DNA of 64,000 bases, from the NCBI RefSeq assembly GCF_024372745.1, contig NZ_VOTZ01000012.1:1-64000 (forward strand). Direction: 5' to 3'. The position numbers and the translations under genes are program-made. This stretch comes from Methanocalculus taiwanensis. GTDB lineage: Archaea > Halobacteriota > Methanomicrobia > Methanomicrobiales > Methanocorpusculaceae. Shown here piece by piece: positions 1 to 64,000 of this stretch (position 1 is its first letter; the number at the start of each line of letters is the position of its first letter). The notes below the pieces were generated by a model. The model had not been told where the DNA came from. It worked only from the letters and a program-made list of their open reading frames with translations, and made no database searches.

Positions 1-196
1 GGCGATCGGGGCTGTGCACAAACTCCCAACAGGAAATACCCTTTGGACAGAGTTTGCCTTCGTTGACGGGTGTTCGCTTATAAGGCTCAACACCGACAAC
101 CTTTCCGTTATTCACAACGAGGTTCAACCCGCAACCAACACCGCAATACGGGCAGGTGGTCGGGACATACCTCATCATTTCTCTAGTTTCATTCAT
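1..196 (-). CDS. fdhA: Formate dehydrogenase alpha subunit, 5' part (cut by window edge)
   Basis: The first 65 codons of an F420-type formate dehydrogenase catalytic subunit; the rest lies left of the window. The translation shows the N-terminal 4Fe-4S motif C-x2-C-x3-C (CPYCGVGC) and the fourth cysteine in KLCPKG, and aligns closely with the complete FdhA at 3696-5762. It starts at ATG 196; a later ATG pair at 174-178 is possible. It is a second, diverged fdhA copy: after CPKG it reads ISCWEFVH where the other reads VYAHEFVN. The family oxidises formate at a molybdopterin centre. Whether the gene is intact further on cannot be seen. Confidence 0.93.
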
Positions 197-270
197 TTCG
201 ATACTCCATTTCAAATAATCTCAGCGAGTCACAAACACCAGCTTGAGATCACGTGTACTCAGAGTAACCA

Positions 271-280
271 CATATAAAAG
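271..280 (-). promoter_or_regulatory. TATA box of the left-edge fdhA
   Basis: CTTTTATATG on the minus strand, 75 nt before the fdhA start codon. It would place transcription start near 248-250, leaving a leader of about 50 nt. It is the best archaeal TATA-like match in this upstream stretch. Confidence 0.45.
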
Positions 281-291
281 AATACCATAAT

Positions 292-303
292 TTCTATATA
301 GAA
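292..303. promoter_or_regulatory. 12-bp perfect palindrome upstream of the fdhA TATA box
   Basis: TTCTATATAGAA is a perfect palindrome lying 12 bp upstream of the proposed TATA box. It is a possible activator or repressor site, but AT-rich palindromes also arise by chance in such DNA. Confidence 0.25.
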
Positions 304-692
304 GGTAAAATTAACCCAGTAAACAAATATCAAAGTATCGAATAATAACCCCAAACAGAGCCAAAAGCCCGTGCGCGTTTTGAAAGAATTGCAATATAAA
401 GCAATTACACAAACTTATTATATAAGTTGTAAAAACACTTATTTTCATATATCAATATCGATCATACCACGATCTCTTATATGAACCTAAAGAGACGATA
501 CGGGTATATTTATACTAATCACCAGAATACCCGGTTACTCAGAGCCATTTCGAAATGGAGATATGTAATTTATCAAGCAGACGTCCTGAATTAAACAAAT
601 AGAGACAAGATAACTCAAAAGTTGAATGGTTAATAACCAACAATTACCTTGATAGAAAAGATATTATGATGTATTTACCAAATAGTTGAGCT
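304..692. other. AT-rich intergenic region with inverted repeats, no gene seen
   Basis: No credible coding sequence. It contains three further inverted repeats: AATTGC/GCAATT at 387-406, whose loop holds the TATA-like string AATATAAAG; AACTTAT/ATAAGTT at 412-428; and TGGTTA/TAACCA at 627-639. This is probably the regulatory region between the divergent fdhA (minus) and FmdE-like (plus) genes. Confidence 0.4.
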
Positions 693-1328
693 ATGTTGAC
701 ACTCGACATACTTCCGGAAATAGAGGCATTGATGGATAAACAAGGTGTAAACCCACAAACAAAGGAACATTTATTAAAATGCAGTCGTTTCCACACCTTT
801 TCAGCACCGGGACTTCTCATCGGAGTATATATGACAGAATATGCTCTCGAACTGCTCAAGGCACAACCAGATGAGATTCTCTATGCAGTCAGTGAAACAC
901 ACAAATGTGCACCGGATGCATTACAGATTATCGCCGGTTGCACCGTAGGGAACAACCGGCTGAGAGTCATTCCCATAGGCAGATTTGCAATTACTATCAA
1001 CCGCAAATCATGGGATCCGGAAGTGGAAGGAGTGCGGGTGTTTGTCGATCTCAATAAGCTCAAACAGTATCCGATTATCAATGCATGGTTTACCAATGAT
1101 CCCTCATTTGATCATCATGGTAATGTAATGCCGCTCCTCGATGAGATCTTTATTGCAGGGAGGAAGATACTCAGTTATGAGAAAGTGATGGTTCAAACCG
1201 AAATCAAAAAGAAATGGAAATCCGTTACCTGCACTATGTGTGGGGAAACAGTGCCGGACTATCTTGCGCAGGGCGATCTTTGTATCAGCTGTGCAGGTAC
1301 GAACTATTTCCGGAAGATTTCAATATAA
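693..1328 (+). CDS. FmdE-like protein with C-terminal zinc finger
   Basis: A 211-aa protein of the FmdE family, named after an associated subunit of molybdenum formylmethanofuran dehydrogenase. Seen in the sequence: the core string KCAPDALQIIAGCTVGN around residues 71-87 (the family's C-DAIQ-GCT region) and a C-terminal zinc ribbon with Cys180/183/197/200. The usual N-terminal metal motif H-G-H-x-C-P-G is degenerate here (FHTFSAPG, residues 33-40): the second His and the Cys are missing. It sits between fdh genes rather than fwd/fmd genes. Function is not established; a molybdenum- or metal-linked accessory role is inferred from family and neighbours. No clear ribosome binding site. Confidence 0.75.
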   Translation: MLTLDILPEIEALMDKQGVNPQTKEHLLKCSRFHTFSAPGLLIGVYMTEYALELLKAQPDEILYAVSETHKCAPDALQIIAGCTVGNNRLRVIPIGRFAITINRKSWDPEVEGVRVFVDLNKLKQYPIINAWFTNDPSFDHHGNVMPLLDEIFIAGRKILSYEKVMVQTEIKKKWKSVTCTMCGETVPDYLAQGDLCISCAGTNYFRKISI

Positions 1329-1431
1329 ATACTTTTTTAGATGGGCTGGATAATGCAAGGCAGAGGATTGAAGGGCACTCCACCCTTAAGATAATACAGT
1401 AAGCAAAAAGCCCACTCCCAGCCAGATCTTT

Positions 1432-2259
1432 TCAGAGACAGGAATCTGAACCCCGAATTCGGTTCATGCCTGAATATATAACCGCCCGTGGCCTCCGCAC
1501 AAACCCGGCAACGGTGATATTCAGTTTGTTTGCCATATCAATGCCCGAACTAAACGGTGCATTATTTGATATGATAAGAGGGATACCAACGCGATATGCT
1601 TTCCGGATCATGCCAGCAGGAAGCCTGCCGCTGCATGTCAGGGAACAGGTGGAGAGTGAAGTGCCCTTTATCAGTGCCTTGCCGATTGCTTTGTCGATTG
1701 CAGTATGCCTCCCCATATCCTCGGCATATGCAACCAGATCTCCATTCATTGTAAGAATCAGTGCCGAGTGGGTGCCCCCGGTTTTTTTCCAGGTGTTTGA
1801 AAGATCATGCAGCCTGTCAACTGCTGAGAAGACCGCGTCAACAGGGAAGACGCACCCGTCCGGAAGAGCGGGAGCCTCTTCATCGGATCGGCCGGCATTC
1901 TCAGCCCCTCCTGAACTCCCAACTTCCAGATCATGACTATTAATACAAGCCGCATCGGATCTTGTCCGTATATCTATTGAAAGATCATCGATTCTGATCG
2001 AGTCAATCTCATGTATGCCCTGTAAAAACCCCTCATCAATGATAAAGCCAACTGCAAATTCCACAAGTTCATCCGGCGTTGCCACCATTGTCGTGCAATG
2101 CTCTCCATTCAGGAACAAACGCACCTGTTCCTCAATACAGATCGAAACGGCATCTGAAACAAACCGGGATCCATCAAATACAAGAACAGGATAATCCCGC
2201 GTCAGATCGCATTCTTTCCCCCGTGATGAGGATATTTTCAATTCAAATGCATCATTCAT
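1432..2259 (-). CDS. fdhD: FdhD, sulfur carrier for formate dehydrogenase maturation
   Basis: A 275-aa FdhD family protein. In E. coli FdhD passes sulfur from a cysteine desulfurase to the molybdopterin cofactor of formate dehydrogenase. Visible family motifs are TGGTHSA (160-166), EDMGRHTAIDKAIGKAL, SGRLP and the C-terminal GFVRRPRAVIYSG. The redox CxxC loop of the E. coli protein appears replaced by GSSGGA at 114-119, with only an isolated Cys105 nearby, so the sulfur-transfer mechanism may differ. It lies downstream of fdhAB on the same strand but has its own TATA box. Confidence 0.93.
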   Translation of the reverse strand: MNDAFELKISSSRGKECDLTRDYPVLVFDGSRFVSDAVSICIEEQVRLFLNGEHCTTMVATPDELVEFAVGFIIDEGFLQGIHEIDSIRIDDLSIDIRTRSDAACINSHDLEVGSSGGAENAGRSDEEAPALPDGCVFPVDAVFSAVDRLHDLSNTWKKTGGTHSALILTMNGDLVAYAEDMGRHTAIDKAIGKALIKGTSLSTCSLTCSGRLPAGMIRKAYRVGIPLIISNNAPFSSGIDMANKLNITVAGFVRRPRAVIYSGMNRIRGSDSCL

Positions 2260-2296
2260 CAGGTATAGTATGGAGAGAGAACATCATGAGCATTTC

Positions 2297-2307
2297 TTTT
2301 TATATTG
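2297..2307 (-). promoter_or_regulatory. TATA box of fdhD
   Basis: AATATAAAAAG on the minus strand, about 40 nt before the fdhD start at 2259; a start site near 2275 would leave a leader of about 15 nt. Together with the terminator at 2400-2432 it suggests fdhD is transcribed separately from fdhAB. Confidence 0.45.
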
Positions 2308-2399
2308 AGTTAATTATGTCAATTAAATGTACTCCATATTTACAATAATAGTGACCAGGAGGATCTGAGAAACAGATAAAAATAGACAAACAGAGAACA

Positions 2400-2432
2400 A
2401 TTTTTTAAAAAAATCATATGGGAGTATTCCCA
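2400..2432 (-). terminator. Terminator behind fdhAB
   Basis: Minus-strand hairpin TGGGA/TCCCA (2419-2432, 4-nt loop) followed by a run of seven T at about 2407-2413, directly after the fdhB stop. Confidence 0.6.
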
Positions 2433-2448
2433 CAATGTTTTCAATTCT

Positions 2449-3693
2449 TTATTCTTTGAAGACGTTGTCAAAGATCTGGTCTGAGCCTGTGTCATCAAGA
2501 CGCTTCCGCTCAACCCTCTCCTCGGCATAGGCAAGGACTGGTGGATCCATGTTGATACCGGGTGTGAAGCCAAACATCTTCTGAAGCTCAACCTGCTGGG
2601 CGTGCATGAAGAGTGCATTTGGAATATCCATCGCACAGAGTTCCTCGCACTGGCCACAGTTGATACAGGAGTCCGAGATGTGGGCAAACCGGATCATGTG
2701 GAACATGAAGCTTGGGGGCACCTGTCCGGGCTTTACAAGGTGAGGCTTCTTGGTGCTGCACTCGACGCAGTAGCAGATCGGGCAGTTCTCAATGCATGCG
2801 TAGCATTTGATACACTTTGAAGTCTCTTTCATGATCTTCTCAAGACGCTCACGGCCTTCGCCGAGCGCTTCGAAGTCATGCTGCCGCCACTTGTCACCAA
2901 GTTTCAGCATTGCATTCTCGACTTTGCTGCGGATTGCGATACCCTTTTCGTCTGCTGCTCCGGTCTCAAGAGTTCCTGCCTTTACAGCACCATTTACAAG
3001 GTTTGCTCCCTTCTCGGAACAGACCTCAACAAAGGTTGCCTTTCCGGCTTTGTCACCGATGACACCCCAGTTACCACAGGCAAGGTCTGCCTGGCGGGGG
3101 ATCTTCATCTTGCACCGGCGGCAGTTGCTCCTCCGGCCGTAGCCTTCTTCCTCAAGCTCATCGATGGAGATTCCCTTGTGCTGTCCATCCTTTGTGACAA
3201 TGATGAACTGGCCCTTGTCGATCTCCTCTTTCACAACGTCAGCTGGATCAACTTCGAACTTCTCCTTGATCATCTTCCGGGCAACAACCGGGGAGACTGT
3301 CCCACCACAGTTGACACCGATCATGATGACGTTGTCGAGGTTGATCTGGTTCCTCTTGGCAAGCTCATAGAATGCCATTGCATCGCATCCCTTTACGGGG
3401 ACGGCGATCTTCATGGTGCCTGCACCGCCGAGGTACTTCTTGATCATCTTCGGGATGAGCAATGTACCGCAGTGGAGGGATCCGGCAGATCCTACGATCT
3501 CAGCCGGATCGGTGATGAGTTCGAGTGTTGCATCATAGATGTCTGCTCCCTTCTTGACAGCAAGGACACCATCAACCATCTTGCTCTCAAGCGCGTACTT
3601 CAGGAGCGTGGATACTGCTCCTCCGCACTCACCTTTCTCAGCAAGTTCTGATTCCTTTGCCCATGCATAGAGCATATCGCCTTTTGCTACCAT
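2449..3693 (-). CDS. fdhB: Formate dehydrogenase beta subunit (F420-reducing)
   Basis: A 414-aa FdhB/FrhB family protein. It takes electrons from FdhA and reduces coenzyme F420 through FAD and iron-sulfur clusters in the cytoplasm. Visible: N-terminal FrhB-type domain with KGCDAMA (101-107) and CGGTVSP (129-135), CRRCK at 191-195, and two ferredoxin motifs, Cys294/297/300/304 with extra Cys308/312, and Cys343/346/349/353. It lies 2 bp behind fdhA, so the two are translated from one message. In related methanogens the FdhAB dimer can also feed electrons to heterodisulfide reductase. Confidence 0.97.
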   Translation of the reverse strand: MVAKGDMLYAWAKESELAEKGECGGAVSTLLKYALESKMVDGVLAVKKGADIYDATLELITDPAEIVGSAGSLHCGTLLIPKMIKKYLGGAGTMKIAVPVKGCDAMAFYELAKRNQINLDNVIMIGVNCGGTVSPVVARKMIKEKFEVDPADVVKEEIDKGQFIIVTKDGQHKGISIDELEEEGYGRRSNCRRCKMKIPRQADLACGNWGVIGDKAGKATFVEVCSEKGANLVNGAVKAGTLETGAADEKGIAIRSKVENAMLKLGDKWRQHDFEALGEGRERLEKIMKETSKCIKCYACIENCPICYCVECSTKKPHLVKPGQVPPSFMFHMIRFAHISDSCINCGQCEELCAMDIPNALFMHAQQVELQKMFGFTPGINMDPPVLAYAEERVERKRLDDTGSDQIFDNVFKE

Positions 3694-3695
3694 CT

Positions 3696-5762
3696 TCAGG
3701 CCTCCTGTATCTTCTCAATCTTTATAGCACAGGCCTTGAACTCCGGAATCTTTGCGATCGGGTCAAGTGCGTTGTTGGTCAGGACGTTTGCCGCACATTC
3801 TGCAAAGTGGAACGGCATGAACATCACACCCTTCATGATCTCCTCTGTCACGCGGGCAGGCACCTTGATCTCGCCACGGCGGGTCTTTGCGACCACCATC
3901 TCGCCATCAGCAACACCGAGATCGTGTGCATCTTCAGTATTGATCTCGATCCAGCCGGTCGGAACCTCGCTCTCAAGCGATGCGGAACGACGGGTCATTG
4001 AACCGGTATGCCAGTGGAACAGGGTTCTGCCGGTTGTGAAGATATATGGGTATTCTGCATCCGGAACTTCGGCCGGGTACTTGAACTCGATCGGGAAGAA
4101 GACTCCAAGGCCATCAGGGTGCGAGAACTTGCCGATATGCAGGATTGGTGTACCTGCATGCTCAGTTGTCGGGCAGGGCCAGTGCAGCGCTTCGGGCTTG
4201 CGGAGACGCTCGTAGTTCATACCGCCATAGGATGGCGTGACTTTAGCGATCTCATTGAAGACGTCTTCAGCACTCTGCCATGGGAACTGGCCTGCATACC
4301 CCATCTTTGCCGAGAGTTCGGCGAGGATCTGCCAGTCGAGTTTGGCCTGGCCGGGCGGATCCTGGGCTTTCCGCCACATCTGGACACGCCGCTCGGTCGA
4401 GGTCTGGGTGCCGTCCTTCTCGGCATAGCAGGTTGCGGGAAGCACGACATCCGCAAGCTGGGCGGTCTCGGTCAGGAAGATATCCTGCACAACGAGGAAC
4501 TCAAGGCTTTTTATTGCGTGTTCGACATGTGTCAGGTCAGGGTCGGAGAGCATCGGGTTCTCGCCCATGATGTACATTGCTTTCAGCTCACCGGGTTTCT
4601 CGGTTAAGACATCCATCATGGTGGTGACTTCATACCCGTTCTTTGGTTCGCAGATACCGTCGGGGAAGCCCCAGGCATCCGAGAACTTCTTGTGGGCGGC
4701 TTCATCGATCACCTTCTGGTATCCGGTGAAGACGACAGGGAGTGCTCCCATGTCACAGGCGCCCTGCACGTTGTTCTGGCCACGGAGCGCGTTCACGCCG
4801 GCACCGGGTTTGCCGAGGTTGCCACAGAGCATCTGGATGTTGGCAACCGATTTGACGTTGTCGACACCAACGGTGTGCTGCGTGATACCCATCGAGTACA
4901 GGATCGCGGTTGCACCGGATTTCGCAATCCACTCAGCGGCGGTCTTCAGCTGGTCAACGGGGATGCCTGAGATCTTTGAGACGTTCTCGAGGCTGTAGTC
5001 GGGCTTCATAACGACTGCTTTCAGCGCTTCAAAGTCTTTTGTCCGGTTGGCGATGAACTCCTTGTCTTCCCAGCCGTTTCTGATGATCTCCTGCATCAGG
5101 CCGTTGAGAATAGCAACATCACTGCCGGATCTAAACTGCATGTACAGGTCAGCCTGTTTGCCGGTCGGGGTGAGACGGGGGTCGGCGTAGATGATCTTCG
5201 CACCGTTCTTCTTTGCCTGCATGACTCGGCGCCCAATAAGCGGGTGCTGTTCGAAGGTGTTGCTCCCGATGATGAAGACGCATTTCGACTGGGCGATGTC
5301 GCCGATCGAGTTGGTCATTGCACCGGACCCGAATGTCGCAGCAAGGCCGGCAACGGTCGAGGCGTGGCAGAGACGGGCACAGTGGTCGATGTGGCGGGTC
5401 TTTAAGACACCGCGGGCGAACTTCATGATCGCGTAGTTGTCCTCGTTCGAGGTTCTTGCAGAGGCAAGCACCGCCATCTCATCTGCCTTGTACGACTTCA
5501 GTTTCTGGGCGATCAGGTCATATGCCTCGTCCCAGCTGGCTTCGACGAACTTTCCATCTTTCTTGATGAGAGGAGTGGTCAGCCGGTCTTCGCGGTTCAC
5601 GAACTCGTGGGCATACACGCCCTTTGGACAGAGTTTTCCCTCATTGACAGGGGAACGCTGGTAGGGGGCGACGCCCGTGACCTTGCCGTCAACGACGACG
5701 AGGTTGAATGTGCATCCTGTCCCGCAGTACGGGCAGGTCGTTGGTACATATTTCATTTCCAT
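3696..5762 (-). CDS. fdhA: Formate dehydrogenase alpha subunit (catalytic)
   Basis: A 688-aa molybdopterin oxidoreductase. It oxidises formate to CO2 and passes electrons to FdhB. Visible: one 4Fe-4S site (Cys10, 13, 17, 45) and the active-site segment HCARLCHASTVAGL, in which Cys132 takes the place of the selenocysteine of E. coli FdhH; no in-frame TGA is used. Full family length. ATG 5762 is chosen because GAGGTAAG lies a few bases upstream; the in-frame ATG two codons later is possible. A second copy begins at the left edge of the window, so the organism carries at least two fdhA genes. Confidence 0.98.
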   Translation of the reverse strand: MEMKYVPTTCPYCGTGCTFNLVVVDGKVTGVAPYQRSPVNEGKLCPKGVYAHEFVNREDRLTTPLIKKDGKFVEASWDEAYDLIAQKLKSYKADEMAVLASARTSNEDNYAIMKFARGVLKTRHIDHCARLCHASTVAGLAATFGSGAMTNSIGDIAQSKCVFIIGSNTFEQHPLIGRRVMQAKKNGAKIIYADPRLTPTGKQADLYMQFRSGSDVAILNGLMQEIIRNGWEDKEFIANRTKDFEALKAVVMKPDYSLENVSKISGIPVDQLKTAAEWIAKSGATAILYSMGITQHTVGVDNVKSVANIQMLCGNLGKPGAGVNALRGQNNVQGACDMGALPVVFTGYQKVIDEAAHKKFSDAWGFPDGICEPKNGYEVTTMMDVLTEKPGELKAMYIMGENPMLSDPDLTHVEHAIKSLEFLVVQDIFLTETAQLADVVLPATCYAEKDGTQTSTERRVQMWRKAQDPPGQAKLDWQILAELSAKMGYAGQFPWQSAEDVFNEIAKVTPSYGGMNYERLRKPEALHWPCPTTEHAGTPILHIGKFSHPDGLGVFFPIEFKYPAEVPDAEYPYIFTTGRTLFHWHTGSMTRRSASLESEVPTGWIEINTEDAHDLGVADGEMVVAKTRRGEIKVPARVTEEIMKGVMFMPFHFAECAANVLTNNALDPIAKIPEFKACAIKIEKIQEA

Positions 5763-5803
5763 GGTTAACTTACCTCGGATAACTCTACATTATTAATCGA
5801 GAG

Positions 5804-5813
5804 TATTTATAGG
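5804..5813 (-). promoter_or_regulatory. TATA box of fdhAB
   Basis: CCTATAAATA on the minus strand, 42 nt before the fdhA start. It would give a transcription start near 5780 and a short leader carrying the GAGGTAAG ribosome binding site. Confidence 0.55.
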
Positions 5814-5914
5814 TAGCCATTTTTCTCTAAAATATGATGAATATCGGTGGAAGATGCAGAGAAAAACCGAAAAGAGAGAATACTAATTGTTGAAACGCAC
5901 CATCTACAATTCAG

Positions 5915-6622
5915 ATGATTGTCATCCACATCTTCGGAAGATCAAATACCGGGAAAACCACCCTTGTAGAGTGTTTATGCAGGCAGCTTGCCGCAAAGGG
6001 CCGTGTCGAGACGATCAAACACAGCGGACACCACCCACTTGCTCTTGAGGAGGGGAAAGATACCACCCTGCATTTCCGGGCAGGGGCATCAGGGACCTGT
6101 GCCATTGATGAAGAGAAGAGCATTCTGATCCTTGCAGATCAACGCCTGACCAACGCTCTTGATGCCGCATCTGACAGGGGAGCAGAGTACTGTATTGTGG
6201 AGGGTTTTAAGAACATACCCCTTCCGGGCATTGCCCTTGGAGACCTCGAAGGCAACTACATTCTGATGAGGAATCCAACGCCTGAGGAGGTCCTCCTCAA
6301 CCTCAGCCTTTTTCCGACATGGTACACCCCAAAGGCTGTTCTGGACAGGCTGCTGCATGACACCGGACCAGGAACATATGGCAGTCTGCTGATCCTGCAT
6401 GGAGTTACCAATAAAGCACTTCAGGACGTTGCAGAGGTAGCTGGCAGAGCTCCCGGCATAACGGGATCTGATGGGAGATTATTGAACATTGGCTTCAAAG
6501 AAGCCTTTGGAGAGGAGATTGGATGCCTTGCATTAGTGGGAAAATCCATGAGAGCCGTTACAACAACGCTCAATCAATGTGTAGAACTTCTCAGCGATGC
6601 AGAAGATGATAGGAGTTATTAG
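5915..6622 (+). CDS. mobB: MobB-like molybdopterin cofactor protein
   Basis: A 235-aa P-loop protein of the MobB family, involved in making the guanine dinucleotide form of molybdopterin carried by formate dehydrogenase and formylmethanofuran dehydrogenase. Visible: Walker A GRSNTGKTT (8-16), then ETIKHSGHHP (about 32-41), the MobB substrate loop, and the VEGFKN segment. The last 80 or so residues form an extra domain I do not recognise. It is divergent from fdhAB, which makes a cofactor role for Fdh likely. The next gene follows 23 bp behind. Confidence 0.85.
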   Translation: MIVIHIFGRSNTGKTTLVECLCRQLAAKGRVETIKHSGHHPLALEEGKDTTLHFRAGASGTCAIDEEKSILILADQRLTNALDAASDRGAEYCIVEGFKNIPLPGIALGDLEGNYILMRNPTPEEVLLNLSLFPTWYTPKAVLDRLLHDTGPGTYGSLLILHGVTNKALQDVAEVAGRAPGITGSDGRLLNIGFKEAFGEEIGCLALVGKSMRAVTTTLNQCVELLSDAEDDRSY

Positions 6623-6645
6623 TATAGAAACGAAGGAGGTACCAT

Positions 6646-7542
6646 ATGGAGATCGAGCGAGACACCGGAATGCACACCCGCGGAGGTGTGATCACCGAGA
6701 GGAACAGCGATTTCTGCTGTGTCAGGATCAGGCTTCCGGCAGGCATCATCACGCCAACACAACTGTCAGGGATTGCACGGATCACTGAGGAATATGGAGC
6801 AGGCACCGCCCACCTCACCACCCGGCAGACAATGGAGATCCCGCATGTCAAAATCGAAGATCTCGAGGCACTTGGAAGAGCGCTTGAAGAGAACGGCACA
6901 CCAGTAGGATCCGAGAGAGAAGAGATCGTCAATATCACCGCATGCCCCGGAATCGACCGGTGCAGGCTCGCAAATATCGACTCGATCGGTATCGCCCTTG
7001 AGATAGACAGGAAATATTTTGCTAAAAATATGCCGGTCAGGGTTAGAGTAGCCGTTTCTGCCTGCCCAAACAGCTGTGTATCAGAGCGGCTCTGCGAGAT
7101 TGGCATCACCGGAGTCCGGCAGCCAATCAGAAACCCCGGACTCTGCACAGGCTGCGGCACCTGCGTCAATTTCTGTAAAGAAGGAGCTCTTTTCGTGAAG
7201 AGAGGAGAGATTGTACTGGATCGCCAGAAGTGCATCGACTGTGGAAACTGCATTCATATCTGCCCGTTCCATATTATAAAAGGCGATCCGCCTGCGTACC
7301 TGATCTCCGTCGGAGGCAGGCGTGGGAGGCACCCGATGCCCAGCCGCCCCCTGGTTACGGTAAGGACGATCGATGATACACAGGCGGTCATAGATATGAT
7401 CGTCACCTGGATCTATCGGAAGGCATGGGATGGGCGCCTCCTTGGAGATCAGCTCGATGAAATAGGGTTCGATTCGCTTAAAAAAAGTGTTCTGGAGAAG
7501 ATTTTACCGGAGAACATCGTATCCGGCCCGGAGATATCCTGA
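6646..7542 (+). CDS. Small sulfite-reductase-like siroheme/ferredoxin protein
   Basis: A 298-aa protein of the nitrite/sulfite reductase superfamily. An N-terminal ferredoxin-like half domain (LTTRQTMEIPHV, about 57-68) is followed by the siroheme-4Fe-4S motif C-x5-C-x33-C-x3-C (Cys100, 106, 140, 144) and then two 4Fe-4S ferredoxin motifs (Cys167/170/173/177 and Cys196/199/202/206). A strong ribosome binding site GAAGGAGG sits just before ATG 6646. It is single-subunit and short, like the dissimilatory sulfite-reductase-like proteins widespread in methanogens whose substrates are mostly unknown. Its place behind mobB and before mcr suggests a role in redox or C1 metabolism; this is inference. 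Confidence 0.85.
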   Translation: MEIERDTGMHTRGGVITERNSDFCCVRIRLPAGIITPTQLSGIARITEEYGAGTAHLTTRQTMEIPHVKIEDLEALGRALEENGTPVGSEREEIVNITACPGIDRCRLANIDSIGIALEIDRKYFAKNMPVRVRVAVSACPNSCVSERLCEIGITGVRQPIRNPGLCTGCGTCVNFCKEGALFVKRGEIVLDRQKCIDCGNCIHICPFHIIKGDPPAYLISVGGRRGRHPMPSRPLVTVRTIDDTQAVIDMIVTWIYRKAWDGRLLGDQLDEIGFDSLKKSVLEKILPENIVSGPEIS

Positions 7543-7629
7543 TCCTCGGGAGCGCAGAGATATGTAGGATGAGGTGTTGGTATTACAACATACATAGTTG
7601 TACAAATGTCTCAATATAATCTTACTATC

Positions 7630-7693
7630 GTTCAGTGAAAAACTGAACATCGTTCCTATATTTGAATATTACCCCTTTTTTTATTTTTATTTT
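7630..7693 (+). terminator. Hairpin and T-rich terminator before mcr
   Basis: Stem GTTCAGT/ACTGAAC (7630-7648, loop GAAAA), then a long T-rich stretch at 7673-7693. This type of oligo-T run ends archaeal transcripts. It separates the sulfite-reductase-like gene from mcr. Confidence 0.5.
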
Positions 7694-7703
7694 ACATCTA
7701 GAG

Positions 7704-7713
7704 ATAATATATT
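7704..7713 (+). promoter_or_regulatory. Candidate mcr promoter and leader
   Basis: ATAATATATT is the strongest TATA-like string before mcrB. It predicts a start near 7735-7740 and a leader of about 140 nt. Within that leader a GC-rich hairpin GTCCC-AGAG-GGGAC (7766-7779) stands out in AT-rich sequence. Upstream, CAACATACATAGTTG (about 7586-7600) forms an inverted repeat. The remainder of 7543-7878 holds no gene. Confidence 0.4.
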
Positions 7714-7878
7714 CCCCGAAGATGAAAAGACAACACTTATATTCTGAGATACGGTATTATTCAATGTCCCAGAGGGGACGTGCCAATCATCATCAGTACC
7801 CAATTCAGTGACATCTTTTAGCATTCAGCATTCAATGACCGGAATGTATCAAATCAAACGGTATTTGGAGGAAAATTT

Positions 7879-9186
7879 ATGGCAAAATATTCAGACAAAA
7901 TCGACCTCTATGACGACAACGGCAAGCTCCTGAAGAGCAACGTCGCACTCGACAAGGTCAGCCCGCTGACAAACCCAGCGATCCTGAAGCTCGTTAACCT
8001 CACCAAGAGGACTGTCGCAGTGAACCTCGGTGGAATCGAAGCAGCACTCAAGACCGGTAAGATCGGCAAACACCAGCAGATCCTTGGCCGTGAGCTTGAC
8101 CTTGACATCGTCAAGAACGCTGACGCAGTCACCGCAAAGATCAAGGAGATGGTACAGGTAGCAGATGGGGATGACACAGTCATCAACACCTACGGCGGAG
8201 GGAAGCTCCTTCTCGTTCAGGCGCCAACTGCCCGGCTGACCGCAGCATCCACCTACGATGCATCAATCACCGCAGTTGCATCCGCAACCACCTATGCCAT
8301 CATGGAACAGTTCAATGTCGGCATGTTTGACGCAAACACCGTCAAGGCAGCCGTCTGGGGTACCTACCCACAGACAATGGACATGGCAGGAGCGGGCGTC
8401 CAGTCTATCCTTTCCATCCCACAGAACAACGAAGGTCTCGGCTACGCGCTTCGGAACATCCCGGCAAACCACGCCGTCATGATGACCCACAAGAACGCAA
8501 TGCAGGGTGCAGCACTCTCAGCAACCTTTGAGCAGGCAGGAGAGTTCGAGATGGGAGCCGCAATCGGCCCGTTCGAGCGTGCACAGATGCTCCTCTACGC
8601 CTACCAGGGACTGAATGCAAACAACCTTGTCTACGATCTCGTCAAGAAGAACGGCCAGACCGGAACTGTTGGTACCGTCGTCCAGTCGCTTGTTGAGCGT
8701 GCAATCGAGGACAAGGTCATCGTACCCGGAAAGAAGGGCGGCTACTTCCAGTTCTATGACACGAAGGACCCGATGCTCTGGAATGCATATGCAGCAGCAG
8801 GCACACTCGCCGCAACCATGGTCAACTGTGGTGCCGGCCGTTTCGCACAGGCAGTATCTTCAACACTCCTGTACTTCAATGACCTGCTTGAGCACGAGAC
8901 CGGTCTCCCAGGCTGTGACTACGGCCGTGTCATGGGTGTAGCAGTCGGTTTCTCCTTCTTCAGCCACTCGATCTACGGTGGTGGAGGCCCCGGTATCTTC
9001 AACGGCAACCACGTCGTCACCAGGCACGCAGCCGGTGTCGGTATCCCATGTATCGTTGCCGCATGTGCACTTGATGCAGGAACCCAGATGTTCTCGCCAG
9101 AGTCAACCTCGAAGATCTATCAGGACACCTTCGGCCAGATCGATGAGTTTGCAAAGCCGATCCAGGCAATTGCAAAGGCTGTATAA
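7879..9186 (+). CDS. mcrB: Methyl-coenzyme M reductase beta subunit
   Basis: A 435-aa McrB, full family length. With McrA and McrG it forms the (abg)2 cytoplasmic enzyme that combines methyl-coenzyme M with coenzyme B to give methane and the heterodisulfide. Recognised by YSDKIDLYDDNGK at the N-terminus, VNLGGIEAALKTGKIG (about 49-64) and the Gly-rich SIYGGGGPGIFNGNH around residues 367-381. It is the first gene of the mcrBDCGA operon. GGAGG lies just ahead of ATG 7879. Codon use is strongly biased, as expected for one of the most abundant proteins of a methanogen. Confidence 0.99.
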   Translation: MAKYSDKIDLYDDNGKLLKSNVALDKVSPLTNPAILKLVNLTKRTVAVNLGGIEAALKTGKIGKHQQILGRELDLDIVKNADAVTAKIKEMVQVADGDDTVINTYGGGKLLLVQAPTARLTAASTYDASITAVASATTYAIMEQFNVGMFDANTVKAAVWGTYPQTMDMAGAGVQSILSIPQNNEGLGYALRNIPANHAVMMTHKNAMQGAALSATFEQAGEFEMGAAIGPFERAQMLLYAYQGLNANNLVYDLVKKNGQTGTVGTVVQSLVERAIEDKVIVPGKKGGYFQFYDTKDPMLWNAYAAAGTLAATMVNCGAGRFAQAVSSTLLYFNDLLEHETGLPGCDYGRVMGVAVGFSFFSHSIYGGGGPGIFNGNHVVTRHAAGVGIPCIVAACALDAGTQMFSPESTSKIYQDTFGQIDEFAKPIQAIAKAV

Positions 9187-9209
9187 TCAGTCTCCAATCA
9201 AGGATTCAA

Positions 9210-9680
9210 ATGGCAGAAACCAGTTATCCCCAGATACGAATCGTCCCCGCACGTTTCCTCACCCCCGATACCGCAGAGGTTCTCTTAAATGAGATCCTCT
9301 CAAAAACCGGTATCCGACGGATCGTCATTAATGGTCCAAGGGTACCGGAGACCGTTCCATACGGCCCTGCCCGTGGCACACCAAATGTGATTGCCCAGCG
9401 CAGAGAAATTGAGGTCCAGGGTGAGACGATCAAACTCCAGGTACAGGTAGGAACGATCCTCATGGAACTTGAGGATGAAACACCAATACCGGAGATCAGA
9501 AAAGCATGCGAGGCGGTTCTTACGAACTTCCCATTCACTCTTCAGGAGGGCAGATTCATGCGCTCCAGTATGACCATGACCGATTATGCAAAGTACGGAA
9601 TCGTCGAAGACGAACGTATCCTCGGCATGGTTGACCCAAAGAGCAAAACCCGACCGATCATCCTGCAGGGGAATAGATAA
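9210..9680 (+). CDS. mcrD: Methyl-coenzyme M reductase operon protein D
   Basis: A 156-aa McrD. The family is conserved in mcr operons but is not part of the final enzyme; it binds Mcr and is implicated in assembly or activation. Visible family strings include RIVINGPRVP and GPARGTPN near the N-terminal third. It lies 23 bp behind mcrB in the standard B-D-C-G-A order. AAGGA precedes the ATG. Confidence 0.97.
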   Translation: MAETSYPQIRIVPARFLTPDTAEVLLNEILSKTGIRRIVINGPRVPETVPYGPARGTPNVIAQRREIEVQGETIKLQVQVGTILMELEDETPIPEIRKACEAVLTNFPFTLQEGRFMRSSMTMTDYAKYGIVEDERILGMVDPKSKTRPIILQGNR

Positions 9681-9681
9681 C

Positions 9682-10323
9682 ATGCCAATAGGACGTGTGA
9701 CACAGGTCGTCGACTGCCGCCAGTCCATGGGGATGGGCAAAGGTGGATCGCTCGCACAGCGCGGGACGATCTCCGAATGCCGGTACCCGGACGTCATCGT
9801 GGTGGCAATGTCTCCCGGACGGAGGCATGTGACAAAGCCGATCTGCGATATCACGTCAGCACTCAGGCAGCAGGGGGTCGAATACAGCGTAAGTACCCTG
9901 GTGTTGAACGCGGGCAGCGGCATCCCCGCTGATGCAGGAAACGCAGGCGGAGCGGCCATAGGTGCAAATTTCGGCTTGAATTACCGTGAGATCGAACAGA
10001 TCGAACGGCATAAAGTCGCTGTTCTTCACCATGGCAATGTTCGATCGCATGTTGTTCATAAAGTCAGAAGCATACTTGAATCGTGCGATATCAGAGCGGT
10101 CGTCGTCTCCCAGGCGCCGATCGATTACGAGGATCTCGCACGGGAAGGAGTAAAGACCGCCTATGTGATGCCCTCCGCAGATGCAATACGGACGAAAGGA
10201 ACTGTAGTTGCTATCGTGAGCGGCGTAACACGCGGGCAGACGCCTACGCGGGAGAAACTGGCAGATGTTATCCGCGAAGTACTACGAACAATGAAGGAAA
10301 AAACCTTCACTGAGGTGAATTAG
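9682..10323 (+). CDS. mcrC: Methyl-coenzyme M reductase operon protein C
   Basis: A 213-aa McrC. The family belongs to the ATP-dependent activation complex that reduces the nickel of F430 to Ni(I). The open frame extends upstream into mcrD, but ATG 9682, one base after the mcrD stop, gives the usual N-terminus MPIGRVTQVVDCR. Visible: GKGGSLAQRGTISEC (about 18-32), SPGRRHVTKPICDIT and the Gly/Ala-rich LNAGSGIPADAG. It follows mcrD almost without a gap, as is usual in mcr operons. Confidence 0.97.
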   Translation: MPIGRVTQVVDCRQSMGMGKGGSLAQRGTISECRYPDVIVVAMSPGRRHVTKPICDITSALRQQGVEYSVSTLVLNAGSGIPADAGNAGGAAIGANFGLNYREIEQIERHKVAVLHHGNVRSHVVHKVRSILESCDIRAVVVSQAPIDYEDLAREGVKTAYVMPSADAIRTKGTVVAIVSGVTRGQTPTREKLADVIREVLRTMKEKTFTEVN

Positions 10324-10326
10324 TTT

Positions 10327-11088
10327 ATGGCATACAAACCACAGTATGGCCCGGGAACCTCCAAGGTCGCCGAAAACAGGCGAAAGCAGATGAACCGGGA
10401 TATAAAACTCGAAAAGATTCGTGATGTAACCGATGAGGACGTCGTTCTTATCCTCGGACACCGCGCACCAGGACAGGCATACCCAACCGCACACCCGCCA
10501 CTCGCAGAGCAGGGTGAGCCGGACTGCCCGATCAGAAAGATCGTCGCCCCAACCGAGGGAGCAAAGGCAGGAGACCGCGTCCGGTATATCCAGTTCGCAG
10601 ACTCAATGCTGAACGCACCATCACAGCCATACCAGAGAACCTATACCGAGATGTACCGGTACCGTGGTATTGACCCAGGTACGCTCTCAGGTCGTCAGAT
10701 CGTCGAGTGCCGTGAGCGTGACCTTGAGCAGATCTCAAAGGACTTAATCAACACCAACCTCTTCGACCCGGCACGTGTCGGTATCCGTGGCGCAACTGTG
10801 CACGGACACTCACTCCGTCTCGCAGAGGACGGCATGATGTTTGACATGCTCCAGAGGTGTATCCTCGACAAAGACGGCATCGTCAAGTACGTCAAAGACC
10901 AGATCGGAACCCCGATCGACAAGAAGGTTGCAGTCGGCAAGCCCATGGACGAGAAATGGCTCGGCGAGAATACGACCATCTTCCACGTCCTCGGTGGGAA
11001 CCCATACCGGAATGACGCAGAGTACATCGAGTACATCCAGCGTATCCACAGCCTGAGAACAAAATACGGATACATGCCCAAGGAGTGA
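10327..11088 (+). CDS. mcrG: Methyl-coenzyme M reductase gamma subunit
   Basis: A 253-aa McrG of normal length, recognised by MAYKPQYGPGTSKVAENRR, the ILGHRAPGQAYPTAHPPL segment (about 41-58) and MDEKWLGENTTIFHVLGG (about 206-223). It contributes to the F430 pocket and coenzyme binding in the Mcr hexamer. It lies 3 bp behind mcrC and 6 bp before mcrA. Confidence 0.99.
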   Translation: MAYKPQYGPGTSKVAENRRKQMNRDIKLEKIRDVTDEDVVLILGHRAPGQAYPTAHPPLAEQGEPDCPIRKIVAPTEGAKAGDRVRYIQFADSMLNAPSQPYQRTYTEMYRYRGIDPGTLSGRQIVECRERDLEQISKDLINTNLFDPARVGIRGATVHGHSLRLAEDGMMFDMLQRCILDKDGIVKYVKDQIGTPIDKKVAVGKPMDEKWLGENTTIFHVLGGNPYRNDAEYIEYIQRIHSLRTKYGYMPKE

Positions 11089-11094
11089 TAAAAG

Positions 11095-12801
11095 ATGGCA
11101 AAAATTGAGAGAGCACAGAAACTCTTCCTGAAGGCACTGAAGGAGAAGTTCCCGGGACAGGATGTAGAATCCCAGAAAGCCAAGTTCTATGCATTTGACG
11201 GTCTGAACCAGTCTCCCCGTAAGAAGGAGTTCATGGCAGCAAACGAGAAGATCGTCAAAGAGCGTGGCATTGACATGTACGACCCGGCACGCTGCCACCT
11301 TGGCGGTATCCCGATGGGCCAGCGCCAGCTGATGACCTACGAAGTCTCAGGCACCGGCACCTTCGTCGAGGGTGACGACCTCCACTTCGTCAACAACTCT
11401 GCCATGCAGCAGTTCTGGGACGACATCAGGAGAACCGTTATCGTCAACATGGACCTTACCCACCAGACCCTCCAGAAGCGTCTCGGCAAGGAAGTTACCC
11501 CTGAGACGATCAACGAATACCTCCACGTCGTCAACCACGCAATGCCCGGAGCAGCCGTTGTTCAGGAGCACATGGTCGAGACCCACCCTGCGCTCACCGA
11601 CGACTGTTACGTCAAGGTCTTCACCGGAGACTCCGAGCTTGCAGACGATATCGAGCCGCAGTTCTTAATCAACGTCGAGAAGCTCTTCCCGAAGAAGCAG
11701 GCAGAGGCCCTGATGGGCGCAGTCGGCAAGTCCATGTGGCAGTGTGTCCACATCCCGACAACCGTCTCCCGCACCTGCGACGGTGGAACAACCTCCCGGT
11801 GGTCTGCCATGCAGATCGGTATGTCCTTCATCGGTGCATACCGCATGTGCGCAGGCGAAGCAGCAGTCGCTGACCTCTCCTACGCAGCAAAGCACGCCGG
11901 TGTCATCCAGATGTCCTCACACCTGCCAGCCCGCCGTGCCCGTGGTCCAAACGAGCCAGGTGGTATCCTGTTTGGCAACTTCGCCGACATGATCCAGGCA
12001 GACCGGAAGTATCCAAATGACCCAGCAAAGGCATCCCTTGAGGTTGTCGGTGCAGGAACGATGCTCTTCGACCAGATCTGGCTCGGCTCCTACATGTCCG
12101 GCGGTGTCGGATTCACCCAGTATGCAACTGCAGCATACACCGACAACATCCTCGATGAGTTCACCTACTATGGTATGGACTACATCAAAGACAAGTACAA
12201 GGTCGACTGGCAGAACCCCAATCCAAACGACAAGGTCAAGCCAACCCAGGAAGTTGTCAACGACATTGCAACCGAGGTCAACCTCAATGCAATGGAGCAG
12301 TACGAACAGTACCCGACCATGATGGAAGACCACTTCGGCGGTTCCCAGCGTGCGGGTGTCATGGCAGCAGCCTGTGGTCTATCGACCTCAATTGCAACCG
12401 GTTACTCAAACGCCGGTCTGAACGGCTGGTACCTCTCGATGCTTATGCACAAAGAGGGATGGTCACGTCTTGGATTCTTCGGCTACGACCTGCAGGATCA
12501 GTGTGGTTCAGCAAACACCATGTCTGTCCGTCCTGACGAAGGCTGTATCGGCGAGTTCCGTGGACCAAACTACCCCAACTACGCAATGAATGTCGGCCAC
12601 CAGGGAGAATATGCAGCTATCGTCGGTGGTGCACACTACGGACGTGGCGACGCATGGTCACTCTCCCCGCTCATCAAGATCTGCTTCGCAGACCCCGCCC
12701 TGAAGTTCGACTTCGCCGAACCAAGGAAGGAGTTTGCACGCGGTGCGATCCGCGAGTTCATGCCAGCAGGCGAGCGCTCGCTCATCATCCCCGCAAAGTA
12801 A
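11095..12801 (+). CDS. mcrA: Methyl-coenzyme M reductase alpha subunit
   Basis: A 568-aa McrA. By alignment with known Mcr sequences, Gln157 is the lower nickel ligand of F430 and Tyr343 (in GGVGFTQYA) is one of the active-site tyrosines. All positions that carry modifications in studied enzymes are present: His267 (N-methylhistidine), Arg281 (methylarginine), Gln418 in GGSQRA (methylglutamine), Gly463 in FFGYDLQ (thioglycine) and Cys470 (methylcysteine). Which are actually modified cannot be read from DNA. It closes the mcr operon. The [17 protein letters not shown] and [11 protein letters not shown] strings are classical McrA signatures. Confidence 0.99.
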
Positions 12802-12802
12802 A

Positions 12803-12837
12803 TCTTTCAAACCAAACTTTTTTTCTCTAATGAAAGA
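12803..12837 (+). terminator. Terminator behind mcrA
   Basis: The inverted repeat TCTTTCA (12803-12809) / TGAAAGA (12831-12837) encloses a run of seven T at 12818-12824, directly after the mcrA stop. The rest of 12838-13032 must hold the mtr promoter; TCTATATCTAC near 12948-12958 is a weak TATA candidate. Confidence 0.45.
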
Positions 12838-13032
12838 TGTTCTGAAATACAGGCCCGAAATTCATAGTCTTTCTCTCAAAAAGAGAGTGACAATGCCCCA
12901 ATTCAGCAGTATTTCGAAACCTTTAACTCAATCACTATCAAGTCTTCTATATCTACACGTAGTACTCCGACTCTGGAGAAGCAGCGCTGATCGAACACTC
13001 TCATACTCTTATAGATCAAGGGAGAATCTCAC

Positions 13033-13944
13033 ATGGAGAACATCGTATTAAGTATTGGAGTAGCAGCATTTGCGGGAGCGCTTGCCGCTGTGGCAGGGGC
13101 AGCCGAGGATACCGAATCCAATATCGGATCCCAGGGTGACCCGAACTCACAGGTTCAGCTCGCACCGCAGATGGGATACATGCACCGTATCTTCAATAAG
13201 GCTGTGGCAGGTGAGCCACCATCCTGGGCTCTCTGGATCGCTCTTGGTGCGGGTGTTGCATGGGCATTTATGGCAATGAACGTCAATCCGGTTCTTGCTA
13301 TCATCCTTGGAAGCGTACTGGCATCTTTTGTTCAGGGCGTATATGCAACCACCGCGTATCTTGGCAGGACTGCAAGTCTCGCCAAGTTCGGGCAGCCGGT
13401 CTATGTTGATATCCTGAAATCGGTTACACCGGTCACAACAGCTCATGCATTTGTTGCGATATTTGCAACGGTAACAATCTGTTACCTGATGAACGCAGTA
13501 CTCGGCCATCCGTTCCCGCTTCCGATCCTCGGTATTATCTGGGGTATCGCACTTGGAGCCGCCGGATCAGCCGTTGGAAATCCGTATTACGGGAAAGAGC
13601 GCCAGTACCAGAACCAGAAGTTCGGAGCAGGTGTCCCTATTTCAGCATCCGGAAACATCGTCCGCTATGCTGAGGCAGGCGAAAGAAGCTCACTGGACAA
13701 TGGCTGGTTCACCGCAAAGTACGCAGGACCCGCATCTGGTATCTGCTTTGGCCTGATCGTCTTCTTCGAACTCTGGAGGCACCTCATCTTCGAACATTAT
13801 TTCGGAGGATGGGGCTCAGTCATCGTCGGAGGAATTATTGTTCTTCTCATTACGATCATGGCACGGTTCATTGAGGTCTGGGCACGCAAGACCTACGGCC
13901 CATATACGGCGCCAGAGAAAAAACCTGATGAGGAGGCAGCATAA
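13033..13944 (+). CDS. mtrE: Tetrahydromethanopterin S-methyltransferase subunit E
   Basis: A 303-aa polytopic membrane protein and first gene of the mtr operon. The Mtr complex transfers the methyl group from tetrahydromethanopterin to coenzyme M and exports Na+. Recognised by the N-terminal hydrophobic stretch followed by EDTESNIGSQGDPNSQVQLA and by GNPYYGKERQYQNQKFG. At least six membrane segments can be seen; MtrC, D and E form the membrane part of the complex. AGGGAG lies 10 bp before ATG 13033. The gene overlaps mtrD by one base (TAATG). Confidence 0.98.
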   Translation: MENIVLSIGVAAFAGALAAVAGAAEDTESNIGSQGDPNSQVQLAPQMGYMHRIFNKAVAGEPPSWALWIALGAGVAWAFMAMNVNPVLAIILGSVLASFVQGVYATTAYLGRTASLAKFGQPVYVDILKSVTPVTTAHAFVAIFATVTICYLMNAVLGHPFPLPILGIIWGIALGAAGSAVGNPYYGKERQYQNQKFGAGVPISASGNIVRYAEAGERSSLDNGWFTAKYAGPASGICFGLIVFFELWRHLIFEHYFGGWGSVIVGGIIVLLITIMARFIEVWARKTYGPYTAPEKKPDEEAA

Positions 13945-14801
13945 TGTCAGCAATCGCAGCTAAACCCGCCGGCGGCGCAGAAATGCCCAAGGGTCCGGCA
14001 GCAATCGCAATTGTATTACTGCTCGTTGTCGTCGGTATCGGGTACTATATGACCATGGCAGGCTTCTTCACGATGGCCATTTTCTATTCATTAATCGGCA
14101 TCATCGTCGGAGGAATGCTTGTTACATTCAGTGTCCACCTTGTTCCGGTCGGTGGAGCACCTGCCGCAATGGGCCAGGCACCAGGTATTGCTACCGGTGT
14201 TACGATGCTCGCAGCTGGTGCAGGCCTTGCCGGTCTCTTTAAGGGAGCATGGGCAGCCCAGTTTGGCTACCTTCCGGCACTTGGAACAGGAGCTATCGGA
14301 GGCGCACTGTTGATGGCACTGACCTGTATGTTCGTCAATGTCACGTACGTCTATGGTATGGGCATTCCGTCAGCATCCGGAAAGGTCAGAAATGATCCCA
14401 TAACCGGCGACTCACAGGACGAGTACAAGAGCCAGGGTACCGAAGGCCACGGCCTGCCGTTCATCTCCTATGTAGGCGGTGTCCTTGGCGGCCTTATCGG
14501 AGGTTTTGGCGGAACACTGATCTACATCTCGCTCTATGATGCATATGTAAACGGGCTTCCCACACTGATGGGTGGAACGACAGAGAGCATCATGCCGATT
14601 GCAGTCAGTGTTGCAGGTATCTTTGCTATCGGCATGTTCCTTGTCAACGCTGTCCTTACCGCGTACAACATCACCGGTACAATCGAGGGTCCGCATGACC
14701 CCAAGTTCAAGCGGTTCCCACGGGCTATCGTTGCCAGTGCCGTTGCATCAGCATTAACCGGACTGCTCGCACTGATGATCATCGTGCCGATGCCATTCTG
14801 A
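13944..14801 (+). CDS. mtrD: Tetrahydromethanopterin S-methyltransferase subunit D
   Basis: A 285-aa polytopic membrane subunit of the sodium-pumping Mtr complex. Recognised by GGMLVTFSVHLVPVGGAPAA (around residue 58), YGMGIPSASGKVRNDPITGD and GPHDPKFKRFPRA near the C-terminus. The start codon shares its A with the mtrE stop, so translation is probably coupled; GGAGG lies a few bases upstream inside mtrE. Confidence 0.98.
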   Translation: MSAIAAKPAGGAEMPKGPAAIAIVLLLVVVGIGYYMTMAGFFTMAIFYSLIGIIVGGMLVTFSVHLVPVGGAPAAMGQAPGIATGVTMLAAGAGLAGLFKGAWAAQFGYLPALGTGAIGGALLMALTCMFVNVTYVYGMGIPSASGKVRNDPITGDSQDEYKSQGTEGHGLPFISYVGGVLGGLIGGFGGTLIYISLYDAYVNGLPTLMGGTTESIMPIAVSVAGIFAIGMFLVNAVLTAYNITGTIEGPHDPKFKRFPRAIVASAVASALTGLLALMIIVPMPF

Positions 14802-14811
14802 GGTGAAGAAG

Positions 14812-15657
14812 ATGACAGTAAAAGTTGAAGCATCCGCAGACGCAATCCCCCACAACACCCTGTTGATTGTCGGATTAATCGGATCTATCGTCTGTATCTA
14901 CCTGACATACCTCAATACCATCACCGGACTTGATGTATTCTCGTTCTTCGGCGGTATTGGTGCAATCATCGCCCTTATCTGGGGTACAAGCACCATCAAG
15001 AGGCTCTGCAGCTACGGTATCGGAACAGGCGTTCCATCCGCAGGCATGGTCGCATTTGGCGCAGGTATCATTGCAATGCTCGTTGGAACAAAGTTCGGCA
15101 TCATGTCACCAGTCGCCGCTCTCATCATTGCAGCAGTCTCAGGTGCCATCTTTGGTTACCTCGCAGACAGTGTGCTGAATATGAAGATCCCGGTGCTGGT
15201 TCAGTCCTTAGCTGAACTCTCGATCATCGGAGCACTCACCATCATGGGATTCACCGCAATGGCAACCGGAGACTTTACCTTCGGCGTCCTGACAGCAGGA
15301 ACAATCAGCATCTTTGGATTCGCAGTTCCCGCAGCACAGGCATCGTTTGTCGGCGGCGGCATTACCGCAGTTGCATTCATGCTCGGAGGCATTGCCATTC
15401 AGCACCCGTTCAATGCAGCACTTGGCCCATCCAACACACAGGACCGGACACTGATGCTCGCAGCAGAGTGCGGCTTCCTCTCCATGATCATGATGGCAAT
15501 CATCTCGTTTGCTTTCATATCAATGGGATCAGCACTCCTTGGGCTTCTGATTGCAATCATTGGATGGGGCTACACCTACGCACAATTCATTGACCTCTCG
15601 AAGCGCGATGCAGCCGATTGGCTTGATGCCAAGATGATCGTGGAGACCGAGGACTAA
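14812..15657 (+). CDS. mtrC: Tetrahydromethanopterin S-methyltransferase subunit C
   Basis: A 281-aa polytopic membrane subunit of Mtr. The frame is open from a GTG at 14803, but that GTG is part of the ribosome binding site GAGGTG, so ATG 14812 is the better start. Family strings: SYGIGTGVPSAGMVAFGAG (about 65-83) and the C-terminal IAIQHPFNAALGPSNTQDRT. The gene is 10 bp behind mtrD. Confidence 0.97.
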   Translation: MTVKVEASADAIPHNTLLIVGLIGSIVCIYLTYLNTITGLDVFSFFGGIGAIIALIWGTSTIKRLCSYGIGTGVPSAGMVAFGAGIIAMLVGTKFGIMSPVAALIIAAVSGAIFGYLADSVLNMKIPVLVQSLAELSIIGALTIMGFTAMATGDFTFGVLTAGTISIFGFAVPAAQASFVGGGITAVAFMLGGIAIQHPFNAALGPSNTQDRTLMLAAECGFLSMIMMAIISFAFISMGSALLGLLIAIIGWGYTYAQFIDLSKRDAADWLDAKMIVETED

Positions 15658-15673
15658 ACTGGAGGTGAAAGAC

Positions 15674-15961
15674 ATGGGATATGTTCTTGTATTACCTGAG
15701 TTCGGCCTTGTTGCCGATCCAGTTCTCGGATTCGTGACGACAGCCGGAGAGTCCTACCAGCCGATCATTGATCGGGTTGCTGAACTCGACAAGGTTGCAG
15801 ATGACCTGGTCAATATGCTCTCTGGTGAAGGAAATCTTCTGAACAGCTACCCCGGCCGTGAAAAATCACTTCTTTATGCCGGTGGAGTTACCGCATTCTG
15901 GTATGGCCTTGCGGTTGGTCTGCTGATTGCAGCCGTCGTTGCATTACAGTACCTGGGGTGA
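15674..15961 (+). CDS. mtrB: Tetrahydromethanopterin S-methyltransferase subunit B
   Basis: A 95-aa small subunit with one C-terminal membrane segment (about 72-94) and a soluble N-terminal part. As with mtrC, an in-frame GTG (15665) lies inside the ribosome binding site GGAGGTG, so ATG 15674 is preferred. It starts MGYVLVLPEFGLVADPVLG, close to known MtrB. Its 3' end also forms the left border of the first copy of the 532-bp repeat. Confidence 0.95.
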   Translation: MGYVLVLPEFGLVADPVLGFVTTAGESYQPIIDRVAELDKVADDLVNMLSGEGNLLNSYPGREKSLLYAGGVTAFWYGLAVGLLIAAVVALQYLG

Positions 15962-16484
15962 AGAAAGATGGCAGAAAAGAAATCACCGGCAAGCGGATGG
16001 CCAACCGTCAAGGGAGACTTCCATTCTGGCGACGCAAACAGCTGTGTAGCTGTTGTCACCATGGGATCCCACCTTGATGAAGCGGGCATCTGTGCAAGCG
16101 GAGCTGCATTATGCGGATCATGCAAGACCGAGAACCTCGGGCTTGAGAAGATCATCGCAAACATCATTGCAAACCCAAACATCAGGTTCGTCCTCGCGTG
16201 TGGAACGGAAGTGAAAGGCCACTTAAGCGGTCAGTCACTTGAAGCACTCCACAAGGGAGGCGTCTCAGGCGGTAAAATCGTCGGAGCCGAAGGGGCAATT
16301 CCCTTCATCGAGAATCTCGACGATGCGGCTATCAAGCGTTTCCAGGAACAGGTTGAATACGTCAACATCATGGAGACTGAGGACGTCGGCAAGATCAACG
16401 CCAAGATCGCAGAACTCACGGGACGTGACCCGGGAGCATTTGCCGGAGACCCGATGATTGTCGAGGTCAAAGAGGCAGGCGGAG
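15953..16484 (+). repeat. 532-bp tandem repeat, copy 1 (MtrA domain)
   Basis: Matches 16879-17410 at a fixed offset of 926 bp. Reading both copies side by side I count three mismatches, at about 15980, 16445 and 16447. The repeat starts at the CTGGGGTGAAGAAAG ribosome binding site and ends in the Gly-rich linker after the corrinoid domain. Confidence 0.95.
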
Positions 16485-16693
16485 CAGGTGGCGAAGAATC
16501 AACCGGCGAAGTCAAACCACTCTCAGGAGAACTTGCCCTCATCCATGCCCGGATGAAGATAATCCAGGGAATGGTCACCGATATCGGGTACCGTGACAGG
16601 TTCGCAGCTGGCGTATACTCAGGAAAAATCGAAGGGCTGATGATTGGTCTTGTGGTAATATTTACCATTATTGGATTCCTTCTGATGGGGTGA
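15968..16693 (+). CDS. mtrA: Tetrahydromethanopterin S-methyltransferase subunit A (corrinoid protein)
   Basis: A 241-aa MtrA, the corrinoid-binding subunit that shuttles the methyl group between MtrH and coenzyme M. His85 in [13 protein letters not shown] corresponds to the cobalt ligand of studied MtrA. The soluble domain spans about 1-170 and is followed by a linker, a short MtrF-like helix region and one membrane segment (about 219-240). Residues 1-174 are almost identical to the second copy at 16894. It overlaps the mtrF ribosome binding site region and sits in the normal place between B and F. Confidence 0.98.
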
Positions 16694-16698
16694 GTAAA

Positions 16699-16887
16699 AT
16701 GGCAGGTTCTAGCATCAGAATGACATCAATTGATAACATGGTTGAGAACATCCGATACAAGGCGCAGATCATCGCCAGAACCAATAAGCTTGATTCTGGC
16801 ATAATGGCTGCAGGAATCCCCGGATTCGTTGCCGGGCTTCTCCTTGCCTTGATCTTCGTGATGGTGCCGATCCTGGTTCTGGGGTGA
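16699..16887 (+). CDS. mtrF: Tetrahydromethanopterin S-methyltransferase subunit F
   Basis: A 62-aa subunit with an amphipathic N-terminal part and one membrane segment (about 39-60). An upstream in-frame GTG at 16690 lies within GGGGTGA, which is both the end of mtrA and the likely ribosome binding site, so ATG 16699 is chosen. MtrF resembles the C-terminal part of MtrA, a known relationship in the family, and the string IDNMVENIRYKAQIIAR fits it. It lies between the two MtrA-encoding genes. Confidence 0.93.
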   Translation: MAGSSIRMTSIDNMVENIRYKAQIIARTNKLDSGIMAAGIPGFVAGLLLALIFVMVPILVLG

Positions 16888-17410
16888 AGAAAGATGGCAG
16901 AGAAGAAATCACCGGCAAGCGGATGGCCAACCGTCAAGGGAGACTTCCATTCTGGCGACGCAAACAGCTGTGTAGCTGTTGTCACCATGGGATCCCACCT
17001 TGATGAAGCGGGCATCTGTGCAAGCGGAGCTGCATTATGCGGATCATGCAAGACCGAGAACCTCGGGCTTGAGAAGATCATCGCAAACATCATTGCAAAC
17101 CCAAACATCAGGTTCGTCCTCGCGTGTGGAACGGAAGTGAAAGGCCACTTAAGCGGTCAGTCACTTGAAGCACTCCACAAGGGAGGCGTCTCAGGCGGTA
17201 AAATCGTCGGAGCCGAAGGGGCAATTCCCTTCATCGAGAATCTCGACGATGCGGCTATCAAGCGTTTCCAGGAACAGGTTGAATACGTCAACATCATGGA
17301 GACTGAGGACGTCGGCAAGATCAACGCCAAGATCGCAGAACTCACGGGACGTGACCCGGGAGCATTTGCTGCAGACCCGATGATTGTCGAGGTCAAAGAG
17401 GCAGGCGGAG
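16879..17410 (+). repeat. 532-bp tandem repeat, copy 2 (fused to mtrG)
   Basis: Second copy of 15953-16484. The sequences diverge sharply right after GCAGGCGGAG at 17410, where the mtrG-derived part begins, and upstream of 16879, inside the end of mtrF. Confidence 0.95.
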
Positions 17411-17631
17411 GCGGTCTTGAAACATCAGTTGCCGGAGCGAACCCCCAGTTCCTTGAGATTGAGAAACGGCTTGACGCAATTGAGAAGAAGATCGAATTTG
17501 CAGACGCAGAGATTGCCCAGAGGGTGGGCAGGAAGATCGGACGTGACATCGGCATCCTCTATGGCCTTGTAGCAGGGCTCATCGTCTTCATCATGCTGCT
17601 TATGCTCCTTCCGAAAATTAGTATGCTCTAA
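16894..17631 (+). CDS. MtrA-MtrG fusion protein
   Basis: A 245-aa protein in the place where mtrG normally stands (order E-D-C-B-A-F-G-H). Residues 1-174 are a near-perfect copy of the MtrA corrinoid domain, including the cobalt ligand His85. Residues about 178-245 are not MtrA-like: [18 protein letters not shown], then [18 protein letters not shown] and a final membrane segment are MtrG. No separate mtrG is present, so this gene most likely supplies MtrG with a second corrinoid domain. It would be automatically named mtrA. The fusion follows from the 532-bp repeat. Confidence 0.9.
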
Positions 17632-17647
17632 GTGAGGTGTTCCAACT

Positions 17648-18670
17648 ATGTTCAGGTTTGAGAAAGAACAGACCGTTCTCGACTTTAATGGAATCAAGAT
17701 CGGTGGACAGCCAGGCGAATACCCAAGGGTACTCGGCGCATCCATCTTTTATAACAAGCACGAGACCGTGCTTGACGATCACACAGGAAAGATTGACAAA
17801 GCAAAGGCAGAAGCGCTCTGGAACCGCTGTATGGAGTTGTACGATATCACCGGCAACCCATACTTCATCCAGATCATCGCCGAATATGGCGAGGCATTCG
17901 AGAGCTACTTCAGCTGGTTTGACAGTATCGACAACAAGACCCCCTTCCTGATGGACTCATCAGCACCGGCAGCACTTGCCCATGCATGCGAGTATGTCAC
18001 GGAAGTAGGCCTTGCAGACCGTGCAATCTACAACTCAATCAACGGTTCGATCCCGCAGGAGAACATTGATGCACTCGCTGCTTCAGATGTTAACTCCGCA
18101 ATCGTCCTCGCCTTCAATCCCGGTGACCCTTCAGTTCCCGGACGTGAGAAGGTGCTCGTTGAGGGTGGCGTTGCAGGTCAGGCAAAGGGTATGCTCCAGA
18201 TCGCAGAAGAGGCAGGTATCACCCGCCCGATCCTCGACACAGCAGCAACCCCACTCGGCCTTGGATCAGGCGGCTCCTTCCGTGAGATCCTTGCATGCAA
18301 GGCGATCCATGGTCTTCCGACCGGTGGTGCTTACCACAACATGACTGTGTCATGGACCTGGCTGAAACGCTGGAGAAAGAGCGTCCTTGAAGAGCAGTAC
18401 AAAGGAAAAGATGTACTCCTCGAACAGATGGGACACCACCACTTCGGCGGATTCCAGGGAATCAAGCAGGCCGCATGGTCAAGCCCCGATATCGGGTGCA
18501 ATATCATGGCAATGACTCTTGGTGCCGACTTAATTATGTTCGGTCCAATCGAGAACTGCGAGGGTGCAGCAACTGCAACCGCATTCACCGACATCGTGCT
18601 TGCTGAAGCATGCCGCGAACTCGGTGGAGACGTGCAGGAACCAAACCACCCCCTGAATAAACTCGTATAA
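17648..18670 (+). CDS. mtrH: Tetrahydromethanopterin S-methyltransferase subunit H
   Basis: A 340-aa MtrH, the peripheral methyltransferase that moves the methyl group from methyl-tetrahydromethanopterin to the corrinoid of MtrA. Recognised by the start MFRFEKEQTVLDFNGIKIGG, TPFLMDSSAPAALAHACEY and NSINGSIPQENIDAL, with a barrel-type fold. It is somewhat longer than typical family members. GAGGTG lies about 10 bp before the ATG. It is the last gene of the mtr operon and is followed by a strong terminator. Confidence 0.98.
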   Translation: MFRFEKEQTVLDFNGIKIGGQPGEYPRVLGASIFYNKHETVLDDHTGKIDKAKAEALWNRCMELYDITGNPYFIQIIAEYGEAFESYFSWFDSIDNKTPFLMDSSAPAALAHACEYVTEVGLADRAIYNSINGSIPQENIDALAASDVNSAIVLAFNPGDPSVPGREKVLVEGGVAGQAKGMLQIAEEAGITRPILDTAATPLGLGSGGSFREILACKAIHGLPTGGAYHNMTVSWTWLKRWRKSVLEEQYKGKDVLLEQMGHHHFGGFQGIKQAAWSSPDIGCNIMAMTLGADLIMFGPIENCEGAATATAFTDIVLAEACRELGGDVQEPNHPLNKLV

Positions 18671-18683
18671 ATCGAGGATCAGT

Positions 18684-18709
18684 GGTGGTGGGAAAAACCA
18701 CCTTTTTTT
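18684..18709 (+). terminator. Terminator behind mtrH
   Basis: Hairpin GGTGGT/ACCACC (18684-18702, loop GGGAAAA) followed at once by seven T (18703-18709). It reaches the stop codon of the convergent radical SAM gene. Confidence 0.75.
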
Positions 18710-20012
18710 ATTTCCCGTACCGAAGAAGGCATTCGGTTGCTCTTCTGATATCAGATCCCTGTTTCCGTACTTCCGCAAGATAGAGATCAAATGTCCGATC
18801 ATCGGCCATTGAAAGTACCGGCTTGTTGAGATCGGCATGGAGCATCAGATCAAAGGCACGCGCTTCTGCAACAGACAGTCCAAGAGCCTTATATTCTCCC
18901 GTATGAGGCATATAGACAGGGTTTTCATGTTGGGGTGTGGAGAGGACAAGATCTGCAAGCGGCGTTTTAGGAATCGGCTCTGCCGCACTTACAAAAACAT
19001 CGTCAAGTGAGAGCTCTTCGATCAGATCTTTGGTCTTCTGATAGTCATCTTGGGATTCGCCGGGATATCCCACAATAAAACTCCCCGCAACCTTCAGCCC
19101 ATGGTCACGGCAGCGGCGCACGGCATCCCTCACCTGATCAACATCTGCCCCTTTCCGCATCTTTCTGAGAATGGCTTCACTGCCTGACTCAATCCCAAAA
19201 AAGACCCAGCCGATGGTATAGTCACGGATTGCATCAAGCACCTCGTCAGTGATGCAATCCACCCGGATATCCGGGGAGGAGAGATTCTTCCTTCCCATAA
19301 TCCCGGCAATCCCACTGAGCAGATCAACAAAAGCAGGGACATTCATCTTCCCCTGCTCAGAGGCATAGAGCGATCCGGTTCCCCCGGAGATGGAGACACG
19401 ATTCGCCCCGGCATCCCTGAATGCCTGCACTTCAATGAGAATAGCCTCAATACTCCGGCTTCTGATCTCCTGCCCGAAGTACCGGGGCACCTGGCAGAAG
19501 CCGCATCCGCCGATACAGCCACGGTGCGTTTCAATATATACATTCGCACCCCTGATATTCTGTTTCCCGATATCAGAAGGTATCAGGGGAAGAGGACGCT
19601 CCATTGGCGCTGGAGAAGATGGACCGGTAGTGACCATCCTCCCTTCTTCCATATAGGCAATCCCCTGCATTTCGGGTGAGGGGCCATCACGAACCAGCCG
19701 TGGCGTGGTCACTTCACCCTCTCCAATAACAACTGCATCCGGGGATAATTCACCAAGTACCATAGCCGGATGCGAAGATACCGGACCACCGACATAACAC
19801 CTGCCGCCCCGCTTCTTATGTGACTCAATTACTTTTTTTATACGATCATCAAAGAGATGCTGGGTGGAATAGAGCGATAGAAGCAGGATTTCAGCAGTTG
19901 TATTTTCAATGAAATGCGATATGGAAACATCATGTCCCTGCTCCCTGAGCACTCCGCCGATCACCATTGCGCCATAAGTGACGATATCCGGAGAGATGAC
20001 CTTGATCCTCAT
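18708..20012 (-). CDS. B12-binding/radical SAM protein, candidate McrA modification enzyme
   Basis: A 434-aa protein with an N-terminal cobalamin-binding-like domain (about 1-125; GGPVSSHPAM, VVIGEGE) and a radical SAM domain whose cluster motif is Cys166-x3-Cys170-x2-Cys173 (CIGGCGFC). SISGGTGSLYA and VFFGIESGSEAILRKM follow. This architecture is typical of radical SAM C-methylases. Known Mcr modifications include methylarginine and C-methylglutamine, both made by B12-dependent radical SAM enzymes. The position right behind mtr and near mcr supports such a role. It is not clearly Mmp10, so the glutamine methylase is the favoured guess. Convergent with mtrH. Confidence 0.75.
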   Translation of the reverse strand: MRIKVISPDIVTYGAMVIGGVLREQGHDVSISHFIENTTAEILLLSLYSTQHLFDDRIKKVIESHKKRGGRCYVGGPVSSHPAMVLGELSPDAVVIGEGEVTTPRLVRDGPSPEMQGIAYMEEGRMVTTGPSSPAPMERPLPLIPSDIGKQNIRGANVYIETHRGCIGGCGFCQVPRYFGQEIRSRSIEAILIEVQAFRDAGANRVSISGGTGSLYASEQGKMNVPAFVDLLSGIAGIMGRKNLSSPDIRVDCITDEVLDAIRDYTIGWVFFGIESGSEAILRKMRKGADVDQVRDAVRRCRDHGLKVAGSFIVGYPGESQDDYQKTKDLIEELSLDDVFVSAAEPIPKTPLADLVLSTPQHENPVYMPHTGEYKALGLSVAEARAFDLMLHADLNKPVLSMADDRTFDLYLAEVRKQGSDIRRATECLLRYGK

Positions 20013-20087
20013 GATATGGGATTATTTGAAAGGACACAAACATAAACAAACCGGGTTGTTAGTACAATCAATACCTTTTTGGCATTA

Positions 20088-20102
20088 TGCGCATATGAGT
20101 AC
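20088..20102 (+). promoter_or_regulatory. Shared 15-bp motif, copy 1
   Basis: TGCGCATATGAGTAC, ending 26 bp before the start of the first DUF5320 gene. The identical string occurs at 20486-20500 at nearly the same distance from the second. With the preceding bases it forms the palindrome TATGCGCATA. It is a likely operator, possibly for the DUF134 protein of the cluster. Confidence 0.5.
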
Positions 20103-20128
20103 TTATTACCAAAAACAGGTGATACACA

Positions 20129-20329
20129 ATGCCAGGATTTGATAGAACAGGACCCCGCGGTATGGGACCACTAACTGGACGGCGTTTGGGGCGCTGCGTT
20201 GCCATGGAACCTGACGTACAGGATGCAGTACAGACTGAAAGACAAATGCTAATCGGACGTGGAAGAGGCGGAGTCGCACGCGGAGGCGTTAGGGGATTTG
20301 GCAGGAGATGGACACAGAGACGGTTTTAA
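20129..20329 (+). CDS. Small DUF5320-type protein
   Basis: A 66-aa protein starting MPGFDRTGPRGMGPLTGR, the signature of the DUF5320 family of short Gly/Arg-rich proteins of unknown function. They are often found next to NifX- and MinD-like genes. The C-terminal half is Arg/Gly-rich. GGTGATAC precedes the ATG. It is a paralogue of the next gene, and even the leader sequence (CAGGTGATAC-ATGCCAGGATT region) is shared, pointing to a local duplication including the promoter. Confidence 0.75.
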   Translation: MPGFDRTGPRGMGPLTGRRLGRCVAMEPDVQDAVQTERQMLIGRGRGGVARGGVRGFGRRWTQRRF

Positions 20330-20485
20330 TATACCTCCAATTTTTCAGGGCAACCAAGAGGAACACAAGAGAACCATTCTGAGGAATCACTATTGATTGC
20401 CCTTTCACTCCCCTCTTCATAAACATAGAATGAAACCCAAAAGCTATGAGGTTTCATGAGTAAGACCACAATATTTAAGTATTTT

Positions 20486-20500
20486 TGCGCATATGAGTAC
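20486..20500 (+). promoter_or_regulatory. Shared 15-bp motif, copy 2
   Basis: TGCGCATATGAGTAC, identical to 20088-20102, ending 24 bp before the second DUF5320 gene. The TATA-like string ATATTTAAG at 20471-20479 lies just upstream, so a protein bound here would sit between the TATA box and the transcription start. Nothing else was found between 20330 and 20524. Confidence 0.5.
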
Positions 20501-20524
20501 ATATACCAAAACAGGTGATACATA

Positions 20525-20758
20525 ATGCCAGGATTAGATGGAACAGGACCCCAGGGTATGGGGCCAATGACCGGAAGGCGCATGGGGCGCTGTGTTGCCC
20601 CGGCACCTGACGCACAGAGTGCAGTACAGACTGAAAGACCAATTTACGGACTCGGAAGAGGCGGTCTGCCACGTGGATGCGGCAGAGGCTTTGGCGGAGG
20701 ACGTATGCGTGGAGGGAGATTCTTCCAGCCCGCAAACCAGACGGAGGTGCAAGAGTGA
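20525..20758 (+). CDS. Small DUF5320-type protein, second copy
   Basis: A 77-aa paralogue of the gene at 20129, starting MPGLDGTGPQGMGPMTGRR; the middle part (VQTERPIYGLGRGG) also matches. The C-terminal tail is longer. It overlaps the start of the NifX-like gene by 4 bp (GTGA), so the two are cotranscribed and probably translationally coupled. Function unknown. The family context suggests a partner or chaperone for an iron-sulfur or molybdenum protein. Confidence 0.78.
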   Translation: MPGLDGTGPQGMGPMTGRRMGRCVAPAPDAQSAVQTERPIYGLGRGGLPRGCGRGFGGGRMRGGRFFQPANQTEVQE

Positions 20759-21456
20759 AGATCGCAATCGCAATGGATGGAACAGAAGTATCGGCTCATT
20801 TTGGACATTGTCAGAAATATGCCATATTTTCTGTTGAGAACGACAAGGCTGTCAGGGGAGCAGATCTTAACAGCCCCGGACATGAACCCGGAAAACTTCC
20901 CCGCTTCCTTGCAGAACATGGTGCAAACCTTGTGATTGCAGGAGGCATGGGTCCACGGGCAATCGATCTCTTCCACCAGAATGGCATTGATGTCATCCTG
21001 GGGGTTTCCGGAGATGTCGATTCCGTAGCGGAGGCATATGTACGCGGAGATCTTACAGCCGGGGAGAGCACATGTCATCACGGACCTGAAGACGAATGCG
21101 GCCATGACGACAGAGAAGGAGCAATAATCTGCATTACAGCACAGGCTGCAGGCGTGGATGCACCCTTTGAAGAGCGGTTTGGACGTGCGCCTTACTTCAT
21201 CATTCTTAACCTGAAGACAGGAACAATTGAATCGGTTCAGAATGCGTTTGCCCAGGCATCAGGGGGCGTTGGTCCACGATCGGTTTCAACCGTTGTCGAC
21301 CATGGGGCACAGTATCTCATCACCGGACAGATGGGGGGCAATGCCGCAGAGGCGCTTGCTACAAGCGGGATTAAAGCCTACTCCTATCGCGGCGGCGGCA
21401 CGGTTGCTGATGCAGTGAAGGCATTTCTTGCCGGAAATCTCCCCTCAATCTCCTGA
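20755..21456 (+). CDS. Double NifX/NifB-like cofactor-binding protein
   Basis: A 233-aa protein with two tandem domains of the dinitrogenase iron-molybdenum cofactor family (about 1-105 and 120-233). Each has an AHFGHC- or ERFGRAPYF-type N-terminal motif and a Gly-rich GGMGPRAIDL- or GQMGGNAAEAL-type helix. A Cys/His-rich linker (Cys107, His108, His109, Cys115, His117) could bind metal. The open frame extends upstream, but GTG 20755 behind GGAGGTG gives MKIAIAMDG, typical of the family. Related proteins include NifX and the orange protein of sulfate reducers, which binds a Mo-Cu cluster. Confidence 0.87.
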   Translation: MKIAIAMDGTEVSAHFGHCQKYAIFSVENDKAVRGADLNSPGHEPGKLPRFLAEHGANLVIAGGMGPRAIDLFHQNGIDVILGVSGDVDSVAEAYVRGDLTAGESTCHHGPEDECGHDDREGAIICITAQAAGVDAPFEERFGRAPYFIILNLKTGTIESVQNAFAQASGGVGPRSVSTVVDHGAQYLITGQMGGNAAEALATSGIKAYSYRGGGTVADAVKAFLAGNLPSIS

Positions 21457-21466
21457 TCCTTTGCTT

Positions 21467-22318
21467 ATGAAGATTGCAATCGCAAGCGGAAAAGGAGGAA
21501 CCGGCAAGAGCACAGTGGCAGCCAATCTTGCCTTTTCACTTGCACAGAGGCAGCCGGTTACCGTTGTCGACTGTGATGTTGAGGAGCCAAACATCCACCT
21601 TTTCTTTCCCGCACAATCAGAGGATCTCCCGGTAATGGTACAGATCCCTGAGATTGATTCTACACGGTGTACATACTGTGGAGCATGCGGGGAGTTCTGC
21701 CGGTTTGGGGCACTGACCATCTTTAAGGATCGCCACCTCTTTCTTCCAGAACTCTGCCACTCATGTGGAGGGTGTCTTCGGGTCTGCCCGATTGGAGCTA
21801 TCAATGAAATTGAGAGGCAGATTGGAGTGGTTCAGATCCGAAAACCCATTCCGGGACTCACCCTTATTACAGGCTTGTTACAGGAAGGGGAGGTTCAGGC
21901 GCCGCCTGTTATCAGGATGGCAAAGGATCAGGCAGAAGGGCATCCCCTCATCCTCTACGATGCTTCACCGGGAATTGCATGCCCCGTCATCGAGACACTT
22001 GATGGCGTGGATTATTGCATATTTGTGACCGAATCAACCCCATTCGGCATCCATGATCTCAGGCTCGCATACGGTGTTGCTGAGGAGCTTGGGATTCCTT
22101 CCGGTGTTGTGATAAACCGCAGTGATGGAGATGATGAAATAATCAGGGATTTCTGCACAGCACATTCACTACCAGTCCTTATGACTATTCCATTTGATAG
22201 GGAAATAGCTGCTATCCAGAACAAAGGAAACCTTATCGCGTGCGAACTTTCGGGATGGAAAGAGCAGTTCATTGAACTTTTTGATTCGGTGATCAAAACG
22301 ATGGAGGGAGTACAATGA
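21467..22318 (+). CDS. MinD-like ATPase with inserted ferredoxin domain, first copy
   Basis: A 283-aa P-loop ATPase of the MinD/Mrp superfamily. Deviant Walker A GKGGTGKST at 8-16 and VDCDVEEPN at 34-42. A two-cluster 4Fe-4S ferredoxin insert has Cys68/71/74/78 and Cys97/100/103/107, and YDASPGIACPV is the Walker B region. ATG 21467 is chosen over the upstream in-frame start, which would overlap the NifX-like gene. Such ATPases occur in pairs beside NifX-like proteins, for example in the orange protein cluster of Desulfovibrio. They probably load or transfer metal clusters. Confidence 0.88.
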   Translation: MKIAIASGKGGTGKSTVAANLAFSLAQRQPVTVVDCDVEEPNIHLFFPAQSEDLPVMVQIPEIDSTRCTYCGACGEFCRFGALTIFKDRHLFLPELCHSCGGCLRVCPIGAINEIERQIGVVQIRKPIPGLTLITGLLQEGEVQAPPVIRMAKDQAEGHPLILYDASPGIACPVIETLDGVDYCIFVTESTPFGIHDLRLAYGVAEELGIPSGVVINRSDGDDEIIRDFCTAHSLPVLMTIPFDREIAAIQNKGNLIACELSGWKEQFIELFDSVIKTMEGVQ

Positions 22319-23184
22319 TCAGGATTGCAGTGATCAGTGGGAAAGGGGGAACTGGGAAGACGATGGTGACCTGTGCACTCGCGGATACCAATACCAGGAA
22401 ACAGGTGCTGGCAGACTGCGATGTTGATGCAGCCAACCTCGAGCTCCTCCTCTCACCCACACATCTCACCACTGAGCCGTTTTCCGGTCTTGATGTCGCA
22501 CGAATCGATCCGGATCTCTGTATTGGGTGTGGAATCTGTGTCAACACCTGTGCATTCGGCGCTATAACGATGCACGATGAACGGGCGGAAGTACATCCTC
22601 TCCATTGTGAAGGATGCGGACTCTGCTGCTATATCTGTCCGGAAGGTGCAGCAATGATGGAAAAGAGGGTCTGCGGCGAGATCTATACCTCTTCAACAGA
22701 ATTTGGCCCGCTCGTTCATGCCCGTCTCTTCCCCGGCTCTGGCACATCCGGACTCCTCGTCCATGAAGTGAAGAAACGGGCACTCACTATCGATCCATCC
22801 GCAGAGGTGCTCCTCGTCGATGGACCCCCCGGGATCGGCTGTCCCCTTATCTCAACGATCAGCGGGATGAACGCAGTACTGATCGTCACCGAGCCCAGCG
22901 TTTCAGCCCTCCATGACTGCAAACGTCTTGTGACTGTCTGCCGGAGGTTTGACCTCTCTATTCTCCTGTTGATAAACCGGTTTGATCTCCTTGAAGAGAT
23001 TACCAGCGAAATCGAGGCATATGCAGAAGAAGAAGGAATCGCAACTGTTGGTAAGATCCCATTTGACAGTGCTGTTGTAACCGCAGTCAGGCAGGGCACC
23101 CCGATCACACGAACCGATAGTCCGGCTTCAAAAGTCATCTCGACAGTCTGGGACCAGATTAGATTCAAACTTGATATGCCATGA
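22315..23184 (+). CDS. MinD-like ATPase with inserted ferredoxin domain, second copy
   Basis: A 289-aa paralogue of the preceding gene, overlapping it by 4 bp (ATGA). Walker A GKGGTGKT (9-16), ferredoxin cysteines 69/72/75/79 and 98/101/104/108, and LLVDGPPGIGCPL as the Walker B region. The two proteins probably form a heterodimer, as inferred from their pairing. Its end overlaps the DUF134 gene by 4 bp, giving a tight four-gene unit NifX-MinD-MinD-DUF134 led by DUF5320. Confidence 0.88.
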   Translation: MIRIAVISGKGGTGKTMVTCALADTNTRKQVLADCDVDAANLELLLSPTHLTTEPFSGLDVARIDPDLCIGCGICVNTCAFGAITMHDERAEVHPLHCEGCGLCCYICPEGAAMMEKRVCGEIYTSSTEFGPLVHARLFPGSGTSGLLVHEVKKRALTIDPSAEVLLVDGPPGIGCPLISTISGMNAVLIVTEPSVSALHDCKRLVTVCRRFDLSILLLINRFDLLEEITSEIEAYAEEEGIATVGKIPFDSAVVTAVRQGTPITRTDSPASKVISTVWDQIRFKLDMP

Positions 23185-23549
23185 CACCACAACAGGACGG
23201 TAGAGGATGCTGCGGAAAGCGGCGTGGACGGCCACGAGTTGCCCGTATGATCGATGACGAGGGGCAATTCAGGTGTTTTGCACCGCTATGCGGAAACAGG
23301 ACGGTTCATGAGGAGCAGATTCTCCTTCTTCCCGAAGAGCTGGAGGTGCTGAGGCTTGTCGATCTCCTTGGCTTTGACCAGGAAGCGGCAGCCGCCACCA
23401 TCGGCATCTCCCGAAAAACCCTCTGGCGTGACCTCCATGAGGCACGGAGAAAAATTGCCGATGCACTGGTCTATGGCAAGACCATCCGGGTGCTTGGGTG
23501 TCTGCGCCGGGATGCAGAAGACTGTCCATCCGATATCCAAACAGAATAG
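23181..23549 (+). CDS. DUF134 (UPF0251) DNA-binding protein
   Basis: A 122-aa predicted regulator. The N-terminus CCGKRRGRPRVARMI is the family signature, and a helix-turn-helix similar to sigma-factor region 4 follows at about 52-95 (LPEELEVLRLVDLLGFDQEA, then AAATIGISRKTLWRDLHEAR). Members are regularly encoded with NifX- and MinD-like genes. It may bind the repeated motif in front of the two DUF5320 genes and so control its own cluster; this is inference. Confidence 0.85.
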   Translation: MTPQQDGRGCCGKRRGRPRVARMIDDEGQFRCFAPLCGNRTVHEEQILLLPEELEVLRLVDLLGFDQEAAAATIGISRKTLWRDLHEARRKIADALVYGKTIRVLGCLRRDAEDCPSDIQTE

Positions 23550-23721
23550 ATATGACACAGTATCTTCAGAACAACCTTTTATATGAAAATGCATGGAAAC
23601 ACCCATCATTTTCATCTTGTATTCCTGTTGCCCTTATGGACATCAGGGGTGTTTTTCCTCTCCTATTCCATACGATCATTCCGTCGAGAGAGTGATATAG
23701 CTGTATAACCAACTCTGATGC

Positions 23722-25923
23722 ATGCATCAGTACGGAGGCATATCAGAGGTATTCCCGGATTATTCAGTGATACGAGAGGAGATCAGATCAAAAAAACACG
23801 TTGACGTAGAAACGCTTTTTGGGGAGATGATTCTCCAGATCATCTTCCTCCGGAGAGTTGAGACTGATCCTGCGTTCCGATGGAATGTCTGCATCAAGAT
23901 CTCTTCAGATGAAAAATCATCTGATGCACTGCGCAAAACATTCACCAATGCCGCTTCCGTATCATCGGACTTTGTTGAAGAAGGTCTTCTCCGTCTCCGC
24001 ATGATGGAAAAGAACCCCGATGCCATCTGCTGCCTCTTTGCAGAAGAAAGCGATCTGCCAGTTCATTACTGGCAGACAAAAAGGGCAGGTTTTCTATACC
24101 AGACTATTGCATACCAGACTGCACTCCAGACCCAAACACCCGAAAAGCCAGGACTCCTGCACCCGATGGACAGGGTAATCATCAGCTCCTTCATGGAGGA
24201 GACAGAAGGGTATATGATTACAGCAGACATCAAAGAAAGCTCGGGTATAAAAAAATACACAGATATCATTACCGCTGTTGCATGCCGCTCTTTTCTGGCT
24301 TTATCATATGATGAGAGGGTCTCCATCCTGAACAGACGATATCCTGAGGATGGATGGGAGACGCTCATTCGGGGATTTATGATCTTTGAGCCGTCACAGC
24401 ATATGGTACTGGACGGAGCACGCTATTGTGCTGCAACACACCAGATTATTGCCGCACGAAGCCTGTACTCCCAGGCATGCTGCCATACTGATGACCCACA
24501 TATCAAACATCTCTCGTACAGGGAGATGGGGCTTATATCCCGGAATATCGGGGAGTATGAACGTGCATTTTCTGAGTTCCAGTCTGCTCTTGAAGCTGCC
24601 CGTGAGAGCCCGGAGGATGATTCCACAGTATTTCATGATGAGCTGATTTACCTCTGTGAAACCGCCGAGAAGCTTGGTTTATCAGAAGAGGGCAATACCA
24701 TCTTCGATAGGCTGATTTCAATTGCCCGAAACCTGAAAGGAGAAGAACGATCACGTCTCCTCATACAGATCGCATCATCATGCAGACGATCCGGGTGGTT
24801 TGATCGGGAATATGCATTAATCGAGGATCTGATCGGGGAGGATGAATGCAGCGACCATATCTTATCCCGTCTGGATACACTGAACCGGGCGATGAGAAGA
24901 GACGGCAGCTTCGATACGGCCCTGCTTCTTGATCTGGAGGCAGGAGCTGGAGCAGAATACACCGCCCTCCGGGGTATCCTCGCATTTGGCGCATTCCAGT
25001 TCGATGATGCATGTATATGGTTTAATACGTCAGTTACCATTAAGAACACTCCTGAAGTACGCCTCTGGAGAGCAAGGGCGGCATGGTATGCCAATAAACC
25101 TTCTGTAGATTTATATTCCGCAAAAGACGATCTTCTTGAAACCCGTATCATATCCGCATTACTCAGGAAACAAACGATCCGGGAGGCAGCGAAATTGATA
25201 TACGAACGTGATGATGAGGAGAGCTATGATGCGATTCTTGTCATTTTAGAAGCGATGCAGGGGAAAAACACACCTTCAACCATCTCTTCTCTTGCCGAAT
25301 CAATCCAGAAAGAATCTCTGCCACAGGAAAACAAGAGGCGGATACTGAGAACAATTGGAAAAGTACTCTCCGAATGCGGTATCCCCGATGCAATCCCAAT
25401 CCTGAGGAAAGCCCTTAAGATGACGACAGTGAAAGAATCACGTGCCGAGGTCCTCTCTGAGATCGGATACTGGCACGAGACACAGGGGCAGGCAGCAAAG
25501 GCAGTAGAGGCATATATGCGGGCGATTATAATACACCAGCAATTCCCTGGTGGCTGGTTCGGGCTTGCCAGAGCATATGCACAGAATGGGGAGTACGATG
25601 CCGCAGAAGAGGCGATTAACTCTGCAATCAGGTATATGCCAGGAAAAGAAGAGTACCTGTCGTTTAGAGAATTGCTTCTGAATATGAACAGCACACACGG
25701 GCTTGACCCTGCAATGCAGCAACGGATTGATGAAGTTGACCACTGCTTCTTTACATGGGGAGGCGAAGTACCTTCATCATATGCGAATAGATACCAGGCA
25801 TTGATGAATTCAGATGGTACTGGAACTGTGCAGGAAAGCAGTGAACATGGGCTACCTCTGATGATGGCATCAGAAGAGGTGCTCAGGATACGAAACAGTG
25901 TAATCCAAGCACTTCAGCCATGA
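23722..25923 (+). CDS. TPR-repeat protein of unknown function
   Basis: A 733-aa soluble protein without signal peptide. Residues 1-260 show no domain I recognise. TPR-like repeats appear at about 265-340 (SYREMGLISRNIGEYERAF and following) and clearly at 573-650 (AEVLSEIGYWHETQGQAAK and WFGLARAYAQNGEYDAAEEA). The middle is helical and probably consists of degenerate repeats. A TATA-like GATATAGC at about 23692-23699 fits a leaderless start at 23722. Directly followed by the binding-protein gene on the same strand, so it may be the cytoplasmic scaffold of a three-gene system. Confidence 0.7.
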   Translation: MHQYGGISEVFPDYSVIREEIRSKKHVDVETLFGEMILQIIFLRRVETDPAFRWNVCIKISSDEKSSDALRKTFTNAASVSSDFVEEGLLRLRMMEKNPDAICCLFAEESDLPVHYWQTKRAGFLYQTIAYQTALQTQTPEKPGLLHPMDRVIISSFMEETEGYMITADIKESSGIKKYTDIITAVACRSFLALSYDERVSILNRRYPEDGWETLIRGFMIFEPSQHMVLDGARYCAATHQIIAARSLYSQACCHTDDPHIKHLSYREMGLISRNIGEYERAFSEFQSALEAARESPEDDSTVFHDELIYLCETAEKLGLSEEGNTIFDRLISIARNLKGEERSRLLIQIASSCRRSGWFDREYALIEDLIGEDECSDHILSRLDTLNRAMRRDGSFDTALLLDLEAGAGAEYTALRGILAFGAFQFDDACIWFNTSVTIKNTPEVRLWRARAAWYANKPSVDLYSAKDDLLETRIISALLRKQTIREAAKLIYERDDEESYDAILVILEAMQGKNTPSTISSLAESIQKESLPQENKRRILRTIGKVLSECGIPDAIPILRKALKMTTVKESRAEVLSEIGYWHETQGQAAKAVEAYMRAIIIHQQFPGGWFGLARAYAQNGEYDAAEEAINSAIRYMPGKEEYLSFRELLLNMNSTHGLDPAMQQRIDEVDHCFFTWGGEVPSSYANRYQALMNSDGTGTVQESSEHGLPLMMASEEVLRIRNSVIQALQP

Positions 25924-26000
25924 GATGAAAACTCGCTATTGCGAGGATCTGTATTGAAACTAAGGGCAATGATGCAACCCACCAGGGGATGTGAGGAGGA

Positions 26001-28076
26001 ATGAAAAGGCTCATTTTAATAATCGTCATAGCTCTTGCCCTGTACATGCTGGTTATGTTTGGAGGGATTCCTTCAGGAGAAGATGATCCAGGAGAGGCTT
26101 TTTTGTCTGCACCAAAATCGCTGAACATTCTGGCAATACTGCCACTAAGCGGGGACAATATAGATCTTGGATTAGCACAGCAGTATGGGATCAGGCGGGG
26201 AACAATCCAGCCACGTGACCATCCGGTGAATCTGTATATTGAGGATTCACAGGGAGACCCCGAACATGCAGTGGCAATCCTCAGAGAACGCAGTAAAACA
26301 CACACACTTCATGCAATAATCATATCAGGCAGTGATTGTGCTGAGTCCATCGCCCCTTATGCTGAGGAATTGGGTATCCCAATGGCAACCATCGCAGCTC
26401 CCCTGCAACCCGGAATTGAAGTGAGCAGAAACAGGATCAGTTTTACACCGCCAATTGGAGCTGAAATTGATGCAATCGCCCCATTCCTCTCTGAATATTC
26501 GGATGTTGCCTTTATCTACCCGGATTGCGCAGAGGGAAGAGAGATGGCTGCTCAGATCCAGACGATCCTCTCCGGGAAGAGCATCAGACTGATCGAATAT
26601 ACACAGGAGAGCGAGGATTATACTGAACTCATGCACCCACTCCGGATCACACCGCCAGAGATCTTCATCATCCATGGCGATACCCAGGTGCCGGCGATCG
26701 TCTCTGCAATCCGAAGCAGAGGGGCAAACCCGGTCATTCTTATATGGGAGCGCGGCAGCATGCATCTTCTGGAAGAAAAACCGGATTTATCAGAAGGGGT
26801 ATTTGTCCTTGCACCCGGAATAAATCCGGATCACCCTGTTTTTTCAGGAATAAGCAATCAGACGTCCCTCTTCGCACCAGGTATCGTTGCCGAGTCATTT
26901 GATTCAGCACATAGCCTTTCATCATCCATTACAACATGCGAAGGCGATATGGAGTGTCTTGCGGGGTGGTTCTGGAATCGGAAATACACCGGCGCACTCG
27001 GCACTATCCAGTTCAATGAGAAGAGAGAGGCATCCTATCATTTTGAGATCCGCCAGATTCGAAGAGGCGAAGCGGAAACTGTCGGGATAATCACTGCACC
27101 CAGGACAATTGTCTATATTCATGTGATAACCGGTTCAACTGATGACTGGTTTGTTGATGAAGTGAAGAAGGGTATAGAGGCCGCGTTCACAGTGATCAAT
27201 GAACAGACAGGCATTGAAATTCCTCTGGCAATAGATAACGGCATTCCTTCTCTCTTTGACGCGCGACTTGGAGCAATCTATGATTTGGGAGATGTACCGG
27301 AAGGGACTCAGATCATCGGGACACTTACCATTACTCCGGATGGAAAGACGAGCATATCAGGGGGAGACACAGATCGTGAGAGATCAATCGGAGTTGACAA
27401 TGAGGCATATATCCGGTACTGCTTCGATTATATCGATGAACAACTGAATGGAGTGGAGAACAAAACTCCTGTTTCCCTTCTTTCAGGGGTTCCAGACGAT
27501 CCCCTGATCGGAATGGTGCGTACCACCGCAGAAAGCCATGGGTACCAGGTTGAAACTGATATCACCTATGAAGATATTAAAGAGATTGGGTCTGCAATCG
27601 ATGTAATCATGACAGGCAGCCCTGATACCCCCCTTTTTGTCTCTGTAAGATCACCCGGGGAGGCAGGTGCGATTTTGCTCTCTGCACGGGAAGCCGGGTA
27701 CTCCCCGGCGATAATCTTTACCCTTGGAGATGCCTGGAAAACTGAATCATTCATCAGAAGAGCGGGCGTCTTTTCAGATGGGATCATTGCCGCCTCGATG
27801 TACCAGAGAGAGAGCACAACAGAATCCCTGGCAATACGTAATGTAAATTCACTCATGGTTCGACAGAGTGGACAGGAGATAAACGACATCAGTGCCCGCG
27901 CTTTCACCGGAGTCATTATGATAGCCGACGGAACAAACCGTGCAGACAGTATCGATCGCGTTTCCATCGATACTGCAATCCAGATGGCTTTGATGACACC
28001 CGAATATGGGGCTCTCTATGATGGAACCACCCATATGGTGCAGATGATAAATGGAGTATACCGGACGATTCTATGA
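26001..28076 (+). CDS. Membrane-anchored protein with two substrate-binding-like domains
   Basis: A 691-aa protein with an N-terminal membrane segment or signal anchor (about 2-21), then two copies of a periplasmic-binding-protein fold of the branched-chain amino acid/receptor type. The first spans about 40-370 (LNILAILPLSGDNIDLGLAQ; IIISGSDCAESIAPYAEELG). The second spans about 372-690 (IVYIHVITGSTDDWFVDEVK; SLLSGVPDDPLIGMVRTTAE). No ABC permease or ATPase is encoded nearby, so import is unlikely; ligand sensing at the cell surface is more plausible. GAGGAGG precedes the ATG. Confidence 0.75.
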   Translation: MKRLILIIVIALALYMLVMFGGIPSGEDDPGEAFLSAPKSLNILAILPLSGDNIDLGLAQQYGIRRGTIQPRDHPVNLYIEDSQGDPEHAVAILRERSKTHTLHAIIISGSDCAESIAPYAEELGIPMATIAAPLQPGIEVSRNRISFTPPIGAEIDAIAPFLSEYSDVAFIYPDCAEGREMAAQIQTILSGKSIRLIEYTQESEDYTELMHPLRITPPEIFIIHGDTQVPAIVSAIRSRGANPVILIWERGSMHLLEEKPDLSEGVFVLAPGINPDHPVFSGISNQTSLFAPGIVAESFDSAHSLSSSITTCEGDMECLAGWFWNRKYTGALGTIQFNEKREASYHFEIRQIRRGEAETVGIITAPRTIVYIHVITGSTDDWFVDEVKKGIEAAFTVINEQTGIEIPLAIDNGIPSLFDARLGAIYDLGDVPEGTQIIGTLTITPDGKTSISGGDTDRERSIGVDNEAYIRYCFDYIDEQLNGVENKTPVSLLSGVPDDPLIGMVRTTAESHGYQVETDITYEDIKEIGSAIDVIMTGSPDTPLFVSVRSPGEAGAILLSAREAGYSPAIIFTLGDAWKTESFIRRAGVFSDGIIAASMYQRESTTESLAIRNVNSLMVRQSGQEINDISARAFTGVIMIADGTNRADSIDRVSIDTAIQMALMTPEYGALYDGTTHMVQMINGVYRTIL

Positions 28077-28137
28077 CAGTATTATGGAATAACAATACAA
28101 TATAAGCAACGAGCACATTGACGGAGGAAGAGTATCC

Positions 28138-28482
28138 ATGCCTCGTGAACTAACAGAATATGATATCAGGATCCTGAGAAAACTTGCACCCGAATGTGAG
28201 GATCTGATCTGTAATGGCACCAGAACCGAGTTTCGATCCATCCTTCCACCTGTTGCGAACCATTACTCAACAGATGAACATGATTTTAAAAGCCGGCTCG
28301 AACGGCTCACCAATGAAGAACTCGAATACCTGATCGAACAGATGCGAAGCGGCAGTGAGAGCGTTGGCTGCATTTCACCTTTCTTCTTTTCAGGACTCCT
28401 TGATCTCGTCACACGGCGTCTCTCGAAGAGAGCGGCACAGGAGCTCTTCTCTATCTATGAAAACGATGAGGGATGCGGATAA
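28138..28482 (+). CDS. Small uncharacterised protein, third gene of the TPR cassette
   Basis: A 114-aa, mainly helical, acidic protein with no membrane segment and no motif I recognise. CGGAGGAAG lies a few bases before ATG 28138, and the gene follows the binding-protein gene by 61 bp, so cotranscription is likely. The strings RLERLTNEELEYLIEQMRSG and LLDLVTRRLSKRAAQELFS suggest two helical pairs. It converges on the DUF2769 gene. Confidence 0.65.
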   Translation: MPRELTEYDIRILRKLAPECEDLICNGTRTEFRSILPPVANHYSTDEHDFKSRLERLTNEELEYLIEQMRSGSESVGCISPFFFSGLLDLVTRRLSKRAAQELFSIYENDEGCG

Positions 28483-28498
28483 AGGTTTAAAGGACTCT

Positions 28499-28831
28499 CT
28501 ACCTCATCTCAAGAACCGAGAGGACCCGCTGCTGCTGCTCAGTTCCGCGCGTGCAAAAGAACTCCTTCTGAAACCCGACATCCTGATAGACTACGCATTG
28601 GTGGCATTTGCATCCGGGTGATTCATCACTGATACATCCCTCCCTGCTCTTTCCAATCGTACAGAAGCAACGATCATCTGCCTTTTCAGCACATTCACGA
28701 TAGGTCGGACAGGTTGGGCAGATACAGTAATCTTTCCTGGCCATAATGATCCCGGCACGCTCAGAAGGGCTCAAAACTAGCGGATGGTCTGTGATAAGGG
28801 CCATATACTTTTCAAATTTTGTAATATCCAT
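28499..28831 (-). CDS. Cysteine-rich DUF2769-type protein
   Basis: A 110-aa protein whose central part is rich in cysteine: CICPTCPTYREC, then CFCTIGKS, GCKCHQC and FFCTRG. This arrangement matches DUF2769, small cysteine-rich proteins common in methanogens, probably metal- or iron-sulfur-binding. Function unknown. It stands alone downstream of cmk with 73 bp between them and is convergent with the TPR cassette. Confidence 0.7.
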   Translation of the reverse strand: MDITKFEKYMALITDHPLVLSPSERAGIIMARKDYCICPTCPTYRECAEKADDRCFCTIGKSREGCISDESPGCKCHQCVVYQDVGFQKEFFCTRGTEQQQRVLSVLEMR

Positions 28832-28904
28832 AGCACTATTCCTCAGTGATATGAGAGATACAACTGTATAAAAAAGGTACTGAAGGGTGGATTATTCGTA
28901 ACAA

Positions 28905-29435
28905 TCAACGGTTGATAAGCTCATTAATCGCAGTTATAACGATGAATACAAGAGATGCACGTCCAAATCGCTCTGAGCTGAGTACCATATCATAACAGGA
29001 AAGATCCCCGATCTCGATCCCATAGTAGGACCGGTACCGCTGTGCTTCAGAACGCTCTCTCTCTATTGTGACCGCCGTTGCAGTATCGCCGTCCTGAATG
29101 TCACGATCGGCAATCCTCTTTGACCGGCATTCTGGGCTGGCTGTCAGCCAGATCCTGAGATCGGCATTCTCCACCATTCTTCCTGCAAGCCGCCCTTCTA
29201 TTATGATGTTGTCTGAACTCATGCCGATCTCTTTCTGCCGCTCATCAATGAGACGATCAATAGAAGGATCACTCTCGGCAAGCCGCCCGAATGCACCAAG
29301 ATCCATATTCCGTTCCTTTGCACAGGCACGGAATACTTCACCTGCCGAAATGAAGGTGAATCCAAGTTCGGCGCTGAGTGCCTTTCCAAGAGAGGTTGTT
29401 CCACTACCGGGAAGGCCGCTGATGGTGATTCGCAT
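28905..29435 (-). CDS. cmk: Cytidylate kinase, archaeal type
   Basis: A 176-aa nucleotide kinase. P-loop GLPGSGTTS (7-15), then ISAGEVFRACAKERNMDLG and IIIEGRLAG, as in archaeal CMP kinases, which convert CMP to CDP. It is the last gene of the ribosomal/secY operon in this window; its ATG overlaps the stop of the preceding EMC3/YidC-like gene. This position next to ribosomal genes is normal in euryarchaea. Confidence 0.93.
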   Translation of the reverse strand: MRITISGLPGSGTTSLGKALSAELGFTFISAGEVFRACAKERNMDLGAFGRLAESDPSIDRLIDERQKEIGMSSDNIIIEGRLAGRMVENADLRIWLTASPECRSKRIADRDIQDGDTATAVTIERERSEAQRYRSYYGIEIGDLSCYDMVLSSERFGRASLVFIVITAINELINR

Positions 29436-30067
29436 CAGATGCCCCCGATATTAAGGGCCTTCCTGATCACCTGGCTGACGGTGAGCGAACAGATCATATA
29501 CCAGAGAATCCACGCAGGAAGAATCCAGATTGCCATATCATTCAAACTGATAATTCCCAAAAACGGGAAGACGATGGCGGTATCCATTGTAAGAGCTGCA
29601 CCAAGATCCATCCCGTGAAGCCGGTAGAGGAGCCAGAAAAAGATAGGAACGGTGATGAGGATGATGTATGCCATCGGCTTGAACTGCTGTTGAGACATCT
29701 CAAGCTGATCCTTCATCATGGCATCACGTTTTGCCTCAAGCTTCTTGATGGCTTTTTCATCACCTGCAAGCTGTGCCTCACGGAACTTCATCTGGAACTC
29801 TTTCATCTTTGCCTGAACTTCCTGCATCTTCTCATAGTCGATTGTGTACTTCTGAATCAGTGAAGAGTACAGACCGGTTGCCGAGGAGAGGAAGAGGAGA
29901 ACCGCAAAGAACGGTAGGCCAAAGGTATCTGTCAGAGGTCCAAGTGCAATATCAATAACCCCGGCAATACCATCCCGAACCCACTCTACTCCATATGCAA
30001 GCATCAGCCCAAAAGCCAGGATGAATGCGATATATGTCCCGTACTTCTTCATCAGGTTCAGCATCAT
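29435..30067 (-). CDS. EMC3/YidC-like membrane insertase (DUF106)
   Basis: A 210-aa membrane protein of the DUF106 family, archaeal relatives of Oxa1/YidC, TMCO1 and EMC3. Visible: membrane segments at about 10-30, 47-68, 130-150 and 165-195, with a long charged coiled-coil stretch between (KMKEFQMKFREAQ, KKLEAKRDAMMKDQ at about 87-120). The cytosolic coiled coil is characteristic and contacts the ribosome in studied relatives. The place between secY/adkA and cmk fits a role in membrane protein insertion. Confidence 0.88.
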   Translation of the reverse strand: MMLNLMKKYGTYIAFILAFGLMLAYGVEWVRDGIAGVIDIALGPLTDTFGLPFFAVLLFLSSATGLYSSLIQKYTIDYEKMQEVQAKMKEFQMKFREAQLAGDEKAIKKLEAKRDAMMKDQLEMSQQQFKPMAYIILITVPIFFWLLYRLHGMDLGAALTMDTAIVFPFLGIISLNDMAIWILPAWILWYMICSLTVSQVIRKALNIGGI

Positions 30068-30076
30068 GCACTTCCA

Positions 30077-30649
30077 CTATTTCAGCACTGCAACAAGGGA
30101 TTTGACACTCTGTTCAAGGAGATGATCTGCATTTGTGACAATAGCTACGGTGCATCCGGTGAGCATCGCATATGCAGCAGCAAATGAACGGTTCATCTGC
30201 TGGTGCTCGCGGATAGAACCGGCACCTTCCATATCCCTGACACGGGATGCATCAGAGAGCCTGCGAATGAGGATCTGATCGTCATCGGTTTCAACGAGGA
30301 CAATTGTATCGGGCATAAGGGCGGTAAGCACCCACTCAGGAAGACCGGCCAGATATCCGGCCGGGGTCTTCACAGATGCATGCGTATCAATGATCACATT
30401 ACCATCAATTGCTGCCATCTTCTCAGCAGCAAGCTTTTGAAGGCGTTTCTGGACAGTTCGATCAAGTTTTCGCATCTGGTCGCGATCCTCGGCAAGCCCC
30501 TCGGACAGCGCAACCTCAAACATGAATGATCCAAAATTGATGTTCTGGTAGGGGATCCCTTCTGCGAGAAGGGTCTCCATTGCCTGGTTAATGACTGTTG
30601 TCTTCCCGACACCGGGAACACCTGTGATGATTATCTTCTTTCCTGCCAT
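30077..30649 (-). CDS. adkA: Adenylate kinase, archaeal type
   Basis: A 190-aa archaeal adenylate kinase. P-loop GVPGVGKTT (10-18), then NINFGSFMFEVAL, RKLDRTVQKRLQKLAAEKM and VIIDTHASVKTPAGYLAGLP. It balances AMP, ADP and ATP. It lies 8 bp behind secY and 9 bp before the EMC3/YidC-like gene in the ribosomal operon, a standard archaeal arrangement. Confidence 0.95.
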   Translation of the reverse strand: MAGKKIIITGVPGVGKTTVINQAMETLLAEGIPYQNINFGSFMFEVALSEGLAEDRDQMRKLDRTVQKRLQKLAAEKMAAIDGNVIIDTHASVKTPAGYLAGLPEWVLTALMPDTIVLVETDDDQILIRRLSDASRVRDMEGAGSIREHQQMNRSFAAAYAMLTGCTVAIVTNADHLLEQSVKSLVAVLK

Positions 30650-30657
30650 GAATCATT

Positions 30658-32091
30658 TCACTCCTTTCCAAAGAACGGCCGCATGAACGGATACATCTCC
30701 ATGATCTGCTCGCTTGCGATCTGCTCATACATACGGTAGACGATACTTACCGCAAGTAAGAGACCCGTTCCTCCAACGGCACCAACGACACCGAAGAGGT
30801 TTGCGGCGACTGAGAGAATACCCACAAATACACCGCCAATGACGGTGACACGAGGGATATACCGGTCAAGGTATCGCTCAAGCACCTGCGGGTTGCGGCG
30901 ATACCCGGGGATATGCATGCCGCTGTTCTGAATCTGGCGTGCGACATGTTTTGAGTCAAGCCCTGCTGTCTTCACCCAGAAGAGGGCGAAGATTGCACCA
31001 CCGACAACCATGATAGTCACATCGATCCCAAGACGCAATAGAACTTCCCATGGCGCATGGCCGACATCAGCCATCCACCACATCCAGTCCTGAGGACTAT
31101 TGATCGGGGCAAGGAAATACATGATGCCATCAATCGGCTGTGTCCCGTCGAAACGGCCGAATACCGTAATCCCCATGCTTGAGAGGAACATCCCAAACAT
31201 CTGGACATTTGCCTGCAGGACACGGACAAGGATCATCGGAAGCACACTTGCATAGATGAGCTTCACCGGAAACTTTGCTCGTGATCCCCTGACATTTGCA
31301 TGCGCAAGAGGGATCTCAATCCGTGTCGACTCGACATATACAATTACCAGGAAGATGATCACGGTTGTAAGAAGCGCAATCACATCCGTTGTGAAGTACT
31401 GCAGGAAATTCCCGCCATCGAATACGATAGCAAAGAGGCGCGGGAAGAAACCAACAGGGTACTGATCGGTCACCGGCGTCCAGTTAAAGAATCCATTAAT
31501 CAGACCCTGTGAAACGCTTGCCACGATGAAAAGCCCGACTCCGGATCCGATGCCCCACTTCGTCACCACCTCATCCATAAAGAAGATAAGAACGCCGCCA
31601 AGGCAGATTTGCAGGAATATCAGGAAGGAAACCATAGACAGGCTTCCCCCGAAGAAGGCTGCTGCAACTGCCGGATCGGGCTGGAGGAAACCACCCACAA
31701 GGTTTGGCGCTGCCTGAAGGACGATCATCACAAGGATAAGCATCTTCTGCAGACCCATGTACATCACCTGTCCACGGGCATCAGATGTATCAAGGGGGAT
31801 AAGATCTGCACCTTTTAAGAGCTGAAGGACAATAGACGCCGTCACAATTGGACCGATACCGACATGGAGGATAGATCCGCTCTCACCTGCAAGAAGTGCA
31901 CGATAGAACTGAAAAATATCCACTGAGTCGGGTGCCAGTCCAAAGACGGGAATGTTCGTCAGAACAAAATACAGAAGCAGAATAGCAAGGGTCCAGATTA
32001 ACTTGTTCTTAAAATGGACATGCCCTTCAGGTGCCTTCACCGCAGGCATTCTTGCCAGCAGAGGCTCCATTCGATCCAGCAGTTCTCCCAT
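30658..32091 (-). CDS. secY: Preprotein translocase subunit SecY
   Basis: A 477-aa polytopic membrane protein forming the protein-conducting channel with SecE and Sec-beta. About ten membrane segments can be seen. Family strings include GIGPIVTASIVLQLLKGADL (plug region, about 98-117), KWGIGSGVGLFI, SRAKFPVKLIYASVLPMIL and a C-terminal YEQIASEQIMEMYPFMRPF. Full length. It directly follows the L15 gene, as in most archaea and bacteria. Confidence 0.98.
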   Translation of the reverse strand: MGELLDRMEPLLARMPAVKAPEGHVHFKNKLIWTLAILLLYFVLTNIPVFGLAPDSVDIFQFYRALLAGESGSILHVGIGPIVTASIVLQLLKGADLIPLDTSDARGQVMYMGLQKMLILVMIVLQAAPNLVGGFLQPDPAVAAAFFGGSLSMVSFLIFLQICLGGVLIFFMDEVVTKWGIGSGVGLFIVASVSQGLINGFFNWTPVTDQYPVGFFPRLFAIVFDGGNFLQYFTTDVIALLTTVIIFLVIVYVESTRIEIPLAHANVRGSRAKFPVKLIYASVLPMILVRVLQANVQMFGMFLSSMGITVFGRFDGTQPIDGIMYFLAPINSPQDWMWWMADVGHAPWEVLLRLGIDVTIMVVGGAIFALFWVKTAGLDSKHVARQIQNSGMHIPGYRRNPQVLERYLDRYIPRVTVIGGVFVGILSVAANLFGVVGAVGGTGLLLAVSIVYRMYEQIASEQIMEMYPFMRPFFGKE

Positions 32092-32109
32092 AGGTCACCA
32101 AAAAAAAAT

Positions 32110-32532
32110 TTACTGGGCCAATGCCTGGCCACCGAGCTCTTCGATCTTTGCTTTTGCACGTTCGGAGAAGTATTCTGCAGTAATGTTCATCTTATGATGA
32201 ACACGGCCCCCTCCGAGTACCTTCTCGATACCGAGATTTGCTGCATCGAGGGTGATGCAACCATCTTCCTCACGTGCGATCCCCTGCACAACGAGCAGAG
32301 GGAGCATCTGATCGATCTCACCAATGTCAAGGACAGTCACCTCGACTGAGGTCGGGGAGACAAAGCCATGTTTTCCTTCACGTTTGCCAAGAAGATGGAA
32401 CCTGGTAAAGTTATGGTCACGCCATCCGGCAGCGCCACGCCCACCCCTGTTTCCAGCCCCGCGGCGGTTCTTATGTGTTCCACCGCCACAGGTTCTTGAT
32501 CCACGATATTTTGATCGCTTATTGACTGGCAT
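32110..32532 (-). CDS. rpl15: 50S ribosomal protein L15 (uL15)
   Basis: A 140-aa L15 of the large subunit. The basic Gly-rich N-terminus (SKYRGSRTCGGGTHKNRRGA) is the family signature. Archaeal type, ending in EELGGQALAQ. It lies between L30 and secY, with 7 bp to the L30 gene. Confidence 0.97.
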   Translation of the reverse strand: MPVNKRSKYRGSRTCGGGTHKNRRGAGNRGGRGAAGWRDHNFTRFHLLGKREGKHGFVSPTSVEVTVLDIGEIDQMLPLLVVQGIAREEDGCITLDAANLGIEKVLGGGRVHHKMNITAEYFSERAKAKIEELGGQALAQ

Positions 32533-32539
32533 CGCGAAT

Positions 32540-33001
32540 TCACCTCATCTTATACAGGAGAGCGTTAATCTCCCTGCCATAATATCCAAGCGCTCCACCC
32601 TGGTTAAAGGTCCGCTTGATTGTCTTGTATCCTTTTCTTGGAGGATGCATTCTGAGCACCGGTTTGAGTTCGGGGATATCCTTCAGCTTCACCCTGCCTT
32701 CTGCGAGAGCCTCAGCAAGTTCGCTGACGCTTCCATACTCAGATGCGCTCTTCAGGTATTCGTCGGTGAGAGGTTTGTTACCAAGAAGGCGGCCGCGGGT
32801 CCTGAGAATTGTCTCAAGCGTATCAGCATCAACCTCGCCATAGGCGACAAAGTCCTTTACTTTCCGGATCATTCCAAGGTACTCGGGCGTCTCAGGGATG
32901 AGGACGCAATGGTTGATATGGTGGAGACGGAGCATCTTTAACGTCTCTTTGATCTCACGGCGGGTATTGACGACGCCGCGCACCTGCACGACTGCGTACA
33001 T
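32540..33001 (-). CDS. rpl30: 50S ribosomal protein L30 (uL30)
   Basis: A 153-aa L30 of the long archaeal/eukaryotic type; bacterial L30 is only about 60 aa. It starts [20 protein letters not shown] and contains LLRLHHINHCVL-type helix strings. Its ATG overlaps the stop of the S5 gene. Confidence 0.97.
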   Translation of the reverse strand: MYAVVQVRGVVNTRREIKETLKMLRLHHINHCVLIPETPEYLGMIRKVKDFVAYGEVDADTLETILRTRGRLLGNKPLTDEYLKSASEYGSVSELAEALAEGRVKLKDIPELKPVLRMHPPRKGYKTIKRTFNQGGALGYYGREINALLYKMR

Positions 33002-33621
33002 TAGTGCCGACCTCCCCCGATACGAACCATATTCGTCTCTTTCAATGCCTCAAAGGTTGCCTTTGCATAGTTGAGGGTCGTCCTGGTGTTGCCTTTTGTC
33101 ATTACCCAGACATCCTTCATACCTGCAAGATCAAGCACCTTCTTTCCAATTTCACCGGTCACAAGGCCGATACCCTGGGGTGCGGGCTTCAGGGTGACAC
33201 GGACACTCCCTGCCTTTCCTTCCACCTGCATGGGTATGGAGTGCAGATTGCTGCATCCACATTCCCAGCTGCCACAGCCACGCCGTACCTTGATAATGTT
33301 CAGTTTTGCCGAAACGATCGCCTTACGGATGGCGGTACCTACCTGGACATCCTTACCCTGGCCAAAACCAATGTAGCCATCACGGTTTCCAACAACAACA
33401 ACCGCACGGAACTTTATACGCCTGCCGGAGTCGGTCATTCGCTGCATCATATCGATGGAAAGCACCTCATCACTGAGATCAGGGATGAATGCATCAACGA
33501 TACCTGCCTCCTTGATCGGGCGGCCGCTGTTGAGGACCTCTTCGAGGCTTCCGTATTCACCTGCGGCTACTGCTTTACCAAGGCCGGTGACAGGGATCCA
33601 TTCTTCATGTTCAAATGCCAT
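33001..33621 (-). CDS. rps5: 30S ribosomal protein S5 (uS5)
   Basis: A 206-aa S5. Family strings: [28 protein letters not shown] and [18 protein letters not shown]. The frame is open from a TTG at 33630, but that codon abuts the ribosome binding site AAGGAG, so ATG 33621 is preferred. The start overlaps the end of the L18 gene. Confidence 0.97.
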
Positions 33622-33622
33622 G

Positions 33623-34150
33623 TCACTCAAGCTCCTTCATAATGGCATCCGCCACTTCTTCCACATTAGCAACAAGATTGCCTGCCCTTTCAGGGGCATA
33701 TCCTGCAATTGTAACACCCTTTACACGGTCTTCGTCCGGGAGGATCTCCTCGCCGTGTGGTATGTCAAAGCCAGCCTCTACAGCTCCTTTCAGTGCTGCA
33801 AAGACCCTTGCTCCTTTTGTTGCTCGATTCAAACCGATATCGAGGATACCACCCTCATATCCTGCTTTCTGTGCACGGACTGCGCAGAGCATGCCTGTGA
33901 GGTATGCCGCGGGGGTGTTTCCGGTATATCCGGTGTATCCGAATTTTGACAGCTCGCCACTGGTTGCAGATACGAGTGTCCGGTCTCCGGTCATCTCTGC
34001 AACGATCAGCTGGACGATGATCTGCCGTGATGTCTTTCTGACAACAAACCGTGCCCTTCTTGAAATGATAAGGCGCATCCGCTGATAATAATCGGTTTTT
34101 CCTTCCTTCCGTCTCCTGAACGGGACGAAATATCGCGCACCTGTCGCCAT
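33623..34150 (-). CDS. rpl18: 50S ribosomal protein L18 (uL18)
   Basis: A 175-aa archaeal L18, which binds 5S rRNA. It starts [20 protein letters not shown] and contains [20 protein letters not shown]. One base separates it from the L19e gene. Confidence 0.97.
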
Positions 34151-34151
34151 A

Positions 34152-34604
34152 TCAGTTCACCTTCTCGATGTGCAGTTCAATATTCTGTTTCAGATGCGAG
34201 ACATTACGGAACTGACCACCTGCTGCACGCCTGTAGAATTTCCGGTATATCGAACGGTCGATTGTACCGTTATCGCGCATCTCACGGAGTGTTGTTCGCT
34301 GTGCACGGATCTTCTGGATCCATACTCTCTTTGAAGGAGTACGGGCGCCCTGTGCACCTCTTCTCCGGCCATGTCCTTTGCAGTGGCCATAGGCACGCTT
34401 TGCGATCCGGATTCGGGCACGTCCACGGCTGACTCCCTTCTTCTGGTGTGCCGTGATAACACCGTCACCGATGAGATTCCTGATATCCTCACGTGATACG
34501 GCATTTGCGATCTCAGTGATCTGCTCAGGATCAAACCATACGCGGTTCTCTCCACATTTGAGAATTGCTGCTGCAATTCGCCTCTGGGATGCGAGATCAC
34601 TCAT
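34152..34604 (-). CDS. rpl19e: 50S ribosomal protein L19e (eL19)
   Basis: A 150-aa archaeal/eukaryotic-type L19e: MSDLASQRRIAAAILKCGEN, then VWFDPEQITEIANAVSREDI and a very basic middle (RGRARIRIAKRAYGHCKGHG). A TTG at 34613 would also be in frame, but GGAGGT sits 8 bases before ATG 34604. The start overlaps the end of L32e. Confidence 0.96.
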   Translation of the reverse strand: MSDLASQRRIAAAILKCGENRVWFDPEQITEIANAVSREDIRNLIGDGVITAHQKKGVSRGRARIRIAKRAYGHCKGHGRRRGAQGARTPSKRVWIQKIRAQRTTLREMRDNGTIDRSIYRKFYRRAAGGQFRNVSHLKQNIELHIEKVN

Positions 34605-35019
34605 CGTCTTCAACCTCCTCTTCCTCGATATCGGGCTCTTCCACAGCCATGACCTTTGGGTTTAAGACTTTGAATCCGCCTGAGAGAGCCTTATCCTGGA
34701 TCTCCATCCGCTTTTTCATCCCGACAGTTCCGCCAATACGGATCGCAGTGGTTTCAGGGTCAAGGGACGTAAGTGTCGCAGCCGTCATTACGAGTGCTTC
34801 CTTCATTCCACACGGATGGAAGCCACGGACAGCAGCCGGTCCGGCAAATCCCGGTGCGGGGATTTTGCCCTTTGCTTTCTTCTGTTTCCGCTGTTTGCTC
34901 TGACCGCCACGGGGCCTCCGCCAGACATCATCAAGCTTGGCTTTTGCATGTAAACACTGGCGTTTAAAGTCTCCCCGTTTTGCCCGGCGGTCTCGAATCA
35001 GCCTTCTAATAGCGACCAT
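34597..35019 (-). CDS. rpl32e: 50S ribosomal protein L32e (eL32)
   Basis: A 140-aa L32e with the core WRRPRGGQSKQRKQKKAKG and GFHPCGMKEALVMTA and an acidic tail (EEPDIEEEEVEDDE). ATG 35019 gives MVAIRRLIRDRRAKR, the usual start; the open frame continues upstream to a GTG at 35028, inside the end of L6. Confidence 0.95.
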   Translation of the reverse strand: MVAIRRLIRDRRAKRGDFKRQCLHAKAKLDDVWRRPRGGQSKQRKQKKAKGKIPAPGFAGPAAVRGFHPCGMKEALVMTAATLTSLDPETTAIRIGGTVGMKKRMEIQDKALSGGFKVLNPKVMAVEEPDIEEEEVEDDE

Positions 35020-35024
35020 CTGGA

Positions 35025-35549
35025 TCACGCCTTCTCCACTCTGTATATGCCATCCTGGAAGACACGTGGATCGCGTTTTCTGATCCGTGTTGCCTTCTCA
35101 ATATTGGCGGCAGTATTACCCACCTTCTCTTTATCAATACCAGTCACGAAGACTTCGTCTGATCCGACCTTTACTGTTACATCGTTTAAGATCTTAGCAT
35201 TCCGGACCATCTTCTCGCCGAGGAAGTTTCCGATCTCCAGGATTCCTGGATGAAGTTTAAGCTGGATTGGGAAGTGGCTGTAGACAACCTTCATCGAGAT
35301 CTCAAATCCTTCTGTGACACCAATGCACATATTGCGGATGTGAGATGCAAATGTCCCTACCATTGCATAGACCGTCTTCCGGTTGGATTCAGTGCTGATC
35401 ACGACAACTCCATCCTCGATTGAGACGGAGATGTTTGGATAGTACATCGATCGCTGAAGTTCGCCCTTTGGCCCTTTCACGACGATATTATCCCCATCCA
35501 TTTGGATCTGGACGCCTGATGGGATATCAATACTTTCTCTGTGTACCAT
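35025..35549 (-). CDS. rpl6: 50S ribosomal protein L6 (uL6)
   Basis: A 174-aa L6 with two similar domains; family strings VVKGPKGELQR and the C-terminal IEKATRIRKRDPRVFQDGIY, which is archaeal/eukaryotic. It lies 11 bp behind S8. Confidence 0.97.
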   Translation of the reverse strand: MVHRESIDIPSGVQIQMDGDNIVVKGPKGELQRSMYYPNISVSIEDGVVVISTESNRKTVYAMVGTFASHIRNMCIGVTEGFEISMKVVYSHFPIQLKLHPGILEIGNFLGEKMVRNAKILNDVTVKVGSDEVFVTGIDKEKVGNTAANIEKATRIRKRDPRVFQDGIYRVEKA

Positions 35550-35560
35550 CTCAGTGCACC

Positions 35561-35953
35561 TCAGTAGACGTACCCAATCAGCTGCCCGCCGATTCCAGCC
35601 TTCCTGGCCTGTTCATGAGACATAACACCCTGGGATGTGGTCATCAGCAGAAGCCCAAACCCTTTGGCGGGCAGGTACCGCGTCTCCCAGGACTCCATGT
35701 CTTCCATCTTTACGGCAAAGCGGGGTGATATTGCACCACACTTATTGATCCGGCCTGTTAATTGGATCGAGAAACGGCCTCCCCGGCCATCATCTATATA
35801 TTCGAAGCCGGCGATGTAGCCATTCTCCTGCATGATGCCGAGCATCGCACCAAAGAGCCTGGAGGCAGGTTCTACCGTCACCTCAAGCCTGCCTGCATCG
35901 CCTGCATTCTTGATGGCGCTCATTGCATCGGCAATAATATTCTGTTGTGTCAT
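35561..35953 (-). CDS. rps8: 30S ribosomal protein S8 (uS8)
   Basis: A 130-aa S8, the central 16S rRNA binder: DAMSAIKNAGDAGR at the N-terminus and FGLLLMTTSQGVMSHEQARK near the C-terminus. It lies 11 bp behind the S14 gene. Confidence 0.97.
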   Translation of the reverse strand: MTQQNIIADAMSAIKNAGDAGRLEVTVEPASRLFGAMLGIMQENGYIAGFEYIDDGRGGRFSIQLTGRINKCGAISPRFAVKMEDMESWETRYLPAKGFGLLLMTTSQGVMSHEQARKAGIGGQLIGYVY

Positions 35954-35964
35954 TCTCCGGCCAC

Positions 35965-36129
35965 CTAGTTCATCTTCTTAAAGCCCATCGTCGGAGCCCA
36001 CTCACGGAAGCACTGGCGGCAGAACATGATATTATATCTCCGCACAAGACCCTGCTTACGACCGCACATCTGGCAGACGTTGCTCCCGTAGCTGACCTTC
36101 TTCTGAGGAGTTTTTGTCTTCTCCGCCAT
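35965..36129 (-). CDS. rps14: 30S ribosomal protein S14, zinc type (uS14)
   Basis: A short 54-aa reading frame on the minus strand between S8 and L5. It begins [19 protein letters not shown] and carries the zinc-binding pairs C-x2-C (CQMC) and C-x2-C (CRQC), then [14 protein letters not shown]. The ATG overlaps the L5 stop (TAATG). The size, motif and position between L5 and S8 are diagnostic. Confidence 0.96.
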
Positions 36130-36641
36130 TACTCAACCACCTCGACATTGAAATGCTCCTTCATAAACGATATTGCTTCATTTTTCCTGACATGCTGTTT
36201 TGAAGGAAGCTTCTTCTTCTGTGCAGACCGACGCGCAATCCGTACACCCTTCTTCTCGATGACAACGTTAATGTCCATGCCATAGATACCGATCTGCGGA
36301 TCATAGGACTGGCCGGGGAAATCCGTATGTTCTTCAATCCCAAAGCCAAAGTTCCCATTTGTATCGAACCGGCTCGCATCAATCTTCTTCTCAATGATGT
36401 TTAAAGATGTCCGGAGGAACTCTTCGGCTTTATCTCCTCTCAGGGTAAGCTTACAGCCCATTGACTGGCCTTTCCGAAGGCCAAAGGCAGGAACCGTCCT
36501 TCTGGCGATTGTTCTGACAGATGTTGCTCCGCCACAGATCTCTTTCATCAGGGCCTCTGCTTTCATCAGTTTGTCTCCGCCTTCGCCAACACTCATATGG
36601 ACAACGATCTTATCGACATAGAGCTCCTGCATCCCGGTCAT
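36129..36641 (-). CDS. rpl5: 50S ribosomal protein L5 (uL5)
   Basis: A 170-aa L5, a 5S rRNA binder: [36 protein letters not shown] and [23 protein letters not shown] 36641 overlaps the S4e stop (ATGA); the frame is open slightly further upstream. Confidence 0.97.
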
Positions 36642-37366
36642 ACAGTGATCCCCCATATACCAAGTGCAGGCTCTTCCCGCCCTACCATAAAGATGTACGG
36701 CTCGATAGTCTCGAATACCTCGCCTGTCGAGATCTCTTCAAGGCTGACACGGTTTGGTACACTCCCCTGAACCGGGATCACTTCACGGATCCGGGCTACC
36801 CTTCCGGAGTGCTGTCCACCGACAACCATCGCAACATTGCCGACTGCATAGGGGAAGTGCTCGGTTATCTCAAAGCGTGAATCTCCATCGACGCCCAGTT
36901 TCAGGATAATCGAATCTTTCGGTCGGTATGAATCATCAGCATTGACATTAGCCCCGAAGAGAAGGTTCAACTGGACTTTTCCTCCGGGAAGCGTCGTCTT
37001 GTTCCTGATCTTTGAGAGACGGATCTTCGCTGCATCAGCTCCAATCTCGGATGATGCAAACCGTCCGCGCTTGTCAAGGAGCATGATGTAATGCTTCCCA
37101 AGTCTTGGGAACGAGATGATGTCAAAGACACCGATACCGATATGTGGATCAGTACAGATTTTGCCGTTCACAATAACCTGACGATCATGAAGAATCTGTT
37201 TAATCTCCTTCATGTTTCTGGCAATACCCATGTGATCCCGTATCCAGATTGCAATCGGGAGTGCACCTGCATTATGTGGGCCGGGGGCTGTGGCCGGAGC
37301 ATATGTGCTGACTTTTCTTTCGACACCCCATGATCCTGGGGCAACCATTCGCTTCATATGTGCCAT
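36638..37366 (-). CDS. rps4e: 30S ribosomal protein S4e (eS4)
   Basis: A 242-aa archaeal/eukaryotic S4e. MAHMKRMVAPGSW at the N-terminus, an S4-like RNA-binding part (NMKEIKQILHDRQVIVNGKI) and a KOW-like stretch (VGGQHSGRVARIREV). Its ATG overlaps the L24 stop. Confidence 0.97.
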   Translation of the reverse strand: MAHMKRMVAPGSWGVERKVSTYAPATAPGPHNAGALPIAIWIRDHMGIARNMKEIKQILHDRQVIVNGKICTDPHIGIGVFDIISFPRLGKHYIMLLDKRGRFASSEIGADAAKIRLSKIRNKTTLPGGKVQLNLLFGANVNADDSYRPKDSIILKLGVDGDSRFEITEHFPYAVGNVAMVVGGQHSGRVARIREVIPVQGSVPNRVSLEEISTGEVFETIEPYIFMVGREEPALGIWGITV

Positions 37367-37731
37367 TATTCCTTCACCCCGATACGTTCCTCACGCTTTG
37401 GATCTTTAAGATTTAGTTTGGTGATCATCACCTTGGAGGGATCGAGTGGTCGTGCAACCTCGGTTCCATCCGCCTTCTTAACGGTGACGCCATGAACCTG
37501 TATCGCAAAGCGCTTTGCATCGATTCCTTCGACAACACCTGTTGTTCCGGCGTGCTCACCCCGAAGCACTTTTACGGTATCTCCGGTCACTAACCGGATA
37601 TTTCGGCGGCCGTGCTTTTCACGAAGCTCAGGTGAGAGCATCGCATGGAGCAGCGTTCCACGGAGGTGAATCGGCGCATTGTACCGAACCTTCCGCTGTT
37701 TCCTCGGCTGACTGCTTGCTATTCGCACCAT
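37366..37731 (-). CDS. rpl24: 50S ribosomal protein L24 (uL24)
   Basis: A 121-aa L24 with the KOW motif TVKVLRGEHAGTTGVVEGID at about 48-67 and the archaeal N-terminal extension (SSQPRKQRKVRYNAPIHLRG). Confidence 0.97.
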   Translation of the reverse strand: MVRIASSQPRKQRKVRYNAPIHLRGTLLHAMLSPELREKHGRRNIRLVTGDTVKVLRGEHAGTTGVVEGIDAKRFAIQVHGVTVKKADGTEVARPLDPSKVMITKLNLKDPKREERIGVKE

Positions 37732-37739
37732 AAAGCACC

Positions 37740-38138
37740 TCAGATGATGATCGTCGCCATAGACGCGATCTTTGGATACCGTGTGGCAACTTCACGTGCA
37801 ACCGGGCCTTTTATCTCGGTCCCACGGGGATCGCCATTTTCATTAATAAGAACCATTGCGTTCTCTTCAAATGATACACGGAGGCCGCTTGGCCTTCTAA
37901 ATTCTTTCTTCTGCCGTACTACGACTGCTTTGACGAGTTTTTTACGCATGTCCGGGGTTCCCTTCTTGACAGAGACGGTGGCAACGTCGCCAATCCCAAG
38001 TTTGGGCTGACGCCTTCGCACACCATGATACTTGTCAACCGAGACGACCTCGACAACACGTGCACCGGTGTTATCCGCACAGACCATTCGCGATCCGGTC
38101 TGGAGTGCGCGCGGAATCTTTGATCCCAGTGCTTTCAT
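37740..38138 (-). CDS. rpl14: 50S ribosomal protein L14 (uL14)
   Basis: A 132-aa L14: [20 protein letters not shown] and [20 protein letters not shown]. Archaeal length, about ten residues longer than bacterial L14 at the N-terminus. It overlaps the S17 stop by 4 bp. Confidence 0.97.
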
Positions 38139-38461
38139 GCGGTTTTCACCTCAACAACGACGAAATGCGTCGTTTTGTTCAGGGGCCTGCACTCCGCTAC
38201 CTTGACATCGTCGCCAACCTTCACGTGGAGGCATGGGGCGACATGGGCATGGAGTTTGGAGGAGCGCTTTTCGTACCGGTCATACTTCTTAACGAAGTGC
38301 AGGTACTCGCGTTCTACCACAACAGTTCCTTTCATCTTCTCGCTCACGACTTTGCCGGTAATCACCTGGCCGCGCACCGGCAAAGTGCCATGAAACGGGC
38401 AATCATCTTCGTTGCATTCCTGTGTAGGAGGTGCAACATTCAACCCAATGTTTCGTGCCAT
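38135..38461 (-). CDS. rps17: 30S ribosomal protein S17 (uS17)
   Basis: A 108-aa archaeal S17: [40 protein letters not shown] and [18 protein letters not shown] 38461, rather than the upstream TTG at 38467, gives the usual N-terminus. Confidence 0.96.
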
Positions 38462-38470
38462 TAACAACCC

Positions 38471-38746
38471 TCATTTTCTGATGCGCATGGTGATCCGTTT
38501 CTCAGGCCGGCCGATAATCGTCGACCCGAGGAGTTCCACCTGCACCCTGTCCGGGAGGGTAACCCGGAATATAGTATGTTTCTTCGGAACATGCTTTAAT
38601 CCGACGGATGTCAGGATTGAGATCATGCTCTTCGTCTCATCGACGATCATACCCGAAATTCCCTCCTGGGCAGGGTTTGTCGCATGCACAACCAGAACGT
38701 TCCGTCCGATTAACTCATGACGAAGAACGTTCTCTGGCGTGATCAT
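38471..38746 (-). CDS. rnp1: RNase P protein component 1 (Rpp29)
   Basis: A 91-aa protein of the Rpp29/POP4 family, an RNA-binding protein subunit of archaeal RNase P, which trims tRNA 5' ends. Strings: HELIGRNVLVVHATNPAQEG and KKHTIFRVTLPDRVQVELLG. Located between L29 and S17, as usual in euryarchaea. Overlaps the L29 stop. Confidence 0.94.
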   Translation of the reverse strand: MITPENVLRHELIGRNVLVVHATNPAQEGISGMIVDETKSMISILTSVGLKHVPKKHTIFRVTLPDRVQVELLGSTIIGRPEKRITMRIRK

Positions 38747-38946
38747 GCACTTCTTCTCTTATTCTGCTCGGTTTTTATCCGGGCAATGGTTCTTCGGAGT
38801 TCGCGGATCTGGCCCGGGTTGTCCGGGGCACCACCTGCACTCACCTTGCCATACTGCTGGATGAGTTCGGTCCTGAGCTTGCTCTCCTGTTCGATCAGTT
38901 CGACATCGGAGAACTGGGCAACCTCACGTGCGCGGAATATTGCCAT
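38743..38946 (-). CDS. rpl29: 50S ribosomal protein L29 (uL29)
   Basis: A 67-aa L29, two helices: AREVAQFSDVELIEQESKLR and IRELRRTIARIKTEQNKR. Its ATG overlaps the S3 stop. Confidence 0.95.
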   Translation of the reverse strand: MAIFRAREVAQFSDVELIEQESKLRTELIQQYGKVSAGGAPDNPGQIRELRRTIARIKTEQNKRRSA

Positions 38947-39662
38947 CAGAGATCCTCCCTCTCATACTCATCTTCCGGTGAGATGACTGCCTCAAGTTCG
39001 CGATCGATATCTTCTCCGATATCGCTGACATCCAGGACATTGATCTCCTTTGGCTCTGATGGAGCGGCAGGTGGAACAATTTCGAAGTGATCAGGGATAC
39101 GTGCGCCGGGAGGGATGATCTTGACCTGAACACCGATGGTGCCAAGTTTTTTGATCGCAACCGCATACCCGGTCTCGACAATGCTGATTGCAGGCTCACC
39201 TGAGTGTTTGATATAACCCTCAACGAACTTCTGGACACGGGACCTCGATCCCGTCAGTTTTCCTGCAATGATCACTTCGCAACCAAGGGCGCCGGATTCC
39301 ATCACGCGGCGGATGACGCTTGTTCCCGCCTTTCTGAAGTACCAGCCACGTTCAAGGGCGTTTGCAAGCCTTTCTGCAAGGATCTGTGCATTCAGGTTTG
39401 GATTTTCAACCTGCTGCACCTCAACCTGCGGAGATTCAATACCATACTCATTTGCGAGATCGGCGGTGATCTGGCGGACGAGCTTGCCGCCCTTTCCGAT
39501 AACAATACCGGGCTTCTCTGCAAAGATAGCAACCTGGGTTCCGATTGGAGTCCGGAAGATATCCATTCCTCCATATCCGGCCCTCTTCAGCTCCTTCCGT
39601 AAAAATGCCTCGACCCGGACCTTTCGGACTCCTTCAGAGACAAATTTCTTCTCTCCTGACAT
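38946..39662 (-). CDS. rps3: 30S ribosomal protein S3 (uS3)
   Basis: A 238-aa S3 with the KH domain (VIGKGGKLVRQITADLANEY, about 55-74) and the C-terminal domain string GVQVKIIPPGARIPDHFE; the last 30 residues are strongly acidic. Its ATG overlaps the L22 stop. Confidence 0.97.
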   Translation of the reverse strand: MSGEKKFVSEGVRKVRVEAFLRKELKRAGYGGMDIFRTPIGTQVAIFAEKPGIVIGKGGKLVRQITADLANEYGIESPQVEVQQVENPNLNAQILAERLANALERGWYFRKAGTSVIRRVMESGALGCEVIIAGKLTGSRSRVQKFVEGYIKHSGEPAISIVETGYAVAIKKLGTIGVQVKIIPPGARIPDHFEIVPPAAPSEPKEINVLDVSDIGEDIDRELEAVISPEDEYEREDL

Positions 39663-40129
39663 TATTCCTCAACCTCCCTCACGATCACTTCAATGGTGAC
39701 GGTTTCACGGACCTTGGGAGTTGCACGCCCCATTGCACGGGGGAAGATAGCCTTCATGCTTCGGCCCCTGTTTGCGGCAGCATGGACAATTTCAAGGTTA
39801 TCTGTTGAAAGCCCGGCATATTCTGCGTTCTTCTTCACCGAGTCAAGGAGACGGATGTACTCTTTTGATGCCTTTACGGGGAAACGTCCCTGGCAGACAA
39901 CTCCTGACAGGCTCTTCTGGTGAGCGACATTGCACTTAAACCGCCTGAAAGGTATGGCTTTCTTCTTTTCGACTACCTCATGCAGGTAGTCAAGCGCCGA
40001 GTTGACATCCTTGTGCCTGATGAAGTTCGCGATCTCGATGGCATGTTTTGGCGAGCAGTTCAGCTCGTTTGCTTTGGCTCGCGCGATGTTCTCGCCTTCG
40101 AGTTTCATGATATAATCTGTTCGTGCCAT
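39662..40129 (-). CDS. rpl22: 50S ribosomal protein L22 (uL22)
   Basis: A 155-aa archaeal L22: MARTDYIMKLEGENIARAKA, SPKHAIEIANFIRHKDV and AIFPRAMGRATPKVRETVTI. ATG 40129 is chosen over an in-frame GTG at 40138 that overlaps the S19 stop. Confidence 0.96.
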   Translation of the reverse strand: MARTDYIMKLEGENIARAKANELNCSPKHAIEIANFIRHKDVNSALDYLHEVVEKKKAIPFRRFKCNVAHQKSLSGVVCQGRFPVKASKEYIRLLDSVKKNAEYAGLSTDNLEIVHAAANRGRSMKAIFPRAMGRATPKVRETVTIEVIVREVEE

Positions 40130-40134
40130 AGAGA

Positions 40135-40548
40135 TCACTTCAGGGGAACGTACTTACTCGACCGGGTTGCACCGATACCGGCACTACCATGTGAGATCTT
40201 CCGCCGGGTAAGGGCGAACTCTCCAAGATAATGGAAGACACCTTCAACCGGGATCTCAACCCGCTGAAACTCTTTTCCATTATAAATCTCGATAGTCTTT
40301 CCAACCATTTCAGGGAGAATGACCATTGCACGGCTGTGCGTTCTGATCTTCTCATCGCCGGAGCGGATCTTTTCGAGGAGATTCTCTTCATCACGGGTCA
40401 TTCCACGCTGCATCTTCCTTCGGGCGCGGCATGGCATGATCGGAATGAGATCATTGATCGACATCTCCTGAAGGGCAGGTATTGTATACCCGTGGTAGGT
40501 AAACTCCTCACGCCGCCTCGGCATTCGCTTAACTTGTTTCTTTGCCAT
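40135..40548 (-). CDS. rps19: 30S ribosomal protein S19 (uS19)
   Basis: A 137-aa archaeal S19: RRREEFTYHGYTIPALQEM, then MPCRARRKMQRGMTRDEENL and RTHSRAMVILPEMVGKTIEI. The frame is open well into L2, but ATG 40548 gives MAKKQVKRMPRR and lies 8 bp behind the L2 stop. Confidence 0.96.
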   Translation of the reverse strand: MAKKQVKRMPRRREEFTYHGYTIPALQEMSINDLIPIMPCRARRKMQRGMTRDEENLLEKIRSGDEKIRTHSRAMVILPEMVGKTIEIYNGKEFQRVEIPVEGVFHYLGEFALTRRKISHGSAGIGATRSSKYVPLK

Positions 40549-40555
40549 TATCCGA

Positions 40556-41269
40556 TCACCTCTTGTATCCGGTTCTCCGTGCAGCAACATGCCCGACCTT
40601 CCGCCCTGGCGACGTGCCACGCGATACAGTCTTTGGCCTTCCGGGGTGCTGGTGCCCACCGCCACCGAATGGGTGGTCGATGACGTTCATTGCTACACCA
40701 CGGACACGCGGCCAACGGGTTGCCTGCGATTTTACCTTATGGAAGACTTTGCCAGCTTTCACATAGGGCTTCTCACTGCGTCCGCCACCTGCTACAATAC
40801 CGATGGTGGCACGGCAGTGGCTGTTGAACCATTTGATTGCCCCGCTCGGCATCCGGATACCTACCCTGTCCTCGGACTTTCCAATGACAAGGGCCTGCAC
40901 TCCGCTCGATCTGACAAACTTCCCACCATCATTGGGACGTGCCTCGATATTGCAGACCGCTGCTCCTGTCGGGATATCCTGGAGAAGGAGGGTGTTTCCG
41001 TTCCTGACTGCTGCATCGGATCCGCACTCGATAACATCGTCAACGCCCATTCCTTCAGTGACGAGAAGATAGATCTTCTCACCGTCTTCAAGAGCAACAC
41101 GGGCAATCGGGGCATGGCGTGCCGGGTCATGCTCGATATCGATGATCGTTCCACGAACCGTTTTGTCGCCGGTGCCGGGATGTTTGAGATCTGATTTGTA
41201 CTTGTGTGATGGGGCGCGGTATGTAGGGCCTCCCTTACCTCGCGCCTGACTGCTAATTCGATGTCCCAT
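40556..41269 (-). CDS. rpl2: 50S ribosomal protein L2 (uL2)
   Basis: A 237-aa L2, part of the peptidyl transferase region. MGHRISSQARGKGGPTYRAP, RGVAMNVIDHPFGGGGHQHP and the basic C-terminus are diagnostic; the essential His lies in the DHPFGGGGH loop. Confidence 0.98.
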   Translation of the reverse strand: MGHRISSQARGKGGPTYRAPSHKYKSDLKHPGTGDKTVRGTIIDIEHDPARHAPIARVALEDGEKIYLLVTEGMGVDDVIECGSDAAVRNGNTLLLQDIPTGAAVCNIEARPNDGGKFVRSSGVQALVIGKSEDRVGIRMPSGAIKWFNSHCRATIGIVAGGGRSEKPYVKAGKVFHKVKSQATRWPRVRGVAMNVIDHPFGGGGHQHPGRPKTVSRGTSPGRKVGHVAARRTGYKR

Positions 41270-41279
41270 CTCAACTCAC

Positions 41280-41528
41280 CTACACGATTCCAAGTCGGCT
41301 TAGGATTTCTTCTGCGGCTTTGTCATCTTCAAAGCTCACAATAGCCTTCTTGGTGCCTTTATTTGTCATCAGGGTTTTAACTCCGGTGACAGTCTTTCCA
41401 AATGTCTTCTCGATATCGCGGGAGATCATATCCTTATCGGCTTCTTTTCGGACAATAAAGACGAGCTTGTTCTCTCTCTCCAGGATCGCCATGGCCTTTT
41501 CCGTAACTGACGGATGATCAAGAACCAT
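41280..41528 (-). CDS. rpl23: 50S ribosomal protein L23 (uL23)
   Basis: An 82-aa archaeal L23, located at the tunnel exit: LDHPSVTEKAMAILERENKL and FGKTVTGVKTLMTNKGTKKA. Its stop lies close to L2 and its start 1 bp behind L4. Confidence 0.96.
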   Translation of the reverse strand: MVLDHPSVTEKAMAILERENKLVFIVRKEADKDMISRDIEKTFGKTVTGVKTLMTNKGTKKAIVSFEDDKAAEEILSRLGIV

Positions 41529-41529
41529 T

Positions 41530-42279
41530 TCAGTTCACCTCCGATAACTGCTTCAATGCTGATTCAGTCCAGACCGTGAGGCGGCCTGCATGAGTGCCTG
41601 GCGCAAGAAGTTCGGCATTGAGTTCATGAACGGTCACTGAGTCGACACCGGGCAGGTTGGCTGCTGCACGGAGCGGAATCTCTGAGGTTACAATTAAGAG
41701 GCTCTTCCTCTGCTTCATTCCCCTGCCACGGAGGTTACCACGCCCAGGCTTTCTGTTCCGGCTGAGCTTCGACCTGATGACATCTTTCATCAGTCCGAGG
41801 GACTCAAGGACAGCTATGACCTCTGATGTGCGTTCGAGATTCTCAAATGAATCATCAACAACTGAGATGAGATCCTGTTCAAACAGGTGTCCGCGTGCCC
41901 TGACAAGCTCCGGGTTTGCCGTTGCTGCAATTGCTGAGCGGATAGCGAGTACCTTCTCTTTCTTATTGATCTTCTCAACAAGGTTTTTCATTGTAACCGG
42001 GGGGTGGCATGCCCGGCCGCCACGTGCGTTTGGAACTCTTGCTGCACGTGAGCCGTTTTTGATACGCGGGATCTGGGCTGCACCCCTGCCTGAGCCCCAG
42101 CTTGCTGCTGACGTCCGCATTCCTGCGTACGGGTCACTGCCATGGGGCTGGTAGCGGGTGCTCTGGAGTGCCAGAACCGCTCGTTTAATGATATCTGGAC
42201 GGTATGGCGTGTTAAAAGCGTCCGGAAGGTCAATCTCCTTCAGGGGCGAACCGTCAAGTGTTTTTACTGCTGCTTTCAT
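41530..42279 (-). CDS. rpl4: 50S ribosomal protein L4 (uL4, L1e type)
   Basis: A 249-aa archaeal L4: VKTLDGSPLKEIDLPDAFNT, a Gly/Arg-rich loop (SWGSGRGAAQIPRIKNGSRA) and ARGGRACHPP. Position between L3 and L23 is standard. Confidence 0.97.
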   Translation of the reverse strand: MKAAVKTLDGSPLKEIDLPDAFNTPYRPDIIKRAVLALQSTRYQPHGSDPYAGMRTSAASWGSGRGAAQIPRIKNGSRAARVPNARGGRACHPPVTMKNLVEKINKKEKVLAIRSAIAATANPELVRARGHLFEQDLISVVDDSFENLERTSEVIAVLESLGLMKDVIRSKLSRNRKPGRGNLRGRGMKQRKSLLIVTSEIPLRAAANLPGVDSVTVHELNAELLAPGTHAGRLTVWTESALKQLSEVN

Positions 42280-42286
42280 CTCTCAT

Positions 42287-43300
42287 TCACCCCTGTTTGC
42301 TCTTCTGGCTGACATATTCGACAACCGGAACCCGCACCTGGTGTTCACCCTGGCGGATTGCGGGGCGGAACCTGATGATCCTTTTCACCGGACCCGGGAT
42401 GGAGCCCTTGACAAGGACATAGTTGTTGCGGACAAGCCCGTAGTGAAGGAATCCGCCTTCAGGGTTGACTGCTTCGATATCCTCGCCGATTTTGATGATG
42501 CGCTTGTTATATTCGGTTCTCTGCTGGTATCCCATCTGGCCGACGTTAGGCACCTGCCAGCGGACATGATGGGGCGTCCATGGACCCAGAGTTCCGATAT
42601 GGCGCTCCTTCTTGCCACGGGAGTGTTTCCGCTTCCTGAGGCTGATGCCCCAGCGCTTCACGGCTCCCTGTGTACCCTTGCCTGTTGTGATGGCGGTAAT
42701 ATCGGCATATGCCCCTTCCTTCATGACTGAAGCAAAGTCCACCTCGGTTCCAAGGAGGGATTCTGCATATGCAAGACGCTCTCCCATCGAACCTCCTGCA
42801 ACACGGATCTCCATGAGATCCGGCACTTTCTTCGGGATGCCGGATATGATCTCGGGGGTGGTGTGCATCAGAAGCATGATCTCAGTGACGCTGTCGGCTG
42901 CAACTGCATCATTAATCGCTTTGATCGTTCCTTCGCGATCGTGGTTCTTCGGCATTGTAATTCTGCCAGCGAGGGTTTCGCTCAGCGAGTCTGCCCAGAC
43001 CTCGGTCATCGGGTGTTTACCATAGGTATCTTTCCGGTACGCGCGGATGGCAGCAACCTTCATGGACGGAACCTCAACAACCGTCACGGGGATCATGATA
43101 TCCTTCCCCTCATTTGGGCTGCTCTTGTGGTCGTCGACCATGATGACATGAGTCATGCCAACCTTATACCCTGCAAATCCCTGCAAAACCGGTTTACCGG
43201 CATATTTTGGCCAGGACTTGTACTTTGGAACTTCACTCTTTGCTCGTTTCCTTGGGCTGAATGCAAGTGAACCTGAGCGTGGCCTGTGAGTTTTCGGCAT
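42287..43300 (-). CDS. rpl3: 50S ribosomal protein L3 (uL3)
   Basis: A 337-aa archaeal L3, first gene of the long ribosomal operon. [20 protein letters not shown] at the N-terminus, then [20 protein letters not shown] and [27 protein letters not shown] lies upstream of ATG 43300. A leader of about 460 nt precedes it. Confidence 0.98.
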
Positions 43301-43764
43301 GTATTCTTCAATCCTTCGAGTCTATCTATCTGGGCCGTTCAACTGAAAGCCCATTCTACACCGCTCAGTTCAGCCATTTTCAGGCTTATCAGCGGGATAC
43401 GTTGGTAGGAACAGTATTGGAAGAGATCGTCACCTGATTCCTGAGCATAGAAGAGATACTATCAGCGGAAATGTTTTTCCCGGAGATATTCACCCGTCGA
43501 GAACTATTGAGTTCTGCTCGTCAATCAGCTTTCTTGGTCTCTCTAAAGAGTTCCTGACCCTAACCGCGCTTCCGGATGGCCGGAAATGGGCTCGGCAATG
43601 CGTTGGCCCGGCGCGTTTAATCAGACCTGCTTATGGTCGTCTCGTTGCAATCCATTGCAACATCCACCAGTATTCCATTGAAATTACTGGCTGAAATGAT
43701 CTCTTCGCACAGAGGGAAGCGGCGATAGTACCGGTTCGATCTGAGACAGCCTGATCCGGCTTCC
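43301..43764 (-). ncRNA. Long structured leader of the L3 operon, or a separate RNA
   Basis: No protein gene lies here. A TATA box at 43784-43794 predicts transcription start at about 43764. That is exactly where a stem GGAAGC/GCTTCC begins (43759-43764 with 43715-43720). Further helices: GTTGCAA/TTGCAAC (43644-43661); a junction closed by CGCGC/GCGCG (43565-43569 with 43611-43615) that contains two hairpins, TTCCGG/CCGGAA (43570-43585) and one with a GGGC/GCCC stem; and AGAACT/AGTTCT (43500-43515). It may be an autoregulatory leader or an independent RNA. It does not show the conserved motifs I know for RNase P or SRP RNA. Confidence 0.5.
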
Positions 43765-43783
43765 TATACTATTGACAGGAAGA

Positions 43784-43794
43784 GATTATAAAAG
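43784..43794 (-). promoter_or_regulatory. TATA box of the L3 ribosomal operon
   Basis: CTTTTATAATC on the minus strand, the best TATA-like match upstream of L3. Its centre is about 25 bp from the first stem of the leader. It lies just downstream of the tfx stop codon. Confidence 0.6.
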
Positions 43795-43825
43795 TGATGA
43801 AAAGCGGCGAGTGAACCAGGCAGGA

Positions 43826-44263
43826 TCATTCAAAAAAGAGGTCGCCCTTATCATTGATATACACCTGGATGGTATCCTGGATATACCGGGCATGTATCTT
43901 ATTCGGGTTTGCATCTTTTACACGGTTAATGAGTGTGACTGTATCGTAGCGGACCTTGATACCACATCTCTCAGCCTCTTCATAGATAGTATTGATTGCT
44001 TCAAGGAGATCTTCTTCGGCTGTAATGGTGCAGAGCTCCTTGGCATCCAGTGTATTCACAAAATCAAGTGTTTCCCGTGCACGCCTTATATTCTCTGTTG
44101 CCGACTTTTCGATTGTGCAGACATTTGCTTTTGAAGTATTGATCAGATCTGCGATCTGCTGCTGGGTCATCCCCTGTTTTCTGTATCTGAGCACCTCTTT
44201 CTGCCGCTCGGTGAGAAGGCCGTCTTTCATTAATGTACTATATTGCGCCACAAGTTTAAACAT
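43826..44263 (-). CDS. tfx: Tfx-family DNA-binding regulator
   Basis: A 145-aa regulator. A helix-turn-helix at about 17-60 (LLTERQKEVLRYRKQGMTQQ and IADLINTSKANVCTIEKSA) is followed by the Tfx C-terminal domain. In Methanothermobacter, Tfx binds downstream of the fmdECB promoter and is thought to regulate molybdenum formylmethanofuran dehydrogenase. Here no fmd operon is in sight; the gene is divergent from mtd, sharing a 112-bp intergenic region. AAGG precedes ATG 44263; an internal ATG at 44230 is possible. Confidence 0.9.
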   Translation of the reverse strand: MFKLVAQYSTLMKDGLLTERQKEVLRYRKQGMTQQQIADLINTSKANVCTIEKSATENIRRARETLDFVNTLDAKELCTITAEEDLLEAINTIYEEAERCGIKVRYDTVTLINRVKDANPNKIHARYIQDTIQVYINDKGDLFFE

Positions 44264-44315
44264 TTTACCTTAACTGAGCGATATCAACACAGACGTGAAA
44301 AGCAGTTTCAAAATG

Positions 44316-44324
44316 TTTATATGC
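44316..44324 (+). promoter_or_regulatory. TATA box of mtd
   Basis: TTTATATGC in the tfx-mtd divergent region; predicts a start near 44345 and a short leader carrying GAGAGGTG (44361-44368). Confidence 0.55.
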
Positions 44325-44375
44325 CCTTTTATCAAAAAAGGAAGTGTTCTCAAATTTTTTGAGAGGTGTAATTCT

Positions 44376-45218
44376 ATGGTAGTAAAAGTAGGCATAGCAA
44401 AACTTGGCAATATCGCCTCCGGTGTCATGGCCGAGCTGCTCCTTGACGAGCGTGCAGACCGTGAAGACATGCAGACCTTCATGGCAACCTCCGGTACCAA
44501 ACTTCAGCCCGAAGATATCGACCGCGTCGTCACCAACATGAAGGCATGGGGACCAGACTTCTGTGTCGTCGTCTCACCAAATGGTGTGCTCCCAGGACCA
44601 ACCGGTGCACGTGAGGAGCTTGCAAAGGCAGGTATCCCTGTTGTCGTCATCACCGACGACATCACGACCAAGAAAGAACAGTTTGATGCACTGAAGGCAA
44701 GCAGCTTCGGCTACATCATCATGAAAGCCGATGCAATGATCGGTGCCCGCCGTGAATTCCTCGACCCCGTAGAGATGGCCGACTACAACGGCAACCTCGT
44801 AAAAGTTCTTGCTCTCACCGGCGCATTCACCAAACTCCAGGTGGAGCTTGACAAGGTGATTGACCAGGTGAAGGCAGGCAAGAAGGGTGCAGACCTCGTC
44901 CTCCCGAAGGTTGTTATGACCTCCGACAAGGCAGTTGATGGTGCATTCAACAACCCCTACGCAATGGCAAAGGCACGTGCAGCATATGAGATTGCACAGT
45001 CTGTTGCAGGCGTCAATGTAAAGGGCTGTTTCATGACAAAGGAATGGGAGAAGTACATTCCTATCGTCTGTTCAGCACACGAAATGATGCGCCAGGCAGC
45101 TGTTCTCTGTGACGAGGCACGCGAGCTTGAGAAGGGAGCAGACTGCATAATCAGAAGCCCCCACAAGAAAGACGGCGTCATCGTCACCAAGACAAAGCTG
45201 ATCAGCAAGCCAGAATAA
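44376..45218 (+). CDS. mtd: F420-dependent methylenetetrahydromethanopterin dehydrogenase
   Basis: A 280-aa Mtd. It reduces methenyl- to methylene-tetrahydromethanopterin with reduced F420 in the cytoplasm. [20 protein letters not shown] at the start, then [26 protein letters not shown] and [20 protein letters not shown]. The frame is open upstream, but ATG 44376 has GAGAGGTG at proper distance. Very biased codon use suggests high expression. Divergent from tfx. Confidence 0.98.
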
Positions 45219-45324
45219 ACCCATACTCTTCTTTTTTCCAATCATCTTCAGAATAGCCGTCCCGCAAGCTATAGTGAAGAATAACCCTCGCAGGACTGGC
45301 TGCCCTGAATCTGACAGGGATCAG

Positions 45325-46257
45325 TTATAATCCGGCTTTTATACGGATATCCTCAGGCAGGGTCATAACAACCGGTTCCCTGCATATCCGCTCCATAAAT
45401 GCAGAATCGCTGATAGATTCAGGATTTGGGTTGATTCGTGCGATCAGAGTACAGAACGCGCACATTCCATCCAGGCCGGATGATCCGGTTTTCTGGAAGA
45501 AGACTCCCATATTAAATGCATATGAGCCAAAAGAGCGAAACAGATCGGTAATCCGAACAATGTCACGGCCCAGAGTTTCTGTCAGAGAGAAGAGTTCATT
45601 GATTGTTCTGATCGGCAGGACACCCCGGATCTCACATTCACCAATCGGAACCGGGTTTGCATACCAGAAGATCTCTTCCCCAAAGAGGTGCCGGGGGCCG
45701 CCAGCCTCCTCATCAACAACAACTTCCCAGTAATCACCCGATGCAGTCTTTGCAGATGCCTCAAGATAGAGTCTGCAGAGTGAAGCCGGTTTTTTGTCAG
45801 CCATCCCCTGAAGATGGGGATGCAGGAGGCTTGCACCAGCTGACGGAAGGAAGTTCCAGTGTATCGAGGGGTAGCCGGGGTAATCCTGCAAAGATTGTGC
45901 AGCTCCAAAGAGGGCATCGGAGAGTTGCCTGGAGGTGAAAGATTCGACCATATGTGCCTCTGTTATAACGGTCACTGTATGCCGGTCTGCGAAAGGATAG
46001 AGATTTGGAAATGTGACACTTTCACCTTTTGTTATCCAGCCTCCATTGGAAAAACCACATGTTGATGAAAAGATACGTGATCTGCAGAAAGGGCAATCCT
46101 TCACCTCATATTCGAAAACCGGAGGGAAAGACCCGGTATTAATTCCCCGCGTTCCCCGGAGCGGGCTGATCCGGCAGGAAAGACCTGTTGCAAATTCGGT
46201 CCTGTAGCTTATACGTGAACGGGGCGATTGGATCTCCGTTGTTGAGAAGAGAGACAC
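45325..46257 (-). CDS. GalT-like nucleotidyltransferase (HIT superfamily)
   Basis: A 310-aa protein resembling galactose-1-phosphate uridylyltransferase. The HIT-type active site is LLHPHLQG (about 151-158), with its middle His as the expected nucleotide acceptor. CPFCRSR (about 56-62) and CAFCTL near the C-terminus could bind metal. The true sugar substrate is not certain, since GalT-related enzymes include other nucleotide-sugar transferases and phosphorylases. It lies 80 bp downstream of mer on the same strand. The start appears to be GTG 46257 without a clear ribosome binding site. Confidence 0.8.
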   Translation of the reverse strand: MSLFSTTEIQSPRSRISYRTEFATGLSCRISPLRGTRGINTGSFPPVFEYEVKDCPFCRSRIFSSTCGFSNGGWITKGESVTFPNLYPFADRHTVTVITEAHMVESFTSRQLSDALFGAAQSLQDYPGYPSIHWNFLPSAGASLLHPHLQGMADKKPASLCRLYLEASAKTASGDYWEVVVDEEAGGPRHLFGEEIFWYANPVPIGECEIRGVLPIRTINELFSLTETLGRDIVRITDLFRSFGSYAFNMGVFFQKTGSSGLDGMCAFCTLIARINPNPESISDSAFMERICREPVVMTLPEDIRIKAGL

Positions 46258-46337
46258 GATTAAAGGATAATCAAAAGAAGCTAAAAAGGTTTGGAAAAAA
46301 TTGTGAGAGAGGTATAAATATTCCTGTATCAGGAAGA

Positions 46338-47324
46338 TTATACGACGTACTTGCCGAGGAGCCGGATCGAGTTGACCATGTCGGGTCCCAGCGGGGATCC
46401 AAAGATGATCTGCGTGACACCGGATTTCGTTAAGTCCTCACACTTCTGTTTGACAACGTCCGGAGTACCTGCAATGGTGAATGCATCGATCTCGGCATCG
46501 CCAACAAGCCCGCCAACAGTCTTGAAGTCGAATTTTGCAAGGGCGTCTTTGATCTTTGCAACATTGCCAAGGTCAAGTCCATGGCGCTGAAGCAGTGCAG
46601 GTGGAGAACCTGCTGCGATGAATGCGGCAACAATCTTTGCTGCATTGCGCGCCTTCTTCTCGCTCATGTCAATGGACATTGCGGTGTATGCACCGATGTC
46701 GAATCCCTTCTTGTCGACCTTTTCACAGGCAGCTTTGATGATTGGGATTGCAGCTTCGAAGTCTTTTGGATTTGATGCGTTGATGAGTGCACCGTCACCG
46801 ATTGTGCCCGCAAGTTCAAGAACCTTTGGACCCTGTGCACCGATGTAAATCGGGATGCCCTTCTTGCCGGGGAGCTGGACACCGGTGAGCTTTGCACCAT
46901 CATAGTCAAAGAACTCAAGACCGGTCTTTTTCACTTCAGCTCCCGAACAGAGTGCACGGATCTGGGTGACAGCCTCGCTCAGCCGGGAGACCGGCTTGGC
47001 GGGGTCGATTGCAAGCTTCGGAAGGGTGGACAGATCACCTGGACCAATACCAAGGACTGCGCGTCCATCCGAGATTTCATTTAATGTGCATGCAAAAGAT
47101 GCCATCGCCGCTGGTGTGTCGGTGAAGGCGTTCATGATACCCGGACCCATCTTCAGTTCACTTGTTGCTGCCGCAATCTGCGCAAGAATTGGGTAGCAGT
47201 GTCTGTTGTTGTAGTGGTTGGTAATCCAGGCAAAGTCAATATCTTTCGTCTCTGCAAGTTTGCAGTAGTTTACTACCTGCTTTACAGAGAGGTTTCCAGG
47301 GACGAATTCAATTCCATAGCTCAA
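46338..47324 (-). CDS. mer: F420-dependent methylenetetrahydromethanopterin reductase
   Basis: A 328-aa Mer of the luciferase-like F420 enzyme family. It reduces methylene- to methyl-tetrahydromethanopterin. MSYGIEFVPGNLSVKQVVNY at the start, AWITNHYNNRHCYPILAQIA, GPGIMNAFTDTPAAMASFA and AVLGIGPGDLSTLPKLAI follow. The initiation codon is TTG at 47324: GAGGTGA lies 8 bases upstream, and the nearby ATG is out of frame. The substrate of Mtr is produced here. Confidence 0.97.
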   Translation of the reverse strand: MSYGIEFVPGNLSVKQVVNYCKLAETKDIDFAWITNHYNNRHCYPILAQIAAATSELKMGPGIMNAFTDTPAAMASFACTLNEISDGRAVLGIGPGDLSTLPKLAIDPAKPVSRLSEAVTQIRALCSGAEVKKTGLEFFDYDGAKLTGVQLPGKKGIPIYIGAQGPKVLELAGTIGDGALINASNPKDFEAAIPIIKAACEKVDKKGFDIGAYTAMSIDMSEKKARNAAKIVAAFIAAGSPPALLQRHGLDLGNVAKIKDALAKFDFKTVGGLVGDAEIDAFTIAGTPDVVKQKCEDLTKSGVTQIIFGSPLGPDMVNSIRLLGKYVV

Positions 47325-47360
47325 GGTAAATTCACCTCAGTGAGTTGTTTCACACACATA

Positions 47361-47370
47361 CTTATAATCA
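47361..47370 (-). promoter_or_regulatory. TATA box of mer
   Basis: TGATTATAAG on the minus strand, about 40 nt before the TTG start; predicts a short leader holding GAGGTGA. Confidence 0.5.
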
Positions 47371-47558
47371 TTATCATTTTGCCCTGATACTGCTTCCACA
47401 GCCGGAAAAACCGGTTGCAGAATGGTCAGATATGAGGTTTTGCAAGCCAATGATCTGGTTTAGTGTGAACTGAAAGGCTTTATGCCTTCGGGATAATATC
47501 AAATACCAATAGTATGGGCAGCTGCACCCGGCTGCGCCATCTGAATGGACTCTCTGCT

Positions 47559-49637
47559 ATGAAGGCACTTATCATCGGACTGGGAGGAGCTGGATCACGC
47601 ATCGCCGATATTCTCCACGATCATGACAGGAGAAGCGGTACAAATAGTGTTCTGGCGGTAGCCATAGACACAGATCTCTTTAGCATCAAAGAGCTGAAGC
47701 ATATACCAAATACCCAGCGGATTGTTCTTCCTACTTTCGAGAATACTGATGAAGAGATAGACGGAGATGTTTTAGATGTTGCTGAGATGATCCAGCATAT
47801 CCAGCAATGCAATACCGTCGAGATTGATGCAGTGATCATCTGTTCCGGGCTTGGAGGAAGACATGCTGATGCCATCCCCCTGCTCGTTGAGAGGATCAGG
47901 GACTCTTTTTACGAGCCGGTTATCTGTGTCCTGACGCTCCCCCTACGGGATGAAGGGAAACGGATCTCCGCACGGGCCGCCAACCAGATCGATGCTATTG
48001 AGCCTGTTGTTGACGGCTGCATCATCTTTGATAACGAAACGTGGTACAGAAAGATTGCAACTGAACTACTCAGGCTTGAGCGGACCAAAGAGACCGGAAA
48101 TGCCGACGAGATGGATAATCTGCCAGATGATGGCGCTGACATTGATGACGAACGCCTCACCAGAGCCCCATTGAATCCCCGCGAACGAAATAACCTCCTG
48201 AATGAGCGGATTGCCCGAAGATTCGGGCTTCTGCTCCGTGCCGGGGAATTTGTTGATGGAGGACGGCCGATAGCCGAGGTTGTGCTTGATGCAGGCGAGG
48301 TGATCAACACCATCTCCGGAATGGGCATGGTTGCTATCGGATACTCTACCGAGATGATCCCACGCCAGAAGTTCTCTATTTTTAACAGGCTTAAGAAAGA
48401 TTATTCTGATTTTGAAGAGGGGCATCTGCGTGCTTCCCGTGTCGTGGAACTCGCAAAACGGGCAATCTACCAGGAGATATCAGTTCCATGCGACCTGACA
48501 AGTGCAGGTAAGGCACTCGTTCTGATCGCAGGCCCAAGCGAGGAGCTCTCGATGAAAGGGTTCCAGAATGTCAGGAAATGGATTGATAGAAGCATATCTG
48601 GCCTTGAAATGCGTGCCGGCGATTATCCGGTCCTGAGTACAAAATACGTCGGCGTGATCATCGTGCTCGCCGGTATCAGAAACATTCCCCGGATCAATGA
48701 ACTCAAAGAGATACGGGATATGTACCTTGAAGAGGAGAGGAAGGAGAGGAAGCAGCAAGAGATCCTCATGATAGAACAGGAGGAGTTAATGCGGGAGAAG
48801 GAAGAGATGGAGAGGATCGCCAGAGAGAGAGCTGAACGGGCTGCACTTCTCCAGCAGGATGAGATCTGGGCTGATGATGATGTTCGGTTTATTGAAGATG
48901 ATCTCGCCACAATACCAGCTTCCGCTGAGGCTCACGTTTGGGAAGAGCAGCAATGGCAGGAGAAGAGTGAGAGGCAGGAGAGAGAGACGCCGGATACAAT
49001 GATCCCTGAGGGAGTGATCCTGCCACAGCGGGGGGAGATGAAAGAGGAGAAGAGAATCAACCTCCCGGGAAGGCAGGCAATTGAAGTTGCAGATATATCA
49101 CGGCAGACTACAATCGGTGGACCGGTAAAACCAAGTGATCGGTCGATGGATGCAGGTGCTCTCAGGATGAAGGAGACACCAACTGAACGTGGGCGTTTTG
49201 TGGTTGATCCTTCACAGGAAGCCTTCTCACTCCCATCAATGGTCAGGGCACGTGATGATTCGTTTGAGGCAAAGGCAATCGCCCTGAAGTCCCATTTCTC
49301 ACGGCCAAGCGACAGTGCCATTGAAGGCGGGGGCATAACCATCAGAAGATCCAAAGTGAAGCCGAAGGATGATCTCTTAACGGGCGGGAGCACGATTGGC
49401 ATCCAGGGTAAAGGCAGACCGGATGATTCGGCATATATGGGCAGATCCGGATCTATTCATCTCGATAAACAGCCCGCTCCAAATGACGACATTATCTCCA
49501 GCCAAAGAAGACAGGGCGGCCAGCCTCGCCCAAGAGATGAGGTGGGTAGGAGATCCAGGTTTGTTGTTATCGGCGATACCCCCTCCTCTTCACGGGAGGA
49601 ACCCGAAGAGGATGAGACGGGGATCACCTGGATCTGA
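47559..49637 (+). CDS. Divergent FtsZ/tubulin-like protein with long C-terminal tail
   Basis: A 692-aa protein whose first 390 residues look like a tubulin/FtsZ fold: nucleotide-loop start IIGLGGAGSRIADIL (5-19), AIDTD at 35-39, and IICSGLGGRHADAIPLL (93-109) where FtsZ has GGGTGTG. The glycines are partly lost, so GTP binding or hydrolysis may be altered. A charged coiled coil (about 393-430) and a tail of more than 250 residues without recognisable domain follow. It resembles the non-canonical archaeal FtsZ-like families implicated in membrane remodelling. The start could also be ATG 47514; no ribosome binding site favours either. Confidence 0.72.
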   Translation: MKALIIGLGGAGSRIADILHDHDRRSGTNSVLAVAIDTDLFSIKELKHIPNTQRIVLPTFENTDEEIDGDVLDVAEMIQHIQQCNTVEIDAVIICSGLGGRHADAIPLLVERIRDSFYEPVICVLTLPLRDEGKRISARAANQIDAIEPVVDGCIIFDNETWYRKIATELLRLERTKETGNADEMDNLPDDGADIDDERLTRAPLNPRERNNLLNERIARRFGLLLRAGEFVDGGRPIAEVVLDAGEVINTISGMGMVAIGYSTEMIPRQKFSIFNRLKKDYSDFEEGHLRASRVVELAKRAIYQEISVPCDLTSAGKALVLIAGPSEELSMKGFQNVRKWIDRSISGLEMRAGDYPVLSTKYVGVIIVLAGIRNIPRINELKEIRDMYLEEERKERKQQEILMIEQEELMREKEEMERIARERAERAALLQQDEIWADDDVRFIEDDLATIPASAEAHVWEEQQWQEKSERQERETPDTMIPEGVILPQRGEMKEEKRINLPGRQAIEVADISRQTTIGGPVKPSDRSMDAGALRMKETPTERGRFVVDPSQEAFSLPSMVRARDDSFEAKAIALKSHFSRPSDSAIEGGGITIRRSKVKPKDDLLTGGSTIGIQGKGRPDDSAYMGRSGSIHLDKQPAPNDDIISSQRRQGGQPRPRDEVGRRSRFVVIGDTPSSSREEPEEDETGITWI

Positions 49638-49680
49638 ATAAGAGAGGGATTCCGATTGGAAATTGATATGGGTATTCGGT

Positions 49681-50640
49681 CTAGCCGGAGATGATACGCG
49701 ATATCGGGATTGTTCCGGCGCCGATCTCCGTCTTCATTCTGATACCGCACTCATATGCCCTGCCGATCAGGTTCATTCCGCTATAGATGACAATCGAGGA
49801 CTGATATGGATCTATCGGGACATTCAGGATGCCTGATCCCACCGCAACAGGCAGATGAAAATCATTTTTCCTGAGCTCGCACATGATTTCTTCTGCTTTT
49901 ATTACGGCGGTAGAGGGGATATTCCGTATATTTGCAAGGGCAACACCATCTCCGGATTGGATCAGCCTGCCTATTGAAGCCATCTCCGCAGAGAGGAAGA
50001 GCTGGAGCGGGTCAAGTGTCGTGCCTTTATACCCTATCAGCTGATGGAAGCCCTCGGGCTTATGGTGAATATGGTTGAGACAACCACCATATGCCATCCG
50101 GACGGGTATGCCGTTATGCTGAAAGATCCCGTCCATAGTGATGCTACAGACAGTTATAAAGCCGGTATGCCCTTTTGGAATCCTCGGATCATTCTCGGTC
50201 TCTGCATAGGTTCCAAAGAAGCCGATATCGGCAGATACAACCTCATCAAAGGCCGACCGTACGGCATCAAGCTCCTCGTTTTTCACAAACGAGAGGTTAT
50301 AGGCGACATCGCCTGTGCATGTCACCGGATTTAGTGTGCTCCGGAACGCAAGCCGCTCCAGTTTGGATATGACAAAACCAATCCGATCGCCAACAAGTGC
50401 GCTTTCGCTCTCTGAAATACCGAGATTGGTCAGTACACGTCCACGGTTTCCGATCTTCCTGGTGAAACCGAGTTCATCGAGATGGTGGAGATAATATTGT
50501 ACCGCACGATCGGAGAGGACAAAACCCTGTTCCGCCATCCGTTCTGAGAGGTGTTTTGCACCCATAGGATCACGTGAGTCACGGAGAATTCTCAGAATCT
50601 CAAGGCATTTGCGTTCGGTTCCAGGATCAGTCTCTCGCAT
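49681..50640 (-). CDS. NrpR-like transcriptional regulator
   Basis: A 319-aa protein: an N-terminal winged helix (about 8-75; CLEILRILRDSRDPMGAKHL and LSDRAVQYYLHHLDELGFTR) plus a single DUF128 domain (about 90-319). NrpR represses nitrogen-assimilation genes in Methanococcus and responds to 2-oxoglutarate. The Methanococcus protein has two such domains; in Methanosarcina, NrpRI has one with a helix-turn-helix and NrpRII has two, which this gene resembles in the first form. ATG 50640 overlaps the upstream dUTPase gene by 14 bp. Its targets are not visible in the window. Confidence 0.85.
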   Translation of the reverse strand: MRETDPGTERKCLEILRILRDSRDPMGAKHLSERMAEQGFVLSDRAVQYYLHHLDELGFTRKIGNRGRVLTNLGISESESALVGDRIGFVISKLERLAFRSTLNPVTCTGDVAYNLSFVKNEELDAVRSAFDEVVSADIGFFGTYAETENDPRIPKGHTGFITVCSITMDGIFQHNGIPVRMAYGGCLNHIHHKPEGFHQLIGYKGTTLDPLQLFLSAEMASIGRLIQSGDGVALANIRNIPSTAVIKAEEIMCELRKNDFHLPVAVGSGILNVPIDPYQSSIVIYSGMNLIGRAYECGIRMKTEIGAGTIPISRIISG

Positions 50641-51067
50641 GAACAATACCTCTGCTATCCTGGTAGCGCCCTGAATAGATCTCGCTGCCCCCAATCACTT
50701 CATGGAAGATCATCTGTACAAACCGCGTATTTCCGGGCACAAGTATATCCTCACTTCCCATATTTGTACAACAGATGGTGAGCTGCCCACGGAAGCCGGG
50801 ATCCACATAGCCTGCGCCGAGGAGGAGGCCTTTTCTGCCATATGAGGATCGACCCCTGAGAGTGGCAGCAATATCTGAGGGAAGCTCCACCCACTCAAGA
50901 GTGGGTACGAGCGTGCACTGGCCGCGTATGAGCTGCACCTCCTCTGCCACCCTGAGATCATAGGAGGCGGGCTGGAGGCAGGCATCCTCAAATGGACGGA
51001 TAACGAGGTCTCCCTCCCTGCTATCATCGCCAAGCCTCTTTCGGATCACTCCCGCTGATAACACCAT
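50627..51067 (-). CDS. dUTPase / dCTP deaminase family protein
   Basis: A 146-aa trimeric-type dUTPase fold: RGRSSYGRKGL (71-81) and GAGYVDPGFRGQLTI (84-98) are the conserved nucleotide-binding motifs. At the position of the catalytic Glu of dCTP deaminase there is Cys99, and the protein is shorter than deaminases, so hydrolysis of dUTP rather than deamination of dCTP is the better guess. It would lower dUTP and supply dUMP for the thymidylate synthase found at 61286. Overlaps the NrpR-like gene. Confidence 0.82.
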   Translation of the reverse strand: MVLSAGVIRKRLGDDSREGDLVIRPFEDACLQPASYDLRVAEEVQLIRGQCTLVPTLEWVELPSDIAATLRGRSSYGRKGLLLGAGYVDPGFRGQLTICCTNMGSEDILVPGNTRFVQMIFHEVIGGSEIYSGRYQDSRGIVHARD

Positions 51068-51224
51068 GAGTGATCATATCGTCAGAAGAGATGAAAAAGA
51101 GTGCCAATGTGTTCGGGCTGAATGGCAGTGTTCACATGCTATTGGGAGAGGTTTGGGTGCAACAGGTATTCCATCCTTCCTCATCATCTAAATAGTATTT
51201 ATGCACATGATTATACTACATTCT

Positions 51225-51296
51225 GGATCTATGGGGTAGAGGATATCCTCTTGGGCTTCGAACCCAAGGACCCGGGTTCGATTCCCGGTGGATCCG
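51225..51296 (+). tRNA. tRNA-Glu (anticodon TTC)
   Basis: Acceptor stem GGATCTA/TGGATCC, anticodon stem TTGGG/CCCAA with loop CTTCGAA (anticodon TTC), and T arm CCGGG-TTCGATT-CCCGG. The D arm has three pairs. Discriminator base G; no encoded CCA and no intron. A TATA-like TATTTATG lies about 25 bp upstream (51196-51203). Confidence 0.96.
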
Positions 51297-51324
51297 TGCA
51301 TCACTTCATTCTCATCTGTTTTTC

Positions 51325-54300
51325 TCACTCAATCAGGATATATGCCTGATCTGATTGCATGCCTATTGGGACTGCGATCTCATCGCGGCTCTCGGGAGAA
51401 CCGGGCGCTGATGCCTCCACTTTCACCAGGCAGATACCAGAGAGACCAAAGAGATCTATCAGATAATCCATTGTCTGTGATTCATGTGGACCGGGGGTGG
51501 AATAGACCGCCCCTGCCATCTTCCACTCATAGGGGCCGTTTATTCCGAAACGGTCATAGATCATGGGATCGACGACTGTATACCTGACCTGTTGCGTTGC
51601 GATCCCACTGCCCCCATAAGTTAGTTCCCAGGAGATAGGCAGGATATCGGTCACCGGAGACGGAGCGGTGGACCTGAGATTATTAACCTCAAGGAGATAC
51701 CGATCCAGCCCTATCACTTCAATAGGGGGTATCACACTGATAAGTGTGGTTGGAAGGGTGAGTGTATCTCCTTCGAAGGTAACTGATGCCAGAGGACCGA
51801 AGAGTTCGAATGTCCCATCCTTGATGAGCCGGAGCTGGTACTCTGCTTTCCAGACATCATGAAGGTGAATGGTGCCGATATCAAAGGTGAGGGTATAGGG
51901 GGGCGGATTGATCCCGATCCAGTCATCTGTCTGATCGATACTCTTTGGGTATCCTTCAATCCATACGATATCATCTCCTCCCTGATTATAGTGTGATAGC
52001 CGGGTCATTGGCACGTAATCAAAGAGCTCACCCCCACCCCAGACAGTCATGTTTATCAGGATATTGTCATGCGAGAGCTGGAGGGTGGTATTCACCCCCG
52101 CCTCGGTGATCAGTTCACCTGCAATCTGCGTGTACACTGCTGTTAGTTCCTCTTCATCTCCTGCCCATACATAACTCCCTCCGGTTGCTTCAGAGAGAAG
52201 GGTAATATCCCGAACAACATTTGAGTTCAGGATTTGAGCAAACCCGATGGTGTATACCCTTACCTGTTCCTCAGGGGAACCGCTCATTGCATACACAGAC
52301 ATGTTCTGGTTTGTATCCTGGCTGTCAAGGGAGACTGAGCCGAACCTCCAGTCATTTATAGGATACCGGCGGTACCACCAGCGCTCTGCATCCAATGTAC
52401 CTTTCGAATCAGGGAGAGCGCTATACCACTCATAACCTTCAGAATAGAGAGTTGTGCTATAGCGGGTTGAACGCACCTGGCATTCGCCAGGGCTGAATGA
52501 ATATGACGAGCCGCTCCATGGATATGCCGAGCGCGCTATTCCGTATGTGGTTTCATAACTTCGATCATAGACAGTTTTTTCCGGATCGGTATCAGGAAAT
52601 CCGACACCAGTTGCCAGTGGAGATCCATGGAGGTTCCAGTCCCCATCCCCCATCAGGATCACCGCTTTCACGGCACCGGGTCTGCCTTCTTCTTTCAGGT
52701 GCCGTATTCCTTCATAATAGCCCCTGCGCATGATCGTCGCACCGTTCGCCGTCAGGCCATCGATTGCAGCGTTGACGGTAGCTGGATCATCTGTGAGTGG
52801 CTGATGGATGGTAACAGCAGATGAAAAGGATGCCACAGCCACCCGATCCCGGCCGGATTCGAGATCCATCTGAGAGACGAAATCCTTTGCTGCATTTCTG
52901 GCAGCTGCCATCCGGTTTGGCGATACATCCGTTCCCGTCATGCTGCCCGAGGTGTCGATAACAAGTACCACATCAACAGGATCCGGCTGTAGCGCCCAAC
53001 CGTCGCCAACAATCGTTACAGTCACATTGATCGTTTCATTCACGGCTACCGTTTCCGGCTCGACCATCGTGCTGATACTGAGGAACGGATAGTTCTTCCA
53101 GGTTACGAGAACTGTCTTCTCCTGTCCGGCCCATTCAGCCCCGATGATCGCCGTTCCGGTCGCATTCTGGCTGTATCCGGGATCGTCACGATCCGTTGTG
53201 AACGCGCAGGGTGAAAATCGTACGATAGCAAATCCATTCTCGTTTGTAACCGCTTCTGTTGCATCCAGTGTTGCATTGCTGGTGATGATGTAGTCACCAG
53301 TATCAATTACCCTGATTGAGAAGCTGACATCTTCGCCGGGGACGGGGTTCCCCCTTGCATCAATTACTTTTGCCCTGATATCCGCGGTTATATCGGGATC
53401 GACATCTGCGCTTGGAATCATCTGGGGATTTGCGGTGAGGAGCATCGCCACCGGATCCGTATGGTAGAACTCCAACGTGACCGAATCACTCACCGCTTCG
53501 TTATCAACAGCTGTGCAGGAGATTATCACCTCGCCAACAGTGATGACCGGGCCGTAGCTGATCTGGATCTCACCAAGGGCACTTGTCGAATATTGCTGCG
53601 TACTTGTGCCCGATGGTGATGTTACTGAAAAGAGAATCTGCCTGTTACCAGCGCGGTTCCCATATTCATCATAAAACGTATAGAAGAGGTTTATTCTGGA
53701 TGCGCCATCTGCCGGAGCATACAGGCGCAGATCTGAGGGGTCACGCATGACAGAGTGCGGGATAGCATCTGCGATTGCATTGATTGTAATCCATCGGGAC
53801 GGGATGGCAGAGGGGGAAGGATCGATCAGGATGACATGTTCGGCCGGGAGGGTATCAAGATGGAGGCTTGCATTGACAAAGCCGTCATCACCAACCGGTA
53901 TAGAGAGCGTGGTGCCGGATCCACCATCCAGGTTAAAAAAAGCGCCACCCCCGGCCGATGTGACCGTTAGTGTAATGTATTCCGGAGAAAGTGATAGTGA
54001 CACCTCCTTTTGATCATCAACAATGTTGCCATAGGCATCCCTGAGTGAGAGAGAGATTGGCACAATTGACCCGACAGTTGCTTCTCCGGGATATGCGATA
54101 TGATCGATAGCAGCCGGCTCCCCATGATCTATCCGCTGAATGAAGAGTGCTTCGATAGACTGCATCCCCTCCTCTGCCGTGTACCAGGCCTGGACACGGA
54201 TGGTCGCGTCACCGCTCACGGTGTTTGGGAGGAATCGGACGCTGCCACTACCTTCACCATCAGTTTCAGAAGAGGGGTTTGAGAGTGAGCCGGTTTCGGG

Positions 54301-54504
54301 ATTCTGAAGTGTGAAAGTGAGCAAAACACCCGGAAGCGGCGTACTCTGGTTATAAACCGCAGCTGTTATTATTGCTGGATCCCCCGATCCCGCAGCCACC
54401 CATTCCCTGTCAGTTGTGAGTACTATTTCATCAGGAATCAAGGCTGCTGCCGGGGTGGTTATGAGCACCAGAAGAAGAATCAGATGCAGGAGCGAGCGGC
54501 GCAT
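51325..54504 (-). CDS. Large secreted protein with Ig-like domains and a VWA domain
   Basis: A 1059-aa exported protein. Signal peptide at 1-21, then several Ig-like domains of the invasin/Big type up to about residue 490 (for example GEATVGSIVPISLSLRDAYG, and a later GNPVPGEDVSFSIRV). A von Willebrand factor A domain follows with the complete metal site start DTSGSM (about 514), GATIMRRG and LMGDGDW, and a long Tyr/Ser-rich insertion (about 640-730). Two further beta domains lie C-terminally. No C-terminal anchor is apparent. Likely a surface adhesion or matrix protein. Confidence 0.82.
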   Translation of the reverse strand: MRRSLLHLILLLVLITTPAAALIPDEIVLTTDREWVAAGSGDPAIITAAVYNQSTPLPGVLLTFTLQNPETGSLSNPSSETDGEGSGSVRFLPNTVSGDATIRVQAWYTAEEGMQSIEALFIQRIDHGEPAAIDHIAYPGEATVGSIVPISLSLRDAYGNIVDDQKEVSLSLSPEYITLTVTSAGGGAFFNLDGGSGTTLSIPVGDDGFVNASLHLDTLPAEHVILIDPSPSAIPSRWITINAIADAIPHSVMRDPSDLRLYAPADGASRINLFYTFYDEYGNRAGNRQILFSVTSPSGTSTQQYSTSALGEIQISYGPVITVGEVIISCTAVDNEAVSDSVTLEFYHTDPVAMLLTANPQMIPSADVDPDITADIRAKVIDARGNPVPGEDVSFSIRVIDTGDYIITSNATLDATEAVTNENGFAIVRFSPCAFTTDRDDPGYSQNATGTAIIGAEWAGQEKTVLVTWKNYPFLSISTMVEPETVAVNETINVTVTIVGDGWALQPDPVDVVLVIDTSGSMTGTDVSPNRMAAARNAAKDFVSQMDLESGRDRVAVASFSSAVTIHQPLTDDPATVNAAIDGLTANGATIMRRGYYEGIRHLKEEGRPGAVKAVILMGDGDWNLHGSPLATGVGFPDTDPEKTVYDRSYETTYGIARSAYPWSGSSYSFSPGECQVRSTRYSTTLYSEGYEWYSALPDSKGTLDAERWWYRRYPINDWRFGSVSLDSQDTNQNMSVYAMSGSPEEQVRVYTIGFAQILNSNVVRDITLLSEATGGSYVWAGDEEELTAVYTQIAGELITEAGVNTTLQLSHDNILINMTVWGGGELFDYVPMTRLSHYNQGGDDIVWIEGYPKSIDQTDDWIGINPPPYTLTFDIGTIHLHDVWKAEYQLRLIKDGTFELFGPLASVTFEGDTLTLPTTLISVIPPIEVIGLDRYLLEVNNLRSTAPSPVTDILPISWELTYGGSGIATQQVRYTVVDPMIYDRFGINGPYEWKMAGAVYSTPGPHESQTMDYLIDLFGLSGICLVKVEASAPGSPESRDEIAVPIGMQSDQAYILIE

Positions 54505-54587
54505 ACCATAGAATCATTCATTCTCTTATTTAATTGCTCGTGTTGGAAAAAAAAGGAGAGAGTCGAGCATTATCGCATTTGAAAGCC

Positions 54588-55967
54588 TTACCAGTCTTTA
54601 AAACGCGTCCTGGAGGTTCCTTTCCGCCCCCGTTTTTTGAAGAGATAGATGCCACCCCCGAGAATAAGAACAGCAAGTATAACCCCACCAACGAGGAATA
54701 GGTTGAACTGAGGTTTGAGGGTGATGGTAACCGAGTCCTGCTGTCCATCTGTTGGCACACCATGATTCACAACCCCCTCATGATATCCGTCTCGTGAAGC
54801 TGTCAGAGTATACTCAGAGCCGGGAGTAAGTGTCATGCTGAGGATCCCCGATGCATCTGTTGTTCCTTTGTAAACGCCATCTACAGAGATCGAGGCCCCG
54901 GAGATTACTGAATACGATTCATCCTGAACCAGCACTCTGACCAAAACCGAAGAATATGCAAGATTTGCGATAAAATCTATTGATTCCTCTGAAATTGTAA
55001 TTTCCTGGCTATAGGGTTCAAATCCGGCTTTTCTGATCTCCAGAAGATATGTTCCGGCAGTCAGCCTGTCGAGTGATGCACGACCGTAATTATCTGTTTT
55101 GCGGAGGAGCATTCCATTTAAATAAACATCTGCACCATCTACAATCTTCTTTGCAGGGTCAAAAACAGATATAAAAGGAGTATAGTATGCTTTTGAGAGA
55201 GAGATCGAGAGAACCTGCTGGTCGCCGGTGATATATTGCCGCATTGAATAATCTTCATATTCCGGTTTCTTTACTGAGATGAGATACTCATATCCCTTCC
55301 GGAGATTGTACGAAAAGATACCATCATCCCGTGTTGTTCCTCGAAGAACACCATCAACCATGATCTCGGCTCCCTGAACCGGTGATCCGGTTTCCTCATC
55401 AGTTATACGAAACGCAAACCGATCGCCCCGTTCCATTACAACCGATATTTCACGGGATGTTCCAGAAAGCTGCACAGACGTCTCAGCATCCCGATAATCA
55501 AGAGCAGTTATAAATACCTGATATGCCTGGCCGTCACTGAGAGTGAAGATCGCTTTTCCATTCGATCCGGTCTGTTCAGTCTTTTCAAGGGATGGGCCGA
55601 CCACTCTTACTATCGCAGATCTGAGAGGTGCGACATTCTCATCATAGACAAGCACTGTCAGGACCATTGAATTGCGGGATAGGACTACAGTCCGGCTCGT
55701 TTCAGCTTTCTGGATTGTTAAAGTACGGCTCTCATATCCGGTTTTTGAGACCCGGAGATTATAGTTTTCAGCACCCGGATGAGTATAGGAGAGCCAGCCG
55801 TCAGAGTTGGTTACACCGATATAACTTTCACCAACATAGATAGCGGCATCTGACATCCGGGATCCTTCGGTATCCTCAACATAGATGTTGAGTGTGACCA
55901 CCGCCTGCACCGTTAATGCCAGAGCCAGAAGCAGGATGAACGCGACAACAATCCGAATAGAACGCAT
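54588..55967 (-). CDS. Membrane-anchored surface protein with PEGA-type repeats
   Basis: A 459-aa protein with a signal peptide (about 1-22), five or so beta repeats of the PEGA/carboxypeptidase-regulatory kind, and a C-terminal membrane segment (about 425-447) followed by KKRGRKG. Repeats share strings such as VGESYIGVTNSDGWLSYTHP, VDGVLRGTTRDDGIFSYNL, LNGMLLRKTDNYGRASLD and VDGVYKGTTDASGILSMTL. ATG 55967 is preferred to the upstream start because it leaves a proper signal peptide. Probably displayed on the cell surface. Same strand as the VWA protein, 83 bp upstream. Confidence 0.8.
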   Translation of the reverse strand: MRSIRIVVAFILLLALALTVQAVVTLNIYVEDTEGSRMSDAAIYVGESYIGVTNSDGWLSYTHPGAENYNLRVSKTGYESRTLTIQKAETSRTVVLSRNSMVLTVLVYDENVAPLRSAIVRVVGPSLEKTEQTGSNGKAIFTLSDGQAYQVFITALDYRDAETSVQLSGTSREISVVMERGDRFAFRITDEETGSPVQGAEIMVDGVLRGTTRDDGIFSYNLRKGYEYLISVKKPEYEDYSMRQYITGDQQVLSISLSKAYYTPFISVFDPAKKIVDGADVYLNGMLLRKTDNYGRASLDRLTAGTYLLEIRKAGFEPYSQEITISEESIDFIANLAYSSVLVRVLVQDESYSVISGASISVDGVYKGTTDASGILSMTLTPGSEYTLTASRDGYHEGVVNHGVPTDGQQDSVTITLKPQFNLFLVGGVILAVLILGGGIYLFKKRGRKGTSRTRFKDW

Positions 55968-55995
55968 ATACAATTTACTATTGCTTTCTAACCTA

Positions 55996-57534
55996 TTAGT
56001 GCATTGGTGAGCGCCAGCGGTTCCCCGGCACCCGGTCAATCAACATCCCTTCAACAGCTATCGGCATAAGGCGGCGGCCCTCCTCAAGTGCCTTCTGGAG
56101 CCGCCAGCTGCGATCAGCATAGATGGTAAAGATCGGCTCTCCTTTCTTCACGTGCTGGCCCTGTTTTTTATGGAACGAAAGCCCGGCGCCATGATCATGC
56201 GGGGCGCCCGCAGCGCGCGCAATGGTGATCAGCGCCCGGTTATTCATCTCAACAACATAGCCGGTTTCAGGGGCATTGACGGTGAAAGAGTGATTACCAG
56301 GCGGGAGATCCTCTGGTTTCACCCCGGGATCGCCACCCTGGATCTCGATTATCTTCTGCATCATCAGGTCGGCTTTCCCTGATGAGAGGAGGGAAAGCGC
56401 CGCCTCGGTTCCAGCACCTGCCTGAACTTTTCCTGCCATCTCAAGAGCTATCCCTGCAATTGCAGCACTCTTCTGGATGAGCGAGTCGGGGGCAGTGCCG
56501 CCTTTTAAGATGGTAAGGGCTTCTGCTACTTCCAGGTTGACACCGAGTGACCGCCCAATCGGGGTTTCACCATAGGTGAGGGCGCACTCAACCTTCATTC
56601 CGAGCCGATCTCCAAGCTCCATGAAGTCGCGGGCAAGTTTCCGACCATCTTCAATAGAGGTGACCTTTGCGTCTCTTCCGACCGGGATATCGATGACCAC
56701 AAGATCAGCACCAACAGCAAATTTCTTTGCCATCACCGATGCAAGCATCTGGCCATGGGGATCGATCTTGAGCGGGTATTCATAGAGGATTATCTTATCA
56801 TCTGCGGGGGCGATGTTTGTAGCACCTCCCCATACAATAGCGCCACCGGCTTTCTCTGTCATCGTCTGAAGCTCGGAGGCGGTGAAGGCAACCGGAGCAA
56901 GTGCCTCCATCAGATCGGCTGTGCCACCTGCACCGGTGATCGCCCTGGAACTGGTCTTTGGGCATTTCAGACCCGCTGCCATGATAATAGGGACAACGAG
57001 TAGGGTGATCTTGTTTCCAGGGACGCCACCGATGGAATGCTTGTCGACGATCGGGTGTGAAGCAAACGAGAGCTGTTCACCGGTTGATACCGTTGAGCGG
57101 GTGAGGTATTCGATCTCATCCATATCAAGGCCATTGATGTAGGTGCCAACAATATATGCACTGATCTCGCCGGGGGAGAGGGTATTATCGACTATCTCAC
57201 GGACGATAGACTGTGTCTCTTCCATCGAGAGTTTACCGCCATCCATCTTCTTCTTAATGAAGTCGATTGAGGCGGGACGGCCGACTGCCCTAACCTCGAT
57301 TGCTTCACCGCCATCAAGCTGCAGCTTCCGGTTCGTCACCTGGTACACACCTGCGGTTCCCTGGGGGAGCATGGTTGCAGTCGTTGTTACAAAAGCCTGT
57401 GCAGCAGCCTTCTTCTCTTCATTCACCACCTCGACACGATCCCCGTCCAGGACGCCGATTGTACGGGCATCGTCCCGGTTCAGGAGGAGGCCACGGTATT
57501 CGATATCAATCACTTTTCCAGAGAGACGAACCAT
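55996..57534 (-). CDS. deoA: AMP phosphorylase (thymidine phosphorylase family)
   Basis: A 512-aa member of the archaeal AMP phosphorylase family. The enzyme splits AMP with phosphate to ribose 1,5-bisphosphate and adenine, feeding the archaeal AMP pathway. An N-terminal domain of about 85 residues absent from bacterial thymidine phosphorylases precedes the catalytic part. Strings: [36 protein letters not shown] and [20 protein letters not shown]. Full length. Divergent from the small genes that follow. Confidence 0.93.
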
Positions 57535-57599
57535 TGCATCACACTACCTTTTGGAATCATTCCGGTGGTATCCGGTATATGATAAGAGGATCTGGTTGG

Positions 57600-57720
57600 C
57601 GTGAGGGATAAGGGTTGCCGGAAGGGAGGGGTGTTTTTGGATTTGGGGGGAGGGAGATTGGCAGGGGGAATGTTGAGGATAGAGGAGGAGAAAGATTGGA
57701 AAAGGGAGCGGTGAGGGAAT
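57600..57720 (+). other. G-rich, purine-dominated tract
   Basis: About 120 bp of strongly purine-rich plus strand upstream of deoA, with several G runs. GGG at 57605-57607, 57612-57614, 57624-57626 and 57628-57631 fits the simple G-quadruplex rule, and a second cluster lies at 57645-57654. No reading frame here is credible. Confidence 0.5.
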
Positions 57721-57790
57721 AATCCGATATTGCCATAATGCCTTTATAGTGCTGGATGCAATGCTTCAATCAGGAGAGTTGGATTGTTTT

Positions 57791-57988
57791 ATGCCAGAGA
57801 CACATCTTCGCTATACAGTACTCATGGAAAAGAATGAAGACGGAGGATATACCGTAACAGTACCCCTTCTTCCAGGATGTATCAGTGAAGGATCAACCTG
57901 GGAAGAGGCACTACGCCATATTGAGGAGGCAATTGCCGGGTATATTGACGTTGCTGGAAAGCTTAGCAGGCAGATTCCTGTGGAATAG
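57791..57988 (+). CDS. HicB-like antitoxin
   Basis: A 65-aa protein of the HicB-like fold: YTVLMEKNEDGGYTVTVPLL, then PGCISEGSTWEEALRHIEEA. HicB proteins neutralise HicA mRNA-cleaving toxins. No hicA is seen on either side, so this is a solitary member. ATG 57791 is the first start giving a typical N-terminus; AGGAGAG lies about 15 bases upstream. Confidence 0.75.
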   Translation: MPETHLRYTVLMEKNEDGGYTVTVPLLPGCISEGSTWEEALRHIEEAIAGYIDVAGKLSRQIPVE

Positions 57989-58013
57989 CCCGCATATTAG
58001 ATGGCAACAAAAA

Positions 58014-58196
58014 CTACAACAGCTCCACACGTTCTTCTCTCTCCTGAATCCTTCTGATATCATCAAGAAGACGCCGTTTCTTTTCGTGCTCGATCAATTC
58101 TTCAATAGCCCCCGAAAGCGTCATTCCCGGTTTACGCAGATGAAGGAGATCTTTTACGATGTCCTCCCTGAGAAAAACCTGTCTTGGAGCCTTCAT
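58014..58196 (-). CDS. Small antitoxin-like protein
   Basis: A 60-aa charged protein: VFLREDIVKDLLHLRKPGMT followed by LSGAIEELIEHEKKRRLLDD. The pattern resembles short VapB-type or related archaeal antitoxins. No toxin gene follows. Convergent with the HicB-like gene, 25 bp apart. Confidence 0.55.
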   Translation of the reverse strand: MKAPRQVFLREDIVKDLLHLRKPGMTLSGAIEELIEHEKKRRLLDDIRRIQEREERVELL

Positions 58197-58350
58197 GAGA
58201 ATACAGGAATATGGTTTTCAATCATGGATAGTGATTCCGGTAGGAGAATAACCTGCCTGAAAGTAATCCCTCAAGGACAGACTCATTGAAGATTGCTGAA
58301 ATGCGTTTTAACAAGAAAAGAGCTTATTGCTCACCTATTTTGTAATGGCA

Positions 58351-58366
58351 AAGAAAAAGAAAAATT
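58351..58366 (-). terminator. T-rich terminator behind the S-layer gene
   Basis: On the minus strand TAATTTTTCTTTTTCTT, about 15 nt past the S-layer stop codon, as expected of an archaeal oligo-T terminator. Confidence 0.5.
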
Positions 58367-58380
58367 AGGGTTGGTTAGGT

Positions 58381-60885
58381 TTAGTTCCTGCGAAGAACGA
58401 GGAATGCTACCGCACCAAGGCCTGCAATCGCGACAAGTGCACCAAATCCGGGTGATGCCGGAGTTGCTGGTGGCTGGGTTGCCGGTGGCTGGGTTGCCGG
58501 TGGCTGGGTTGCCGGTGGCTGGGTTGCAGGCGGCTGGGTTACCGGGACACCCTCAAGGACGTTGAAGGTGGCGGTGGTTGATGCATCTGCTTCGATTGAT
58601 TCAACCGTGACGATGTACTCGTCTGGCTTGAATGCAGCTGCATTGACTTCGAATGACCAGATGTTGGCACCTGCGTCACCCTTTACAACCTTTACAGTTG
58701 CGGATGCACCTGAGAATTCGGTTGCGGTGGTCTTCTCGGTTGGCCGGAATTCTGAGGAGGTGACTTCAACGAGGAGATCGTTGTCAACACCAAGGTTTGT
58801 GGTTCCTGTGATTGTGAAGGTCGAACCGACATTCTTGTCGCCGATGGAGTCAATTCTGATCCATGGCTCTTCAACGAGGAAGGTCAGCTTGGTGTAGGTG
58901 TCATCAACATTCGGGTTGTTCAGAAGCTGAATAAGCGCTTCTGCTGCATCAGATCCCTGGAGACGGCCTGGACCGACAACCGGGAAGTAGTCAGTGGATG
59001 CAATACCTGCAGCGGGAACAATTCCGAGCATGGTTGCATAGGTTCTTCCTGCGACTGAGACTGCATCTTCAACAACATCAAAGCGGTTGTTACCCATCGG
59101 GTGCTGCACAACGACGAAATACTGGCCGGATGCCATGTTCGTGGTTGCTGCACCTGTCAGCTCATATTCGAAGCTTGAATCATCTTCAACGGTCTGAGTG
59201 TTGCGTGCATAGAAGTTGCGTCCGAGAACCCAGACTGCAACACCTGGAGAGGGGTTACCTTCTGCATTACCGCGGATGAACATTTTGTCGCCCTTTGCAA
59301 CAGAGGTCTGTGAGGCGCTTGCTGAAACGAAGCCCTTGCGGATAACAACTGAGACGGTTTCGTACTTGTTGTTTGCAAGGTTGTTCTTATCTCTTGAGTC
59401 AGCAACAGCGTAGATTGTGTAGGTGCCGGCATCAAGTGCAAGTCCGGAGGTATCCCACTTGTACTCCCATGTGTCGTCACCCTTTACATTGCGGTTGATG
59501 AAGTTGACACCAGTTCCACCTGCACCATCAATGACTGCAACTGCCGGGTTTGTCAGCTGTGCACCATTGTTGGCGAGGTTTGGACCGGTGATGAAGAGGT
59601 AGACATTGGCGGAGTCGGTGTTTGTACCTGAAAGGACCACTTCTTCGCCGATGTAGTAGCTCCGGTCACCTGAGGCGGTGATTGTCACTGCGCCTTTCTC
59701 GACACGGACCTTTACTTCATCGTAGTCACCGGATGGACCTGGTGCTACATAGCGGTCAGTCCGGATGGTAAAGCTCTGATCTTTGGTGTTCTGTGTGGTT
59801 GAGAAACCAACAGTCCTCTTTCCGGAGGTTGCAGTGTTGACCATTGCATAGAACGGAGAACCAACTGCAAGACCGCCGGGGACATCTGCTCCAACAGTCT
59901 GGGCTGCGGTGAAACTATATGCACCAGCATTACGACCAGCAGATCCTACACCTGCATCAAGACTAACACCCTGCTGACCAGCTTTGATCTGAGGGGTTTC
60001 AGCTGCTGTGAGTGTTGAGGTTCCCTTCACCCAGAGGACATAGTTGGTGCTTGGACGACCCTCGATAGTTACAGCGAAGTCGTTGTTGCGGATAACGGTG
60101 TCCATGTTTGAGGTGATGACAAGATCATCATCTGCAATGGTGATCGAATAGGTCTTTGAAATGGTCTTGCCGACGACATCATAGTTATCGTTCATGCTGT
60201 TTACATTACAGTCGACCTTAAATGTGTAGGTACCACGTGGATAGTTAGCATTGCCAACATCCCAGACACCTGTTGAACCAGCACCACCAGTTACGATGAA
60301 CGGGTTCGAGTTGACGACGTTTGCTGCAACATTTATTAATGCACCAGTGTCATCGACAAGTGATGTATAGACGTTGCCACCCGGTCCTGTGACGCGGACG
60401 CGAATTGTTGCTCCAAGAGTTGCCGGAGCAGTAACCCTCTGGGTAAACGCATCAAGGTTGGTGTCGATCCTGAATCGAAGGACATCGGTTCCTTTGACGA
60501 CAGTGCCGTCATTCTTAACGTTACCACCAACATCGAGGATCTTAACATCGAGTGCCGGGTCAGCAACAATGAATGCAAGAGGCGTACCTGCGACCTGGCG
60601 GTACCATGCACCAGCCTGCATGCTTGGATCTACATAGAAATTCGTTGGGTCCGATACAACAATTGTTGCTGACGGAGCGCCAGTACCTGGGGTAGATCCC
60701 GCGGCATACCAGCCGAGAGTGTCACCGATAACAACGCCGGTAGCAGCAATATTGAGCCCCTGTTCACCACGGAAGACAGTGTCACCAGCTGCTGCGATGA
60801 CATTGTCAGCCGCTGCAGCCGGGAGCACTACAAACATGGCGAGTGCAAGGAACGCAATAAGTGCGATCGTTAATCTCTTAGTCAT
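58381..60885 (-). CDS. S-layer glycoprotein with PGF-CTERM anchor
   Basis: An 834-aa exported protein: signal peptide about 1-25 (MTKRLTIALIAFLALAMFVV), then DNVIAAAGDTVFRGEQGLNI, typical of archaeal S-layer proteins. Several beta domains follow, then a Thr/Pro linker (five TQPPA units, about 783-807) and the C-terminal sorting segment PGFGALVAIAGLGAVAFLVL plus RRN. The tripartite end is the PGF-CTERM signal processed by archaeosortase A. AAGGAGG lies close before the ATG. Probably the main cell-wall protein, or one of several. Confidence 0.9.
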   Translation of the reverse strand: MTKRLTIALIAFLALAMFVVLPAAAADNVIAAAGDTVFRGEQGLNIAATGVVIGDTLGWYAAGSTPGTGAPSATIVVSDPTNFYVDPSMQAGAWYRQVAGTPLAFIVADPALDVKILDVGGNVKNDGTVVKGTDVLRFRIDTNLDAFTQRVTAPATLGATIRVRVTGPGGNVYTSLVDDTGALINVAANVVNSNPFIVTGGAGSTGVWDVGNANYPRGTYTFKVDCNVNSMNDNYDVVGKTISKTYSITIADDDLVITSNMDTVIRNNDFAVTIEGRPSTNYVLWVKGTSTLTAAETPQIKAGQQGVSLDAGVGSAGRNAGAYSFTAAQTVGADVPGGLAVGSPFYAMVNTATSGKRTVGFSTTQNTKDQSFTIRTDRYVAPGPSGDYDEVKVRVEKGAVTITASGDRSYYIGEEVVLSGTNTDSANVYLFITGPNLANNGAQLTNPAVAVIDGAGGTGVNFINRNVKGDDTWEYKWDTSGLALDAGTYTIYAVADSRDKNNLANNKYETVSVVIRKGFVSASASQTSVAKGDKMFIRGNAEGNPSPGVAVWVLGRNFYARNTQTVEDDSSFEYELTGAATTNMASGQYFVVVQHPMGNNRFDVVEDAVSVAGRTYATMLGIVPAAGIASTDYFPVVGPGRLQGSDAAEALIQLLNNPNVDDTYTKLTFLVEEPWIRIDSIGDKNVGSTFTITGTTNLGVDNDLLVEVTSSEFRPTEKTTATEFSGASATVKVVKGDAGANIWSFEVNAAAFKPDEYIVTVESIEADASTTATFNVLEGVPVTQPPATQPPATQPPATQPPATQPPATPASPGFGALVAIAGLGAVAFLVLRRN
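58462..58536 (-). repeat. 15-bp tandem repeats coding TQPPA
   Basis: Five copies of a 15-bp unit (plus-strand GTTGCCGGTGGCTGG with a few changes) inside the S-layer gene; three central copies are identical. They encode the Thr/Pro-rich stalk just before the membrane anchor. Confidence 0.85.
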
Positions 60886-61024
60886 TAATTATTTCCTCCT
60901 TTTGTTCAGTTTGAACAATTCAATTACCTTACATGCACAGAAGAAACCCTTCGACAGTTGCCGAAAACGGTTTCAACGTGCTGTATACTCCGATCAACGG
61001 AATATGCTTCCTTATTAGATGAAG

Positions 61025-61036
61025 ACTTAATATATC
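61025..61036 (-). promoter_or_regulatory. TATA box of the S-layer gene
   Basis: GGATATATTAAG on the minus strand, about 140 nt before the start codon; it predicts a leader of roughly 115-120 nt. Otherwise 60886-61285 (400 bp) holds no gene that I can support. Confidence 0.45.
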
Positions 61037-61285
61037 CTTTGTGGTCGGACAGAGATCTGGAGCACCATGATGAATGTCCGGATAGGAATTACCACGATAA
61101 ATAGGGACATTCCGGGGGCTGGAGAGACCAAGAGCAGGGCAGGTTTTAGACATTGAGATTAATCATTCTACACCGAGAAGCGACTATGGAAGTGGCTGGC
61201 GCAGATCATATCCCAAAGACACCCCGGATTCCACCCCCGTAGCCGGACGTTCGCACTATTACTATCTACCCCCCGCACCATTAGT

Positions 61286-62041
61286 ATGATCATGAAGATC
61301 ATCCGTGCAGCAAGCCTTGGCCGTGCCCACGAACTCATCATCAAACACATCCTTGAGAAAGGAAGAGAGCGGCGAACCGAGAACGGCGAGGAGACGCTTG
61401 AGACTGATGAAATTGCCCTCAGGGTGGAAAATCCTTTAGCGGAGCCGATGGCAAGCTCTCATTCACGATTCAGGAGGGCATTTCTGGACTGTTATGCTGA
61501 TGACCTGATTGCAGGATCAGATTCAGTTTTTGAGTACGACTACCATTCCCGCCTCTTTGACTGGGGTCAGGGGCTCACACTCGGCGGAGCCGATATACAT
61601 GCCGACCAGATCAGGTACATTATAGAGAAGCTCAAGAGCGAACCCGTCAGCCGTCGGGCAGTTGCCGTTACCTGGAACCCCGCAATTGACGAGAGCCTTG
61701 ACGACTGCCCCTGCCTCCAGCTCATCCAGTGTGTTATCCGGAAGGAGGGGGAGGAGGAAGGGGATGCCCGGCTCCTTGATATGAAGGTCATCTTCCGATC
61801 AAACGACATGCTCTCGGCAGCAGGCGCAAATATGTATGCACTGGCACGCCTCCAGCAGCATATTGCAGACGCAGTCGGCGTGCCGGTTGGAGCCTACACC
61901 CATATCTCGCTCGTCCCGCACGTCTACTATCGCCGCGATGTTGCGGACATCCCTCCCTTCTGCGGAGAGGGAACGCTGATCCGGCCGGTGAGAATTGTCT
62001 GTGCCGCCTGCCGTGGATGCCTGAGAGGAGAGGGGATCTAA
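61286..62041 (+). CDS. thyA: Thymidylate synthase, methanogen type
   Basis: A 251-aa protein of the archaeal thymidylate synthase family, which methylates dUMP to dTMP, in methanogens probably with a methanopterin-type cofactor. DDCPCLQLIQCVI (about 138-150) carries the candidate catalytic Cys, and VIFRSNDMLSAAGANMYALA matches the dUMP-binding segment of ThyA. HSRFRRAFLDCYADDL and YDYHSRLFDWG also fit. Shorter than bacterial ThyA. It stands alone, with a few cysteines near the C-terminus (CAACRGC) of unknown role. Confidence 0.88.
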   Translation: MIMKIIRAASLGRAHELIIKHILEKGRERRTENGEETLETDEIALRVENPLAEPMASSHSRFRRAFLDCYADDLIAGSDSVFEYDYHSRLFDWGQGLTLGGADIHADQIRYIIEKLKSEPVSRRAVAVTWNPAIDESLDDCPCLQLIQCVIRKEGEEEGDARLLDMKVIFRSNDMLSAAGANMYALARLQQHIADAVGVPVGAYTHISLVPHVYYRRDVADIPPFCGEGTLIRPVRIVCAACRGCLRGEGI

Positions 62042-62183
62042 CCCTCAATTGTTACGTTTTTTGATCCATTCTGATGCGTGGATACGGGATCTCTGCCAAT
62101 AAACACCTCCACGAAGACGCAAAACGTCCTCGTGATTTCCGTCAGGTTCATTAATCATCAGGAATCACATATTATGGCACATT

Positions 62184-62256
62184 AGTCCGGTAGTGTAGCG
62201 GTCAATCATGGGGGACTCTGGATCCCCCGACAGCAGTTCGAATCTGCTCCGGACTA
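62184..62256 (+). tRNA. tRNA-Gln (anticodon CTG)
   Basis: Acceptor stem AGTCCGG/CCGGACT, anticodon stem GGGGA/TCCCC with loop CTCTGGA (anticodon CTG), and T arm AGCAG-TTCGAAT-CTGCT. Discriminator base A; no CCA and no intron. In methanogens glutaminyl-tRNA is usually made by amidation of Glu-tRNA(Gln). Confidence 0.95.
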
Positions 62257-62504
62257 CTTTTTCTATTTTAAAACCCTTAAATTAAATATAACCGCAGATT
62301 AGCGCTTTTCTATAGTTTTTACAGGGCATTTTAGAATCATAGCGGATGCCACTTTGTACTTCAATAAACCACATATGAGTTTATACAAAAGTCTAAGAGG
62401 AGAAATGAATTGCTGAGTGTACGCTTTGTGAGCAGATACAATTGAGCAAGGAGAATGAGAAAAGGAGGGAGCAGATGTGAAGGTCCGGGTTTAGAGCAGA
62501 TTAG

Positions 62505-62933
62505 CTATTCCTTCTTTCGAAGATACTGTGTCAGAACATCTGCCTCAAAAGAGCTGCGTTCATCCTCATCACGGGCAAAAACAATCCGCCCACTCTGTAA
62601 CACCTCATAGAGGAAACGAACGGGAGCACCATTCAAAATACGAAGATCAACCTCACACCGCGGAGCAATACTTTGTTCCATAACAGAGGCAATTCGCATA
62701 CCATATTTGAAGTAGTCATAGGGCTTCCTCTCCCCGGCCACAAGGATCCCAATATCAATATCATTAAATTGATTGCTTTTCAAAAAAGAGCCGAAAATAT
62801 ACACTAAAGCGACATCAGCAGTGATTTCAGACTCGGACGCGAAAACACGAGCGATCTCACCGATAATCCGTTCCCTCGCCCGCTCATCCAGATCATGTTT
62901 AACAGAATTAACATGGGAGGATAGTGATGCCAT
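62505..62933 (-). CDS. MNT-type nucleotidyltransferase
   Basis: A 142-aa protein with the minimal nucleotidyltransferase motif GS-x8-D-x-D (GSFLKSNQFNDIDIGIL, about 49-65) and a third acidic residue in CEVDLRIL. Such proteins often act as the antitoxin partner of a HEPN ribonuclease and AMPylate it. No HEPN gene is next to it here. The stretch 62257-62504 upstream on the map is empty apart from tRNA 3' flank. Confidence 0.75.
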   Translation of the reverse strand: MASLSSHVNSVKHDLDERARERIIGEIARVFASESEITADVALVYIFGSFLKSNQFNDIDIGILVAGERKPYDYFKYGMRIASVMEQSIAPRCEVDLRILNGAPVRFLYEVLQSGRIVFARDEDERSSFEADVLTQYLRKKE

Positions 62934-63018
62934 AAGCAGAACTCCTTGAAGATACTATTATCAGAAGGCACATATTAATATAAGCCAGAAAATATCGAAA
63001 ACTGCCCCTCGATTCAAT

Positions 63019-63156
63019 TTATTTAAGCCCCAGATCCCGCTTCAGTTCTTCATGGGTGACGAACTCACCCCGTTCAACCTCTTCCAGAGCTTCCCGGATC
63101 TCGGCAATATCCTCATCAGTGAGAGGTTCATTGGTCAGCGATGAGCCATAATAGAA
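63019..63156 (-). pseudogene. Start-less antitoxin-like fragment
   Basis: Reads in frame right after the TAG stop of the next gene: 45 codons including PLTDEDIAEIREALEEVERG and EFVTHEELKRDLGLK, which resembles short RelB/ParD-like antitoxins. No ATG, GTG or TTG lies in frame between the TAG and this sequence, so it cannot be translated alone by the normal rule. Probably the remnant of a small antitoxin, or the second half of a protein broken by the TAG. Confidence 0.5.
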
Positions 63157-63378
63157 CTAAGGAGGATTATCGGACTCGGTATCCTCCTGCATCTCAACAA
63201 TCTCAGCATATATTTCCTCAAGATTCTCACTAAGCCACTTGTTTCGCTCCTCCGTATAATCCCCCTTCCCATGATCAAACATCTGAAGGAAACGTATCAT
63301 ATCTACCGGACCCAGGGTTTTATAGAGAGCCTGAATCCCTTCGACATGGATCTCATGCAACGTTTTCACTTTCATCAT
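63157..63378 (-). CDS. Small conserved protein, possible antitoxin
   Basis: A 73-aa protein: VKTLHEIHVEGIQALYKTLG, then PVDMIRFLQMFDHGKGDYTE and ERNKWLSENL. This short pattern is common next to toxin-antitoxin genes in archaea and bacteria, but no function is established. It ends in TAG, followed in frame by the antitoxin-like fragment at 63019-63156. Confidence 0.6.
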   Translation of the reverse strand: MMKVKTLHEIHVEGIQALYKTLGPVDMIRFLQMFDHGKGDYTEERNKWLSENLEEIYAEIVEMQEDTESDNPP

Positions 63379-63447
63379 CTATCACCCCCTGATACCAGTA
63401 ATTCACCCCGCTTAGGGATTAATGATCCCCTCAACACTAACTCCCCT

Positions 63448-64000
63448 TCACGCCAGAAACGCCGCGATAATCCCGGATAGAAAGATCCCGTCAAACGTCC
63501 CGGCACCCCCGATCGAGACGATCGGCGCACCAAGCGATCCAATCTTCCTGAGATTTAGGAGATCCGCTCCGACAAGGGTCCCGATTGTGCCGCTTACATA
63601 TGCAATGATAGCGGCATTCAGGCCAAAGCCACCGGCAAGCAGGATACCGCATACGAGAGCGGCAAGCGGCGGGAGGAAGAACGGCGTCCCTATACCAACA
63701 CCCGGAATCAGCCGGGCATTCCTGTGCACCACAAAGGTGACAGCGAGTGCCCCCACACAGGCAAGCATGAAGAGCCGGGCATCATTCATTCCGATGAGGG
63801 CGTGAAAGAGGAGATACACCGATATCAGGATAGGAATCACTGCACCGCCGAGATTCACCGCCACCTGCGTTATTTTGGCCGGCGGCTGCACCGTATACAT
63901 CCCATCATAGAGGGAAGGAGCAAACTGGCGCCCCTTCGGCCGCTCCACCGGCGTAGACGCCTCTTCCCGGATCGTTGTCACCGGGATATTCACCAGGCTC
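63448..64000 (-). CDS. DUF1614 membrane protein (cut by window edge)
   Basis: At least 181 aa with five or six membrane segments (about 45-65, 73-90, 105-125, 128-147 and 165-181). Gly-rich strings IGTPFFLPPLAALVCGILLA and VSIGGAGTFDGIFLSGIIAA match DUF1614, a family of unknown function common in methanogens. The frame remains open to the edge, so the true start probably lies outside; the GTG at 63993 is only the first possible start inside. Confidence 0.75.
   Translation of the reverse strand, partial: SLVNIPVTTIREEASTPVERPKGRQFAPSLYDGMYTVQPPAKITQVAVNLGGAVIPILISVYLLFHALIGMNDARLFMLACVGALAVTFVVHRNARLIPGVGIGTPFFLPPLAALVCGILLAGGFGLNAAIIAYVSGTIGTLVGADLLNLRKIGSLGAPIVSIGGAGTFDGIFLSGIIAAFLA

Follow-up and report, generated by a model that had tools for sequence, protein, structure and literature searches.

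The mtr operon of Methanocalculus taiwanensis carries a fusion of mtrA and mtrG at the place of mtrG. The fusion is real, but it has already been described and is ordinary for the order Methanomicrobiales. The gene (16894–17631, + strand) lies within a 64,000-nucleotide stretch of genomic DNA, referred to here as the window, and corresponds to the gene named mtrA-2b by Wang et al. 2015 (G3 5:2475; PMC4632066). The mtrA-2b gene of the order's mtr operon is probably the product of an ancestral fusion with recurrent gene conversion ever since, its protein combining the role of MtrG with that of a second B12 carrier. An initial annotation, made from the window alone, had presented the fusion as an unusual discovery; this view does not hold since the arrangement is fixed in Methanomicrobiales and has been in print since 2015.

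The fusion gene was delimited by an open reading frame call and by Pfam and NCBIfam models. It is intact from its ATG start and encodes 245 amino acids. The initial annotation had described a complete MtrA corrinoid domain joined to an MtrG tail, and both parts are confirmed. The corrinoid domain (aa. 4–171; 16903–17406, +) is supported by Pfam MtrA (PF04208, E = 3.2e-82, 274.8 bits, cut-off 25), by alignment with the other MtrA copy and by the predicted fold. The cobalt-ligand histidine, equivalent to His84 in M. marburgensis, is present as residue 85 (codon at 17146–17148, +), its partner glutamate is present as Glu55, and the GAIPF meander described in PMC4915002 is found as GAIPFIEN at residues 109–116. 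The protein does not have the C-terminal anchor helix of MtrA and ends as MtrG, so that only the head belongs to MtrA.

A flexible linker rich in glycine and glutamate (aa. 172–183; 17407–17442, +) leads to the MtrG helix (aa. 184–237; 17443–17604, +). The tail matches Pfam MtrG (PF04210, E = 8.7e-24, 83.7 bits, cut-off 27) from position 10 of the 64 positions of the profile, and it also matches the solved MtrG chains 9qtq_S (E = 3.4e-17) and 8q3v_G (E = 1.3e-13). Compared with the stand-alone MtrG of 8Q3V (M. marburgensis) and 9QTQ/9QTS (M. mazei), the tail aligns over 53–55 residues that include GRDIGILYG, whereas the stand-alone proteins have no corrinoid domain and have a short N-terminus of their own. 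The predicted fold (mean pLDDT = 72.8) consists of the MtrA domain, a disordered linker (pLDDT < 50 for residues 170–188) and a long C-terminal helix (aa. 184–244). Both NCBIfam models pass their cut-offs, mtrA with 275.8 bits (TIGR01111, cut-off 249.15) and mtrG with 79.5 bits (TIGR01149, cut-off 50.65). Plain "mtrA" is therefore a plausible automatic name, and the initial annotation was right that such naming could hide the fusion as a duplicate mtrA.

The operon is complete and has the order mtrE-D-C-B-A-F-[A-G]-H. According to Pfam, mtrE, mtrD, mtrC and mtrB occupy 13033–15961 (+), a separate and intact mtrF lies at 16690–16887 (+), and mtrH at 17648–18670 (+), so that the fusion is placed between mtrF and mtrH. 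A normal mtrA with its own anchor helix, mtrA-1 (15968–16693, +), is the conversion partner of the fusion. The mtr operon is situated downstream of the mcr genes, of which mcrB and mcrD were identified by model and the remaining cluster was read by eye. Just downstream of both operons, a gene at 18708–20012 (−) encodes a B12-binding radical SAM enzyme that matches methyl-coenzyme M reductase glutamine C-methyltransferase (TIGR04014, 651 bits).

That the gene stands in for mtrG had been claimed in the initial annotation, and searches of the whole genome (99.86% complete, 69 contigs) bear this out. With the MtrG profile, the fusion was the sole match above the cut-off, the other match being at chance level (E = 7.8). 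With a stand-alone MtrG from another genus as the query, the fusion locus alone was recovered and no separate mtrG was detected in the genome. The nearest named full-length relative is from Methanocalculus chunghsingensis, with 91% identity along the entire protein. The metagenome-assembled genome UBA456, labelled Methanocorpusculaceae, has 94% identity over residues 8–245, and Methanocalculus sp. UBA9912 gives a partial match (94% over residues 127–245). The window thus most resembles Methanocalculus and is well inside an order already known for the MtrA-MtrG fusion.

The same fusion was sought in related genomes, as the initial annotation had advised. Among 199 genomes of the order Methanomicrobiales, an MtrG match was present in 163, and matches located away from contig ends fall mostly in frames of about 240–320 residues, as expected for a fusion. 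Among the matches listed for a sample of 296 genomes of the phylum, MtrG frames outside the order are 67–143 residues long and unfused. Most near-complete genomes of the order have two strong MtrA domains. In the species for which both MtrA copies were readable, the MtrA-MtrG arrangement and both genes were found in 34 of 34 (25 genera); the locus L046/L127, in which MtrA is scrambled, the first copy is broken and a stretch is masked, was left out of the statistics. A fusion confined to one genome is thus rejected by its presence across the order.

Short MtrG frames within the order were considered as candidates for an unfused mtrG and rejected, as the ten that were fetched all adjoin a contig end. 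For many of the other short frames, a contig start is no more than a few hundred bases away. Other assemblies are broken at the near-perfect repeat, and many MtrG matches in the order are similarly close to the start or end of a contig. Near-identical domains break short-read assemblies in the mtr operon, and as a result, draft genomes can seem to be without mtrG or to have a partial mtrA.

A long near-identical repeat can also mislead an assembler, and since many related drafts break at this site, it could be argued that the fusion is an artefact of assembly or annotation in which two repeat copies were wrongly joined to mtrG. This explanation is refuted for practical purposes. The same arrangement is present in many single-contig genomes from other genera, where the copies are often different enough to be told apart, and it has been published independently (PMC4632066).

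In at least four genomes of a single family of the order, a third and divergent MtrA homologue (E = about 1e-35 to 1e-37) was detected outside the mtr operon. It may be comparable to the additional MtrA groups reported by Wang et al. 2015.

The two MtrA domains of a species have evolved in concert. In the window, a homogenised tract of 491 bp (16879–17369, +), not mentioned in the initial annotation, differs at a single position from 15953–16443. It extends over the ribosome-binding region and the greater part of the MtrA domain. Counted from the A of the start codon as 0, mtrA-1 and the fusion are identical from −15 to +7, differ at +8 and are then identical over 467 consecutive bases from +9 to +475, with divergence setting in soon after. 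Across the 34 species (438 positions), the median DNA identity of the two MtrA domains within a species is 0.968, compared to 0.733 between species. Within-species values range from 0.815 to 1.000, and in five pairs the domains are identical. In a maximum-likelihood tree, both copies of a species are sisters in 32 of the 34, the pair from the window included. The remaining two species belong to the same genus, and their four copies cluster with one another. Placing all mtrA-2 sequences in a single clade gave a tree that was rejected (p-AU = 8e-76).

These observations are accommodated by a model in which the mtrA corrinoid domain would have been duplicated, and the duplicate fused to mtrG, in the ancestor of Methanomicrobiales, with recurrent gene conversion afterwards holding the two MtrA domains alike. 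The grouping of one species' copies would equally be expected if duplication and fusion had occurred recently and repeatedly, species by species. However, the junction, the linker length, the position between mtrF and mtrH and the conserved MtrG tail are common to all 34 species, and under repeated duplication the identical event would have had to occur dozens of times. Wang et al. give the same reason for rejecting it (PMC4632066), and it is considered here to be very improbable.

An old fusion with gene conversion is also what has been published. Wang et al. found mtrA-2b in all eight Methanomicrobiales genomes examined and described it as a second mtrA that had lost its own anchor and become joined to mtrG between mtrF and mtrH, with long-lasting gene conversion keeping the two MtrA domains of a species alike (PMC4632066). 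The order, the operon place, the domain order and a homogenised MtrA domain beside mtrA-1 are all shared with the gene in the window; nothing essential differs, and the window adds one species. Methanocalculus is absent from the species abbreviated in the figure legend of that paper. A later genome-wide survey recovered the same MtrA-MtrG case (PMC6053082), and a 2023 paper describes mtrF and mtrG as "subject to frequent gene fusion" (PMC9982363).

Two other arrangements may be compared. In Methanococcales and Methanocella arvoryzae, a parallel MtrA-MtrF fusion, mtrA-2a, likewise places a second and homogenised MtrA domain on a single-helix stalk subunit beside mtrA-1; the partner there is MtrF rather than MtrG, and the origin is considered independent (PMC4632066). 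In the EDCB[AF]FGH operons of TACK archaea, Methanoliparia and ANME-1, mtrA is also fused to a stalk subunit, but the partner is a duplicate mtrF and the operon as given has no second corrinoid domain (PMC9982363). A further parallel MtrA-MtrF fusion outside Methanococcales was encountered in Methanocella sp. PtaU1.Bin125, where mtrA-1 is followed by a fusion with a near-identical MtrA domain (positions 1698–3259 of the locus).

The consequences of the fusion may be considered in terms of the known architecture of Mtr. The (MtrABCDEFG)3 complex has a central stalk with a cytosolic core of MtrA anchor helices and a membrane core of MtrG helices, each contributed once per protomer, while the MtrA corrinoid domain hangs on a disordered linker rich in glutamate and glycine (PMC10998594, PMC12774963). 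In 8Q3V, the threefold membrane seal and its kink involve MtrG residues Ile48, Gly49, Ile52, Leu55, Val59 and Leu62 (PMC10998594), all of which are found in the aligned tail of the fusion. The MtrG part is therefore proposed to take the normal place of MtrG in the stalk and in the three-helix seal at the centre of the membrane part. Tethered by its flexible linker, the fused MtrA domain would then be a second B12 carrier, accepting methyl groups from MtrH and handing them to coenzyme M at MtrCDE. Since the MtrA anchor and MtrG are each needed once per protomer, each protomer would carry two corrinoid domains and the trimer six, as opposed to the three of the solved Mtr complexes. The initial annotation had suggested that the stoichiometry and perhaps the mechanics of Mtr are changed; judging from the subunit architecture, this may reasonably be said to follow.

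The second MtrA domain is under constraint, given that the cobalt-ligand histidine and the motif TENLG are each present in 68 of 68 MtrA copies from the 34 species. Together with the homogenisation, the histidine suggests that both corrinoid domains are loaded and cycling. Alternatively, the fusion may be made while its MtrA domain is spare, structural or regulatory, leaving MtrA-1 as the only carrier of methyl groups. The M. mazei Mtr functions with a single MtrA in each protomer (PMC12774963), and a search of the open-access literature found neither biochemistry, including that of the second domain, nor a structure for an Mtr with the fusion. A spare domain nevertheless sits poorly with a ligand histidine retained in 34 of 34 fusions and with gene conversion that leaves the domain with few or no differences from the working copy, and it is regarded as unlikely.

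Slightly less likely again is the release of free MtrG, through proteolysis of the linker or an internal start, so that the mature complex would contain MtrG in its ordinary form and the MtrA domain would be soluble and detached. Disorder is predicted for the linker, and an in-frame ATG is located at most 30 codons before the MtrG part in the window and in 26 other species. An internal start is no general feature, however, as in-frame ATG, GTG and TTG codons are all absent from this stretch in 7 of the 34 species, and residues 172–183 resemble an ordinary MtrA linker that is uncleaved in the solved complex (PMC10998594).

Two features of the fusion weigh against the proposed double role. Measured to chosen landmarks, the linker is 23–26 residues long in the fusion and mostly 26–29 in MtrA-1; being slightly shorter, it may have a different reach. 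Matches to the MtrG profile start mostly at positions 5–11 in fusions and mostly at 1–2 in stand-alone MtrG. With the first nine or so profile positions unmatched in most fusions, there may be a change in the short strand made by MtrG together with MtrB.

A more tentative proposal concerns how six working corrinoid domains per trimer might be used. In the M. mazei complex, three MtrH dimers (six barrels) are bound along with three MtrA domains, and the authors think that the membrane-proximal barrel is the main one in MtrA binding (PMC12774963). As there are six MtrH barrels and only three MtrA domains, the MtrG-borne domain may possibly serve the little-used second barrel, although this is rather doubtful. 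If true, a protomer could have one domain undergoing methylation and the other driving the sodium step at the same time. More broadly, Methanomicrobiales, and Methanococcales through the other fusion, should have two corrinoid domains per protomer where the solved complexes have one. The two structure papers (PMC10998594, PMC12774963) make no mention of a fusion, and mechanisms that assume three carriers may not extend to these methanogens.

Elsewhere in the window, a 310-amino acid open reading frame at 45325–46257 (−) had no Pfam match at E = 0.01. Two similar small open reading frames of the DUF5320 type, the first of which is confirmed by Pfam, are located at 20129–20329 and 20525–20758, adjoining genes that resemble iron-molybdenum-cofactor-type and Mrp/MinD-type ATPase proteins. 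The gene at 47514–49637 (+) encodes 707 amino acids, of which residues 15–176 weakly match FtsZ (E = 1.3e-8, far under the FtsZ cut-off); the product, in which a long C-terminal part follows, is possibly a divergent GTPase of the tubulin/FtsZ-like kind.
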